From Spinellus fusiger (lineage: Eukaryota; Mucoromycota; Mucoromycetes; Mucorales; Phycomycetaceae): a stretch of DNA of 64,000 nucleotides. Positions 1-64,000 of the stretch are shown here, piece by piece. The position numbers were made by a program, and so were the translations under genes. The stretch is taken from the NCBI GenBank assembly GCA_025094145.1, contig JALLLS010000123.1, positions 1 to 64,000 on the forward strand, read 5' to 3'. How positions within the stretch are numbered: position 1 is the stretch's first letter; the number at the start of each line of letters is the position of its first letter. Below the pieces are notes generated by a model. The model made no database searches, was not told the origin of the DNA, and worked only from the letters and a program-made list of their open reading frames with translations.

Positions 1-834
1 CTATAAGATATGATGTCAGGTATACATTTGCTGATATGCTGCAAGAGTTTCAATGACATAATGCTTTGTAGTATTCTGTGTTGCTCATGCATCACTACTA
101 CCTTTTGTCATTTTCTTTTTTTAGTTGCTCAGGGACACAAATGACAAAACACCCATTTTTGGAAAGTAGTCTTACAACACAATTGTTGTAAGACTACTTT
201 CCTTTTATGGATAGCAGCACCTCTAGTGGAAAAGCCAGCTAAAAGAAGAAAGAAATGAAGGGATACATTCCATTACATTTAAATAATATCATAGTTGGAA
301 GTATTAACATATAAAATATAGTATAAAAGAGGTATTGAATTGAATGAATAAAGACCAGAGTTCTACTACACGTTTGACTGTCCAGATTTCCTTTGATACC
401 TAAGATCAAAGACAACACAATTGTCATGAAGACATTTTCCATATTTGGATGGATCACTTCTTTTGGAATGAGCACTCATTTATTACCAAACTAAGGAGAC
501 TCTATTGAATATCAAGGGATGTCAATAGTTCATAGCATTTTGATAGTTAGCCCCTGAATCTATACAATTAGAAAAGTATAAAAGACATAGTAATTCCATT
601 TAATAAACAACAGAGTTTAACTACACGTTCTACTGTTTCATATACCTTTGGCCTAAAAACCCAAAGACAACACAATAAATAATATTGTTTATGAACAAAA
701 TTGTTAATAGATAAAATTGTTTATTATAATACTGTAGCTAATAATACTATACTATTACTATAGCTACTGCTGTTCTAGGTGTATTCCTTCATAGCAATAG
801 AATCTATACTCTAAAAGCCTTGTGCTTTATCCTT
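1..834. other. AT-rich repeat debris, no gene seen
   Basis: No credible gene is seen. Two diverged direct copies of a module of about 105 nt lie near 320-424 and 575-680. Each has a TATAAAAG box followed 20-30 nt later by an AATAAA-type signal and then a block ending in AAAGACAACAC. The same module occurs upstream of the Fanzor gene (near 26731-26855) and in its deleted copy (near 61088-61235). It looks like a promoter or LTR fragment, but the parent element is not identified. Confidence 0.5.
161..202. repeat. Perfect 19-bp inverted repeat (hairpin)
   Basis: The 19-nt arm at 161-179 (GGAAAGTAGTCTTACAACA) is perfectly inverted at 184-202, separated by CAAT. No gene flanks it. It could be a foldback element, a transposon end or a cruciform site; its role is unknown. 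Confidence 0.85.
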
Positions 835-1565
835 AGAAGATAGATAACTATGCTCAGGAGTATGCCCTAGACAGCCTAGATGCCTTAGACAGTATAGAAG
901 AAAAAAGACCACTTGAGACTGACTTGAGAAAGAGTCTTAACTTATCTAATAACAGAAGAGTGTATTAGTAATAATTCAATCAAGAGAGATAATATGCTTA
1001 CCTTGTACTTAATACTTGTCTTGAGAATAATGAGTCATACATCATCTATGAGGCACTATTCTTATTTAGATAAGTGGATTAAAACATAACAATACTATCT
1101 TATAATGATAATATATATTTTATTCATTATAATTATTATAAATTTTTTAATTTAGATAGAATTACTTAAATTCATAATGTCTGGAGATAGCTTTTCTATT
1201 TAATAATAATTGTATTAACAAGCAATAGAAAAAAATAAATTGAGATATATATATTTTTAACAAATAATTATATATTACTTCAGATAACAAATATTTTAAA
1301 GTACTTTTTTTCTATCTAAAGATCATAATACTATTTAAAGAAAGTTTTTTATAAATTAATTATTATTGAATAAATAGAATAACTCAAAAGATATATATTT
1401 TATTATTAAGATATGAATAGTACTTCTATTAGAAGAAGGGTCAGTACTATATCTTGTGGATTACATTGAACTCAAGCCCAGATGAAGACACTGCTTACCT
1501 TTTTATCACTAGGATAGTTCTTGGTAGTGTCTATCACCTCCCTCTATTGTTTCTCTTTGTTAATA
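835..1565 (+). repeat. Dispersed repeat I, copy 1 (contains MITE D1)
   Basis: The flanks 835-1049 and 1427-1565 match, in reverse orientation, one continuous stretch at about 57650-57955. Shared blocks include the run around 889-1020 and the block around 1435-1500. Copy 1 is interrupted by a MITE and copy 2 is not, so copy 2 gives the pre-insertion state. No coding sequence is recognised. Confidence 0.75.
1050..1426 (+). mobile_element. MITE family D, copy D1
   Basis: A 377-bp AT-rich non-coding element with 12-bp imperfect inverted ends: GAGGCACTATTC on the left, GAATAGTACTTC on the right (which reads GAAGTACTATTC inverted). It is flanked by a TAT direct repeat at 1047-1049 and 1427-1429. 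The empty site in repeat I near 57755-57780 has a single TAT at this place, which confirms insertion with a 3-bp duplication. Copies D2 and D3 share the ends and the AT-rich core. The autonomous partner is not visible. Confidence 0.85.
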
Positions 1566-1744
1566 ATAGTATATTACCTTGCTCAGTCATGCTCATCTTG
1601 AAAAGTACTTAGATGTTAAGTTGTATGTGCAGTGTGAGAAATATCAAAATAATAACAGATCAAAGAATAAAAAATATTTTCATTTTAGTGACGTATCACT
1701 CTAGCCTTTACTTTCTAATAATTTATTAAGTCAAAATTCTAAAG

Positions 1745-1940
1745 TCAAACAGCTCACTCTCTTTTTATTTTTATATTGTTCAAAATATAGAAACAAAAGG
1801 TGTGTTTGGTAATAAAAGAAGTATATTTTGCAAAGCTTTTGATGTCTAAAGAATAGCTAGCTTTTATACCTTTTCTAATTATAACAGTCTATCCAGAAAT
1901 ACTAAAGCAATTTCTTCTGAAACATTAGCCAAGTCTTTCC
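1745..1940 (+). repeat. Dispersed repeat H upstream of C2H2 transposase gene
   Basis: This AT-rich block just upstream of the transposase start resembles 29396-29570, sharing stretches around ACAAAAGGTG and GCAAAGCTTT. It is probably the 5-prime part of the C2H2-transposase element, with an orphan fragment downstream of the Fanzor gene. Whether it includes a terminal repeat cannot be told. Confidence 0.5.
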
Positions 1941-2005
1941 ATCACCTCAGCATATTGAGTGTATGAGGTTTCCTAATTTTCAATAATATTGAAATCTTCC
2001 TTACC

Positions 2006-5000
2006 ATGTCTTTTACTACCTTCAGATTCAAGAAGAATGAATTCTTTACCTGCACTGTCTGCAAAAAGACATTCAAAACAAAAGGAAATATGAAATTACA
2101 CATTGCTACCCACAACATGTAAGATTAATCTTAAGTCTAAAAGTAATGTTGCTCATTCTTTACTTTGAATAGTCCCAGGATTACCTCTTCTCAGTATTTA
2201 TCATAGAAATAGAGGCATAGAATAATAAGAACCAAACTCATCATGCTTTATTGCTATTGTCTACAGACCTCTCTCTGCCATCACCACAGTCTTCTGTGTA
2301 AATGAGGAGATTAATGATGACCAGGAGATCATCACTGAAGCTGAAGAAATGCTTGAAGAGAAACCTCTTTGGGCTGCTAGAGAAGAAGGGTTTGATAGCA
2401 GCAGCAACACCTTTGAGGAGACTTCATTTGTGGATAATATGTTTCCATTCTCATCAAAACTAAAAATGATCATACATTGTTTCTTCAGTGAGAATGAGGA
2501 ACACATCTCAAGAAAATTTTCAGTGGAGATTCTTACTCTGTGTAAGGATGTAAGAGAGGCTTGCCTTGCCAATCCTCAAGAGAAAATCCCTGCCTTAAAC
2601 AGGGTTTTCAACCTTGAGAAGAGGGTGAAGAGTCATGTCCCCAAGTTTCCCACCACCACTACCCACCAGTTCTCCATGAACAAACCTTCAGATCATTTGA
2701 GGCTGCTCACTGCCAATCCCAAGAAAACAGTAATGCTTTCTGCCCTGCCAGACAGAACTCCCAACCAACAAGTTTCTGTAACTCAGGGAGAGAAGTAGAG
2801 AACACACCCTCTGTTGTGTTCCTACTTCAATCTAAAGATTCTCTATGAATAATTCAATACAAGTAGTGTGCTGTGACATTCAGAATACTCTATGAAAGCT
2901 TGAGTGTACACAAGTAACATAGTACATCTCTGTATCATCTCACTGATTGGTTGTAACTACAAATCACCTTCTAAGCTCAGTGTACTATCAGACACTTAAC
3001 AAGAGCCATCTTCATTAATAATCTTAACAGAACAATATTGACCTATCAGAGTCAATTGAGTAAAGACTCATAATAATTAATGGTTTCAATAATGGAGTGC
3101 TTATCCCAGAAACCAACCATAGGGTTGAATCTAATAATACTACAACTAAGTAAAACATATGAGCCAACCATAAGGTGGCAGTTATTAATACTATCATAAG
3201 GTAGTAATATAGACACCAACTATTTAGTTGTAATTATGAAGCAGCCATAAGGTTGACTATCATAACTACCATAAGGTAGAATAGATTATCCTACCATAAG
3301 GTAGAAGCCACTGAAGGATAAGCACCCACCAAAAGTATAAATAGTGAACCTTTCTTTACTCAATAAAAATTATCTTTGTTCAGTCTTGTTAATCCACCTG
3401 TCTAAACAATCTCACCCTCTTTTCCAGCATCCTATGGTGACTGTTAAGATTGATGGTACTCCTGTGAATCTCTGGGTTGGAGATATTGTGCACACTTCTC
3501 CTAGTGGAACAACAGCAACAACAACAACAGCATATAGGCTTGCCTCTTTCTTCACTTCATGTGATAGACTGATGGCTGATGCTTATAAAGAAGCAACTGG
3601 TTTTTCTCTTGGCAGCAGTATTGTCACTTTGGACATTGCTAGAGATGTTCAACTTCCCACCCACTCCCATACAAACTCCAACACCTACCACCCTTTCAAA
3701 AGAGCTGCCACCAGCACCAAAAGACTGTTCATGCCAGTCAAGGTTGTGCCTCTGAACTTGTTTTTGGACAACACCAGTGGCAATACCACCAAGAAGTGGA
3801 ACAAGTTTGAGAGTTGGGTTTTGTCTCCTCCTGCCATGGCATTCAAGAAACAGAATAAGACAGAGAACATGTTCTTTGTTTGTACCAGCAATAAGTTGTT
3901 GGCAGTGGAGATGCTTCCAGAGCTTGTGGAAGATCTCAAGGTGTTAGAGCAAGGTGTAGAGATGTTCAACGTTGAGTTTGGTGAGTCTGTTCTTGTTGTT
4001 AGTGTGATGCACTTCATCATGGCGGACAAACCCATGCATGCAGCAATGGCATGTAGTCTCAGTGTGAGTGCCAACTTTCCATGCAGGAAGTGCTACTGGA
4101 AGAAGGAAAGTGGAGTAGTGGACAGTGCCCCTCCCAGAAGAAGAGAAGAGTTGGTGGAAATCTAACAACACTGTGCCAACAACCCCAACAATGCCAGTTT
4201 GAGAAGTAACTCCAGTACTGGCTATAAGCTAACTGGTGGTGAAACCTTCTTGTCCCTTGAGTCATGGGTTCCTTGCAAGGATTGCCTAGTGGAGATCTTG
4301 CACACTATTCTCCTTGGTGTTGCCAAGAATCTTGTTATTGGCATGATGCCATACTATACCAAAAAAGAAGTGAAGCACTTAGAAGAAAGCTTTTTTCAGT
4401 ATGACTCAAAGGCTTTCTCAAGAAAGCACCACTCACCATTCTGCCTCTGTGGCTCATATCTTGGAAGAGATTATAAGATCATTGTGCAGCAGATGCCCAT
4501 TATCTTGTATGACCTGACCCAGAGAAGACTCATCAGCAACAACAGCTCAAAAGCAATTATTCATAATTGTTTTGGGAAGCTTGGTTCTCTTGTCTCTATT
4601 CTTTATATACACAGAATCAATGTCTTTCTGGACATCTACAGGAACAAGGTGAGATATTGCATGCAAGAGTTGGTTGCTGCAATCATCCAGTATAATTCCC
4701 TACCAGCCTTGAAGAAGTCTGTGAAGAAGACAGTCATTAGCAGTACTTTAAAAATGCATCTACTCAGTCATCTACATGAAGACATCTTGCATTTTGGATC
4801 TCCCATCCACTATGAGACTGAGGGAGGAGAGCAGTATAACAAGTTCATCAGAGAACATATACTGCACACCAACAGCCAATTGCCCTCCTGTGATGTTGCA
4901 ATTTCCTTTGGGAAGATACTGAAAAGTGTCTGGTCATGGTGGCTTCTTCACTGCTGGTGCCAAGGTAAAGCTGTTCCAACAGTTCTGTCCTCTTGTTCTC

Positions 5001-5432
5001 TCCCACAAGCTTGCTGACAACAACAGCAGCTCCAAAAGCATTGTTATTGGTCTGACTGGTCCTTTTTCCTTTTCTTCTGGTGCTTCCCCCATTTTTGGTG
5101 AGATTGTTGCCATTGACAGAAAAGAAAATATGGCTACCATTGTGCCATACAACTTTCAATTAGCCTCTGACTAAACTTCATCTACTCACCCATAATATCT
5201 TACATTGGCTTTAAAAAGCCCCAACTCTCACACTATTTTTTCCTTGGGTCAAAAGGATAGCATTAGAAACAATGTTGTCTTGCCCTTGAGCACCACTGTT
5301 GAGGTAAGCTATGATGATGTAGTAGTTGTAGAGGCAGTTGACATTCAGTCAATAAACAAATGCACTGTACTCAATGTAAGTAAGTTTGGCTCTCTCTTTT
5401 GGACAATGACTACTGGAGTTAATTCTGTGTAA
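2006..5432 (+). pseudogene. C2H2-finger DNA-transposon protein, disrupted
   Basis: Inferred exon 1 (2006-2118) starts at ATG and encodes a single classical C2H2 zinc finger (CxxC...HxxxH). Intron GTAAG...CAG, 2119-2266. Exon 2, 2267-2775, in frame. A second intron, 2776-3429, would be about 42 nt without the LTR-A copy (2812-3414) sitting in it. The main reading frame then runs to 5017, containing a CRKC pair and the motif ILHTILLGVAKNL, which I associate loosely with Tnp2-like or related DDE transposases of fungi. It is broken by an in-frame TAA at 4163-4165 and by one extra A in the A run near 4922-4925, after which the frame continues to 5174. Two further stops separate a last in-frame stretch to 5432. 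The superfamily is uncertain. CpG is almost absent. Confidence 0.65.
2812..3414 (+). mobile_element. Solo LTR, family A (A1), TSD CCCTC
   Basis: A 603-bp element running from TGTTGTGTTCC to AACAATCTCA, flanked by CCCTC at 2807-2811 and 3415-3419. Near its 3-prime end a TATAAATAG box is followed about 25 nt later by AATAAAA, the order expected for LTR U3-R. It sits inside the predicted second intron of the C2H2 transposase gene. Removing it leaves a 42-nt GT-AG intron with matching phase. No internal retrotransposon sequence remains, hence a solo LTR. Confidence 0.9.
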
Positions 5433-5946
5433 GTCCCACAATAAATATCTTTTAAACATTGTTATGCTGTAAATATTATGGGCCTAAAGATAACACATTA
5501 TGTTAAACAATAAATTCAGTGACTGAGTTGTAATTTTTGGGTAATTCTTGTTTTATTTCTTGTTGTTACAGCCAATTCTATACTTTTTAATTGCAAAGTC
5601 AATAGCCAATGCTAGAATAGGCAAGTAGAGTTTGAAATTGACTATTTAGACAGCAAAAAAGCTTTTTCAAACACATTAGCCAATCATAAGAATATTGTGA
5701 TTTTATTCTCAGGATATTTTCTTATATATCCCAAAAATTCTTGGGTGTGTACACTCTTTCCAGAAAGTAAATTTACCCAATAACAAGAACAAAATTTGGG
5801 TTGCACAAAAAATCAATTTGCCCTGATGGAAAATCAATTTGCCTGACAGGAGAGCAAAATTCATGTTATACAAAATGTACATTTGTCCTGGCTGACAAAT
5901 CAGATGTCCTGCTGCCTAGAATATTTTGTAGGACAAATCTTGGCAT
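5433..5946. other. AT-rich spacer between transposon genes
   Basis: No gene is seen. The stretch probably holds the 3-prime end of the C2H2 transposon and the 5-prime part of the Tc1-like element. The sequence just before LTR-B (5947) rejoins the sequence after it across the GGCAT duplication. Confidence 0.4.
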
Positions 5947-6201
5947 TGTTGTAATCATGAAGACAATGGTAGCAGTCATGGACCAATTATTAAGTTGTCT
6001 TCTTTCTACAACGTAATCTATAGTTAAGACACCACATATTAAAGTCTACTGAACAGGCCATTATTTGACAAGCATCCTAAAACAGTAATAGATCATATTC
6101 AGTATACAGCCACTTGTCTATTTAGTATAAATAGACATGTCAAAATTGTTTTAATAAAAGTATCTTATTTTGAGTCTAATTAATTCTTTTTGAATTTAAC
6201 A
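5947..6201 (+). mobile_element. Solo LTR, family B, TSD GGCAT
   Basis: A 255-bp element starting TGTTGTAATC and ending GAATTTAACA, flanked by GGCAT at 5942-5946 and 6202-6206. It has a TATAAATAG box followed by AATAAAAG. Other copies lie at 9647-9903 (minus) and 11282-11539. Nothing of the retrotransposon body adjoins it, so it is a solo LTR. Confidence 0.92.
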
Positions 6202-6284
6202 GGCATCTTTGGATATTTAAGAGCATACCAAATGCTTGTCTTTGTTTTATTTTATTTTTACAATTGCATCAGAAATCACAGATT

Positions 6285-7592
6285 ATGAACATTCAATTCA
6301 TGTTTGAAAATGGAAAAGGCTCTGTTGTTAACAAATATGGTTGACCTGAACCAATAGATTATATTGTTGATGAGGAGCAGTTTCCTCTCAAAACGTTGAA
6401 CTCTCATAAACAATATTTAGCTCAACTGGCTCTTAAGAGCAAGAAAGAAATAAAGACAATGCAGGTAGAAAAAGAAATGGTAAAGCCTTGTAGTGATGTT
6501 ATTATGAGGAAAACATCAGTGAAGCAAAATTATACATGCTACTGTAATCAGGACAAAGTGAGGTTCTTTAAATTATTGTTTGAGAAGTATCTGAGTGTGG
6601 CCACTGCTGCAAAACAACTTGGGATTCACATTCATACAGCACAGAAAGGGGCTAAACAGTACAAGACAGATCCTGACAGCATCTTTGAGAAATGAAGAAA
6701 GACTGGTTGTTCTTGTATTCTCTATAAGGAACACAAAAATGCTATCCTTGAGTACATTGATGACAATCCTTCCATTGTCCTAGATAAAGTAATGAAGAAG
6801 TTAAAACAAATATTTACAGAATTAAAAGTATTCAAAACTACCTTGTTTGATTTTGTAAAACAACATTGCAATTTGTCTCTCAAAAAAGCTTGGCTTCAAC
6901 CCATAGACCAGAATAGCAAAGAAAAGATTCAAGAGTGCTTGGATTGGGTTTGTAAATGGGAAAAAACAGACATGGATTTCACAAGAAACTGTGTCTTTCT
7001 TGACAAGTCTGCTTTCTATATTAATTTGAAATATAGTATAGCATGGTCAAGGAAAGGTACACCAGCAGTGGTCACTGTTCCCAAAACATGAGTGACAACA
7101 ATGACTATTTTAGGTGCAATTTCTGCTGAAGGTCTAATCAAATACAGCCTTAGACTTTCTCAGCTTTCATACAATAAAAAAAGAAAGCAGGGAGATGGTG
7201 TTGGGCAAATAAGCAAAGGAACAGTTACAGGACACTATATCAGCTTTCTAAAAGCCACAATGGATGAAATGGACCATTATCCACACATGAAAGGTCATTA
7301 TCTTGTAATGGGTAATGCTCCTATCCATACATCAGATAATATTGCTAAATATGTAGAATCTCACAGCTATTGCTATGCTTATTTGCCTCCATATTCTCCT
7401 TAGCTCAATCCAATTGAGCAATTCTGGTTGGTGGTCAAAAGCAAAGTAAAGCACAATAAGTTTCTTGAGAAGGAAATGTTGGTGACCCAGATCAGTGAAG
7501 CCTCTAGTAGCTTGAAATTAAGTGATTTTAAAGGGATTGTTAAACATTCTTATAAATGCTTGGACAAGTGTCATAATGGACAAGCACTCTGA
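6285..7592 (+). pseudogene. Tc1/mariner-type (DDE_3) transposase, four in-frame stops
   Basis: One reading frame of about 435 codons from ATG 6285 to TGA 7590-7592. The N-terminal part has a helix-turn-helix-like region around 6540-6690. The DDE_3 core follows: FLDKSAFY (first Asp), VMGNAPIHTS (Asp expected in this second block, Asn seen), and YLPPYSP-stop-LNPIEQFW (third acid Glu). In-frame stops are TGA at 6342, 6693 and 7089 and TAG at 7401. Apart from the stops the frame is uninterrupted, so point mutation rather than rearrangement killed it. A short 5-prime exon ending at the CAG before 6282 is possible. CpG is nearly absent. Confidence 0.85.
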
Positions 7593-7754
7593 AGAAGCTT
7601 TCTTTCTACAAAAATCAGGGTGTCTGTTTCTAAAAAAAAAAACAGACTTATTGAAATGGATCCATTTATGTTTACGTTTCTTTTTCTTTTCTCTCATTGG
7701 CTGAGTCCTTAAAAATATTACATTTACATTTATGTTTCACTTTTTTATTTTCCC

Positions 7755-8364
7755 ATGACAATGCCAACTTTTCAAATTCCCTTTGAACAAAGACTGGGAA
7801 CAGACATGACAACTAAAAATCTTCTGAAACATCCAGAAGTCAAAGACATTGTAACTAAGGCAGTTGCAGGTGTTGATGGCAATGCCTACATAATTGGGGA
7901 TTCTGGATGGGCAGACAACACACAATCTGATGTACTATATGCTCCCAAAGATGAATCACTTGGGCATGCCCCAATTATTGTTAAAGTACAGCATTCAGTG
8001 AACTTTGCCTTTGTCAATCAATTAATCAGGTATTGCACCTTAGCTTATCAGAGGTTCCAAACATTACCCATGTTAGTTGTTTTTTGTATCAATGCAACAA
8101 GTGGCATCCCAATCAAGCTCCTTAGTTTCAGTATCTTACCCTGTGCTATGGATGTGCATTGTGACCTGTGGGCAAGAAAATGTCACATTATCAATCATTT
8201 CTCTGCCAAGAAATGGATTGGTGCAGCTTTGCACCCTTTCACTACATTATCATTGCTTTTAGTTGACCAAGAAATGTGCCTGTTGGAAAGTCAAGGTTGG
8301 AAAGATTCTACAATGGTCAGATTGTTTGAAATCTTGCAACAAATCTTAGTAAAATCATTGGATC
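7755..8364 (+). pseudogene. PD-(D/E)XK-like nuclease-domain fragment
   Basis: About 203 codons open from ATG 7755 until LTR-A2 cuts the frame at 8365. Residues around 55-80 read DVLYAPK followed about 14 residues later by IIVKVQ. That spacing and the hydrophobic strand pattern resemble the Asp and Glu-x-Gln/Lys pair of PD-(D/E)XK enzymes (Rpn/PDDEXK_2 type), with Lys where the acidic residue is expected. A G-to-A change would explain that. It follows the Tc1-like gene by about 160 nt but is not clearly part of it. It may be a separate transposon-borne gene. The family call rests on motif spacing only. Confidence 0.4.
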
Positions 8365-8671
8365 TGAGATTGCTTGGACAGGTGGATTAACAAGACTAAA
8401 CAAAGATAATTTTTATTGAGTAAAGAAAGGTTCACTATTTATACTTTTGGTGGGTGCTTATCCTTCAGTGGCTTCTACCTTATGGTAGGATAATCTATTC
8501 TACCTTATGGTAGTTATGATAGTCAACCTTATGGCTGCTTCACAATTACAACTAAATGGTTAGTGGGGACATTCTACCTTATGGTAGAATTCACTCTCTT
8601 TGACCTTATGGTTGGTGTCTATATTACTACCTTATAGTAGTATTAATAACTGCCACCTTATGGTTGGCTCA
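8365..8671 (-). mobile_element. LTR family A fragment (A2)
   Basis: Minus-oriented LTR-A, beginning TGAGATTGCTTGGACAGG and including the TATA and AATAAA region. It is cut at 8671, where LTR-C begins with TGTAATGACTAG. The remaining part of LTR-A is not found beyond the LTR-C copy, so later recombination removed it. Confidence 0.8.
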
Positions 8672-8774
8672 TGTAATGACTAGTTTGTTCTTGGCAAATT
8701 ATAAAAGTAATTTGGGCATCACCAATAATCTTGTCCCAGACAAACTTATTAGTCTACCATTTGTCTCAACCATT

Positions 8775-9476
8775 GAAGTACTATTCATATTTCAAAAATA
8801 CAATATATATCTTTTAATTATAATGTATATCTGATAATAATTAATATTTTCTATATATTAAAATAAACTTGAGGTACTCTTGAGATAGAAAGCCTTAGAG
8901 GGCTTGGGAAATAGAAGGATGAACTTTTAGGTAGAGAAAGGTAGTTTATTCTGTATGTATAAGTCTGTATATTTATACTACTCTAATTCCATAATCTCTA
9001 TGTAGCTATTATGACTAACATTTAGTCTGTGGATATTGATATAGCAATTGTTATGGCTAATGACTCATAGTATTTGAGTCAGCAACAACGGAAGAATGTT
9101 TATCTTCTTTTAGAACTCCAGAGAGTGCCAGGCTCACAACAATATTAATTATATTGTTTATGGTTTGAAAATAGTAAAAGATATATCTAAAAATATTTGT
9201 TATCTGAAATAATCTAAATTATCTGTTAAATACATATATATATCCCAATACAGTTGTTTCTATTGTTTGTTAATACAATTATTATTAGAGGATAATAATT
9301 ATCTTTATATTATCTTTTTATCATCAAATAGAAAAGCTATCTCTAGATTAATTTAATTTAAGTGATTTTATGTAAATTAATATATCCTAATAAATATAAC
9401 AAATAAAATATATATTATCATTATAGGGTAATATTGTTATGTTTTAATCTACTTATCTAAATAAGAATAGTACCTT
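8775..9476 (-). mobile_element. MITE family D, copy D2 (interrupted), TSD ATT
   Basis: Left end GAAGTACTATTC, right end GAATAGTACCTT, flanked by ATT at 8772-8774 and 9477-9479. The uninterrupted LTR-C sequence at about 16838-16852 (minus) has a single ATT at this position, a direct empty-site control. The MITE itself is split by an LTR-E insert. Confidence 0.88.
8854..9172 (-). mobile_element. LTR-like insert, family E/F
   Basis: An insert inside MITE D2. Its left part (TATTAAAATAA then TGAGGTACTC) resembles the start of the LTR-like sequence at 10652. On the minus strand it has TATAAATA followed by AATAAA. The right boundary and a TSD are not resolved. Confidence 0.5.
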
Positions 9477-9646
9477 ATTATAAGTCTCTCTCCTCCTGCT
9501 CTCATCTTTATCTTGGCTTTTGTTATAATCATTAGATTGTTTTATTAAATAATATAGAATTAGATTGCAGTATAGAACACTCTAGTATAAATACTCAACT
9601 CATTGTTAAAATAAAAACAATATCCTGATATCTGTTTCCTTCTCAT

Positions 9647-9903
9647 TATTAAATTTGAAAGGAAATTAATCAGACTCAAGAACAAGATACTTTTATTAAA
9701 ACAATTTTGACATGTCTATTTAGTATAAATAAACAAGTGGCTGTGTACTAAATATGATCTATTACTGTTTTAGGATGCTTGTCAAATAATGGCCTGTTCA
9801 GTAGACTTTAATATGTGGTGTCTTAACTATAGATTACGTTGTAGAAAGGAGACAACTTAATAATTGGTCTATGACTGCTACCATTGTCTTCATGATTACA
9901 ACA
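9647..9903 (-). mobile_element. LTR family B, minus copy, no TSD
   Basis: A 257-bp minus-strand copy of LTR-B; on the plus strand it begins TATTAAATTTG (terminal TG mutated to TA) and ends GATTACAACA. Flanking pentamers (CTCAT, GACAA) do not match, so one side has been rearranged. Confidence 0.8.
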
Positions 9904-10524
9904 GACAAGAGCATTTATCTCTTTACCACATACAGAAAACATCAGAAACATATTGGTTTCCAAAAGAGGAAGAAAAGAGAAGATCAACACAAAAAGGAAA
10001 GAATGAGAAACAGAACCAAAAAGGAAATAGTTGAGGAACAGAGAAATTTGTAAAGTCAATTCCCTGCACTATACCTGGCAGTCACTGAGTCTGGCAACCT
10101 CACAACACCACATGTCAAAATGTCCGTGCTAGACACTGTGCTATCAAATAGAGTAATACTATTGGCTGCAGATGTCTTCCCTTTTTGGAACACACATTAT
10201 CCTGTGTGGATACACACAGATAATATAATATAACTAATAAGATAAATGCTAATGCAATATATTGTCTTGGCTTAACATGTTCACTGTAAAGAGAACATGT
10301 TAAGCCAAGACATGTATGTGCAATTGTACACTGTAGAATTTAGTATAAATAATCAAGTGAATTCAATGAATAAACATTACCTTCTATCTTCTCTTTTATT
10401 CTTCTTCTTTGATCTACATGGGCTTCAGTCCAAACCAAGAACCACTAGCTATTCCACTCTGTGCATATACATCCGGGCTTAAAACTATTCTGTACATATT
10501 AGGGAACGATAAAAATATGTCAAA
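9904..10524 (+). other. LTR-like fragment upstream of tRNA-Met
   Basis: No gene is recognised. Near 10340-10375 a TATAAATAATC box is followed about 25 nt later by AATAAAC, the same order as in the LTRs here, and the region includes the long hairpin at 10263-10312. It is probably part of another retrotransposon LTR close to the tRNA gene. Confidence 0.4.
10263..10312. repeat. Perfect 20-bp inverted repeat with 10-nt loop
   Basis: The arm TGTCTTGGCTTAACATGTTC at 10263-10282 is exactly inverted at 10293-10312, with spacer ACTGTAAAGA. It lies about 30 nt upstream of a TATA box and 213 nt upstream of tRNA-Met. Perfect arms in decayed surroundings suggest recent origin or selection. Confidence 0.9.
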
Positions 10525-10596
10525 AGCTGAATAGCGCAGAGGAAGCGCGCTGGGCCCATAACCCAGAGGTCGGAGGATCGAAACCTCCTTCAGCTA
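10525..10596 (+). tRNA. tRNA-Met (anticodon CAT)
   Basis: A full 72-nt cloverleaf: acceptor AGCTGAA/TTCAGCT, D-stem GCGC/GCGC, anticodon stem CTGGG/CCCAG with loop CCCATAA (anticodon CAT), variable AGGTC, T-stem GGAGG/CCTCC with loop ATCGAAA, discriminator A. The first pair and arms look like elongator rather than initiator Met. No intron. No T-run terminator lies within 20 nt; the first TTTTT is near 10624. It keeps its CpGs, unlike the surrounding transposons. Confidence 0.95.
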
Positions 10597-10651
10597 TTAT
10601 CCACTTATTTATAATTGTAAATCTTTTTAGCAATTCTAATACTATTTTTGG

Positions 10652-10850
10652 AATGTATTAAAATAAGATTGAAGAACTCTAAGAATAGATGCCTGTAATT
10701 TGCTGAGAGAGAAATAGAGAAGAGGAACTTTTATTCAAGAAGAAAGATTATCTTTTATTCATTAGAATATCTTCTGTTATTTATACTATCTTTCAATACA
10801 CTTCTTATACCTTCATTTATAAAGTGCATTGCTATTTCTGTTTTATGCAA
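10652..10850 (-). mobile_element. LTR-like end of a gypsy remnant (family F)
   Basis: On the plus strand it begins TGTATTAAAATAAG 56 nt after the tRNA-Met gene. On the minus strand it has TATAAATAAC followed by AATAAAAG. It directly follows the 3-prime end of a minus-strand gypsy polyprotein remnant, so it is read as that element's 3-prime LTR. It resembles the LTR-E insert at 8854. Confidence 0.55.
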
Positions 10851-10852
10851 AT

Positions 10853-11188
10853 TCATATGAGTTGCCTTGCATTTAGATGCAAGGACAGTATAGAAGACAA
10901 ATTTGTAGATGTACAATATTCTATCTCAGCCACCAAGCTCATGACATCTGGGGGGTTAGAGTCAATAACAGCCTCATTGTTGTGGAATTGCTTCATTCTT
11001 GAGGCATGGATGTTCTTTGTCATTTTTTCTGTAGATAGTTCCAAAATGTTATAGCAATCAGAGTACAGGACTTCAGTTATATGGAATGGACCACAAAAAT
11101 GCTTGACTAGTTTCCTAGAGCAACCTAGAGCAGCATTTGACAGGACCAGACAGTTGACCAACACCAGATCATTCACCAGGAAGGAGGA
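10853..11188 (-). pseudogene. Ty3/gypsy polyprotein C-terminal fragment
   Basis: About 107 codons on the minus strand contain KLVKHFCGPFHITEV...IHASRMKQF, the pattern of the integrase C-terminal end of gypsy elements (KL-x-x-x-x-GPF/Y then IHxSRLK). It is cut upstream at 11188 by LTR-A sequence. The rest of the element is missing. It differs from the chromovirus at 16570-19536. Confidence 0.65.
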
Positions 11189-11219
11189 TGTTGTGTTCCA
11201 ACTTTAATCCAAAGATTCT
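11189..11219 (+). mobile_element. First 31 bp of LTR-A, truncated
   Basis: TGTTGTGTTCCAACTTTAATC and the next 10 bases match the 5-prime end of LTR-A in plus orientation, then break off directly into a minus-oriented LTR-A at 11220. This is a recombination junction or an insertion into an earlier copy. Confidence 0.6.
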
Positions 11220-11281
11220 TGTGATTATTCAGACAAGTAGAAAATAACACAACTGAACAAAGATAATTTTTATTAAGTGAA

Positions 11282-11539
11282 TGTTGTAATCATGAAGACA
11301 ATGGTAGCAGTCACAGACCAATTATTATGTTGTAGAAAGGAGACAACATAATTCATAGTTAAGACACCACATATTAAAGTCTACTGTACAGGCCATTATT
11401 ACCAAGTATCCTAAAACAGTAATAGATTATTCTCAATAACACAGTCACATGTCTATTTAGTATAAATAGACATGTCAAAATTGTTTTAATAAAAAGCATC
11501 TCATTTTTGAGTCTGATTAATTCCTTTTTGAATTTAACA
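11282..11539 (+). mobile_element. Solo LTR, family B, TSD GTGAA
   Basis: A 258-bp element from TGTTGTAATC to GAATTTAACA, flanked by GTGAA at 11277-11281 and 11540-11544. The uninterrupted LTR-A copy at about 22560-22580 shows a single GTGAA at this point. Confidence 0.93.
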
Positions 11540-11806
11540 GTGAAGAGTGGTTTATTATTTATACTTTTTGTAGGTGCTTATCCTTCAGTGGCATTCTACC
11601 TTTTGGTAGTTAAAGATTAGTCTATGGCATAGCTTATTGATAGATGCAACTGTATGGTTGGTGTAGCTGTTCTACCTAATGGTAGACTACATGTTGGAGC
11701 CTTATGGTTGGTTCATTGAATAAGCACACCATTATAGAGCCATCTATTATGTCTACTTTTAATTGCCTTTGATAGGTCTTATTCAATCCACTAAGGATTT
11801 ATAGAT

Positions 11807-12579
11807 TGTAAGAACCAGAGAACAGACAGGGAAAAATGGGGCAGAGGTACTAGGTGTTGTGCATTGGATCAGGGAACAGAAGCAAGAAGAGAACAAAGGT
11901 AGGAAGACAGAAGACAAGGACAGGTGCAGGTAAGGAATCAGATATCAGGATATTGTTTTTATTATGACAATAAGTCAAGTATTTATACTAAATGTTGAAG
12001 TACTATTCATATCTTAATAATAAAATATATATCTTTTGAGTTCTTCTATTTATTTAATAATAATTAATTTATAAAAAAAAAACTTTCTTTAAATAGTATT
12101 ATGATCTTTAGATAGAAAAAAAGCACTTTAAAATATTTGTTATCTGAAGTAATATATAATTATTTGTTAAAAATATATATATCTCAATTTATTTTTTTCT
12201 ATTGCTTGTTAATACAATTATTATTAAATAGAAAAGCTATCCCCAGACATTATGAATTTAAGTAATTCTATCTAAATTAAAAATTTTATAATAATTATAA
12301 TGAATAAAATATATATTATCATTATAAGGTAGTATTGTTATGTTTTAATCCACTTATCTAAATAAGAATAGTGCCTTGTTATATACTGCAGTCTAATTCT
12401 AAAATAACTTAATAAACAAATCTATTGATTTACAAAAAGCTAAGACAAAGATAAGAGTGGGAGAAGAGAGACTTATAATGATTGAGACAAATGGTAGACT
12501 AATGAGTTTTTCTTGGACAAGACCATTGGTGATGCCCAAATTACTTTCATAATTTGCCAAGAACAAACTAGTCATTACA
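11807..12579 (-). mobile_element. Solo LTR, family C, TSD TAGAT, containing MITE D3
   Basis: Starts TGTAAGAACCAGAG, ends CTAGTCATTACA; TAGAT flanks at 11802-11806 and 12580-12584. The LTR is about 389 bp without the MITE, close to the 379-bp chromovirus LTR at 16570-16948. LTR-A6 near 22830 shows the empty TAGAT site. Confidence 0.92.
11997..12377 (-). mobile_element. MITE family D, copy D3, TSD GTT
   Basis: A 381-bp element from GAAGTACTATTC to GAATAGTGCCTT, flanked by GTT at 11994-11996 and 12378-12380. The chromovirus LTR near 16745-16755 has one GTT at the matching place, giving an empty site. Confidence 0.88.
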
Positions 12580-12625
12580 TAGATGAAGGCAGCTCTTTAA
12601 GTGTCCAATAATAAATTGAGCTTAG

Positions 12626-13276
12626 TGTTGTATTCCAACTTCAATCCAAAGATTCTCTATGAATAAGTCAACACAAGTAGTGTGCTGTGACATTCAGAAT
12701 ACTCTATAAAAGCTTGAGTGCACACAAGTAACATAGTATATCTCTGTATCATCTTACTGATTGGTTGTAACTACAAATCACCTTCTAAAGCTCAGTGTAC
12801 TATTGGACACTTAAGAGCCATCTTCATTAATAATCCTAACAGAACAATATTGACCTATCAAGGTCAATTGAGTAAAGACTCATAATAATTAATGGTTTCA
12901 ATAATGGTGCTTATCCCAGGAACCAACCATAGGGCTGAATCTAATAATACTACAACTAAGTAAAACATATGAGCCAACCATAAGGTGGCAGTTATTAATA
13001 CTACTATAAGGTAGCAATATAGACACCAACCATAAGGTCAAAGAGAGTGAATTCTACCATAAGGTAGAATGTCCCTACCAACCATTTAGTTGTAATTGTG
13101 AAGCAGCCATAAGGTTGACTATCATGACTACCATAAGGTAGAATAGATTATCCTACCATAAGGTAGAAGCCACTGAAGGATAAGCACCCACCAAAAGTAT
13201 AAATAGTGAACCTTTCTTTAATCAATAAAAATTATCTTTGTTCAGTCTTGTTAATCTACCTGTCTGAACAATCTCA
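12626..13276 (+). mobile_element. LTR family A (A3), recombinant
   Basis: A 651-bp full-length LTR-A from TGTTGTATTCC to GAACAATCTCA with TATAAATAG and AATAAAA. Flanking pentamers CTTAG and TCTTG do not match, and the right flank is the middle of a LINE. It is therefore a product of LTR-LTR recombination or of truncation rather than a clean solo LTR. Confidence 0.8.
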
Positions 13277-14235
13277 TCTTGGCTCCAGAACCAGTTTCTT
13301 CTCCCAGACCTAGGAACATGCCTGCCAACAGATTGATCCAGAGCCTTGTGGATTGCAGAACTAAACATAGAGCATAGGGTGTCTAAAGGAGGGGGAGAGG
13401 GTGATGAAATGAAAGCACTAAACTGCTCAACAAGGCTGTCCATTGAGCATGTGAGTGCATCTTTGTAGACCTTGAGAGAGTCAGGCTGCCCAAGCTTGGT
13501 GAGATTCCAGAGCAAACAAGGGTGAGAAGAGGAGGATGGTGAGGGGGGCATAAGTAAAGGAGTGAATGTGAGATGAAACATTTTGTGGTCAGAGCCCAGA
13601 GAAAGGTCAAGGGAAACATGCATAGATGGGTTCATAAGGGGGGAGGAGCATAGAAAAAGGTCAATAACACTTGAGCATATATTACCACCACATCCAGAGA
13701 GCAAAGTGGGCACACCAGAAGCATGAGTCTTGTTCAGGCAGTCCATCCCAGATGCAACCAGCCAGTCCAACAGAAGTGTACCACACCTGGTCACCACAGA
13801 GTCACCCACAAACAACCCAAGCCTGGCATTCAAGTCACTACAGATAATAGTAGAGGATGTCTGAACATGTGTCAAAGGAAGGTCATGGAGAACTGCTAGA
13901 GCATTAGTGTCAGAAAGGGAAGGGGGAAGGTATATACAATAGATAAGAGTGTCAAACACAATACATGATAGAACATAGGGGGATGATGAGGGAAGAAGGG
14001 AAACAGGATAGCAAAATGAGGGATTGATAAGGAGTGAAATACCCATGCTGCCACGAGATGCATTGGGGACAGACTGACCATATGTGTGGTGCTGCTGCCA
14101 AGAAAGGGGAAATAAATGTGGGGGGAGAAACCAAGTCTCAGTGATGAAGACAAGGGAGGAGGAGGAAACATAGTGCATAAGCATAGGTATGGTCTGTTTT
14201 GCTAGACCATTAGCATTCCACAGTGTGATTGTCAC
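13277..14235 (-). pseudogene. LINE-1 copy: APE-type endonuclease part of ORF2
   Basis: About 320 codons on the minus strand form an apurinic-endonuclease-like domain of a non-LTR retrotransposon: WNANGL near the start, ETWF, SDLNARLG and the catalytic GSDHK motif near residue 217. The frame starts at GTG where an ATG would be expected, 5 nt after the ORF1 stop. At 13276 the ORF is cut by LTR-A3 before the reverse transcriptase. There is no CpG between 13261 and 13960 even though the reading frame is intact. Confidence 0.8.
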
Positions 14236-14240
14236 TGGGT

Positions 14241-15020
14241 TTATAGTTCTGAGAAGGAGTGGAGGGTGCTGGAGGCCTCAAGCATGTCAGTGTCCATCCT
14301 TGTGGGAAGGATATCAGCCAACTGCTGCTCAGAAATCCAACCCTGCTGGCAGAAGGACTTGGCAACAGCAAAATGGACAGGGGCATGGATGAAACCAATG
14401 GCATTCATCATTCTGTTGTTGTGAACAGACAAGGCCTTGGCTGATTGTTCACTCTCTGACAGTGTAGCCAACTTGGGATCATGCAAATGGACTGGATTCA
14501 AAGGGTCAAAGTTTCCCAGGGTCTTCACACCAATACCCATCAAGCACTGCAGTAAGCTCTGGAGCATATCATTGTGCACCAGCATTCCCATCACCTCCTG
14601 TCTGGGTAGTGCAAGTCCAGCACTCTGGAGTTGTCATTTTCAGCTTGTTAAGTCTGGCTTTTTGCTCCTTCAGAGGCAGACAAACAGCATTGGGCACATA
14701 TAGGACTTGGAAACCAGGATTGGCATCTTCCTTCACTGTCATTCCCTGAACAACAGCAGCAATGGCCCTGGCAGTGAGCTGTTTCTTTCTTAGGGCCCTT
14801 GTCTTTGCAGCACCAGAAGCAGGAGAAGCAGCAGCCTTGGCATAAGAGCCCTTTGTGGTGGTGTGGGAACAGTGGTGGCATTGAGGGGAGGAAACTCTGG
14901 CAATCCCAAAGCACCAGAGACAGGAGAAGCACCAGAAGACAGCATTTTGAGGAGCTTCTCAATCTTCTTCTCTGCAGCAGCAAGAGCCTCTCTCAGCTGG
15001 ACATTCTCAGCTGGACACAC
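14241..15020 (-). pseudogene. LINE-1 copy: ORF1 remnants
   Basis: Two minus-strand pieces: 14790-15020 begins with a heptad-like coiled-coil stretch (ENVQLREALAAAEKKIEKLL) followed by a Pro/Ala-rich linker, and 14241-14594 ends just before ORF2. They are in different frames with a frameshifted zone between, so ORF1 is broken. Layout and position match the ORF1 of the second LINE at 24652-25616. The precise 5-prime end is not visible. Confidence 0.55.
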
Positions 15021-15936
15021 TCCAGAGCAGTGAGACGGGCACCCTGAGCCTTGAGTTGCTCTAGGACCATGGCCTGGAAGTCACCTGGGAACCAAGTTGC
15101 AGAGAGGCACCATCCATACTGTCCTCTGACAAAAAAGTGTGGTCATGTTTTGCCAGGACACTTGGTGGACACTGACATCACTGCCAGAAGAAACATAAGG
15201 TGCAGGCACAGGGCAGAGACAGAGGCAGAGACAGGAGACACAACAGATGGCACCCTGTTCTGGATTTTGTTGAGCATGTCTTGCATGACAGAAGCAGAGA
15301 ATGTTTCAGGCACCTGCAACAAACTGTGGGGCACCAGAGCAAGAGTTACTGCCATTCATGGTAATTTACCAGTCTGGCTGCATCTTTTGCACTTTAAATG
15401 GTGCAATTGGTTGAGAATTCATCTTGTAAGTGCTTCATAAGCCTATCTATAGGCTTCAGAGTGTCAGCATCACGTGACTTGCTGGTGCCAATCATTTCAA
15501 GGGGCACAGGCAAGGTGAAAAGTTTGCTGTGTGTTGCTGTATGGTGGTCTTGGAGGGTCAAAAATTAGAAAAGTGGATATCTTTATGAATAAAATGGATC
15601 CATCAAAAGTAAAAACGGATTCAGGTGTGTTGGAGACTAATGTATGTTGTGTCAAAAGATGAGCCAATTCTGAAAACAAGTTGTAAGATTTGGCTGAGAA
15701 TGAAATAAAAAGTGTAGAGTAGCAGAGAAAGAGTGGTTTGCTGGTGTAGATGAAAGATTTTTATTTGATTTTTATAATGGCTATATGGCACATGCCCTAT
15801 AAGGCCTTTTGCCAGCCAAGTGAGTACAGAAAGAAAGTGTGTTATGCCAGAAAAAACCCAAAAGACAGCTGGGCACCACAGAAGACAAAACAGGGAAAAA
15901 GGCTAAGAGAACACAGGGAGACAACTGGTAGGGGCT
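15021..15936. other. Probable LINE 5-prime region, no gene seen
   Basis: No reading frame is recognised. The stretch probably holds the 5-prime part of the LINE plus unassigned sequence up to the tRNA-Val locus. Confidence 0.35.
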
Positions 15937-16019
15937 GTCATGCCCTTTTACTGGGCAACTGGGGGTTGAACCCAGGCCGCACCGGTGGTATTTTTAATTA
16001 CTATTACTGCCCCGTACCA
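15937..16019 (-). other. Orphan Pol III B-box-like stem next to tRNA-Val
   Basis: On the minus strand CTGGG-TTCAACC-CCCAG forms a perfect T-arm that fits the B-box consensus. It is followed by TTGCCCA, which pairs 6 of 7 with an upstream GGGGCAG. Only 31 nt separate that acceptor-like strand from the T-arm, too few for D and anticodon arms. It may be a decayed or truncated tRNA, a tRNA-derived repeat or an extra TFIIIC site. Confidence 0.3.
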
Positions 16020-16028
16020 ACCATGACT

Positions 16029-16102
16029 GGTTCGCTGGTGTAGTTGGTTATCACATATGCTTCACACGCATAAGGTCGCCGGATCGAGCCCGGCGCGAAT
16101 CA
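16029..16102 (+). tRNA. tRNA-Val (anticodon CAC)
   Basis: A 74-nt cloverleaf: acceptor GGTTCGC/GCGAATC with one G-T pair, anticodon stem TATGC/GCATA with loop TTCACAC (anticodon CAC), variable AGGTC, T-stem GCCGG/CCGGC, discriminator A. No intron. A T-rich stretch with TTTTT about 10-15 nt downstream can terminate Pol III. LTR-A4 starts 36 nt downstream. Confidence 0.95.
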
Positions 16103-16138
16103 TTTCTTTCTTTTTAAGACAAAAAAATCATTTATTAC

Positions 16139-16569
16139 TAAGATTGTTTGGACAGGTAGCTTAACAAGACTGAACAAAGATAGTTTTTATTGAGTAAAGA
16201 ATGGTTCACTATTTATACTTTTGGTGAGTGCTTATCCTTCAGTGGCTTCTACCTTATGGTAGGATAATCTATTCTACCTTATGGTAGTTATGATAGTCAA
16301 CCTTATGGCTGCTTCACAATTACAACTAAATGGTTGGTAGGGACATTCTACCTTATGGTAGAATTCACTCTCTTTGACCTTATGGTTGGTGTCTATATTG
16401 CTACCTTATAGTAGTATTAATAACTGCCACCTTATGGTTGGCTCATATGTTTTACTTAGTTGTAGTATTATTAGATTCAGCCCTATGGTTGGTTCCTGGG
16501 ATAAGCACCATTATTGAAACCATTAATTATTATGAGTCTTTACTCAATTGACTTTGATAGGTCAATATT
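16139..16569 (-). mobile_element. LTR family A fragment (A4)
   Basis: Minus LTR-A beginning TAAGATTGTTTGGACAGG (terminal TG degraded to TA) and continuing to 16569. There the 3-prime LTR of a minus-strand chromovirus begins, so the chromovirus inserted into this LTR. Confidence 0.8.
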
Positions 16570-19536
16570 TGTAAGGATCAGAGTTGGGGCAGAGGAAAGA
16601 AGCAGAGGTACTAGGTGCTGTGCATCAGGAACAGGTAGGAGAACAAAGGTAAGAGACAAGAGAAGACAAGGACAGAGTACAGGTAAGAAACAGATATCAG
16701 GATATTGTTTTTATTTTAACAATGAGTTGAGTATTTATACTAGAGTGTTCTATACTGCAATCTAATTCTATATTATTTAATAAAACAATCTAATGATTAT
16801 AACAAAAGCCAAGGCAAAGATAAGAGTGGGAGGAGAGAGACTTATAATGGTTGAGACAAATGGTAGACTAATGAGTTTGTCTGGGACAAGACCATTGGCG
16901 ATGCCCAAATTACTTTCATAATTTGCCAAGAACAAACTAGTCATTACAGTATCTCCATCTTTAAGGGCAAGCTCTGCAAAGCCTTCTGGTGGGTAGTGAC
17001 TGGTGGGGTTTATCAGGGTACTGGACATGGAAGGCTTGCATAGCTTCTTTTGCATTCTATAGGTTTCCAATGGGTTCCCAGGAGTTATTGGATGGATTGG
17101 GGTAACCTTCCCAGGAAACAAGGTATTCAAGGTGGTTTCTTTGGTAACAACTATCCAGGATCCTGTCTACCACAAAATGTTCTTTGCCTTAGACTACAAT
17201 GGGTGGTGGGAGCTCAATGACATGTCCTGGGATGTCCAGGAATTTGGGGTGAGTTTTGGGTGTTAACAGGCCAACATAGAAAACAGGGTGCACTTGCATC
17301 GAGTTTGGCAGATCCAGTTTATAAGCATGAGTTCTGACCCTTTTTACAATCTTGAAAGGTCATAGACATTGATGATCCAACTTGTCAGAGGGCCTTTGTG
17401 TTTTCAAGTTTCTTCTTAGCAGGTACACTTCATCACCAACAGCAAATTTGGGGGCCTTTTTGTGTTTTTGATTGTAGTAGTATTTCTGTTTGGTCTGGGC
17501 TAGCTTGATTTCCTTCTGGAGTTTTTTGTGAATTTCTTTCAGGTGCTCACAGAGGGAATTGGCTACTAGATTAATACCAGGCAATGGGCTGGACAGAAAT
17601 TTCAGGTGGGGGTGGAAACCAAAGTTTGTGTAGAAGGGTGACTGTTTTGTTGACATACTCTGTGTGTTGTTATAGCTAAACTCTGCAAGAGGCAAAAATT
17701 CTTCCCAGTTATCTTGCTGGTAATCCACATACATGCAGAGGTATTGTTCCAAGGTAGAGTTGGTGCATTCTGTCTGGCCATCTGTTTGTAGGTGGTAGGC
17801 CATGGACATGTTAGAATTGATCCCCAATGACTTTGTCAAGCTTTGCCAGAACTTAGAGGTAAACACCAAACCATGATCAGAGACAATGTTTTGAGGCAGA
17901 CCATGGAGACAAAAGACATTCCTTATGAACATTTTGGCTAGGCCTTCAGTGTTAATAGTATTGTGACAAGGAACAAAGTGAGCCATCTTGGTCAAACAAT
18001 CTACTACTACCCATATGCTGTTGAAACCTGCAGAACTAGGCAAACCAGTAATAAAGTCCATGCTGATGGAAGACCAGGGCATCTTGGGGATTGGGAGTGG
18101 GTGAAGAGTACCATGGAGTTGCTGTCTTGGGACTTTGGCATGAATGCAGATAGGGCAGTTGGCAATATAATGGTTAACAAACCTATGCATACCAGGCCAA
18201 TGGTAGTTTCTGGCTAGGAGCTCACAGGTTTTGGCAGTTCCAAAGTGGCCAGCAACAGGGGAATTGTGGTGTTCTTGGAGTAGGGTAAGTTTCAACTGGC
18301 TATCATTGGGCATGCAGATTAAGTTGTCCTTCAGCAGTAATCCTAATTTGCTATCCTTGGTGTAGTGTGCCAGTTTTTTCTTTAGGTGAGTGGGGATTGA
18401 CAATGGAGAATCCAGGAAAGATAGGATCTTAGTGAGCTGAGGATCTTTGGCAGTGGATTCAATTAGGAAGGAGCAAGAGACTTGGTCAGGTATGGCTTGT
18501 AGGTGGGATGCAGATAGGATGAGCTGGTTCTTTTTGAACATCTGTTGTACTGGTTGCTTATCAAGGGTTACCCCCCCTTCAAAACCCAAGTCTGAGCAAT
18601 GAGAAAGAGCATAAGCTTTTGTGTTCTTGGAACCAGGGCGGTAAGTGATGACAAAGTCAAAACCAGAAAGCTTTAGGGCCCATTGAGCTTGTCTACAATT
18701 CAGTTGCTTAGTTGTTATGAAATATTCCAGGTTCTTGTGGTCAGTAAATATGACAACCTGGTGTTGAGCACCCTCCAAATAGTGGTGCTATGTCTGGAAG
18801 CTCTCAAAAATGGCTAGCATCTCCTTGTTATAGATCTTGTAATTAACTTCAGTGGGGGCCAGCTTATGGCTGTGGAAAGCAATGGGATGGAGGAAACCAT
18901 TATCACCATATTGGCTCAGGACACCAGCAACAGCAAAATCAGAGGCATTGGTTTCCACTACAATGGGGCAGGCTGGATCAAGGTAGGCCAAGATGGGAGC
19001 AGAAGTAAACTTGGACTTAAGGTTGTCAAAAGCCTCTTGGGCAGCAGGGGACCAGACAAAGGAGACATCTTTCTTCAACAGGGCTGTGAGCAGGAGAGTA
19101 GCCTTGGAATTGTTCAGGATGAAACGTTGATAAAAGTTTGTGAACCCCAGAAGGACTTGGATGTTGTGGACAGACAAGGAAGCAGGCCAGTCAACAATGG
19201 TGGAAACTTTGGCAGGGTCCATAGCAATACCAGAGGAGCTCACACAGAAACCAAGAAACTCAACTTTGGTAACATCAAATTCACATTTCTCAGCCTTTGC
19301 ATACAATTTTGCATCTCTGAGTTTCTCCAGGACCAGGAAAACATGCTTTGCATATTCTTCAGGAGTGTTGCTGTAGATTAAAATGTCATCAAGATACACA
19401 ACAACAAACTGATCCAGATAATCCCTGAGTGTGTCATTGATGAAAGATTGGAAAGATGCAGAAGCATTGGTAAGACCAGAGGGCATCACCTGGTACTCAT
19501 AATGGCCATAACGTGTTTGGAAAGCTGTCTTCCACT
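16570..19536 (-). mobile_element. Ty3/gypsy chromovirus, 5-prime truncated
   Basis: A minus-strand element: 3-prime LTR (family C, 16570-16948), then going upstream chromodomain, integrase, RNase H and reverse transcriptase. It is cut inside the reverse transcriptase at 19536 by LTR-A5. Gag, protease, the primer-binding site and the 5-prime LTR are absent, so it cannot be autonomous. Two of the MITE copies inserted into other copies of its LTR. Confidence 0.88.
16949..19536 (-). pseudogene. Chromovirus pol (RT-RNase H-IN-chromodomain)
   Basis: One minus-strand frame with a few stops. RT (18788-19536) has WKTAF, YGHYEY and the catalytic YLDDIL. RNase H has VETNASD (Asn where the catalytic Asp is expected) and ALSH. 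Integrase has an HHCC-type finger ending in CPIC near 18150, then DFITGLP, VSDHG and TDGQTEC. The chromodomain (about 16990-17130) has EHFVVDRIL and YLVSWEGY. Stops include TAG at 18788-18790 where Trp is expected, one after LDHQCL near 17360, and others around the chromodomain. Conserved Arg in SDRG, TERxN and ALSR are His, Cys and His, each explainable by loss of a CpG. No CpG occurs in 17302-18637. Confidence 0.88.
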
Positions 19537-20114
19537 TGTTGTGATCCAACTTCAATCCAAAGATTCTTCATAAATTGGTCAACATGAGTAGTATGCTGTG
19601 ACATTCAGAATACTCTATGAAAGCTTGAGTGCACACAAGTACCATAGAACATCTCTGTATCATCTCACTGATTGGTTGTAACTACAAATCAACCTTCTAA
19701 GCTCAAATTATTATTGGACACTTAATGAGCTGCCTTCATCTATAAATCCTTAGTGGATTAAATAAGACCTATCAAAGGCAATTAAAAGTGAAGACATAAT
19801 AGATGGCTCTATAATGGTGTGCTTATTCAATGAACCAGCCATAAGGCTCCAACATGTAGTCTACCATTAGGTAGAACACCTACACCAACCATAAAGCTAT
19901 ACCTATGTAAACTACCATAGGACAAATCATCTACACCAACCATACAGTTGCATCTATCAATAAGCTATGCCATGGACTAATCATTAACTACCAAAAGGTA
20001 GAATGCCACTGAAGGATAAGCACCCACAAAAAGTATAAATAATGAACCACTCTTCACTTAATAAAAATTATCTTTGTTCAGTCTTGTTATTTTCTACTTG
20101 TCTGAATAATCACA
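19537..20114 (+). mobile_element. LTR family A (A5), recombinant
   Basis: A 578-bp LTR-A from TGTTGTGATCC to GAATAATCACA with TATAAATAATG and AATAAAA. The left flank is chromovirus RT and the right flank is the 3-prime tail of a LINE; pentamers CCACT and AACAG do not match. It therefore joins two unrelated elements and marks a deletion or recombination. Confidence 0.8.
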
Positions 20115-20712
20115 AACAGAACACAACAGGTAGTACAGTTCAAAGTATTTTTATTTATGGGTGTTGATTGCTATTTGCACATTGGGCATTTTAGCCACCC
20201 TATGAGATTGTTTGAAAAAAAAAGAATAAACATTGAAACACTTCAAATACATAAGTGAAAAAATAATGCAAAGAGAGAAGAGATGGAAAGAAAAGAGAAT
20301 ATAAAACCTTAATGAGGGAAAATTGATGGAAAATGAGTGGAAATAATGGTAAAATGAGAATTATGAATAGACATCCAAAAGGCCATAAAGTCAGCAAGGA
20401 AACCAGGACACCAAAAAGATAACCATCATCCTGTGGTGATTTGAAATCCAACAAGGGATACTTAGAGCAACTTGGACAATCCTGAGGACACAAATACAGC
20501 AACTACACTAGCAGCTTCTGGCTTTGCTAAACAAGTTAAGGATGGGTGGTAGAGGAGAGATTGGAGAAGAAGTGAGGATACAGCATCTGTTGCTGCAGGA
20601 GTCTTTGCACTCTATGGTGGCATTGGCGTTCCTGCTCAACACACCCATCAGCAGTCTCAATGAGCAAGCTACCAGCTGATGGCTCTACCTTAAAGTCTTG
20701 AGTAGACATGGC

Positions 20713-23700
20713 TCAATCAATGGCTTGCAGCAGTATTAACAAACTGGGCCAAAGGTCTTGCCATTTAACAAAAGACTTAACCATGCATGGCAGAAGATTT
20801 AGACAATAGTCAATTGGATGAACGTCTTGTGGTGGTGCAGGAACTAAGAAGAACAAGAACATGGAGCATTCATGGTCAACAAATGTGCAAGTGAGAAAGT
20901 GGTCCCAATTGGCAGATGAGTGGCCACATTGGCAAGGAACTGAAGGTGTTGGTGGTAACCAAGCAATCCTCCATTTTAGTAGACAGTGTCTTTGTGAATG
21001 CATGGTAGTAGAAGAATTGGATCCCAAACAGGTCTACATAGTTTACAGGCTACTGTCACCAGCAGATTCTTGCCACATACTAGACTAGTAATTTCACTTT
21101 GAAGACGTTCAAGATAAGCTACTTTTAATGGATATTTAGGAGGGTTGTGAGCCTGTCCTATTCTTTGAGCATTTTGCCAGAGTACATTGCCACATAGCTT
21201 AATCCATCTGGCTTTACTCTGGGGTGCTTCAAGCTGTGGGACAAGGCACCAGAGGAGGGTGTCTTCAGGAAGGGTAGCTGCATGCTCAACAAATTTGGCT
21301 TGCAGATAAAGAAAACAAGAGTATATGTTAGGGATGGCAGCTAATTGGGCAACCTGGATCGTTCCAAACCTAGCAGTAGCAGATCTAGCAAGACAAAGTC
21401 TCAGACAAACAGACTGACAGATTTGTAGCAGGCAGATGCCTAGTCTATTGACATTACAAATAGCCAACCCATACTCAAGAATAGGCCAAACAAAAACAGT
21501 ATACACTCTTAGGGCTGCTGTAATCCCAAAGCCATACATGTTTACACCCATTCCTCTCAGCTTTTGCATTACTGCAATTGCTTTGACTTGTGAGTGTGAG
21601 AAAAGTGCGTCTTAGTTAATACCTTGATGTGAAAAGGGGATACCAAGGTACTTGAAAGTATCACAGGTTGGAAGCTTGTTGCTATAGAGGTAAAATGGCA
21701 CATTGGCCAGGGCATTGAGTACTTCACATTTGGAGGGACTCTATTTGTAACCAAGGAGGGTTGAGTGAATTTTGGCAAGTGCCAGCATTTGATGTATATC
21801 TTCTGGGCAGCCCATAAGAGCCACATCATCAGCATACAACAAACAATTCACAGGAGCCCAAGTAACAGTGACATGAGATGGACTGTAAGAGGAATCTGAC
21901 AACTCAGAAGAGTCATCCAAAACTGTAGAAGTAGGAAAAGGATTGTGAAGGGAATTCTGTAACTTGTCAAGCAATGTGTGAACAGCTGCCTGTGGGGAAG
22001 CAAAAGAGAAAGGATTTTGAGCACAGAGATTAATGGACCATCCCATGGTAGGTGGGTGCATACCAACCAGTATTGGGGATACCAAAGCAAACCTCAAGAA
22101 ACGTGGAAGAGTATCAATGAAAATAGAATAAAGGAATAGAGAAAGAATACTACCCTGTAAGACTCCTTGTTTAGGTAAAATGTCCCAGGATGCTAATTTT
22201 TTCAGAATCACATTCACCACAATGTCATCAAACAAATTCTGTAGTAGCAAGAGCAACAGCTGAGACACAAAGGGCATCAGCAACTCCCATATGACAGAGC
22301 ATTCCACACTATCATATGCAGCTTTAATATCTAGGAAGACAACAACTGGAGGTTTTGGATCTTGCTCTCCTGATCCTTGGGCAGTGTACAACCCCATAAG
22401 TTTGTGGAGACAGAGGGCCTGGTCTAGAGTTCCACAACAAGTGCAAAATCCACCTTGAGCCATGTCCAATGCAGGCATGGTTGAAAGGAGCTCCCCAGCT
22501 ATACATCTTGTGATTATTCAGACAAGTAGAAAGTAACAAGACTGAACAAAGATAATTTTTATTAAGTGAAGAGTGGTTCATTATTTATACTTTTTGTGGG
22601 TGCTTATCCTTCAGTGGCATTCTACCTTTTGGTAGTTAATGATTAGTCAATGACATAGCTTATTGATAGATACAACTGTATGGTTGGTGTAGATGATTTA
22701 TCCTATGGTAGTTTACATAGGTGTAGCCTTATGGTTGGTTCATTGAATAAGCACACCATTATAGAGCCATCTATTATGTCTTCACTTTTAATTGCCTTTG
22801 ATAGGTCTTATTTAATCCACTAAGGATTTATAGATGAAGGCAGCTCATTAAGTGTCCAATAATAATTTGAGCTTAGAAGGTTGATTTATAGTTACAACCA
22901 ATCAGTGAGATGATACAGAGATGTTCTATGGTACTTGTGTGCACTCAAGCTTTCATAGAGTATTCTGAATGTCACAGCATACTACTCATGTTGACCAATT
23001 TATGAAGAATCTTTGGATTGAAGTTGGAACATGACACATCTTTCTAAGAGCTTACAAAACACCAATGTCAAGCTAATTGGCCAATAGTTACTAGGGTCAT
23101 CCTGCTCTCCTTTGTTTTTGTAAATAGGTGCCACCTGTGCTGTTCTCCAGGCCACAGGTGTCCATGACCATCTCCAACACAATGTGAAGATCTGATGTAA
23201 CAGAGGCACTAGCACTCAAACTAGGGGTTTGAGCATTTCTGCTCTAATATGATCAATGCCTGGTGCTTTTTGATTTGGCATCTTTCAAATAGCAGAGTGA
23301 ATAAAGTCTACGTCCCATGGGACTGGATTGTCTTGGAGAATAAACTCCTGATGCTCCTGTCTTTCCATAGATCCACCAAACACACTCTCTAGGTGGTCAA
23401 TCATGCAATTGGCAGCATGCCAAGGGCCCTCTCAAGATGACAAGGAAATTGGCAAACGTCTCTGCAGCCTCATTCCTTTTACAGCACTTGTCATCTCTGT
23501 TAAGCCCTTATGGACTTTATCACAAAATACATGCCAGGTTTGTTGTTGTGCTTGCCTTATAGCCTTTTTCAAAGCTAAACATGCTTCCTCATACAAGCAG
23601 TGGGCTTCAATGCATTCAATATTATTGTCTACCCATTGTCTAAAACAATAAAGTTCTTGACAATGGTCAGCTAACTGTTGTAGATCAGCATTCCAGTAGC

Positions 23701-24655
23701 TTTTCCAAGCTTTTGGATGGGATTGTGCATGCCCTATGCTATCATCCAGGGCCTTGTAGATTGACTCATTGAGTCTCTCAGCAAAGTCCTCCATCTTAAC
23801 AGAGCACAACAGGGGTTTGTCTTCCAATATTTTTTGGATCTCTCTTTGCAGTTCACCTGTGTTCTCTGCAAAACATTGCTTGTACTGGTCACAGACTGTT
23901 TGTTTGTTTAAACGTTGCAGTCTCCAGAGGTGATGGACAGCTGTTTTTGTCATGAGTGGTGGCATGAGCACCAGCTGAAAGGACAGCTCACACAAGTGGT
24001 GGTCTGAACCTAATGTCAGATTGTCCCTAATGTGCAAGCACACTTTGAAGTTCTAGCTTCTTGACAGGAACAGGTCAATAATGCTAGCAAACTGACAACC
24101 ATCTGCTAGAATTTGCTCATATGTAGGCAAGCCAAATGCCAACTCTGAGTTCCACAAGGTTAGATCCTGATGGCAGATCCAGTCTTCAAATCCCACATGT
24201 CTGTTGTTTATGCCATGATCTCCAGTCAGGTGGCCTAAACATGTATTCAGGTCACCAAGGATGAGTGTGAAGTCATCTATGGGTAGTAAATTCAAACTTT
24301 CCACAGCTTCACTAGATGACAGCCTCAGAGGTAGGTACAGACCATGGAGTGTATATGGGCCAATCCTACAGGAGACCACAAAAGGATTAGTAATTGGTAA
24401 GGAATGTACATGGTAAGGAAAGTCAGGACAAATAAAGAACAAAACTCCATCAAAACCTCATCCAGCATCACCATGGGCTGTAGCATAGTTGTGTATTTGT
24501 ATCCAGGGGCACCTCAACATTTGCATGTCTTTGGTCAGGAAAGTCTCTGTCACTAAAAGTATATCAATATCATTCTGTACACACACATTCAGAACGTTCA
24601 CCAGTTTGGGCCTGATTCCACAAGCATTCAATAGACCAATCTTCAGTCTATTCAT
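20713..24655 (-). pseudogene. LINE-2 ORF2: endonuclease, reverse transcriptase, Cys-rich tail
   Basis: From the minus-strand start at 24655 (MNRLKIGLLNACG): an APE endonuclease (LVTETFL, LGDLNTCLG, LGSDHHL) to about 23990, a linker, then RT (VAPIYKNKG, VVVFLDIKAAYDSV, LLYADDVAL as the catalytic box near 21800) and a C-terminal C-x-C-x8-H-x4-C finger near 20930. LTR-A6 interrupts the RT between FCKLLERC and the following AGELL; deleting it restores frame exactly. In-frame stops lie near 24450 (TGA), 24050 (TAG) and 21745 (TAG where Trp is usual). The C-terminal third shows further frame changes near 21569-21630. It is inactive but recognisable over its whole length. Confidence 0.85.
22509..23037 (-). 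mobile_element. Solo LTR, family A (A6), TSD CATCT
   Basis: A 529-bp minus LTR-A from TGTGATTATTC to GGAACATGACA, flanked by CATCT at 22504-22508 and 23038-23042. It lies inside the LINE-2 reverse transcriptase; the coding frame is continuous when the LTR and one CATCT are removed. Confidence 0.95.
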
Positions 24656-25616
24656 AATTCTTCTTGGTGGGTGTTTTGGGTGTCTCCCTCATCTTCTTCC
24701 ATGGCTGAGCCTGATCCAAATGCCTGGATGGCCTCTTCTTCAAGGGTGGTGGGGCAGCTGGCAACTAGGGTCTTGGCCTTGAGATCTGCCAAGAGCTTCT
24801 CAAAGGCAGTGACAGAGAGGCAGGCAGTGGCATTACCAGAGCCAAAGTGGCAAGCAATGCTGTATCCTAAGTGGGTGGGGGAACAAAGACAGGTATTTGA
24901 CACTCTCTGGTCAAAGAGTTCCTGGGCCTTTGCAGCCTTGGTACTGTTGGTTTCCCCTTGGAGCTTTGGGTCTGCAATGACTGCAGTGGACACAGGGTTG
25001 AAGTCCTTCACTGGACTGATCTTAAGCTTCTTGAGGTGCTCCTTGAGTTCCTTCTTGCAGCTGCTGTGGACCAGCAGTGCAACTGTTCCCCTTGCCAGGA
25101 AGTGGATGTCAATGATCTGTGACTGTTGGATCTTCAACAATCCCAACATCTTGCAGACCTGGCCATACTTAAGGTATTGGCAGCAAGGGACATATACAAA
25201 TTGTACACTGAGGGTCCAGTGGGCTCCTGCAAGGCATGTACTGCTTGTGCCTTAAGCACTGCTTTGGCCTTTGTAGGCTTCTTGGCCTGGGGTTTCTTCT
25301 TTGCCATGCTGGCATAGGTGGTGGGTGTGGGTGTGGGTGTGGGTGTGGGTGTGGAGGTTGGGGCATGCTTTGAAGCAGCAGTCGAGTTGTCCTGCTTGGC
25401 AGGGGTGGCAGTGGTGGCAGTGGTGGTGGTGTTGGTGGTGTTGGTGGTGTTGGTAGTGGCCTGAGCCTGGAGGGATGCAATCATTGCATCCTTGGCCTTC
25501 AATTGGGCCTCCAATTCCTGGATACAGAGTCCAAAGATCTTCATCTGTTTTTGGATTGCTGCCATCATCTGCAGCAATTGTTGGGTGTAGGTGTTGGCCT
25601 TTTCCACCTTGGACAT
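24652..25616 (-). pseudogene. LINE-2 ORF1 (coiled coil, low-complexity linker)
   Basis: The first piece (25134-25616) begins MSKVEKANTYTQQLLQMMAA, a coiled-coil-like N-terminus, then Thr/Asn-rich and Pro-Thr repeats encoded by a GTGTGG-type microsatellite (about 25318-25357), then a Lys/Ala-rich basic stretch. A frame change near 25140 leads to the second piece (24652-25149). ORF1 ends with a TGA whose first bases overlap the ATG of ORF2 (ATGA at 24652-24655). No CCHC knuckle is evident. Its role by analogy is RNA binding in the retrotransposon particle. Confidence 0.6.
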
Positions 25617-25969
25617 TTTTTCCTTGCTGGTCCTTGCTTGGGTGCATTTGGCAAGCAGTTTTTCTTTTCTGCTTCTAGGGATGTTGTAGATGGCAGGAAC
25701 ATTGGTAAGGCCAAACTCAAAGGGTTTGGTGGGTGGTGCTGAGGTGGGGTCTGTGGTTAATGGATCCAGTGTGATATAGGTGACGGGGGGTGTTGGTGTT
25801 GACAGATGGGTGGTTGTAATGTTTGCTGTAGATTTTATTATAACTCTTTGGGGTAATATTTATTATGCAAAAGAGCCTTTAATAGACTCTTACAGCAATT
25901 CACAGCTGAAATGGACATTGATCTTCCTTCAGCAAAGGCTCTGCTCTCCCCCCAAGCCCTAACATCATA

Positions 25970-26055
25970 AAATAGAAAAAAATTCAAAATCTCAAAATCC
26001 AATAATTTAGAAAAAAATTCAAAATCTCAAAATCCAATAATTTAGAAAAAAAAAA
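25970..26055. repeat. Two tandem units of about 33 bp
   Basis: The unit containing TTCAAAATCTCAAAATCC and AATAATTTAG is repeated twice between the LINE 5-prime end and the Fanzor element. It may be a microsatellite or an insertion-site repeat. Confidence 0.7.
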
Positions 26056-27062
26056 CTAGTGACTCTCTACAGCTACTTTGCATAGATTTTCATAATAAAA
26101 TTGAGCTCAGGTTCCTTTATAAAAAAAAAGAAACCAGACAGAAATTAGAGACATTGTGATATGATCAAGAAACAGCAGCATACTGTAAAGAATGAGTGAG
26201 ATGAATCAGTCATATAATCCTATGAGCTAAGTACTTCTTTTTCCTATAGGACATTCAGGCTGAACTATAAATACATGCTCAATCAATAACCAGAATATTA
26301 TGATAAGCACAATAAAACACTACTGTTTCAGACTAATGTAAAGAAATGATTCCAATCACTTGCATTTATTTGGAAAGCCCTCTTTATCATTATAGAGTAG
26401 ATATGTATGCTAACATTGAACAAGGTTCTCTGAATTTTATACGGCACAACCAAGACACATTGAGAAGAGATATATTGAGTGGTGTACATGATGCTGTTAC
26501 CTCAGACCCCATTTATTAAAGAAACGAGAGGTTAACATTTAACAGTTTATAAATAAATAAATAAAACAGCTACAGAATCAATGGTATTGAATAAAGCATC
26601 TAAGTCGTAGCGTATTTAATACAGTTGATAGATCTTTTATAGATAATATAAAAGTACAACAGCCTGCATTAAAATGTATGTCTTTTGGTAGTGATTTACT
26701 TGAATTTCTTTTATCTGTAATAATCATTAAAGTATAAAAGAAGTATAAAAGAATTATAAAAGAATAACAAACAAGTTGAATAAAAAAGAGCAGAGTTAAT
26801 TGTACGTTAGCTAAACCAAATACCTTTGGACCTAAGGAGCTATTGACAACACCATCACATCAATGGATGATAAATAATAGCTGACACTATTCAGTGTTGC
26901 TAATAAAATAACTATTTATTTCCTCTTTCTTATTGTATTTCTATCTATTATTTCTGAACTAAAGATGTTATGCAGCCAACAAGATGTTAATGAAGTAAAA
27001 AAGATACAACATGCTTATAGATTCAACCTAGGATTCTTACATGTATTTGATTTTTATAATAG

Positions 27063-29151
27063 ACTGATGAAGAGCCTATAGCAAGTTCTTTGGGTGCAAA
27101 TCATTCCAGAATAATGACAATCAAGACATCTTTACGTGATACTGCTTGGAGTTCTGAATATTCACCTGTTTTACAATGTCTGGTTGATAACATAAATACC
27201 ATTGTTTCTCACACATATGCGTTCTCCAAGTATATATTGATCCATCTACTCGAAAATGAAGATGGATCTTCTTTGAATGATTGCATAACTAAGGATTTCT
27301 TCCGTGAGGTATTTTTGTCACTCATTGATAGGCAAATCAGAGAGGGTAGTGCTTCCAGTAAAACACGTCTCACACCCAAGGTGCGTCAAATAAGAGAGAA
27401 GATCAACCCTCTGAAGAATGACTACTGTCAATATGCGTCATACACTCTAATCAAAATAACCAATGCTCAACAGATCTCCATTTATGAAAGCACCAAGATA
27501 CACACATCCTACACCAATAATATTGTGTCTCAATTTGGGAATCGTCTTAGAATGTTCTTCAACATCATCCTGCAACAAAAAGAAAGAATTGCCTCATTGA
27601 CCCATGCCATGAAAACCAAAAAATATTCTGAGGAGGCTATTGCAAATATTATTAGATTAAATGCGTTGGATGTGTGTACGCAAATCAAACTAGACATTTT
27701 GACAAAAACTGTTCCCAATGCACTCATAGATTTCTTGAACAAAAAGGACATTAGCCAAATACAAGAACTACTCACCTGCTATCCTCCCAGTTATAGATTT
27801 GCTAAAAACTCCACCTATTATGATGTTAAAGCCAATCCAACCAAGCACATGTACGCATTTGCTAAGCTGGCCCAACTATGTGAAGAGAATGGAAAGAAAT
27901 CTTTTAGTTGCTTCCCACTTCGTAAAAGCTTCATTCCCTCTCACATTACGATAGATAATAAGATACTCAACCACCCTATCTTGAAAAACAAAAGCTACAC
28001 GGGCGAAAAGTTTGATCTTTGGGGTCAAGTCTTCAATCTAAAATCAAAGGTGTTCAAAAGTCAAGGTATAGATAGGTCAATGAGATTCCAAGGTACAATA
28101 GAAACCGATGGTGTGGCAGTGTCGGTGATCAAGCAAAACTTTATGTCGAGACGTTCCTCGGGTGGTAGTCGCAAAGCACTTATTGATGAGAATTACATTG
28201 AGTCTATTGAAGAGTTATCTCAAGCTGCATTAGTATAGACAAAAGACAGATGTCTACTCATCGATCCGGGTCGTCGAGACCTATTATTCTGTATGCAAGA
28301 AAACAGTACACCCGATAATAAATCCATCTACAGGTATACACGTAATCAACGAGCCAAAGAAACAAAGTCAACCCATTTCAAGAAGCTTCGACAGAACCTC
28401 AAGCCTCCATCCATCCAAAGACTAGAAAACAAACTTAGTCAAGTTCCTGCTTCAACAGTAAAACTCAAAGAGTTCATCAAATACATACAAACAAAAGCAA
28501 GTGTGTCGGATAACTTGATACTGTATTACGGCAATGAAGCAATGAAGGATGATAATGGGCAAAGAAAAGACAGTGGTATCAAAGAAAAAGGCTCCTCAAG
28601 TGCCAATTCTCTTATTATGAAACAATCGATACTACCATTTCGAAAGATGAAGCTATCGAGTCATATCAATAGATTGCAGTCTGATAAACGACTAGCCCGA
28701 AACTTGAGAGCCAAGTTTGGAGAAGATCCGGTGTTGATCTTGGGCAACTGGTCAAGCATAAATATGAAGTTCCATGAACCAATAAAGAGAAAAGGCATGC
28801 GGAGGATGTTGAAAAAAGAAGAATTCAAGCTCTATCTTATCAATGAATTCAAAACATCGACCCTATGTCCTGAGTGCAAGTACTCGCCTTTGGAAAAAGT
28901 TAAACATATCAAGAACCCCAGGCCCTATCAACGAACAAAAATACTCCAAGTTAAATGTCATGGTCTTCTCAGGTCATTTCTTCTTAATTTTATATCAAAA
29001 AAGAAACTCATTTCCCTCCCTTCAAATAGGTGTTCAAACCAAAATTGTATGAAAGACAAGACATTGAGGCTTTGGGAATCGTGATCCAGCTGCTACATTG
29101 AACTTTGGACATAGTCTAATGTCTCCAAGGGAAAATGGTACTCTCTCATAG
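27063..29151 (+). pseudogene. Fanzor (eukaryotic TnpB-like RNA-guided nuclease), damaged
   Basis: Reading from a probable 3-prime splice site at 27062 (alternative first ATG 27114), the frame is open for 391 codons with GTIETDGVAVSVI near 28100, a Fanzor hallmark. It meets one TAG at 28236-28238. It continues with the RuvC-I motif LLIDPGRRDLLF (Asp about codon 401), GNWSS...HEPIKRKGMRRML, then INEFKTSTLCPEC near 28836-28875. The Glu of NEF is in the rearranged catalytic position used by Fanzors. A 57-nt GT-AG intron (28973-29029) splits CHGLLR from CSNQNC and its removal rebuilds the zinc-binding loop. One extra G in TTTGGG (29071-29076) then throws the frame off just before RuvC-III NRDPAATLNF; that frame ends with TAG at 29149. 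Two lesions make activity doubtful. Confidence 0.88.
28973..29029 (+). other. Inferred 57-nt intron in Fanzor gene
   Basis: GTCATTTC...AAATAG. Splicing joins AG to GTGTTCAAAC and gives CHGLLRCSNQNC, the family zinc-loop pattern. The intron length is a multiple of three and has no in-frame stop, so retention would keep the frame open. The copy at 61480-61860 has the same sequence. Confidence 0.7.
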
Positions 29152-29362
29152 TGCTTTTGTAGATAGAACAAAAGAAAACATGACTCCAAAGATACACCTA
29201 GAACCAATAAAAGGTCCAAGCCTTCTGGTTCATCTCCATCCTTCTCCTCCCCAGTTATCGCTGGAGCCTCGGTTGACTAACTGACGGAAACCCATGATAC
29301 AGGTAAACTACCTAAGAAGTGATAATGAAGTGTATCTTATTCGATTTTTTCATGCAAAAAGA
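29090..29362 (+). ncRNA. Candidate Fanzor guide RNA (omega-RNA) region
   Basis: Sequence downstream of RuvC-III to the element end is conserved between the two copies, including the non-coding part after the stop codon: blocks around CAAGGGAAAATGG, CTCGGTTGACT, CTGACGGAAACCCATG and TATCTTATTCGATTTTTTCATG. In Fanzor and TnpB systems the guide RNA is encoded at the 3-prime end and reaches the element boundary. Structure and expression are unknown. Confidence 0.4.
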
Positions 29363-29395
29363 TATTATAACATCTAGTAGAGATTACTATTGTTC

Positions 29396-29715
29396 AAAAA
29401 ACCAGGAACAAAAGGTGTATTTGTAATATAAGAAATATATTTCGCAAAGCTTTCTTCCATCTAATAGATAGATGGCTTATATATATTTTCTATTTGACAC
29501 ATTAGACTCTATAAAAATTACAGAAGCAATCTCTTCCAGAAGCGTAGAGAGGAATCCTAACATTAATATATGCCAGGAATTGAATACTTTCTAATTTGTA
29601 ATACTATGGTATTTGTCTGCACTCAATTTTTCATAGATAGTTCTGATATGTTCAATACACTGATCAAAGCTAATTTACTTATAGATAATCTTTAGATTGA
29701 AGTCGAAACATAACT
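29396..29715. repeat. Repeat H fragment and old LTR-A remnant
   Basis: 29396-29570 resembles 1745-1940, the region upstream of the C2H2 transposase. 29605-29715 resembles a strongly diverged minus-strand 5-prime end of LTR-A (GCACTCAATTTTTCATAGATA ... AATCTTTAGATTGAAGTCG). Both are short and decayed. Confidence 0.4.
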
Positions 29716-31569
29716 ATATTTTTATTGCTTGAAGTCTTTCTGTTAGCTTAAGCATAAGAATACAAAATAAGTAATATTGTTTTCTATTCTTTCCTTTTTC
29801 CTTTCTTACATATAACCTCGCTCAAAGATCAATTATCATTATATGATTTGAAATAAACCGTCTTATTAGATAGAACCTTCATATTACTTATCAGCTTTCA
29901 AGTATTTCAAACCATATGCAATTATTCTAAACAAAACATAATAAATCCTCTTGAGCCGTGTCTTCTTTCATGAAAATGACCTATGCCATATTACCGGTGA
30001 TCAAGGTAATAAAAATATGAACCTGGAAGAGGATGTTGATCAGTCCCAGATTCAGAGTTATAATGACCTGACAAAAACTCAAAAGATTTACATATGAATA
30101 CGTCGATCATAAGTAGTGAGAGCACATCAGAATTAACTCAGTGACAGCAATTGTCAATTCCAAGATAAAACTCCACAGTAGTTTGGGTCAGGACAGCCTC
30201 CATTGGATCATAAATTTTTACCCTTCTTCATCTTCATAATAATAAAAAGACACATGAATATAAGACTTTGTGACAATTTGGCAAGTTAGAAACAACAAAG
30301 TATTTTTCTTAAAACGACTTAGTTCAACTTGAACCAACAAATATATTTTATTTTACGACAATTACTATTCAAAACACAACAAAACCAACCATACTGACTA
30401 TATGTATTTGATTCACATGTGAATAATCCAACTGAGATAAATCATTAAGTACAGCTATTCAATAGCGTACACAATATTTACTTTGGTTCTTATAGCTACT
30501 AATATAAATATATTACTCACTCTGCTGAGTTAGTTAGAATGAACCATTCACTTCACCAAAAGAGTGAAGGCTATTTTGGTAAATTAAATTAAGGAGTAAG
30601 AAATCTTTATTAGATCTCACTTTTCAAAACCATGTTTTCTTTTTGTTGGTGATCCCTTCCATCCAATAGTGGTTCATGTTGTTTATTAAAGCCTTTAACT
30701 GTACGTCTTCATATTGTGGTGATAGGCGAGACTGACAATCAGCTGGCTTGGTTACCAATGAGTCGCTGAGAAGTTCAGTATGAAATAGATAGTTTCAAAG
30801 GACTCGCATTCCCTTGAAGTCATGGCATATATATAGCGTACCATAGACTTCTCTAATAAACATCGAATTTCCTTGTTATCTTCTGAATCATAGTGTAGAG
30901 GCTAAGCTCGCTCTAAGTATTGAAACGGACAGTAATACCCATTCTTTCAATTGTTTTCTGTTTTATCACTATCGCCTTATCCGTCCCTGTAACACCGTAG
31001 GGTACATACCCTCTTTTGTCAGTTGTCACTATTGTTGGTAAACTCTCTTTGGTCTCCGTTATCTACCATTCTGCGTAATCAGAAAGACTGTTTTGCTAAG
31101 TACATCCCCCAATTCCCTCTTTTGTGTATGATCTCTGTGTTGGTAATCAATCTCTCTCTCAAGATCTACATACCTCTTAGACCTCTCACTGCCTTAGATT
31201 ATAATATGTTATCTAACTAAATAATGCCATGTTAAGATAATCACCACCCATCAATTTAAAAGATGGTTTACACACCTATGCAGCCTAATATGACTTAGAG
31301 ATAATGTTGCCTTGTATTGTCAAGATAGTTTCTTTTTCTTTTTTATCTTTCTATAGTATAGTTTTCTCTTCCTATTCTAATATAATATTTCCTTATTTGT
31401 ATCTTACTCACTCACACAAACAAATATAGGTATTCTCTTTATAATTATCCTACCATATCAGTAAACTATTCATTTAAATTAAAGTAGTACAACTTTCAAA
31501 GACGATATTTATTGTTACATAACGATTCATAAAAGATAAAAGATAGTGACAGAGTTAAAATCTAACCAT
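29716..31569. other. Intergenic AT-rich region, nothing recognised
   Basis: No gene, tRNA or known repeat was identified between the transposon remnants and the chitin deacetylase gene. GC content rises slightly near 30700-31050 but no open frame of note occurs. Confidence 0.5.
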
Positions 31570-32940
31570 TTAAAGAAGAAGTGCCAAGGCAATTGTGCCC
31601 ACAGAGATAGCAACAAAGTTGGAAATCTCGGAACCACGAGTGGAAGCAGAGGCAGCCAAGTTGCCACGCAAGACATTGCTAACAGAGCCATCAGTAGAAG
31701 CAGGTCCAGCAGCAGAGATTGAAGCAGAAACAACACCAGCAGCAGAGATTGAAGCAGAGGCAGAGGGAGAGGCACCGGTGGTGTTAAGACCAAAGAATTC
31801 GGCAAAGGTGGGGAAGGTGACAGTGTCCTCAAAGTAAGGGTTGGTGATGTTTTGGCAAGTAGCAACGTTGACAACATTCTTGAAGCTGCTCATGATCTGA
31901 GGCAAGTGCTCAATAGCAAGAGACATGGTCGTGTTGTTGATTTCGTGGGTCAAGACAATGTTACCGTGAGAAGAGAAGGTACCGTTCTTGCCCATCGTAA
32001 TGAAGTCCTGGTAGTTCTTTTCAACAGATGTCATCTTGTTTGCCTGAGCAGCTTCCCAATCATCAGTGTCAAGGTTCCAGATAATAGCAGTCAAGTTCAA
32101 TTGGGAGGCAATCCAGCGGACACGGTCATCAATGTCACCAAAAGGTGGGCGCCAGAAACGAGGGGTGAGGCCGGTGGTAAGCTTGATAGCCTTCTGGGTG
32201 TAGTATAACTCAGCAAGCACTTCCTGGTTAGTCAAAGTTGTAACCAATGGGTGAGACCATGTGTGAGAGGCAACGTGGTGGTTATCCTTGACACCACGCA
32301 TGGCACCGTAAGGCCAGTCGACAACGTTGGAGCCAATGTAGAACATACTGGCTCTAAGCTTCTTCTCCTGGAGATAGTCGTAGAATGCATTGTGAGAGCA
32401 GTTGGGACCATCATCATAAGTAAGACCCCAGGTTTCAGGCTCGGGACATTCATAGATATCAGGATAAACATCAGGAAGCTTGGGAATAGTACATCCATTG
32501 ACAGACCACCAGCAGTCAGGGTCAAGAACAGTGTCGTAACCAGTAAAGTCAAGACCGCCAGCAGGGCTAATTTGACGAACAGAAATGTTGGGTGCTGATG
32601 TCCAGTCAATAGAGTTGTACAAAGCAAGGAATTCGGTGCTGCTGTTCATTCCGTTGCTAGTAGCAAGGTCCCATACGCTGGGCCATTCAGTTGCATTGTA
32701 AGCGATAAGGCTAGGATCAACATCATAGTAACTGCATTCTTTAACGACATCATATGAGACAGTTTGCTGAATAGTAGGGTAGCTAATGTTCAAAGGGTTG
32801 ACATTTGACTGGAAGTTCAGCCAGTAAGGTTGGCCTGAGACTGTTGATGCGGTTGCACTAACTACAGCTGCAATCTGAGCTAGAGAGAGAGAGAGAATAA
32901 GGGATTTGACTCCTGCCATGTTAAAGGAAGAAACAAACAA
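31570..32940 (-). CDS. Chitin deacetylase, GPI-anchored
   Basis: An intronless gene of 456 codons (a second start at 32919 would remove 7 residues). It hydrolyses N-acetyl groups from chitin to make chitosan, the main wall polymer of Mucoromycota, and acts at the cell wall. The NodB/carbohydrate esterase 4 motifs are all present: TYDDGP at 174-179 (catalytic base and metal Asp), SHTWSHP at 225-231 (metal His), RPPFGDIDDR at 264-273, DTDDW at 291-295 and VLTHE near 329-333 (catalytic His). A signal peptide covers about residues 8-30. The tail is Ser/Ala-rich followed by a C-terminal hydrophobic segment, the form of a GPI-anchor signal. Length and architecture match the Mucor-type enzyme. No defects are seen. 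Confidence 0.95.
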   Translation of the reverse strand: MFVSSFNMAGVKSLILSLSLAQIAAVVSATASTVSGQPYWLNFQSNVNPLNISYPTIQQTVSYDVVKECSYYDVDPSLIAYNATEWPSVWDLATSNGMNSSTEFLALYNSIDWTSAPNISVRQISPAGGLDFTGYDTVLDPDCWWSVNGCTIPKLPDVYPDIYECPEPETWGLTYDDGPNCSHNAFYDYLQEKKLRASMFYIGSNVVDWPYGAMRGVKDNHHVASHTWSHPLVTTLTNQEVLAELYYTQKAIKLTTGLTPRFWRPPFGDIDDRVRWIASQLNLTAIIWNLDTDDWEAAQANKMTSVEKNYQDFITMGKNGTFSSHGNIVLTHEINNTTMSLAIEHLPQIMSSFKNVVNVATCQNITNPYFEDTVTFPTFAEFFGLNTTGASPSASASISAAGVVSASISAAGPASTDGSVSNVLRGNLAASASTRGSEISNFVAISVGTIALALLL

Positions 32941-33024
32941 AGAGAAGACGAGGAGAGGAGAAGGAGAAGGGAAGGGAAGGGAGTTGAGAGAGTTGATGTC
33001 CTTCTCTTGTCATTTATCATGACT

Positions 33025-33036
33025 CTATTTATATTC
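33025..33036 (-). promoter_or_regulatory. TATA box of the chitin deacetylase gene
   Basis: On the minus strand GAATATAAATAG lies about 90-115 nt upstream of the two candidate start codons,followed by a purine/pyrimidine-rich leader. The position suits a TATA-driven RNA start near 32995-33005. Confidence 0.6.
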
Positions 33037-33355
33037 TCCAGAACCTCTTTTTCCTTACTAAATGAATGAAACAAAGACAAATCCAGGTTGAGATAATGCT
33101 TGGCATGTACACCATGACCGTGTTTGCAAACTATCTTGGAGCTAATAATATAATATATTTAAATTACACCATAACGTGTGTGCAAAATATTCCGCTACTT
33201 TTGTGCCATATTTGAGCAACTTAAAAAAATTATTACCACTAAATAAGCAAGTTTGATGATAGGCCACTCAAAAGGCGGTACTTTTGTTTGCAAATATCAT
33301 TTGCTATTCGTAGGCCGTGTACACTATCTGCCAGACCATTATGGCCTGAGCTCCT

Positions 33356-33512
33356 TTATTTTATATTTATATTTATATTTTATATTTATATTTATATTTT
33401 ATATTTATATTTATATTTTATATTTTATATTTTATATTTTATATTTTATATTTTATATTTTATATTTCATATTTTATATTCTATATTCTATATTCTATAT
33501 TTTATATTTTTA
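33356..33512. repeat. TTTTATA-type AT satellite, about 155 bp
   Basis: An irregular tandem array of TTTATATT/TTTTATA units upstream of the chitin deacetylase promoter. Low complexity and not coding, although it stays open in two frames. Confidence 0.9.
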
Positions 33513-33846
33513 ACAGAATAGTTTAATGTCAAGCTCATAAAATTCTATCTAATTATTTGATTATAATGTGTATCATCTTCCTTTTTATCTCCATGTCATA
33601 TCTTCAAAGGTCCTTGAGGCCTTCTCGTGGAACTTAGCATATCTGATATTTTTAAAACAGGGTTTCTAATTGCTTTCCTATTTAAAGTAAGCCTATGAGG
33701 AGCTCATGTCATAATAGTTCATTGATGTATCATATTCCGAATAGTAAGACCTGTTTAATTGTCCGCACCTTTCGCAGTGCAGGTCTGTTAGTACCAGTCC
33801 TTCCAAAATATTCTTAAACTTACATATCTTATCATGTTTATCATAA

Positions 33847-33925
33847 AGAGATACAGAGAGATACAGAGAGATACAGAGAAAGAGAAAGAGAGAGAGAAAG
33901 AGAAAGAGAGAGAGAGAGATTCTAA
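33847..33925. repeat. AGAGATAC/AGAGAA microsatellite
   Basis: Tandem AGAGATAC units passing into AGAGAA and GA repeats in intergenic sequence. Confidence 0.9.
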
Positions 33926-35340
33926 GCTGCCATCTTATCTTCCAGACCTTGGGATAAGAAAATAACAAATTTACTGCACTACTTCTGTCATTGAAATATA
34001 GGACAAAGTAAAAATGTTTAGTGAAGCAAGATGTATTCACTTAAACACATGTCACTATCTATCAACTCTATTTTTCTACAGTTTGGCAGGTCTAGAAAGA
34101 GAAAGTCCAGGCCCCGTCTCTAGAGATCCAATGGACCAGAGATCCGGCAAAAAAAAATAGATTATGTAGCGTGAACCACCTAAAACACATGTAGAGTCTG
34201 CACTGAGACTTAGTCACAAGAAAATGTTTTCACATTGAGTGGATACCTAGTTTGTCACTATAGATAGAGAGATAAATCCTTTCTATTCTGATGCTATAGA
34301 GTGTTTCAAAATGTATACTTACATTCATTTGTAAGCATGGATTAGAGAGCAATATTTTCATAGATAGCCATTTTGTATTCCATGCCTAGTAGTTAGTCGT
34401 GATCTATTCTCAGTCTTTTTTTCCGCTATACCATTTGCCTGAAGAAATAAAATCAGTTTAAACCTCTTATTTTGGTATCCAAGTAGACATATCAATAAAT
34501 AAAATGTCTCTTGACATGCGATGGATTGCCATGGCATGATAAATACAGCTCATTTTACCCTTTATATTCAATCAGCACTCTTCAGTAATAATATATTATT
34601 ATATCTTTTACTGGATTTAGTCTTTCATTTAACAAGAAGCGATGATTGGCCGAATAGAAACACCAGCGCGTATAGAATTGATAAATAGAGAATATTATAA
34701 GCTAAAAGTAATGAAAATAGATTGTATTTATCTTGCCTTGTTCTAAAAATACTAAAAATACTAAAAATACTAAAAATACTAGTAATCCTAATAATACTAT
34801 TAATTGACTAATATTTGATCTTGTTACAAAAAGCATGTCGTATGAATACTATTTGTTTATTGTTTGCTATTAAAACTATTTAACCACACGATTCATTCCA
34901 TCTACAAAAAGAAGAAGGCCCTGTGCCTTGAGTTGAGTGAGAGTCTGTCACAAACCATTATTCCTTGGCTGACAAATCCCAGAAGATTCAAGTGGGCTAA
35001 TAGAAAACTTTATCTTGATCTCCTTGGCAATAGAGTACACAGAGCCAAATCAGTTGGTATGCCTGCCTTTCTTTGCATAAAAACAAAATAACCTTACTGA
35101 ATTCGCTAAAAAAAGAAGTTATTTTCACCCTATTGATTCATTTGTTTAATATATAAATATATAAATATAGTCATAATCTATTTCCATACTTTAATATTCA
35201 TGCAAGTTATCTGGTACAAGTGGTAGTCATACTCAAGACAGTGAATACCTAAAAGTTGTAGGTTACCGTTGTTAGCCAATGGGATTCCTTTTTTGAAAAG
35301 CCACCTAAATTTCTACAGTGAAGCAGTCCCTGGAATAGCA
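33926..35340. other. Intergenic; one small unrecognised open frame
   Basis: Low-complexity AAAAATACT units occur near 34745-34785. A 75-codon frame at 34864-35091 ends RVHRAKSVGMPAFLCIKTK and looks protein-like in composition, but I do not recognise it and it may be a transposon scrap. TATAAATATATAAATATAG at about 35150-35170 could be the promoter of the QTRT2 gene. Confidence 0.4.
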
Positions 35341-37082
35341 ATGGGAAAGAGCAAAGAAACCAGGACTTCACTGAACCCTCAGCCTATGCAAAAGATGGCA
35401 AGTGCATTGAGTTTTACCCTGCACCAGCTGGCAGATGCACCTCATTCTCATGTGCTACGTCGAGGTACTCTTCATTTCACCAAAAAAGCAAGAGAGATAC
35501 AGACACCAGCCTGCTTAACGTACACCGTCCGTGGATCTGTCCCACATCTTGTTACTGAGAATATCAAACTCTTGCCCATTCACCTTTTGCAAATCAGTCT
35601 TGAGCAATTGTAAGCTATGCCAGACTAGTAGAACGGTGTCTACTTTGTGCTTATCTGTTCTGTTAGTGTTGAAGAAAAGGAACCTACGTCTTTCAAGTAT
35701 CCCCATGGCTTACACAAGTACTTGAATTTCGAGGTAGGCAGCAGATTCACCCAGTCTCTCCCTTCTTTTTCTTCTTCTTCTCCTCTCTCCATTTGTCTAC
35801 ACACCAATAAACATATAACCCACACAAGGATCAATTGCTGCTATGCGATATGAGAGATACAATGAAGCAGCACCCTATTACTTTTAACACCGACAAATAC
35901 CTGTCAGTGGAAACACACGGAGGTGTACGCCAAATTACCCCTGCTATGTGGGTGCAAGCAATGAAAGCCCATAGACCCGATCTGTCTGTTCTTATGGCGG
36001 ACATTGTGACGGATAATGACGCCAAATTGAAGAGAATCAGGAAATCAGTGGACCGTACCTTGCGTTGGCTGGATACTCTTTTACCAAGTGCAAAGGTACA
36101 CGGACAACGAACAACAGCCAATACTAAGGTGAATATGATACAACAGGAAATAGGCATTCCAGTATTTGCACCTGTTGTAGGGCATACAAGTGAAGAAGAG
36201 CGTGAGCGATCTGCCAAGGCTACTGCAGAACGAGAGGTGGATGGTAAATGCTTTATTAGACACTTTACAGTACTAAGAGAGAGAGGATAGGATTTACTGT
36301 GAATGTTGTTGGTCTTGAAAGTGAAGCTGCTGAGATGTTAGCAAAGGCGTCTTTGGATCATCTACCCCACAGCAAACCTAGACTTGCTTATGGATTATCA
36401 ACACCAGGTAAGAGACTGTCCCTCTTTTTCTTTCATTCCTTCTTTATGGAGTTGATAGTGAGCAAGACACTTACATGGGATGATAGAGAGTATCCTGAGT
36501 GGTGTTATTCAGGGTATTGATCTATTTGATGGAAGGTAGAGTGAAAGCATAGCCAAGGGTGATTCTGTAGGGAACTGATTCATTGGTTAGCTATGCTTAC
36601 AAGGTGACTGAACAAGGAAGAGCCATCTCCTTCAAGTTTGGCGAGATCAGTGTGGATGAAAACAAGAAGAGCGACCAGCCAAAGACAAACAATCTGTGGG
36701 ATGACAGTTTCTCTCATGCCTTTGAGCCTCTGGACAGTACTTGTGGGTGTTATTCATGCACAGCAGGTCATACAAAAGCCTACATTCACCATCTATTGAG
36801 TGCCCATGAGATGTTGGGTCCTATTCTTTTGATGAGGTAAAGAAGAGTCCGTGCCACTATGTATTTACTCTATACTCCAGTCATAACATTTATCAATTGG
36901 AGCACTTTATGGGTTCTATTCGAAAGAGTATTGAGGAGAACCGATTTGATACAGACGTTGCTACTTTCATGCGCTACTATAGCCACACGGAAGATGAAAA
37001 TGGCATCTATGCTCATAACAGAGAAGCAGAGAGAGAGAGCCTGGGGGCTCCTTTAAAGAAGAAGCGGACTCTTTTACTGTGA
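35341..37082 (+). CDS. QTRT2: Queuine tRNA-ribosyltransferase accessory subunit 2
   Basis: Inferred exons 35341-35609, 35667-35733, 35829-36243, 36291-36407, 36487-36535, 36591-36836 and 36881-37082 have compatible phases and total 454 codons; starts at 35386 or 35395 are alternatives. With QTRT1 this protein forms the enzyme that exchanges guanine for queuine at position 34 of tRNAs with GUN anticodons, in the cytosol or on mitochondria. Visible signatures: TPACLTYTVRGSVPHL near the N-terminus, RKSVDRTLRWLD, ERSAKATAEREVDGF, IQGIDLFDG, and the zinc site C-x-C-x2-C with a downstream His in CGCYSCTAGHTKAYIHHL, followed by HNIYQLEHFM. Introns are 44-95 nt. Baker's yeast lacks this gene; its presence suits an early-diverging fungus. 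The catalytic partner QTRT1 is not in the window. Confidence 0.88.
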
Positions 37083-37468
37083 TGTTATCTCAAGTATACT
37101 AATTTATGCTCATCTATATACATACATCCACATACATCCACTTCATTCCTTAGAAGAAAGACTCCATGCATAGAGAAAAGAGACTGCAGTGTTGTGCCTT
37201 TATTACTTAGGGTTGTTCTATCTGCCTATCTGTCTTATTAAAGCCTAAAAAGACAGGTTTATTCCCTAAGATATGTGTTGGATGTATTATCAGAGACAGT
37301 AGTTCTTTCTTCTACTTGAATTATTCCAAACTCATTACTCCCAATAACAGAGCCATCACCGAACAAAGTCAATTCAATCATATCTCCTACATTATGTACC
37401 TATGTACAACACACTCTAGTTTCTTATTATTATTATTGATGGGTCTATTCCCCTTTACGATAAATATC

Positions 37469-38733
37469 CTAGACAAAGTTACTCTCAATCCTCCATCTAA
37501 TGTCCTTGTTGGCCAAGAATGGGACAACCTCACCAAGGTCATTTGTGTTTGAGATGGTATAGTGCTGGGGTACAACCTGATTCTCTACTTTCACTAGGGT
37601 TACTTTTTTGTCCTTGAAGCCCTCTTTCTGTGACAAGCCATAGAAGTTTCTACCAAAGTGACAAGCAAAGTTCTCAAGTTTATCCAGACATCCAATGTCC
37701 TCGAATATCTTGGCCAGGTAGGGAAGCACAAGAGGAGTGGTAAACACACCAGCACAGGCATGCGCAGTCTCTTTGGCATGTCTTGGGTGGGGTGCAGAGT
37801 CAGTGCCAAGAAAGAAGCGAGGATGTCCTGCATAAAACCAGCAAGTTGCTTCAGTTAATCTCTTCTTTCTCTTTCTCTTTCTCTTTCTTTTGTCCAGGGG
37901 AGCCCTTGGGGATTGGTTCCCCCGCTTGCTCATCTCCATTTCACTTACCCGAGGCCACGACCTGTCTCAATGCATCACGGTCCTGAACATACTTTGCAAC
38001 AGGCTTACAAAAATGATGTGCCTGACCTGCCCAGTCATCCACAATCAGCTGCAAATGATGAACCGTGATAGTACAGGCCACAGTGTCTCCCAACTGCTTG
38101 ACCTTTTCCACAGCAGCAGAAGTCGTGGCATGCTCCAACACAATTCTGAGCTTAGGAAAAGCCTTGTGGAGTTTTTCCAGTTCAGGCAGAAACTTGCTTT
38201 CGGCATTCATTACACACACATCAGGGCCAGAATCACTAGGCACCTCACCATGCAAGTTCAAGACAAGGCCTTCTTCCTCCATAGCCTTGAAAACAGGATA
38301 GTATTTTTCGTAGGACTCAATGCCACTCTCACTGTTGGTGGTAACTCCACGAGGATAAGACTTGACACCTGCTATGCCTGCTTTTTTGGCTTTGCGCACT
38401 TCTTCTGGTGTCAGTTCAGGAGAGAGATAAAGTGTCATATAGAATGTCACATTGGGGTCCAGACTCTCGAGTTGTTTTTTATAATCCAACGCCTGGTCTG
38501 TGTTTACAATAGGAGGCTGCAGGTTGGGCTATGAAAGAAAAAGAAAAAGAAAAAGAAAAAGATGACAAGTGAGCCATCTGTCCAATCATGAAGAAGAAGA
38601 ATGAGTGTACCATAACATAGGCAAGAGAGACACCCCCTCCTGTGACTCTGGGTGTGACCATCTTCATCATATCCCCTTGACGAAGGTGGACATGGAAGTC
38701 ACAGGCAGACGGAATAACAATAGAGGTAGTCAT
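37469..38733 (-). CDS. URA4: Dihydroorotase (pyrimidine biosynthesis)
   Basis: Three exons on the minus strand (38611-38733, 37949-38528, 37469-37827) give 353 residues, the usual length of the monofunctional enzyme. It cyclises carbamoyl-aspartate to dihydroorotate, the third step of UMP synthesis, in the cytosol. Metal ligands are visible: DFHVHLR near residue 14, the Lys to be carbamylated in GVKSYPRG, the His of LNLHGEV, VLEHATT, and the catalytic Asp in FLGTDSAPHP. Splices are phase-consistent; the first intron follows GTTATG and ends in a pyrimidine-rich TTTCATAG. The gene is convergent with QTRT2, with 386 nt between their stop codons. Confidence 0.93.
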
Positions 38734-39419
38734 GGCAATTCTATGGAGAGGAAAGAAGAGAAGAACGAGAGATTGTTGTTGTTGTTGTAGGAAGGCGACG
38801 TACGTACTGAGTGTGAATGTATTAAAGAGGCAACCCAAATAGAGTAAGAATTTTAGGCAGAGAGAATCGCCCAATATCAAGAAGATATACTATGACAGAC
38901 ATTGAGAAGAACAAAAACAAAAACAAAAGCCAAGTCAGCAAGACAGAAATACGAAAAAATTCTTGAATTGCTGACAGAATCGAGTTAATCCCAGACTCCC
39001 TAATGGGATCTGGTGTGTATAGCTGTTAGAACCATGGTTACCAGCTGTGTTGAAGAGTCCTAATGTATCACGGTGGTTGAGTGGTGGTATTGTCTTGCAT
39101 ACCAGGAACAAAGGTAGATGCATAGACTATCTCTCTTGTATATAATCTTATAGGTGTAGACATAGGCTGGCATCATCTCGAGGGTACTTTATGCATTCAT
39201 ATACACACCAGGAGATCTTTAGGATATAAAAGGAAATAGTCAAACTACAATTGTTTAAGAAATGGCATCGATTTGAAAAGGAGCAAAAATAAATTATGTA
39301 TTCATGTTAGTTTTTTAAATAAAAACTATGTAGATTTACCTGTAAATATCTGAATCACATAGGAAACCACTTTCGATGTGGGGATGTATAATATGAATAC
39401 AAATAAGAATATCTATTCT
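38734..39419. other. Intergenic, no gene seen
   Basis: Upstream region of URA4. A short stretch near 39060-39110 resembles a tRNA A-box but has no matching T-arm. Confidence 0.4.
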
Positions 39420-39880
39420 TCTCGACAGAATAGAGCTGGTCGGTGGAAATCCTTTAAACACTCTTCTGCAATTGTATAGATACCCTTTGATGCATTCACA
39501 TCTCTGTTCTAAACAATTCCGCAACTTTGGCAAGCGTGGATACTGTTGAAATTTATGAATATTACAGTGAGGCTATTTGTGTTATAAGTGTGGTAGCTCT
39601 TGAGAACAACAAAATAAAATAAAACAGAGTAACTGTTAAAAGAGCTATTCATATTGGGTAAGAGATCAATCACATTTACCTTTGATGTAAGGAACTCATC
39701 GACATCAACCACAAGAAGATCTCCACCCTTTTGTCTCTTTTTCAATGATTGATATAAAACTCTCGTCAAACCAACACGATGGCCTTTGAACTTGGCAGGA
39801 TATTTTACCTTTATTCCTGTGCCATAAGCAACGACTGGCAGCTTGGTAGGATCATACTCCAATATTCTTAGGTGCCAATA
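39420..39880 (-). pseudogene. Fossil of a second Fanzor lineage (FzB), C-terminal part
   Basis: Minus-strand remains in two segments. 39670-39880 reads LPVVAYGTG, then KGHR, then DVDEFLTSK, the RuvC-II/alternative-Glu region of Fanzor proteins. 39420-39545 reads HACQSCGIV, a TAG, then NRDVNASKG, the second zinc pair and RuvC-III. The TAG stands where Trp is usual. A GTAAATG donor follows TSK and a CAACAG acceptor precedes the second segment, but the first zinc Cys pair is missing, so part is lost. The sequence is clearly different from FzA. The N-terminal half is not found upstream. Confidence 0.7.
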
Positions 39881-40483
39881 CCCCTTCTCACTAATAAAAT
39901 AATAGTAAAAATAATTAGTTCAAAATGTATTAATGCACTCTATCCGTGTGTGTCGTATTATCCTTGCACTGGCACCTTCTTCCTGCCTTTGCCTTTGTAA
40001 CGGATTCACTGGGTTTATTAAAATAAAAGAATATAAAATAGAAACTGACTAACATGTCAGACATAATAAACATATAATCACCAGATCACAACTGTTGGTT
40101 TATATGCCAGACAAAGGCAAACAAGTTAAAGAGGGTAGAAGTTATGAAGAACAACAGACAGTGTAATCAGCAGGTATTAGTATCCGAACAGAAGAGAATA
40201 AAACCAAATTTCACAAGTCATTTGCTTAATCAGAACTACCAAAGTAATGCAGACTACAACAACATTTTAGAAAGAAAAAGAATTGCTTAAAGAACAGTTG
40301 CCTAGTTACCCGCTGTGATCAAATCGTGTGTTGTGTTCCTGTTCATGTACCCTCTTTGATTTCCCTAGACCAGCCTTTGTAATAATACTCTATTTCGTTG
40401 TCCCTGCTAGAGACCCAATATCTATACATTTATCTCTCTAGTGGTCCTGTTGATAACCGCAGTGCCCTTTATTGCATATACTT

Positions 40484-40605
40484 GCAAACCTTTTGATTTT
40501 AAATACAGTTCCATAAAAGGCAAGATATTTTAGACGTAAAAGGAAGGAGATATCCCCGCCTAAAAGCCAGAAAAATCTCCTGGTGTGTAGATCTATGACC
40601 GTGCT
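40484..40605 (+). repeat. Dispersed repeat G, copy 1
   Basis: About 120 nt starting CTTGCAAACCTTTTGATTTT match 58125-58245 at a moderate level, including the blocks TTCCATAAAAGG and AAATCTCCTG. Nothing coding. The surrounding stretch 39881-41216 is otherwise without a recognised feature. Confidence 0.65.
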
Positions 40606-41216
40606 TATGACTGCTTATGACTGTGTTTATGACTGTGTATTTGTCCCGGTGTGCATGAATGTATTCTTTTTCTTCTTCTCTTGTTTGTCTGCATCTGTAT
40701 TCACTTAAAGACCAGACATGCGTCTATAGAATAGAATAAACTCTTTTCTTCTACTTATTTTATAGAGTAGAAACTATTTCTATCCAAGTACAAAGCCATT
40801 TTTTATTATTATAATTACCAAGGACCCCCAGCCTCTTTGTTGCTGCTGTTGCTGCTGTAGATCATTATCACCCTTCTTTATATGGCAAGGCTATCCTCCT
40901 TCCTTCTCTCTTCTTCTTATGATCCATTGCTTGTTACTGAGTCTTATCTACAGTCAATGCTCTTTCCCTTTTTATTTTTCACTGAGCGACAAGAGAACAA
41001 CTGGAGAAAGAACATCAGTTGACTGACTTGCAAAAACTATCCTCAACCTATGAATTATGCGCATGCCTTTTCCTTCTACTCACACTGGTGCTGCACCCAA
41101 AAGAATAGCAAAACAGTCACTCATGGTCTGTCCGATAGTGAAAACGCGTGATTTCCCTGACTTGTTTACCAGACAGAGCGTCTGATTTCTGTGTTGGGTA
41201 TTTTTGTTTTATTTTC

Positions 41217-44200
41217 ATGAAGGTAAAGGCCTTTTCTCAGTACCTGCCTTTTACTACCAATAACTCCTTTCAATTGACTTGCTGACCTAACCAACAGTTT
41301 GGCAAACAAATCCAAAGTCAGCAATTTACGGAATGGAGCTCTCATTATCTTGATTACAAGGGCCTTAAGAAGTTTATCAGCTCATTGCTGAAGAATGTGC
41401 CCCGTAGTCTGTCTGTCTCCAACGTGTCTTCCATAGTCCCTGAGGATGACCCGTCCAAGTTCCTCCAGTCACAGAAAGCAGCCTTCTTCTTTAAGCTAGA
41501 AAGAGAACTCGAAAAGGTAACGCATAGCACCTTTTTATATTTTATATTTTATATTTTATGTTTATATTTTATGTTTATTTATTATGAGAAATAGCAGGGT
41601 GAGAGTGACTCATGTGTGCCTTGTAGATCAACTCCTTTTATCTACAAAGAGAAAACGACCTCAAAGTACGTCTACGTACACTGGTAGACAAGAAAAAGGT
41701 GCTCCAGTCTGATCCACGACGCTTAAAACATGCCTCCACACGCTACAACTCAATCCAAGAAGCATTCAGTCAGTTTGAACATGACTTGAATAAGCTCCAA
41801 GTAAGTACAGACAGAGAAAGAAAGAGTTGGCATTGATCGAGACAGAAATACGTAGAGCTGAATAACAAGGGATTCCGTAAAATATTAAAAAAGTGGGATA
41901 AACGGTCAAAGTCAACGACCAAAGAGCTTTATCTATCGCGGCAGATCGATATCCAGCCATGCTTTAATACACAGTTCCTTTCTGAACTGGCTGATCTTGC
42001 CAGCGTCAACCGTCTTGAACTCTACAACCTCTACAGTGGGATAGTCTCCTCCTCCTCTTCCTCCTCCTCCTCTGCTAAAGTAATGATGCCCCTGGACCCA
42101 GGATTAACCATTGACGCCATGGACGATATTGAGTTGGATCTTGTCAAGGCAGTGTCGAGTGGACAGATCTCCTTGTTGCGAGAGATCCTTGACAGAATAG
42201 CACAACATCCTTCTCCCGACGACAATGAGCGACTGACACGAGTCTTCTGGCATGCATGTTCAGAAGCCTCCAAAGAGATCCTTGATGTGCTGATCAGTGT
42301 GAATGCTGTAGATTTTGGATTTGTAGATGATATCAACGAGCGATCCTGCCTGCACATTGCAGCCATGGCGGGTAAACATGATCTGTTGGAGATGTGTACA
42401 CACTACGATGCCAATGTCAGTGCCATGGATGCTTATGGACGTACTGCACTCCACTATGCCACAATGAAGGGCTACAGTGAGTGCATCTCATTTCTTCTTG
42501 TCCACAAGGCAGACATTGAGTCCAGAGACCACGATGGATTCAGTCCTCTTATTTATGCCATTATGAATGGACATACGCTGTGTGTTGATATTCTCCTCCA
42601 AGCAGGAGCCAACAGTGAGCCCCAGCACAGTGCAGACCATATTCCTCTCTCTCTGGCCTGTCATTATGGACACACTGACATTGCCCTGATGCTGTACCAT
42701 CGTGGGGCGATGAATCTGCCCAATGCAGAGTCACTGTACCCTCTTCATCTTGTGGCTCGCCAGGGACATCTTGAGCTGTGCAGAATCCTAGCCCACAATG
42801 CAGAAGAACTTGATCGCCCTGATAAGTACAACTCATGGACACCTCTGTTCTGGGCAGCCAGCGATGGCCATGCGGAGTGTGTGCAGGTGCTCATCAAAGC
42901 AGGCTGCCAAGTCAATACCAAGGATGAGAATGGAAAGACTGCCCTCTACTATGCTGCCTGGGAGGGACAGAAGGAGTGTATGGAGATGCTGATGGAGGCT
43001 GGCTGTGAGATTGAACCCGTCCCAGAAGCCACTGAGATGGGTGCCGCCCAAGACCAGGATCCCTCAGAGGACTTTGAGCTGGACATCCCCTCGCTGTCTC
43101 TTCCTCCTCCTATCATCCCCTTTAGAATCTACGGCCATAACTATCTGGACAAGAAGTACCAAGTCAGCATTCTCCTCCAACAGCCACCCATTCGTCTCTA
43201 TGACAACACCCAGATCTCCTCGTTGAAGCTGATCATCTCTTCCAAACCAGACACAGGCATGATTCCCCACAGTGTTATTCTCCCCCTTGTAGAAGAAAGA
43301 GAGATCGTCAACTTCCAGGTGGATCGGTTGGACGACTTTTCACTGGAGTTTGATGTGTTTGCTACCTTTGGTTCAAAGGTGCTGGCAAGAGGGGTGTCTC
43401 TCCCACCCACCTTCTCCTCTACAGACTACAAGGTGCAGGATGGCCATAGAACCATTCCCCTGATAGACACCCATCTCAAGGTCATTGGGGAGTTCACATA
43501 CGACTACTCTGTTGTGAAGCCATTCCGTGGTGTGCAGCTTGAGATTGGAGGACGCATTGAGACCTACTGGAAGTCCACCAACACAGTGGCACCGGGTCTT
43601 CCTCCCCACACAACTCCCGAGCCTGTGTCCTCGTCCACCCTCCCTCTCTCCTTTGTCACTGCCTCGTCTCTATCGGGAGAGTATATCCTTGTTGTGGTCC
43701 AGCTGACAAAGGATCTTGTGCCGGTGGTGCTATCCCACTGGTTTGTGGATTACCAGGGACTTTCTTTGACGGCGTCTGATCTCACTCTGGAGCAATTCTA
43801 TGCCCTTGGTCAGCATCTTCTCAGTGAACAGAATCCCGATGAACACGACATGGGAGAGCATGGGATCTGTCCTATTACAGGCAACAGCAGGAGGATCCAG
43901 TGTCTTGGCAATGGCAAGGCCTTTTTGTCTCTGGAGCAAGTTCTCAAGGTAAAAGAAAGAAAAAGAGAAAAAGAGAAAGAAGCCTCTGTCTATCATCGTA
44001 TAACACACCCCTTTCTTCTTCTTCTTACAGAGACTTCCTTCTACTATGGGAGTCCATATAGAACTCAAGTACCCCTCCACTGAAGAACTGCATCTGCATT
44101 CGTTTACTACCATAGCCGATCGGAATACATTTGTGGATACCATTCTCCAGTGCATTTATGACCATGTCCGATCCCTAGCACCAGGCACACTGAGCACTCA

Positions 44201-44756
44201 CCTGTTCTTCTCTTCCTTCAATCCTTCCATCTGCTCAGTCGTCAACTGGAAACAGCCCAACTGTAAGTCAAGTCCTCTGAGAAACGTGTGTGTGTGTGCT
44301 TTTTTCTTTCTTATTCACATGTCCATGGGGGAGAGTAGATGCTGTCTTCTTCAGTACCTATTGTGGGCTTATGCAGGACAGATACAGGCACTGCAAGAAG
44401 CGCAAAGACCCTTGCTCGGAGTCTGCCACTGTGCCTGTACGTGACATCCGGTGCACATCTCTTAAAGAAGCAGTCAAGTTTGCCAAACGAGACAATTTGT
44501 TGGGTATTCTTAGTGAAGCCACACCTCTTGTAAGTAGCCATGCACTAGAGTGGAGGAGAAGAGTGGATCTGATGGTGTAAGGGTATAGGTACAGGCACCT
44601 TCTCTGATCAAGACAGTCAAGGAGAGTGGTCTTATTCTTGCTACATTTGGTGAGTTCAATGCTTCTCCACGGTATCGACGGATCCAAGAGTGTTATGGCG
44701 TGGATGCCATGATGATAGACCAATCTGTCTGCTTCAACACACCACAGCAGAGTTAA
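41217..44756 (+). CDS. PHO81: Pho81-type SPX-ankyrin-GDPD phosphate regulator
   Basis: Exons 41217-41222, 41298-41516, 41627-41800, 41846-43948, 44031-44262, 44339-44529 and 44595-44756 are in phase and encode 1028 residues, near the size of Neurospora NUC-2. The first exon is only ATGAAG. Residues 1 to about 200 are an SPX domain (FGKQIQSQQF, HYLDYKGLKKFI, ELNNKGFRKILKKWDK), which senses inositol pyrophosphates. A nine-Ser run at about 201-210 precedes ankyrin repeats at about 285-525 (SCLHIAAMAG, GRTALHYATMKG, GKTALYYAAWEG). The C-terminal 400 residues are the glycerophosphodiesterase-like domain typical of Pho81, probably not catalytic. The known family role is to inhibit the phosphate cyclin-CDK when phosphate is low. 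No break is seen. Confidence 0.93.
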
Positions 44757-45197
44757 CATAATAATAATAATAATAACAACGGACGCCCTACGCTTCCTTC
44801 TGCTCATCCTCCATTTGCTCCCCATTTGCTCCCCATTTGCTCCCCATTTCCCCAGTCTGTTTTCTTTCATTTTCTCCTCTTTCATGTTTCTTTTTATTTT
44901 ATTTTATTTTTATTTTTATTTTTATTTTTTTATATCTATTTTTATATCTATTTTTATATGTAGAATGAGAATAAACATACCAAAAGGCATTGATTAACAA
45001 GGGAAGCTGGTGATTTGTCTGCCCACCTGCCCACCTACACCTACACCTACACCTACACCTACTGCTAATAGGCCTAGGGACATCCACCAAGAATCCCACT
45101 TCGCCCTTTGAATTCTTCATGTGATTGGGACTGACTTTCTTCCCCTACACAAAGGAATCCCCGTGTTTGTTACTTGGGAAACCCTTGCTTTCTTCCT
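44757..45197. other. Intergenic with T-rich and CCTACA tandem repeats
   Basis: TTTTA-type units run from about 44890 to 44960 and a short CCTACA tandem from about 45035 to 45060. The second looks telomere-like in composition but has only a few units and lies between two genes. Nothing else is recognised. Confidence 0.5.
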
Positions 45198-46475
<1,278 letters not shown>

Positions 46476-46560
46476 GGCATAAGAGAAGAAGAGAAGAGTG
46501 ACTAGTTTCTTCTTTTTCTTCTTTTTCTTTATCTCTTGAGGCAAGGAAATAGCCTTGGAA

Positions 46561-46563
46561 GAA

Positions 46564-46594
<31 letters not shown>

Positions 46595-46605
46595 AAAAAA
46601 AAGGA
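46561..46605 (+). repeat. GAAA microsatellite
   Basis: GAAA units followed by an A run in the CBR1-RBM18 spacer. Confidence 0.85.
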
Positions 46606-46713
46606 AAACGGACTGTGGAGAGTAGATTAGGATAAAATCATCAGCAGAGAAAGAAGCACATTCAAAATAAATAGTCACACCTACTTGTCCTACAGTTTCT
46701 ATTTGTTGTTTTA

Positions 46714-47620
46714 ATGACTACACCCACAGCCAACACCAAGGTAATGCAGTGCAGCACAGTGGCCTGAGGACTTATGCCTGTAGAGACTGTACATTAGTAA
46801 TCTAGACACGACGGTGGATGAGTAAGCACACGAGTCGACTGCCTGACACCCTCACCCTACTCAATCCACCCTCCTCACTGTAGATATGCGGTCGTCAAAC
46901 TATTTGAGCCCTATGGAAAGATCACCTTTCTAGATTACATGTTCCACTGGAGTGGACCCAAGAAGGGGAAGCCCCGAGGCTACTGCTTTCTTGAATATGA
47001 AAAGAAGGAGGTATGTCCAAGAGAGAATAAGAATGAAAGAGAGAATAGAATAAGAAGAGGGTTTTTTTTGTTTTTTGTTTCTGGCTGATGTGGAGTGGGG
47101 CCAGGAAGCCTTGAAGGCTATTAGTGCACTGCATGGACGGATTGTCAAGGGAAGACCTCTGGTGGTGTCTTTTGCTCATATGGTAAAGATGTAAGACAGA
47201 GTGGGACCCCATATTCATGCGTAGGGATTGGACAAAGACACCTGCCCAGGAGAGTGCCAACACCCGCAGAGGACAGACATCTACCAACAGCCTCCACCGC
47301 CCCAACACATTCACTATCTTGCGGACACAGAAGATGGCCAGTGCAAGGTAAGGCAGTGTTGTGTGGATGGCGCGGCTCACGCTCGTTGTAGCACGGATGC
47401 CAAGATCAATGCCATTGAACGGAAGCTGGCCATGCTGCAACAGGGCAAAACAACCCCTCTGCCCCGTCTCTCCCACCAGCCAAAGTCCATCCGCTCTTCC
47501 CTGTCTACAGAGGCCACGACCAAGCTCAATCCCAAGCCCAATCCCAAACAGAGCTCCAAGCTCAATCCCAAGCTCAATCCCAAGACAGCCCCCACCAAGC
47601 CTCGCTACAAGCCGTACTAA
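46714..47620 (+). CDS. RBM18: RBM18-like single-RRM RNA-binding protein
   Basis: Exons 46714-46740, 46784-46821, 46884-47010, 47105-47190, 47225-47347 and 47392-47620 give 209 residues in phase. The RRM occupies about residues 9-90: RNP2 is LYISNL and RNP1 is KPRGYCFLEY, followed by ALHGRIVKGRPLVVSFAH. This order and the short basic C-terminus match the RBM18 family. The tail after about residue 150 is rich in Asn-Pro-Lys repeats (LNPKPNPK and similar). RBM18 is poorly characterised; a role in RNA processing is an inference from the RRM. The first exon encodes only nine residues (MTTPTANTK). Confidence 0.85.
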
Positions 47621-48716
47621 AGTGCAGGTGGGGAGGGGTGTCTCCAAGGCGATGCTGTGAAGTGGAGTGTCTTTGTGAAGTGTCTTTGTGGAGTGTCTTT
47701 GTGGAGTGTCTAGGTTGCATGACATCCCCACAGCATGAAATTCCATAGTCTGTTCTGCTCTTCTACCCCTCCACCCTTTGTGGAGAATCCATCTACATCT
47801 GTCTATACATATCTCTATCCTTATCTCTATCCGTATTTCCCATTCTTTCTTTCTTTCTTTCTTTATTTCTTCTTTTGATCTCTTGTACTTATTACGTCAT
47901 GGGCAAAGTAGATACCATGCCATCATGTTCTCTGGTCTTGTGACTCGTGCTGGAGAGAGTGAGAGAGTGAGAGAGTGAGAGAATGAGAGAATGAGTGCTG
48001 GAGAGAATGAGAATGAGAATGAGAATTCCCTTATAAAGAGTGTGGTTGCCTCATTTGTGCTTCCACCATGCTCATCAGGCACATAGGCTGCCCTGTTTTC
48101 CAACGGCCACCCACACAACTGAGAAACAAGAGAGTCTTTTCTTGCAAGAGAAAGACAAATAAAGCATGGTACGCATGCTTGGCAAAGTGTATGATTGGAC
48201 ACACTCCTTGTCCGTGTCTCCTATTGGATGGTTCTATGGAAAGCAAAGGGACCTCATAGGCTGCCCACAAATAACTTTCAACGGATCCATCCTATTAGGA
48301 AATGGGTCTTCCTTATTTAGGAATGTTATCTTACAGTACCACCAAAGTAATTCTCTGAATCAAATCAAAATCCATGCAGACACCTCTGTTTCGGTCTCCG
48401 CCCAATGGAGGAGAGGCACCACTGTGAATGGGGAAAATGAGGGATTCTGTTTCTAGACCCAACCAGTGGAAACGAATGAAATAGCAGGGAAGAGTTATAG
48501 AGAGAGAGTTAGTTAGATTTAGTTATAGAGAGAGTTAGTTAGAGTTAGTTAGAGAGTTAGAAATAAAGAAAAAGAGAGAGAGAGCCTTGTATCTTTTTTT
48601 TTTCTGTCTTTCTCTAACTAACTCTTTTTCTATAACTCTTCCTCTTCCTCTTCTTCCTTCTTCCTTCTTCCTTTCTTCCTTCTCTAATTTATATCTTCTC
48701 TTTCCTGCTATAATAA
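47621..48716. other. Intergenic and 5-prime leader of the bHLH gene
   Basis: TTTC units at about 47845-47870, GAGA units near 47955-48020 and a TTAGTTAGA-type run near 48500-48560 are the only structure seen. A CT-rich tract at about 48600-48690 leads into the bHLH start codon. No gene is recognised. Confidence 0.5.
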
Positions 48717-49971
48717 ATGACAGAGAGAACCCCTTTAAAGCTGAGCAATCCCACCCGATACCATCTGATGGCCCAGGAAAAGCCGTCTGTCTTCTCCAAC
48801 GATCCTCAGGGCATGGACATATTCTCCATGGAAGATACAGTGGACTATGGAGAGAGCTTCTCCCACAAGTTCCTCTCTCCCATGACCTCACCACTGGACT
48901 TTGAGGACCTGGCACCACACACCAGGGCCATGGAGACAGAGACCTCTCCCTCAGAGTACTCTGCCGACTTTTTTTCTCCTCCGTCCTGCATAGGGCCTAT
49001 GGAGATTGTCCACCACAGCACACCCAGTCAAAGCCATGCCACCCATACCACTCTCAGCCATGAAAAGGCACAGTGGATGACACCTACGCCCTCTGCCTAT
49101 TCATTCTACACCCCACCACCTTTTCTTTCTTCTTCTGGTGCTGCCCATACTACAGTGGCTTCTGCTGCTGCTGCTGGTGCCCCTACCACCCACACCACCA
49201 CAACCATGGGAGGGATGGCAATGGGTGGATTTCCCATGTCAGCCCCCGCCACTCTCGGCTATGACCTGGGATCGCACTTTGGCTCGCCCTGTAAAATCAA
49301 TCCAATGACCATGAGTCCACGAGAAACATCCACCCATCCACCCTCACGGAGCTATGAAGAGGATTATGAGACGCAGTTAGTGTAAGCCAATAAGATGAGA
49401 TAAGAAAGAAAAAGAAAAAGAAAGAAAAAGAAAAAAAGAAAGAAAGAAAGAAAGAATCCTTAGTTCCTTCCTATTGTAGGTTGCAGACAATGATGGAGAA
49501 ACGGAGGCGGAGACGAGAATCCCACAATGCAGGTAGAGTGTTCAATAGCAGGACCCCACAAACAAGGGAGGGGAGGGGGATGTGTGTCGTTTTTATTATT
49601 TGATATTTGATATTTGATATTCACTACTCACTACTCACTACTCACTACTCACTACTCACTACTCACTATTCACTATTTTCATATGTCTCTGCTGACTCTG
49701 TTCCTCTGTAGTGGAGCGAAGGAGACGTGAAAACATCAATGACAAAATACAAGAGTTGTGCTCTCTCCTACCAGAAGCCATGTTGGACGAGATTCATCAG
49801 ACAATGAATGCTGCCAATGGTCTTCAGGGCATCAATGCAAAGCCCAACAAGGGTGCTATTCTGCGTAAATCCGTAGACCATATCCGACTGCTCCAAGAAG
49901 AAGCCCATGCCCACCGCCATCGTATTCAAGAATTGGAATCTATTCTAGCCCAAGAGAATCGCACTGCTTAA
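48717..49971 (+). CDS. bHLH transcription factor
   Basis: Exons 48717-49381, 49480-49532 and 49712-49971 encode 325 residues. The DNA-binding domain is at the C-terminus: basic region KRRRRRESHNAVERRRREN, helix 1 INDKIQELCSLLP, a loop of about 30 residues, and helix 2 KGAILRKSVDHIRLL followed by a short Leu/Glu-rich coil. The His-Glu-Arg pattern (H-x3-E-R-x-R) predicts binding to E-boxes of the CACGTG class. The exon 2-3 junction falls inside the basic region. Residues 1-220 are Ser/Thr/Pro/His-rich and probably disordered activation sequence. It resembles USF/TFE-type factors, but the target genes cannot be inferred. The gene is convergent with CAT2, with 238 nt between stops. Confidence 0.9.
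49406..49455 (+). repeat. AAAG microsatellite in bHLH intron 1
   Basis: AAAG and AAAAAG units directly after the donor site GTAAGC of the first intron. Confidence 0.85.
49612..49678 (+). repeat. ACTCACT tandem repeat in bHLH intron 2
   Basis: About eight units of CACTACT preceding the acceptor of intron 2, with a GATATTT run just before. Confidence 0.85.
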
Positions 49972-50209
49972 ACTGGTGTGCTTAGAAATCTCTCTCTTAT
50001 ATTCTCTCATTCTCTCTCTTATATTCTCTCTCTTTTCTTATTCTCTATGTGTATGTCTTTTTTGTTTGTTTGTTTGTTTTAATGCAAGACACCCTTGTTA
50101 TATCTCCTCTTCCTTCCTTTTTTTATAGTTCAAACACTTGTTCAATATATATGTATTCAACCTGTAGAGTGTGTTCTGTCGGCTCTAGTCAATAGAGTCA
50201 ATAGAGTCT

Positions 50210-52403
50210 TTATAGCTTGGCTTCTACAGGCACCTCTGTCAAGAGAATGTCTCTCAGATCATTGGCAGCATCCTCAAGACACTGCTTGAACTGACGTGTG
50301 CCATTGATGTACTTTTTGCCATGCACCTCAAGATCCTTCACACTGGCCACATTGAACTGAAGACTGTTGTTCTTGATGATGTAGGCCACGCCAAACCCAT
50401 CATTCACGACCTGTCCCCAGCCATACCCATCAAAGTGCTCAGACGACAGCTGGGAGGTGGACAGGTACCAGTGACTCGAGTAGGCATTGGCAGGGTCTGT
50501 GAACAGCGCAGGCTTGGGCTCTCCAGGCAGGAGCGAGTTCTTGAGACCAAATAGGTGGCGGTCCACGCCCTGGCCATTGACAGCGGCCCCCATGTAGGCC
50601 CCCTGGGAGGCAATGGCAGCACGGAACCCAGCAATCTTGGCCTCGGTACTGGCATGAGGGTCCTCCATGACCTTGCAAAAGTGGACCGACGCAGTGCTGA
50701 CGGACCGACAGGTCTCTGTGCGTCCTCGCTGGAACTTGCGGGTCTGGCCAGACTCATAGGTGGGGCGGTTCACACCAAACATCTTGTAGTAGGCCAGTTG
50801 GATGACCATCTGTGCGAATCCGTCGGGAGACGACTTGAACTTTTTGATCTGCTGCTTGCCGAATGCATTGTAGGCCAGCACCGTCAGGTCGTGTCGGTCA
50901 ATCAGTGCATCAAAGCTGTCTTCTGCTGTCTTGATGGCCTGTTCTATGGCTGGGGTGAGGTGGAAGCTGAGCTGGCTGGGGGCAGGAAGCGTGCGGGTGG
51001 AGTGGCCGTGCTGGACGGTGTTCTGGGCCAGTCTAGTAGAAACAAGGTAAGAAAACCAACCTGCCTCCATCCATCGACGGATCTTCCCTCTCTCCCCCCC
51101 CTCTCTCTCTCCTATATATATACATCTCTTCTTTTTCTCTAGCTGCACCTTACCCATGCGTAATGTACTCATTCAGACGGCAGGTGGTGGTGCCGTCCAT
51201 GCAAGAGTGTTCTCCTGTGAACCCGGCCTTGCCATTCTCAAACACAACAAACTGGAGAGGCTTGTCAAAGAAGCGGTTGCGGCCATCCCCGTGCCAGCAT
51301 GCACGCGAGGCCTCATCCCGGGTCACTGGGCTCTGGTCGTCCAGGCACACCACAAACGACGCCGACTCGATGATGTCCATGGCTTTCTTGTTGGCACTGT
51401 TCTTGAGCAACAGAGCACGGTCGGTTGTCCAGCAGTCGCGGTTGTTGGCAGTCAGGACACCCAGAGCAGGACCCTTGTCGGTGCCTGCCAACTCAATGAC
51501 ACGCTCGTACTGGGCCTGGAGCTCGTGGGTGGAGAGGGGTCTTCCCTCGTGCACAGTGGGGACTGTGTAGAACTTGTTCTTGCGGATAACAATCACGTGG
51601 TTGTTGGCTAGTGGGTCGGACTGTGTTTCATAGTCGGAGGGCTTGTGGGGGATGCGGCAGTTGTTGAACATGTATTTGTAGGAATCCATGCACATGGGCT
51701 CACCCTTGGCATATTCAGGCTCAAGCGTCTGTCTGGAAAGAGAGAGAAAAGAGGCAAATCAGAGACCAGAGACCAGAGACCAGAGAAAGGGAAAAAGGGA
51801 AAAAAGAAACTTACTCCAGCACGGCCTTTTTGAATTCAAGAGCGGCTGTGGTAATGGCAGCAGCACGCTGGGCAGGGAGTTTACGGAGCTTGTCGTCCTT
51901 GTAGACAAAAAAGTAGCTGACGTAGATCACAACAGGGTCTCTGTAGCCCATGTAGGCCTGGTCCAGCCACCAGTCCTCCATCCAGTTGACGACAGAGGGG
52001 TCGTTGGCCTTGGCAAGGAGACGTTCCTGGAGCTTCTCTCCAACTCCTCCAGGAGCCTCGAATTCCTGGACAGCCTTGTGTGTGTGGGAGTAGTCCTCGT
52101 CACTGAGCAGGGGACGGACAGTCTCGAGGTACTTTTGGAGGGTTGTCTGGAGAGCAGGCACAGGCAGCTTGGGCAGGTTGTTCTGGTATCGAAGCATGGG
52201 GTTTGCCTGGGGGTCTGCGGGTGTTTTGGGGATTTTAACTGTGGCCAGTGTACGGCGGGAGGTTTGCTATGGTTGAGTGTGCATGTGAGTGTGTTTGTTA
52301 TTGCTGACTGCTCTTTCTCATTAGTCCATGGACACATGCCACTCACACTTGCAAGACGTGGACCCATTCTAGACATGTTGGCTTGGAATACTCTCATGGA
52401 CAT
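50210..52403 (-). CDS. CAT2: Carnitine O-acetyltransferase, dual-targeted
   Basis: Four minus-strand exons (52347-52403, 51815-52266, 51154-51732, 50210-51032) encode 636 residues. The enzyme moves acetyl groups between CoA and carnitine so that they can cross organelle membranes. The catalytic His is in EHSCMDGT at about residue 344; NRFFDKPLQF and STSQLSSEHFDGYGWG are family signatures. The N-terminus has Arg, Ser and no acids (MSMRVFQANMSRMGPRLASQTSRR), the form of a mitochondrial presequence. The last residues are AKL, a canonical type-1 peroxisomal signal. Met10 and Met13 provide downstream starts that would shorten the presequence. This matches yeast Cat2 design. CRC1 lies 230 nt upstream on the same strand. 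Confidence 0.95.
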
Positions 52404-52633
52404 GTTTTAATCAAATCAACAAGAAGAACAAGAAGAACAAGAACAAGAAGAACAAACAAGAAAGAGAGAAAGAGAAAAGAAGCAAGTCAAGATGTCTATT
52501 TGAACAAGAGCGGAGCACCAAAAGGATCCTTGGTGTCAGCAGAATTACAAAAAGGAACAATAAAACATAAACATAAAAGGGGAAGGACCGGCAAAACATT
52601 CTCCCACCGTCCACCGTCCACCGTCAGACCCAC

Positions 52634-53620
52634 CTAAAAGACATAGTTCATGGCCTGCATGGAATACTCCACACCGAGAAAGGTGGCTGCATTGGCTGGG
52701 AAGGCTCTCAGCATGGCAGGACCCAGTCCCTTGAACAGAGCACGAGGCCCATCCGTCTTGACAGTCTTTCTCAGACAGTCGAGCAGCCCGGTGTAGGTGC
52801 CAGCAGGTGCAGACTGGAGACGGGACTTTAGGACATCAGGAGGAATGGCAATGGTCCACATGGCCACACCCGCCATACCACCTGCAAAAAGAACAGCCCC
52901 CATGTTGAGGTCCTCGGGACGAGTGCCCTCGGGTGTCAGGGCCTTCTTGACCAGTTCATAGGCAACAAAGTAGGCAGCCGATCCAGGAGAGTCACGCAGC
53001 AGAGTGGCTCCAGTGCCTCTGAAGATGGAGCGCACACCGCCCTCCTTGTACAGCTGGCGCACAACATCCAAGGGCCCCTTGTACTGCACTCCCTGGCCCT
53101 GGCCCTGCACCTGCATCAGCACCTTGACTCGCTCAGAGGGAGCCATGAAGAGGGTGGTGGGGACAGCAGAAAAGGCACCAGCAGCTGTGATTTCTGCCAG
53201 AGTGAGGGTCTTGCTGTCGTCTGTCTTGAGAGAGAACATGATCTTCTTGCCCAGGTCATAGGAAAAGAAGCTGACGGCAAAGATGGGAGTGACACTGGCC
53301 AGGGGAGTGGCCATGCCTCGGTAGAGACCAGTGAGACCGTCCTTGGCTACAATCTTGCGGAAGCAGTCAAAGGTGTTTTTGTACACACCCTCTGTTGTCT
53401 GGAGACGCACCTTGACAAGATCAAAGGGTTGTCTTTGGAGCAGAGTGAGTGGTGTATTGAAGAAAGAGAAAAGGAAAGGGGTGGTTGCCATGACACCAGA
53501 AAAAAGAAAAGAAAAGACTTACCCAACCATCACAGAGGCCATGCCACCAAATCCACCCGAGAGAAATGACTTTACAGAGGAAGCAGTGGTTGTGGTGGGG
53601 ATCTTGGGTTCTTCAGACAT
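52634..53620 (-). CDS. CRC1: Mitochondrial carnitine/acylcarnitine carrier
   Basis: Two minus-strand exons (53523-53620, 52634-53432) encode 298 residues, the usual size of an SLC25 carrier. Three repeats carry the carrier signature: PFDLVKVRLQT, APSERVKVLMQVQ (Ser-Glu variant) and PPDVLKSRLQS, each followed by a G-containing second helix. The RAFPANAATFLGVEY ending and SGGFGGMASVMVG in the first helix match the carnitine/acylcarnitine branch (yeast Crc1, human SLC25A20). It exchanges acylcarnitine for carnitine across the inner mitochondrial membrane. Directly downstream on the same strand is CAT2, whose product makes or consumes its substrate. Confidence 0.9.
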
Positions 53621-54047
53621 GGCAGTTTCAGACACAAACAACAACAAAGGGGGGGGGAGACTGACAAGAACAGGTATTAAAAAGAAGGAACAGAGGATGA
53701 TTTAAAATAAAATAAAGGCTTGTCTTTAGAAACTGGTCTTTAACTTGATATTATTATTTTTTGTCTCTTATTCACGTGCAGAAGAGGGTTTGTAATTGAA
53801 ATGACATAAGCAATACATGTAGTAATGCCGCACTGTATAAATATTCTAAGCGACAAAGATAATATAAAGAAGAAGAATAAAAAATAGAATAAAAAATAGA
53901 ATAAAAAAGGGTAATAAAAGAGTGGAAAATGGTATATAGGACTTGATTAATGAAACAAGTGCATTGGTTGTAAACAATAGGAAAATAAGAAAAAGAAAAT
54001 AAGAAGAAAAAGAAAAAAAAAGACATGCATTCAAAAGGAGTTTTTTT

Positions 54048-54139
54048 TTATCGACATTGCCAGATCTTGATCGTTTGGTCAACACTGCCTGTAGCCACCA
54101 CAGGACTGATGTTGCAGTACCTATTTACACCCACACCAA

Positions 54140-54186
<47 letters not shown>

Positions 54187-55759
54187 ATAAGCAATGGGTG
54201 AAGGGCCATGGGATAGAACACAGAGGACTTACGATAGACATGTCACAAAGTGGGCATGGGCTTCGAGTGTTTTCATGCACCTTCCTGTCGTGAGGTCCCA
54301 TATCTTGAGGGTCTTGTCGTCCGAGGCACTGAGCAGGTACTTGCCACTGGGATGGAACACCAGCCCACGCACCCAGTTATCATGCCCCACCTGCCACCAC
54401 ACACGCCTATGAGCCACACTCCCATGCCTCCCATGCCTCCCATGCTGGTGTGCTTACCAGTGTATGTAGCAACTGGCCACTGCTGTCCCATAGCTTGATG
54501 GTCTTGTCTCTTGATCCTGTGGCAAGGTAGTGTCCAGGCACAGGCTCCCTTGTTTTTGACTAGGGATCCGCTGTCGTTAGTGCTGCTCTGTCCTGGTGGA
54601 TTACCTCATCCCCAATCAGTGCCTGGATGGGCGCGTAGGCATTCAGAGGCGCAAACACAGCACACTCCACCACATGCTCATGGCCACGGATGTCCACCTT
54701 GGTCTCTCCTGACTGTGTGTCCCAGAGGCGTGCTGTCTATCTCACCCATGGAAGAGGGTCAGGCCACCCACTCTTCACTAGAGCACCAGAGCACTAGAGC
54801 AGAACAGACTTACCTGGTCATTGGAGGCAGTCACCAGCCATCGACCATCCTCACTGCACGACACAGACCTCACCCACTCCAGATGGCCCACAAGCGTCTT
54901 GACACAGTAGCCAGAGGTAAAGTCCCACAACTTGATGGTCTTATCACGTGAGCACGAGACAATCTTGTCCCCTAGAGGCAGAAACCCAACGCACGACACA
55001 CTGTGATCATGGCCATAGAGTGTTTTGATGCACTTGTAGTCATTGTTGACATCCCACACCTTGATGGACAGATCAGCAGAACACGACACTGTTTCCTGTG
55101 TCAGTTCGAATCAACCGCCCTCTGCGCTTACCCAGATAGTTGCCCTTGGGGTCAAACGCCACATCCTGGACAGCCTTGGTGTGTCCCTTGAGCGTGCGTT
55201 CAAAGTCACCTGACTCGTAATCCCATATCTTGATGGTCGTGTCTTCAGAAGCAGAGGCAAGGATCTGATAAACAGGGTGGAAGGTCAGACGAGTGATGGG
55301 GTTTCTGTGCCCTGTTAGGCTATGTCTTTCTGGGGGGCGTGGAATCCAGTCCACAGAACTCGTTGCCCTTCGAACAGGTGCATTGTTTAGCTCTTCTTGC
55401 ATATGTGCTGTCTTGGTCTCCAGCTCCATAATCTAATAGAGATTGTGTGTTTAGGTGTGTTTAGGTGTGTTTAGGTGTGTGGGTCATGGCTGTCTGCTAC
55501 AGAAAGACAGACGGGCTTACCTTTTTCTGAAGACGGATAACAGATGTCCACTTCTTCTCCAACAGTCCAGCGTACTTTTGCTTGGGATCGCAAATAAACT
55601 CCTGGTTCTGTGTCTCATGCTTAAGAGCATTAAAGGACTCTGAGAATCCACTAGCGTTTAAATAGTCGAGAATAGCCTTGTGTCTGTTCCTATGAGTCGT
55701 GTTTGTTTTCTCATCACTTACAATTCATCTCGTTGGCGCTCAGACAAAATACTGGTCAT
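54048..55759 (-). CDS. PAC1: LIS1/PAC1 dynein regulator (LisH, WD40)
   Basis: Eight minus-strand exons (55722-55759, 55521-55683, 55132-55432, 54814-55088, 54605-54736, 54458-54559, 54233-54390, 54048-54120) are in phase and encode 413 residues, the size of human LIS1. Residues 1-40 form the LisH dimerisation motif ([20 protein letters not shown]), followed by a coiled coil ending near EELNN, then seven WD40 repeats with the typical endings IKIWDY, IKVWDV, IKLWDF, ARLWDT, IKLWDS, LKIWDL and IKIWQ. It binds the dynein motor and is needed for nuclear migration in hyphae. No break is seen. Its promoter region holds a GC-rich palindrome at 55930-55950. Confidence 0.95.
54136..54190 (+). repeat. 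CA dinucleotide repeat in PAC1 intron 7
   Basis: About 20 CA units inside the last intron of the LIS1/PAC1 gene. Confidence 0.95.
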
Positions 55760-55929
55760 GGTAGATGAACAACAGCACGAAGCGGACTCTATTTGACTTG
55801 CCTACAAAAAGGAAAAGGAAAAAAAAAGGAAAAAAAAAAGAGAGAGAGAGAGAGAGAGATTAGAGAGAGAAAAGAAACAAAGAATGGCAACGAACGAGCC
55901 AATCATCCTTCGCTCTTCATTTGGGCCTG

Positions 55930-55950
55930 TCACCTTGACGCGTCAGGTGA
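55930..55950. promoter_or_regulatory. Palindrome with TGACGCGTCA upstream of PAC1
   Basis: TGACGCGTCA at 55936-55945 is a perfect 10-bp palindrome containing ACGCGT, extended to near-palindromic TCACCT...AGGTGA arms. It lies about 177 nt upstream of the PAC1 start, with a second GCGCGTCACG at about 55967-55980. ACGCGT is the MluI cell-cycle box in yeasts; use here is inferred. Confidence 0.35.
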
Positions 55951-57639
55951 TTTGTTGGGATGAAACACTCAGCGCGTCACGAGCAGTCTTCACTTGGAGA
56001 AGACCGTGCGCATAGAAGAAAGGAGCGAAACAGTCACATGTACAAACAAACAAGTAAGGAAGGATTTACAGCTGCTTGTTCCTATAGCACAGTTGAGTCA
56101 GGACAGCCCACTGTCTTTTTATCTGTAAAGAGAAAAAAAAAGAAAAAAAAAGAGCATCAATACTACTATAAAAAGGAGAGAAGAGAAAGAAGAGAGAGGC
56201 TGTTGGTGATGGAGAAATAGTCTATGAATGTTATACTGCTGTTATTATTATTACTACTGCTGCTATCACCAATACCACCACCACTACTAATTGACTGTAG
56301 CCAGGTCCACACAATAAAAAATACCAGTCCCTGATACCTACTGGTAGAAAAGGGGAGAATCAATGCCCTTGTCCTATTCAGAGATGTTGAGGCGGACAGT
56401 GGGAGGGGCATGCGGGAAATATGCAAGGGACGAAAGGACTGCTCCATAATGATGAATTTCAATGGGAAATCTCATTCACAGCAATAACAAGCAGAGGAAT
56501 TCCATAGTAAAGATAAACAGCCAATGGGTTGGGCAGGTGGATAAACCCATTGAATCAGCAGCAGTCCATGGCACATCCCACCTTCTATGCAGTCCACAGT
56601 GCAAAAAGACTCTTGTTGAGAAGGATCCTTTATCTATAAGCCATCCCACACACTCCCAATCTACTCAAAGAACAGTGCAAAGTATTATTTTTTGGGTGTT
56701 GGTTGCTACTCGTGCATTGGGCCTATTAGCCACCCACTGTTCTTCTACTCAAAGATCAGTGGGTGGCCCTGAAGAATAAGGATGGATTCAAAGACCGAAC
56801 TAACAAACATTGCATAAGATGGGCTGTCGTGTGTCCATCAGACTATGGACTGCCTCAGTAGACATTGGATTTGTAGGGCTGAGTACACACCTAAAGATTG
56901 TTGGGATATAAAAGTAGATACATGGACAATAAGATAACACTCTTTTTATGATTGGCTAATATATTTAAAAAGGGTATTCTTGAGGAATAAAATAGTGTAG
57001 AAATGTAGTATGGTTCCAAAAAAGACTTACTTGTATCTTGGTTTAGTGTAGCGATAACTACACCGGATTCTTTTTTTTTATGTTTTGGTGGGTCGTCTAC
57101 TACTAGCTAGATGTTTGTCTGATTGTTGTTGATTAATAAAACTCAAAGGCTTCATTCTAAGAAATAGGATGAAGCTATTGACATTTCGGGTTTCCACAGC
57201 AGAAGTACCTTTATTTGAATAATTTGTTATGCAATACTGGGGTGACTATGGCTCTCTCTTCGAGGTCCTCTTGCAATTTCTAGAACCAGGGAAGAAGGTA
57301 TTTGGTAATTACATTAATATACCTGTCTTGATTAACTAAACCCTTACCATAATTGTATGTATGTTGTGTATGAAGCTCATTATACCTTCGATATTTCTTC
57401 CTGATCACTCTAATCCCTTTATCATTGCCCATAACAGTAAAATAAAAATAAAAAATTGATTTGCTGTCCACTCATTTTTGCATGGGACTGCATGCCTCAC
57501 CAGAATAAGAATATTTTTTATTCTTTGGTCTTGATATTATCTTGTTATTTCCAACACTGTCTATACAACTTGATACTTAGGCACTTGTTGAGATGAGCAT
57601 AAATAAGCAAGGTAATGTGCCATTATTAACAAAGCGAAA
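55951..57639. other. Intergenic; LINE tail fragment at 56640-56770
   Basis: Near 56670-56735 the sequence (GTGCAAAGTATT...GCATTGGGCCTATTAGCCACCC) matches the 3-prime tail of LINE-2 at about 20135-20200, so a truncated LINE end is present. Poly-A/GAGA runs occur near 55805-55860. No gene is recognised. Confidence 0.5.
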
Positions 57640-57955
57640 CAATAGAAAGAAGTTTTAGATACCACCAAGGACTATTCTAGTGATAAAAAGGTAAGCAGTG
57701 TCTTCATCTGGGCTTGAGCTCATTGTATTCCACAAGATATAGTACTGACTCTTCTTCCAATAGATGATATATGGCTTATTAATAGCAAGACAAGTATTAA
57801 GTACAAGGTAAGCATACTATCTCTCTTGATTGAATTATTACTAATACACTCTTTTATTATTAGACAAGTTAAGGCTCTTTCTCAAGTCAGTCTCAGGTGG
57901 TCTTTTACAAGGTTAATAATGTTTAGGGTATACTCTTAAGCATAGTTATCTATCT
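57640..57955 (-). repeat. Dispersed repeat I, copy 2 (empty MITE site)
   Basis: Reverse-complement match to 835-1049 plus 1427-1565. At about 57755-57780 it carries the single TAT site that is duplicated around MITE D1. Confidence 0.75.
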
Positions 57956-58124
57956 CTCAATAACAAACCACATGGCCTTTAGTGTGTGGATTCTATTTCT
58001 TCAAGGAATAAACTTTGGCAGTAGCTATATTATTATTATAAACAATATTATTCATAAACAATATATTCCACTGATAATACAATTTGATATTGAGGTATCC
58101 ATAAAAAGAAACTAATAATTTGGA

Positions 58125-58245
58125 TACTTGCAAACCTTTTGATTTTAAACATATTTCCATAAAAGGTGCGTTTTTGCGTATGTAAAAGGAAAAATAGATC
58201 ACCGCTTAAAGGCCAGCCAAATCTCCTGATGTGTAGAGTCATAGT
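58125..58245 (+). repeat. Dispersed repeat G, copy 2
   Basis: Matches 40484-40605, starting GCAAACCTTTTGATTTTAAA and ending near AAATCTCCTGATGTGTAGA. About 380 nt upstream of the Tc1 relic, so it might be part of that element. Confidence 0.6.
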
Positions 58246-58622
58246 CATAGTAACACTAATAAAGCCATATGTCTTGGTGAGTTCGGCCTTATAACAATCC
58301 ACTCAAACCCTCTTACATCCAGAAATAGAGCCATTCTTGGTGCTGATTGGCTACTGTTCGGTGGCTATACCATATGAATAAGGCGCGTCTTTGTCAGGGG
58401 TTGCATCAAGATAAGAGAAAAGAACAAAGTATATGGAGTTTCAATAGCATCTCTAGTCTCTACAGCAGGAGTGAAGAGAATACAGTCTTTCCGGAAATAA
58501 TTAGTGCAAAAATAAAAAATCAATTTGGTGCACTTTTATACTGATTATTTATTTATTCATTTATTTATTTTTTAAAAAAAACAACCATTCAACATTGAGC
58601 ATGGATCAATTTATTTGCAAAG

Positions 58623-60190
58623 ATGGAAGTGGGGATCTTTACAACTAAGATGGAGGGTTCAGTTGCTGTTTTAAATATGAAAGTGGACAATGATCAATAC
58701 CCACTGCACAACGTCACAAACTTTAGACACTACATGGAACTGAAGCCTCCGGAAAAGCAGGTCAAGGACAATAAACTTGATAACTTAAAAGATGATGGCA
58801 TCATCAAAAATGAACAGGTTGCAAAAGCAAGGTATTGTTCATATATAAAAAAGAGGATAAGGATAGGTTTTTTTTATTGGGTATATGAGAAGCAACTTAG
58901 TGTCCGTACTGCTTACAGAAAGATCAAAATGCCTCCTAGCACTGGCCAAAACCGGTTCAAAAAAGGAACAGAGAGTTTAAATAAGGATGAAGACTTACCT
59001 CACAGGAAAAATGGTGGCGGTTCGAATAGTAATTCGGCTGGAAAACCACCTAAACTTTGCAAAGAACACAAGGATTTTGTGGTTGACATGGTAGATGAAA
59101 AGCCAGATAGTGCTCTGGAGGAAGTGATAGAGCGGTTGAATGCCCAGTTTATAAGTTGAGCATCAATTATAGTAAGAAAAATGTATACTATTTCGACACT
59201 TCTGAAGGCAATTCCTGCACTAATATTATACAAATAATAAAAAGGAACTTGTCAAGTCATTAACACTCTGCAACCACAGGAGTCCATACTTTTGACAGAC
59301 ATATAGACAGCAGCAGTGCACTTTACTTTCTAATACTGCCCCTGTACACTGTAATCTATCTATTCAATGTGTTCATAGTATTATTGGTTATGATGAATCA
59401 AGATAAAAAGAGTTGGTATCAATAAAGAGCAGTTGATTCTATATATAATCAGCTGAAATTAGAAATGTTGAAGTTTGAGGTGAATGCGTATAGAAACACC
59501 CTTATTAACTACTGAAATCAGTTAGGATTTGTATATTTTTCTGTAGACCACACTCTGGCCTTCACTGAAAAACACACAAAGAGAAACAGCTTTGTTGGGC
59601 TAAGGAACATGCCAGTTAAGCAAGTGGTTAGTAAAGAGGTATCGTTTAGTCTGATGAGTCAACATACATTATGAAAGAGAGCAATAGAGATGCCTGTGTC
59701 ATTAAAATAGTTAGAGAACGATATAGTTATAACCCTATTGATCCAACGATGCAGTTTGGTGGTGATGGTGTGATGTTTTAGAGCTGTTATTAGGCTAATG
59801 GATTTAGCTCATTAGTCGTTGTTAATAGCACTGTAAACCAAGACAAATACATCATTGTTTTAGTTAGTGAGTTCCATCCTTGGTTCATGGAGTTGTATCA
59901 GAAAGAGAACAGTAAGTTTCTGTTACAAGAAGAGGGTGCTAGATGTCATACTAGGGCCTATGCTAGATAGTGGAAAGAGACATATCAGATTAGCAGCTTT
60001 GATTACTAGCCTACACAAATCCCTGACTTGAACTCAACTGAACATTTTTGATACGCCTTGGAAATATGAATTGAATAAAGAAGGGTATCTATTATCAATA
60101 TAGAAAGTTAGTGTTGAACTTGCACAACAGTAAATTCAGAGTATGAATGACAGATTTCAGGCTATCATTGATGCTAAAGAAGGCCATACA
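58623..60190 (+). pseudogene. Decayed Tc1-type transposase
   Basis: The N-terminal part (58623-59159) is open for 178 codons with a helix-turn-helix-like segment, YCSYIKKRIRIGFFYWVYEKQLSVRTAYRK, in two blocks. Beyond several stops, the DDE core is still readable between about 59648 and 60070: SDESTYIM, GGDGVMF, EEGARCHT, and IPDLNSTEHF. In this core TAG or TGA stands at places where Tc1 transposases have Trp (after VMF, before the IPDLN block, after EHF). It is related at family level to the transposase at 6285-7592 but is a separate lineage. No terminal inverted repeats were identified. Confidence 0.75.
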
Positions 60191-60511
60191 AAATATTAAC
60201 TGTATTATTATTCTATTCTCGATAAATAAAGATATCGAGACTTGATATGCTTAAGTTTGAAGCTTCTAAATCAAATGTAGTGTTTTATTTTATGTTTAAA
60301 ATGTTCTATCTATCTCGTCCTGATATTTATTTTCAAAAGTATTCAATTCAGTTGAGTGTGGCTGTATTAACACTTTCTTGAACAAGTATGTTTATCCTAA
60401 CTATATACCCAATAGCATTATTTGAGTGAACCATGTTCAAAATAGATAGACAAGCTGTTATAAGTATGGCTATTTGCGCAAAAGTCATCTTAATTGTTCA
60501 AATAATGATAG

Positions 60512-62046
60512 AAACCAAACAGAAAGTAGTGACATTGTGATATGACCAAGAAATGGCAGCTTACTGTAAAGAATGAGTGAAATAAATCAGTCGTACAATC
60601 CTATGAGCTTAGTACTTCTTTCTTCCTACAGGACAGTTAGGTTGGACTATAAAAACATGCTCAGTCAATGACCAAAATGTCAAGATAAGCACAATAAAAC
60701 ACTACTGCTTCAGATTGATGTACATAGAGATAAATCACTTGCATTTATTTGGAAAGCCCCTTTATCAGTATGGAGTAGACATGCATGCTAACATTGAACA
60801 AGGCTGTCTGAGTTTTATATAGCATAACAAAGACAAACTGAGAAGAGATATACTAAGTGGTGTACATGATACTGTTACTTCAGGTTCTATACACTAAAAA
60901 CGAGTAGTTAGTAGTTAGTAGTTATCAGTTTGTAAATAAATAAATAAAACAAACAGTTACAAAATAAATGGTCTGGAATGAAGCATTTATGATAAGTTGT
61001 AGTGTATTTGAATGCAGTGGATAGATCTTTTAGAGATAGTATAAGAGTATAACAGCCTTTATTAGAATGTGTGCCTTTTGGTGGTGATTTCCTTGAAGTT
61101 CCTCTATATGTAATAATCATTAGAATAAAAGAATAACATACAAGTTGAATAAAAAAAGAAGGAACAGAATGAATCATACGTTAACTAAACAGATATCTTT
61201 GGACATAAGAAGCCATTGATGACACTTTCACATCAATAGAGGATGAATAGTAGCTGATACTATACAATGTTATTAAAGGCTATCCATTTCCTCTTTCTGA
61301 TTGTATTTCTATCTATTTTTTCTGAACTAAAGATGTTATGTAGCCAAAAAGATACGAATAAAGTAAATTAAATACAATATGCCTATAGAATCAATCTAAG
61401 GTTCTTAAATGTATTTGATTTTCATAGGAGACTATAGCAAGTTATCCAGGTGCGAATCCTACCAGAGTAATGACAATAAAAGGAAAAGGCATGCGGAGGA
61501 TGTTGAAGAAAGAAGGATTCAAGCTCTATCTTATCAATGAATTCAAAACATCGACCCTATGTCCTGAGTGCAAGTAATCACCTTTTGGAAACAGTTAAAC
61601 ATATCAAGAACCCCAGGCCCTATCAACGAACAAAAATACTCCAAGTTAAATGTCATGGTCTTCTCAGGTCATTTCTTCTTAATTTTATATCAAAAAAGAA
61701 ACTCATTTCCCTCCCTTCAAATAGGTGTTCAAACCAAAATTGTATGAAAGACAAGACATTGAGGCTTTGGGAATCGTGATCTAGCTTCTACATTGAACTT
61801 TGGACATAGTCTAATGTCTCCAAGGGAAAATGGTACCCTATTATAGTGCTTTTGTAGATAGAACAAAAGAGAACATAAAGATACACCTAGAACTAAGAAA
61901 AGGTCCAAGCCTTCTTGTTTATCTTTCTCCTTCCCCAGTGATCACTGGTGTCTCGGTTGACTCACTGACGGAAACCCATGCTACAGGTAAACTATCTAAA
62001 AAGTGATAATAGAGTGTATCTTATTCGATTTTTTCATGCAAAAAGA
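60512..62046 (+). mobile_element. FzA-delta: internally deleted Fanzor element
   Basis: The 5-prime about 970 nt and 3-prime about 560 nt match the FzA element (26130-27120 and 28788-29362); about 1.7 kb of coding sequence is missing, joined between ATGACAAT and AAAGGAAAAGGCATG. The remaining C-terminal piece (61480-61855) keeps NEFKTSTLCPEC, the intron and the NRDPAATLNF segment with the same extra G in TTTGGG. It also has an extra base near 61577 that shifts the frame after CPECK. The 3-prime non-coding region is retained. The form is that of a non-autonomous derivative. Confidence 0.8.
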
Positions 62047-62051
62047 CATAA

Positions 62052-62082
62052 TAATGTACAGTATTTATTATACTGTACATTA
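62052..62082. repeat. 13-bp perfect inverted repeat beside FzA-delta
   Basis: TAATGTACAGTAT at 62052-62064 is inverted at 62070-62082 with spacer TTATT, starting 5 nt after the end of homology between the two Fanzor copies. The FzA copy at 29362 does not have it. Confidence 0.8.
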
Positions 62083-62704
62083 ATGATTAGATATACATTA
62101 CCCTCCCATTTTTTTTTGCTTAAAGATAGATAGATAGTTATACAAACAAAATGCCATCATACTAGGGAGAGTTACACACCAAAAAAATCAGCGTGTTCCC
62201 AAGGCAGATGTAAATTTATTGAATAAGGACTAAAGATAAAGTAAAAAGAATACTGTAATACTGTAATACTATAATACTATAAACAATGTTCTTATAGGAG
62301 ACATAACAAGTAGGCTGCATTTATAGGCTATTGTCTATTTTACTACAAAAGGAATGGATCAGCACAGTATCTAATCATTACAAGGCCACACACTTCATTA
62401 CCTTTACTAGTGATGCATGAACGAAGAAAGGTGATAAATAATATATAAATCTATTCAAAGTTCAAAGTTCAAAGTTCAAAGAAATAGTTTCTATCTAACG
62501 CTTGTGATTCCATCCAATATTTTGCTATGTCTTTTTGTCAGGTAGTTTTCTCTATCTTTTATTTATTTTACTATTTCTAATCTCTCATAAGTAGGATACA
62601 GTATAAAACAGTATCAACAAGAATGCAATCGTTGTGCTCCTATCCATAGAAGCTCATATTTATAATAATAATAATAATAATAAAAAAAAAGTGGCATGGC
62701 AGTA
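62083..62704. other. Intergenic, no gene seen
   Basis: A TTCAAAG tandem of four units near 62455-62482 and an AAT run near 62660 are the only structures noted between the Fanzor copy and the TFIIF gene. Confidence 0.5.
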
Positions 62705-64000
62705 TCACAGTCCAGGTTTTAACTCAACTGTTCGGGTTTTAGGATCCCCTGTAACATTATGCCTTGCCACCTTTTTCAGAAGCTCAGTGACAATTTCACG
62801 GTTACGCTCGTTCTTCTTGATTCTCTTTCTGAACCGCATAAGAAACTCCTTGGTAGTCATTCTCTCGCCTCTTAATGTATCAATCACTTCTTGTTCTGTA
62901 ATCAAGTCATCTTCTCCACCTGCAAATGACTGAGAACTGCTTTCACGAGGCGAATGATATGCCTTGTGCTTGTGTTTGATGTCGTGACTAGATTCCTCTG
63001 GCTTTCTCTTTTTCAGCACAGGACTGGCTTCACGCATAGGAGGCCCCCCTCCCAAACTATGGGACCGATGTGTGTCCTCCCGCTTAATGTAGAGAGAGGG
63101 GGATCCTGGCCGCCCAATAGGCTTAGACAGACCCTCTTTTCGTATCTTGGTCGTCATGGTCTTTTTGGGCAGCATAGGCTTCACTGGTAGAACCTGTTTT
63201 TTCTTTATAGGCAAAACAGACTTCTTGGTGATCTCAGTGTCAGACTTTGACTCCTCTTCCTCCATATCAGAGCCAAGTTCTTCTGCCTATTCCCGGGTTA
63301 TTCTCAGTAGCAAGCACAGTCTTACTTACACTCGAGGCATACGGATCGCCTTCTTCATCACTTTCATAGGCACGATTCTTCTCCAAATCACGTACCAACT
63401 TACGCATTTGCTATTCCCAAATGTTACTGCTGCTTACCTGCCATTCTCCTTACCTTGCCTTCTGATGTCAGTCTATTCATCTCATCATCCAACTGCTCGA
63501 CTGTCTCCTCACCCCCAGGCACATAGCCCCTTGTCTCTTTCTTGACTCTCTCTTTGCTGTCTTTGATGTCCTCATCTTCCACCTCATGTTCTCCGCCTCC
63601 CTCTTCATCATCTTGGAAGACATCATCAAAGTCCAGATCATCGACATCAGAGTCCTATTCTCTTTCGATGAGTTCTCTTCTCCGTCCCTGCTCTCTCCAT
63701 GCCTTGCACATACCTCACGTGTACGTGCTTTACCAGATTCATCATCAGAACCCCCTCGACTGAACAGCATACATCTTTATTATACCCAACAGAGAATAGA
63801 ACACCCAACAGACACAACTTACATTGCTTCTCCATTCTCAACAATCTTGAACTTTTGCTGTCGAGTCCCTCTCTCCTCCACAGCCTCTTGTTTATCACGC
63901 TTCATCATCATCCACCGGTTCTGCTCTCTCTTTTGCTGCTTCTTCAACTAGCACACCCGATCAACCCCATGGACTGTACTTCCAACCTACCTGTTCTTCT
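62705..64000 (-). CDS. TFG1: TFIIF alpha subunit (RAP74/Tfg1), C-terminal part
   Basis: Partial gene running off the right edge. Exons on the minus strand: 63991 to beyond 64000, 63823-63947, 63714-63774, 63454-63654, 63330-63410 and 62705-63286, all phase-consistent with introns of 43-59 nt. Early exons carry NRWMMMKR and a DDE-rich acidic region (EESGK... DDVFQDDEEG), then a basic linker (KKKQVLPVKPMLPKK). The C-terminal winged helix is clear: LITEQEVIDTL, MTTKEFLMRF, EIVTELLKKVARH, ending VELKPGL. TFIIF alpha acts with RNA polymerase II at initiation, and this winged helix is the family's binding site for the FCP1 phosphatase and TFIIB. The N-terminal dimerisation domain lies outside the window. 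Confidence 0.9.

Follow-up and report, generated by a model that had tools for sequence, protein, structure and literature searches.

The element at 26129–29379 (+ strand) of the window, by which we mean the whole 64,000-nt stretch analyzed here (contig 28 of the Spinellus fusiger genome, positions 1–64000), is with a probability of roughly 90% a dead, 5′-truncated copy of a transposon that carries one Fanzor1 gene. Taken alone, this copy is an ordinary dead transposon, and its gene adds a member to the known Fanzor1 kind rather than a new system; the closest known protein is PpFz1, the closest known element is MCi-2, and the closest counterparts of its short derivatives are the SpuFz1 “ghost” loci. 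The biology of the family is of moderate interest, namely a short derivative that stems from a single founder, ends without inverted repeats, and a target motif.

The gene and its relatives

What identifies the gene as a Fanzor? Its two open stretches, searched apart and unjoined, both match the solved structure of Parasitella parasitica Fanzor 1 (PpFz1), with E = 1.4e-90 for 27063–28238 and E = 2e-62 for 28239–29084, which bears out the identity proposed in a first-pass annotation of this DNA; the matches of the same halves to SpuFz1 are weaker (8.3e-17 and 5.8e-26, respectively). The relative L013 has a natural 663-residue open frame with PDB matches to PpFz1 (4.1e-159) and SpuFz1 (7.1e-43), and this frame retrieved 78 homologous proteins among 7997 candidates scored, six of which were aligned with the window halves. 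Homologues from named species belong to Mucorales (Pilaira, Rhizopus, Parasitella, Mucor, Gilbertella, Cokeromyces, Helicostylum) or to Coemansia and Martensiomyces, the best of them being a Pilaira anomala protein with 49% identity. PF26935.1 is precomputed on 68 of the 78, while the Pfam copy searched here returned no such match even for the Rhizopus relative P0010. In the profile search that had been suggested as a check, the window gene stays below the curated Pfam/NCBIfam cut-offs, with 13.1 and 16.4 bits for Cas12f1-like_TNB (26.3 needed) and 15.8 bits for guided_TnpB (cut-off 100), models that describe TnpB/Cas12f.

The motifs listed in the first-pass annotation are present at their annotated places. 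GTIETDGVAV, LLIDPGRRD, INEFKTS, and CPEC sit in the open stretches 27063–28238 and 28239–29084, and the RuvC-III motif NRDPAATLNF follows in a different frame after about 29070. Fanzors have been described as combining DPG at RuvC-I with a Glu six residues before the zinc finger (Ealt; PMC10711439), and the Fanzor1 pattern has been given as D-X(125,275)-[TS][TS]XX-C4 zinc finger-X(5,50)-RD (PMC3627910). In the window gene, DPG is present in LLIDPGRRD, NEFKTSTLC comprises the Glu before the zinc finger, six residues and a Cys, the spacing from the Asp to TS is about 197 residues (counted by hand), the zinc pairs are CPEC and CSNQNC, and RD lies about ten residues past the zinc finger, but out of frame in this copy. 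DPG, the position of the Glu and the RuvC-III spacing agree with the published signatures, and the gene thus bears the marks of a Fanzor1; the RuvC spacing, on which the first-pass reading had been made to depend, is compatible with the published pattern.

PpFz1 (PDB 9cf0–9cf3; PMC11423790) is the nearest solved relative, likewise from Mucorales and with the same RuvC and zinc landmarks. In contrast to it, the window copy is broken, and the Spinellus protein, as represented by the L013 frame, has 16 residues in place of the 94 found between 988 and 1082 of the PpFz1 chain, a gap that would correspond to a missing FRI domain. By analogy with such relatives, an intact family member may have been capable of RNA-guided DNA cutting.

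A broken gene in a many-copy element

The predicted exon 1 (27114–28972, + strand; located by the PpFz1 matches, with limits from an alignment of 14 near-full-length copies) comprises the REC/WED part, RuvC-I, the rearranged Glu, and the first zinc pair. It is followed by a predicted 57-nt GT..AG intron (28973–29029, + strand; from the 14-copy alignment and the short derivatives) and a predicted exon 2 (29030–29151, + strand) that carries the second zinc pair and RuvC-III (NRD..ATLNF); a length difference near 29070 puts RuvC-III out of frame here. The intron, already proposed in the first-pass annotation, holds up, as its GT..AG borders are kept in 10 of the 14 near-full-length copies and in 56 of 67 short derivatives; with it removed, the zinc part would read CHGLLR-C....C, like P0010.

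The window gene is a pseudogene of its family, with a stop and a frame change. An in-frame TAG (28236–28238, + strand), private to the window copy among the 14 aligned copies, ends the first open stretch; the stop was placed correctly before, but its distance to the Asp codon at 28263 is 24 nt rather than the 26 given. The annotated frame lesion before RuvC-III is confirmed in the copy alignment. The frame-changing length difference near 29070 is found in 4 of the 14 copies and in the derivative within the window itself, and of 66 short derivatives 60 could be scored, 18 of which have the same change. As many loci carry it, the change is inherited or recurrent and an assembly error is unlikely. 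Contrary to the earlier description, these two lesions are not the only interruption, since the 5′ part of the element is missing as well. Nor was the suggestion that related copies may be intact borne out: no unambiguously intact gene was found among the 14 near-full-length copies of this family, beside which the genome holds more distant Fanzor families (members near 54% identity). Two of the 14 have no stop in exon 1; of these, one lacks the ATG and the other the GT at the aligned donor.

In the S. fusiger genome (38.08 Mb, 197 contigs) we found at least 61 matching pieces, at least 14 of them near full length including the window copy (40 of 309 candidates scored), and long copies reach 4.7 kb. 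Homology of the window element to seven other loci (90–94% identity) spans 26120/26129 to 29379, the alignments beginning at 26120 or 26129 in six of the seven and further in for one. The 3′ end therefore lies 17 nt beyond that of the limits annotated before (26130–29362). The window copy ends in ...ATCTAGTA, and the end common to the copies is AGAYATTATAATRTCT-AGTA with small variation. This palindrome-like sequence closes the 3′ region (29152–29379, + strand), the expected place of a guide RNA by analogy with SpuFz1 as described in PMC10432273. The real 5′ end of the element consists of about 60 bp beginning (T)ACTGAAAAATCACTTTTTAAGAAGGG, which stand ahead of a Tc1 part in L095 (62 bp), L097, and L099. 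Its first 26 nt have 78 genome matches at up to 3 mismatches and none in a reversed control, and the 3′ end has 353 at up to 2 mismatches, partly double counted as the end is palindromic, and 6 in the control. The window copy retains the 3′ end and lacks both the 5′ end and the Tc1 part. Terminal inverted repeats were not found in the complete copy L121, whose ends, compared as inverted repeats over 30, 60, and 100 nt, were equaled by 250, 379, and 341 of 500 shuffles. The 5′ truncation, the missing inverted repeats, the nested Tc1, and the derivative at 59443–62063 had all been overlooked in the first-pass annotation. A host gene within the 64,000 nt shares 72% identity (76% coverage) with Phycomyces nitens chitin deacetylase.

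The family resembles MCi-2 of Mucor circinelloides as described in PMC3627910, which is also from Mucorales and is reported to have no terminal inverted repeats, a variable 5′ part, and a constant 3′ part. MCi-2 copies are given there as 99% identical over 6 kb, with part of a Crypton gene in one subfamily; no such gene part was found in the Spinellus family, with PF00589 as the Crypton-type model searched. The comparison is with the published description of MCi-2, not with its sequences.

Short derivatives and the decay of the coding sequence

The window holds a second relative, a 5′-truncated and internally deleted derivative (59443–62063, + strand) that matches the long copy L010 on either side of one deletion. 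It includes a nested Tc1 remnant (59443–60366, + strand), sharing homology with the 3′ portion of the Tc1 region of L018–L020 and closed by the Tc1 3′ inverted repeat at 60349–60366. At the deletion junction (61464–61490, + strand), identified by sequence match, the region of the Fanzor start codon is joined to the C-terminal region and about 1.66 kb is absent; the junction borders are 1659–1668 bp apart in the 14 near-full-length copies, and CAATMAAG stands at both. One identical junction is present in all 67 derivatives examined (66 fetched loci and the window derivative), which shows that one founder multiplied. Searching with the C-terminal piece at the protein level yielded at least 144 matches, many over the last third only (138 of 429 candidates scored); of the 144 matches, 75 were chosen and 66 loci fetched (9 left), all with the C-terminal part only, and drawing derivatives from a protein search biases the sample to conserved copies. 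More copies were read of the short derivative than of the full form. L121 combines the derivative junction with a complete 5′ end and 3′ end; most other derivatives were read at one end only. The derivative is a ghost-type, internally deleted Fanzor element, with its ends kept, its interior lost, and many copies. Further deletion classes appear in the genome search (query 996|1966 and 1186|1942).

Such a family has a precedent in Spizellomyces punctatus, where SpuFz1 and the “ghost” Spu-1 likewise form a many-copy Fanzor1 family whose deleted relatives outnumber the full ones, with 42 loci for full or partial Fz and 134 ghosts reported (PMC10432273). The Spu elements are described as carrying 30-nt inverted repeats, and their ghosts as about 550 nt long and devoid of the Fz frame (PMC10432273). 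The Spinellus derivative, in contrast, lacks terminal inverted repeats and retains the final ~600 bp, which include the C-terminal coding part.

How did selection act on the gene? Variants shared by at least 2 of the 14 copies fall on codon positions 1/2/3 in the numbers 47/50/85, compared with 101/97/96 for private variants (Fisher p = 0.0026 for position 3). The lean toward the third position is seen in the shared variants and is absent from the private ones; purifying selection thus acted on the source gene during the spread of the family, and the copies now decay neutrally. Private changes amount to 1.7% in the window copy, above 10 of the 13 others, within a range of 0.6–3.4%.

Might any of this coding sequence still be in use? 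The motifs are intact and the divergence from the other copies is low, as would suit a window gene that still functions, through read-through of the stop or under another gene model. However, stop and frame change occur together and in a truncated element, and the private changes of the family are even over the codon positions, so that we give this idea next to no credence. Slightly better, but still highly improbable, is the idea that the short derivative is an independent gene, encoding a small zinc-finger/RuvC-III protein kept by selection. Its joined frame starts at the Fanzor ATG, the majority sequence keeps the frame across the single junction, 49 of the 67 have an open, in-frame exon 1, and the region has a mean divergence of about 0.05, compared with 0.09–0.12 upstream and 0.05–0.19 downstream per 20 columns. 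Yet the copies came from a protein search with this same region, a procedure that favors open and conserved sequences and can account for the lower divergence, and the three codon positions diverge equally (0.048/0.060/0.052). On these codon positions we rejected a protein-coding role of the derivative.

Insertion sites and the mover

We read 72 right flanks, all different, 66 of which have at least 11 nt. ACT stands at +5 to +9 after CTAGTA in 36 of these 66, compared with a mean of 6.4 in shuffles (0 of 2000 as high), although each flank was taken from the last pattern match per locus and a few probably do not represent true ends of the element, so that the motif is diluted. Insertion sites thus favor TA-N-ACT. 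At the 5′ end, ATT directly precedes the first (A)CTG in 22 of 23 readable ends, and TATAATT is found in 15 of the 23. These come from 38 loci, of which 2 were eroded (L098, L100) and 13 had no match; 8 of the 38 were chosen from a list of such ends, a bias to kept ends. Among 17 copies read at both ends, 15 are without a target duplication and two have 11-nt direct repeats: L121 is flanked on both sides by TACTAATCATT, and the copy of L122/L075 by TAGTTATGTAA (11 nt). In this both-end set, false matches for the right flanks of L014 and L081 were replaced by earlier readings, and the flanks of L063 and L080 have 9–10 nt. For MCi-2, target repeats of 11–12 bp with ATAATT are reported (PMC3627910), which resemble the 11-nt repeats seen in 2 of the 17 copies and the TATAATT left of 15 of the 23 5′ ends.

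What moved the element? In the longest copies a Tc1-type transposase lies upstream of the Fanzor in the same orientation, and the 3′ end nearly always closes with TA or has TA directly after it, as would suit a Fanzor that is cargo of a Tc1/mariner element and is moved by the Tc1 transposase through terminal inverted repeats at TA sites, the arrangement of PGv-1 (Bao and Jurka). PGv-1 and PUl-1 are described as joining a Tc1-type transposase and a Fanzor1 in one element, as here (PMC3627910). However, in L020 the Tc1-type element, with transposase remains (HTH_Tnp_Tc3_2, 3.7e-9; DDE_3, 1.2e-9), has a pair of 23-nt inverted repeats of its own (83% complementary), spaced 1.3 kb apart at 4020–4042 and 5344–5366, which do not enclose the Fanzor. 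In other copies, about 60 bp of the element stand ahead of the Tc1 part, the ends of L121 are no more alike as inverted repeats than shuffles, and the target repeats, where seen, have 11 nt rather than TA. The nested Tc1 is a passenger, unlike the transposase of PGv-1 and PUl-1 (PMC3627910), and this nesting was pieced together across copies, as L020 has both Tc1 repeats and not the 5′ end of the element. Tc1's own inverted repeats enclose only Tc1; we therefore rejected it as the carrier, and consider the cargo reading very unlikely. More plausible, if still less than an even chance, is a recombinase of the element's own class, a tyrosine recombinase (Crypton-like) or other, acting on TA-N(6-9)-ACT(G), a site in the 5′ end of the element and in the target. 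The excess of ACT in the right flanks and the 5′ ends, mostly TA..ATT-ACTG, argue for it, as does MCi-2, which is reported without inverted repeats, with 11–12-bp repeats, and with part of a Crypton gene (PMC3627910). Against it stand the two insertions with perfect 11-nt direct repeats, as Cryptons are said to make none (PMC3627910), and the integrase search: the single PF00589 match in the genome is weak (3.8e-4), falls short of the cut-off, and comes from a contig that had no 5′ end among those listed. This possibility concerns the mover only and is compatible with our reading of the window element as a dead Fanzor1 transposon. The mobilizing enzyme was probably supplied in trans.

A possible role for the nuclease

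In TnpB transposons, the insertion mark and the motif of the nuclease coincide. The ATT before the 5′ end of the Spinellus element fits the 5′-ATN-3′ motif reported for PpFz1 (PMC11423790), as expected if the two coincide here as well. By analogy with PpFz1 and TnpB, the intact ancestor would have bound RNA from the 3′ end of the element, with a guide that came from the right flank; its nuclease might then have cleaved the matching sequence next to an AT-N motif, and such cleavage could have helped the element persist after excision. The last 130 nt of the element fold no better than shuffles (z = −0.23), a 79-copy alignment of the 3′ region has one short stem of at most 9 pairs with 3 double-change cells, and an Rfam search of the 3′ region gave no match, so that the argument for a guide-RNA step comes from homology. 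A wider proposal would make the family its own class of Fanzor-linked transposon, without inverted repeats, inserting at TA-N(6-9)-ACT(G), with the left ATT serving as both insertion mark and nuclease motif, and with a coding-dead derivative that spread by keeping the last 600 bp, including the guide-RNA source, and was retained by Fanzor acting in trans. We regard this combination as speculative and rather unlikely.

A limited literature search found no paper on a Fanzor in Spinellus or on the Spinellus fusiger genome, and, to our knowledge, studies of Fanzors within their native hosts are few. With many comparable copies, a signature of past selection, derivatives from a single founder, and readable insertion junctions, this genome provides a setting to ask what a Fanzor does for its transposon.

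The CpG content of the element also sets it apart from its surroundings, as the first-pass annotation had noted. CpG observed/expected is 0.50 in the window element, compared with 0.03–0.13 in the 4-kb bins of window positions 1–28 kb, which contain retrotransposon genes. As to the accompanying suggestion that the element is younger or differently treated, youth is only part of the story: the ratio is high in the aligned gene regions of all 14 copies (0.53–0.66), so the gene family as a whole differs from the neighboring retrotransposons, and the window copy has more private changes than 10 of the 13 others. In the 66 derivatives, the median is 0.32.

Sequence context and relatives of the Fanzor element

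A complete 1.5-kb derivative, a short, internally deleted relative of the Fanzor element, lies at 62-1568 of the locus L121 (C137:209841-211347); it has lost more of its interior through an additional deletion and is flanked by perfect 11-nt direct repeats. Searching the genome with the C-terminal piece of the window's Fanzor pseudogene also brought up additional Fanzor families, at C142:116841, C110:204770, C145:248675, C114:459689, C121:158430 and C195:72684, which among the matches listed are 45-55% identical to the query and are interrupted by stops.

In the window itself, CpG content changes abruptly at about 28 kb, with a retrotransposon stretch on one side and gene-bearing DNA on the other: observed/expected CpG is 0.03-0.13 in 4-kb bins of 1-28000, versus 0.29-0.54 in the rest. 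The retrotransposon stretch encodes an endonuclease (13222-14277), an integrase with a reverse transcriptase (17360-19567) and a second reverse transcriptase (21741-22517).

Two further features were seen beside other copies. On contig C110, a few dozen bases separate a tRNA-Phe gene (ARAGORN; L013 5179-5253) from the left part of the element copy downstream of it. At locus L026, a Tc1-type transposase remnant (407-1101; DDE_3, E=5.4e-5, under the cut-off) is separate, outside and upstream of the Fanzor element.
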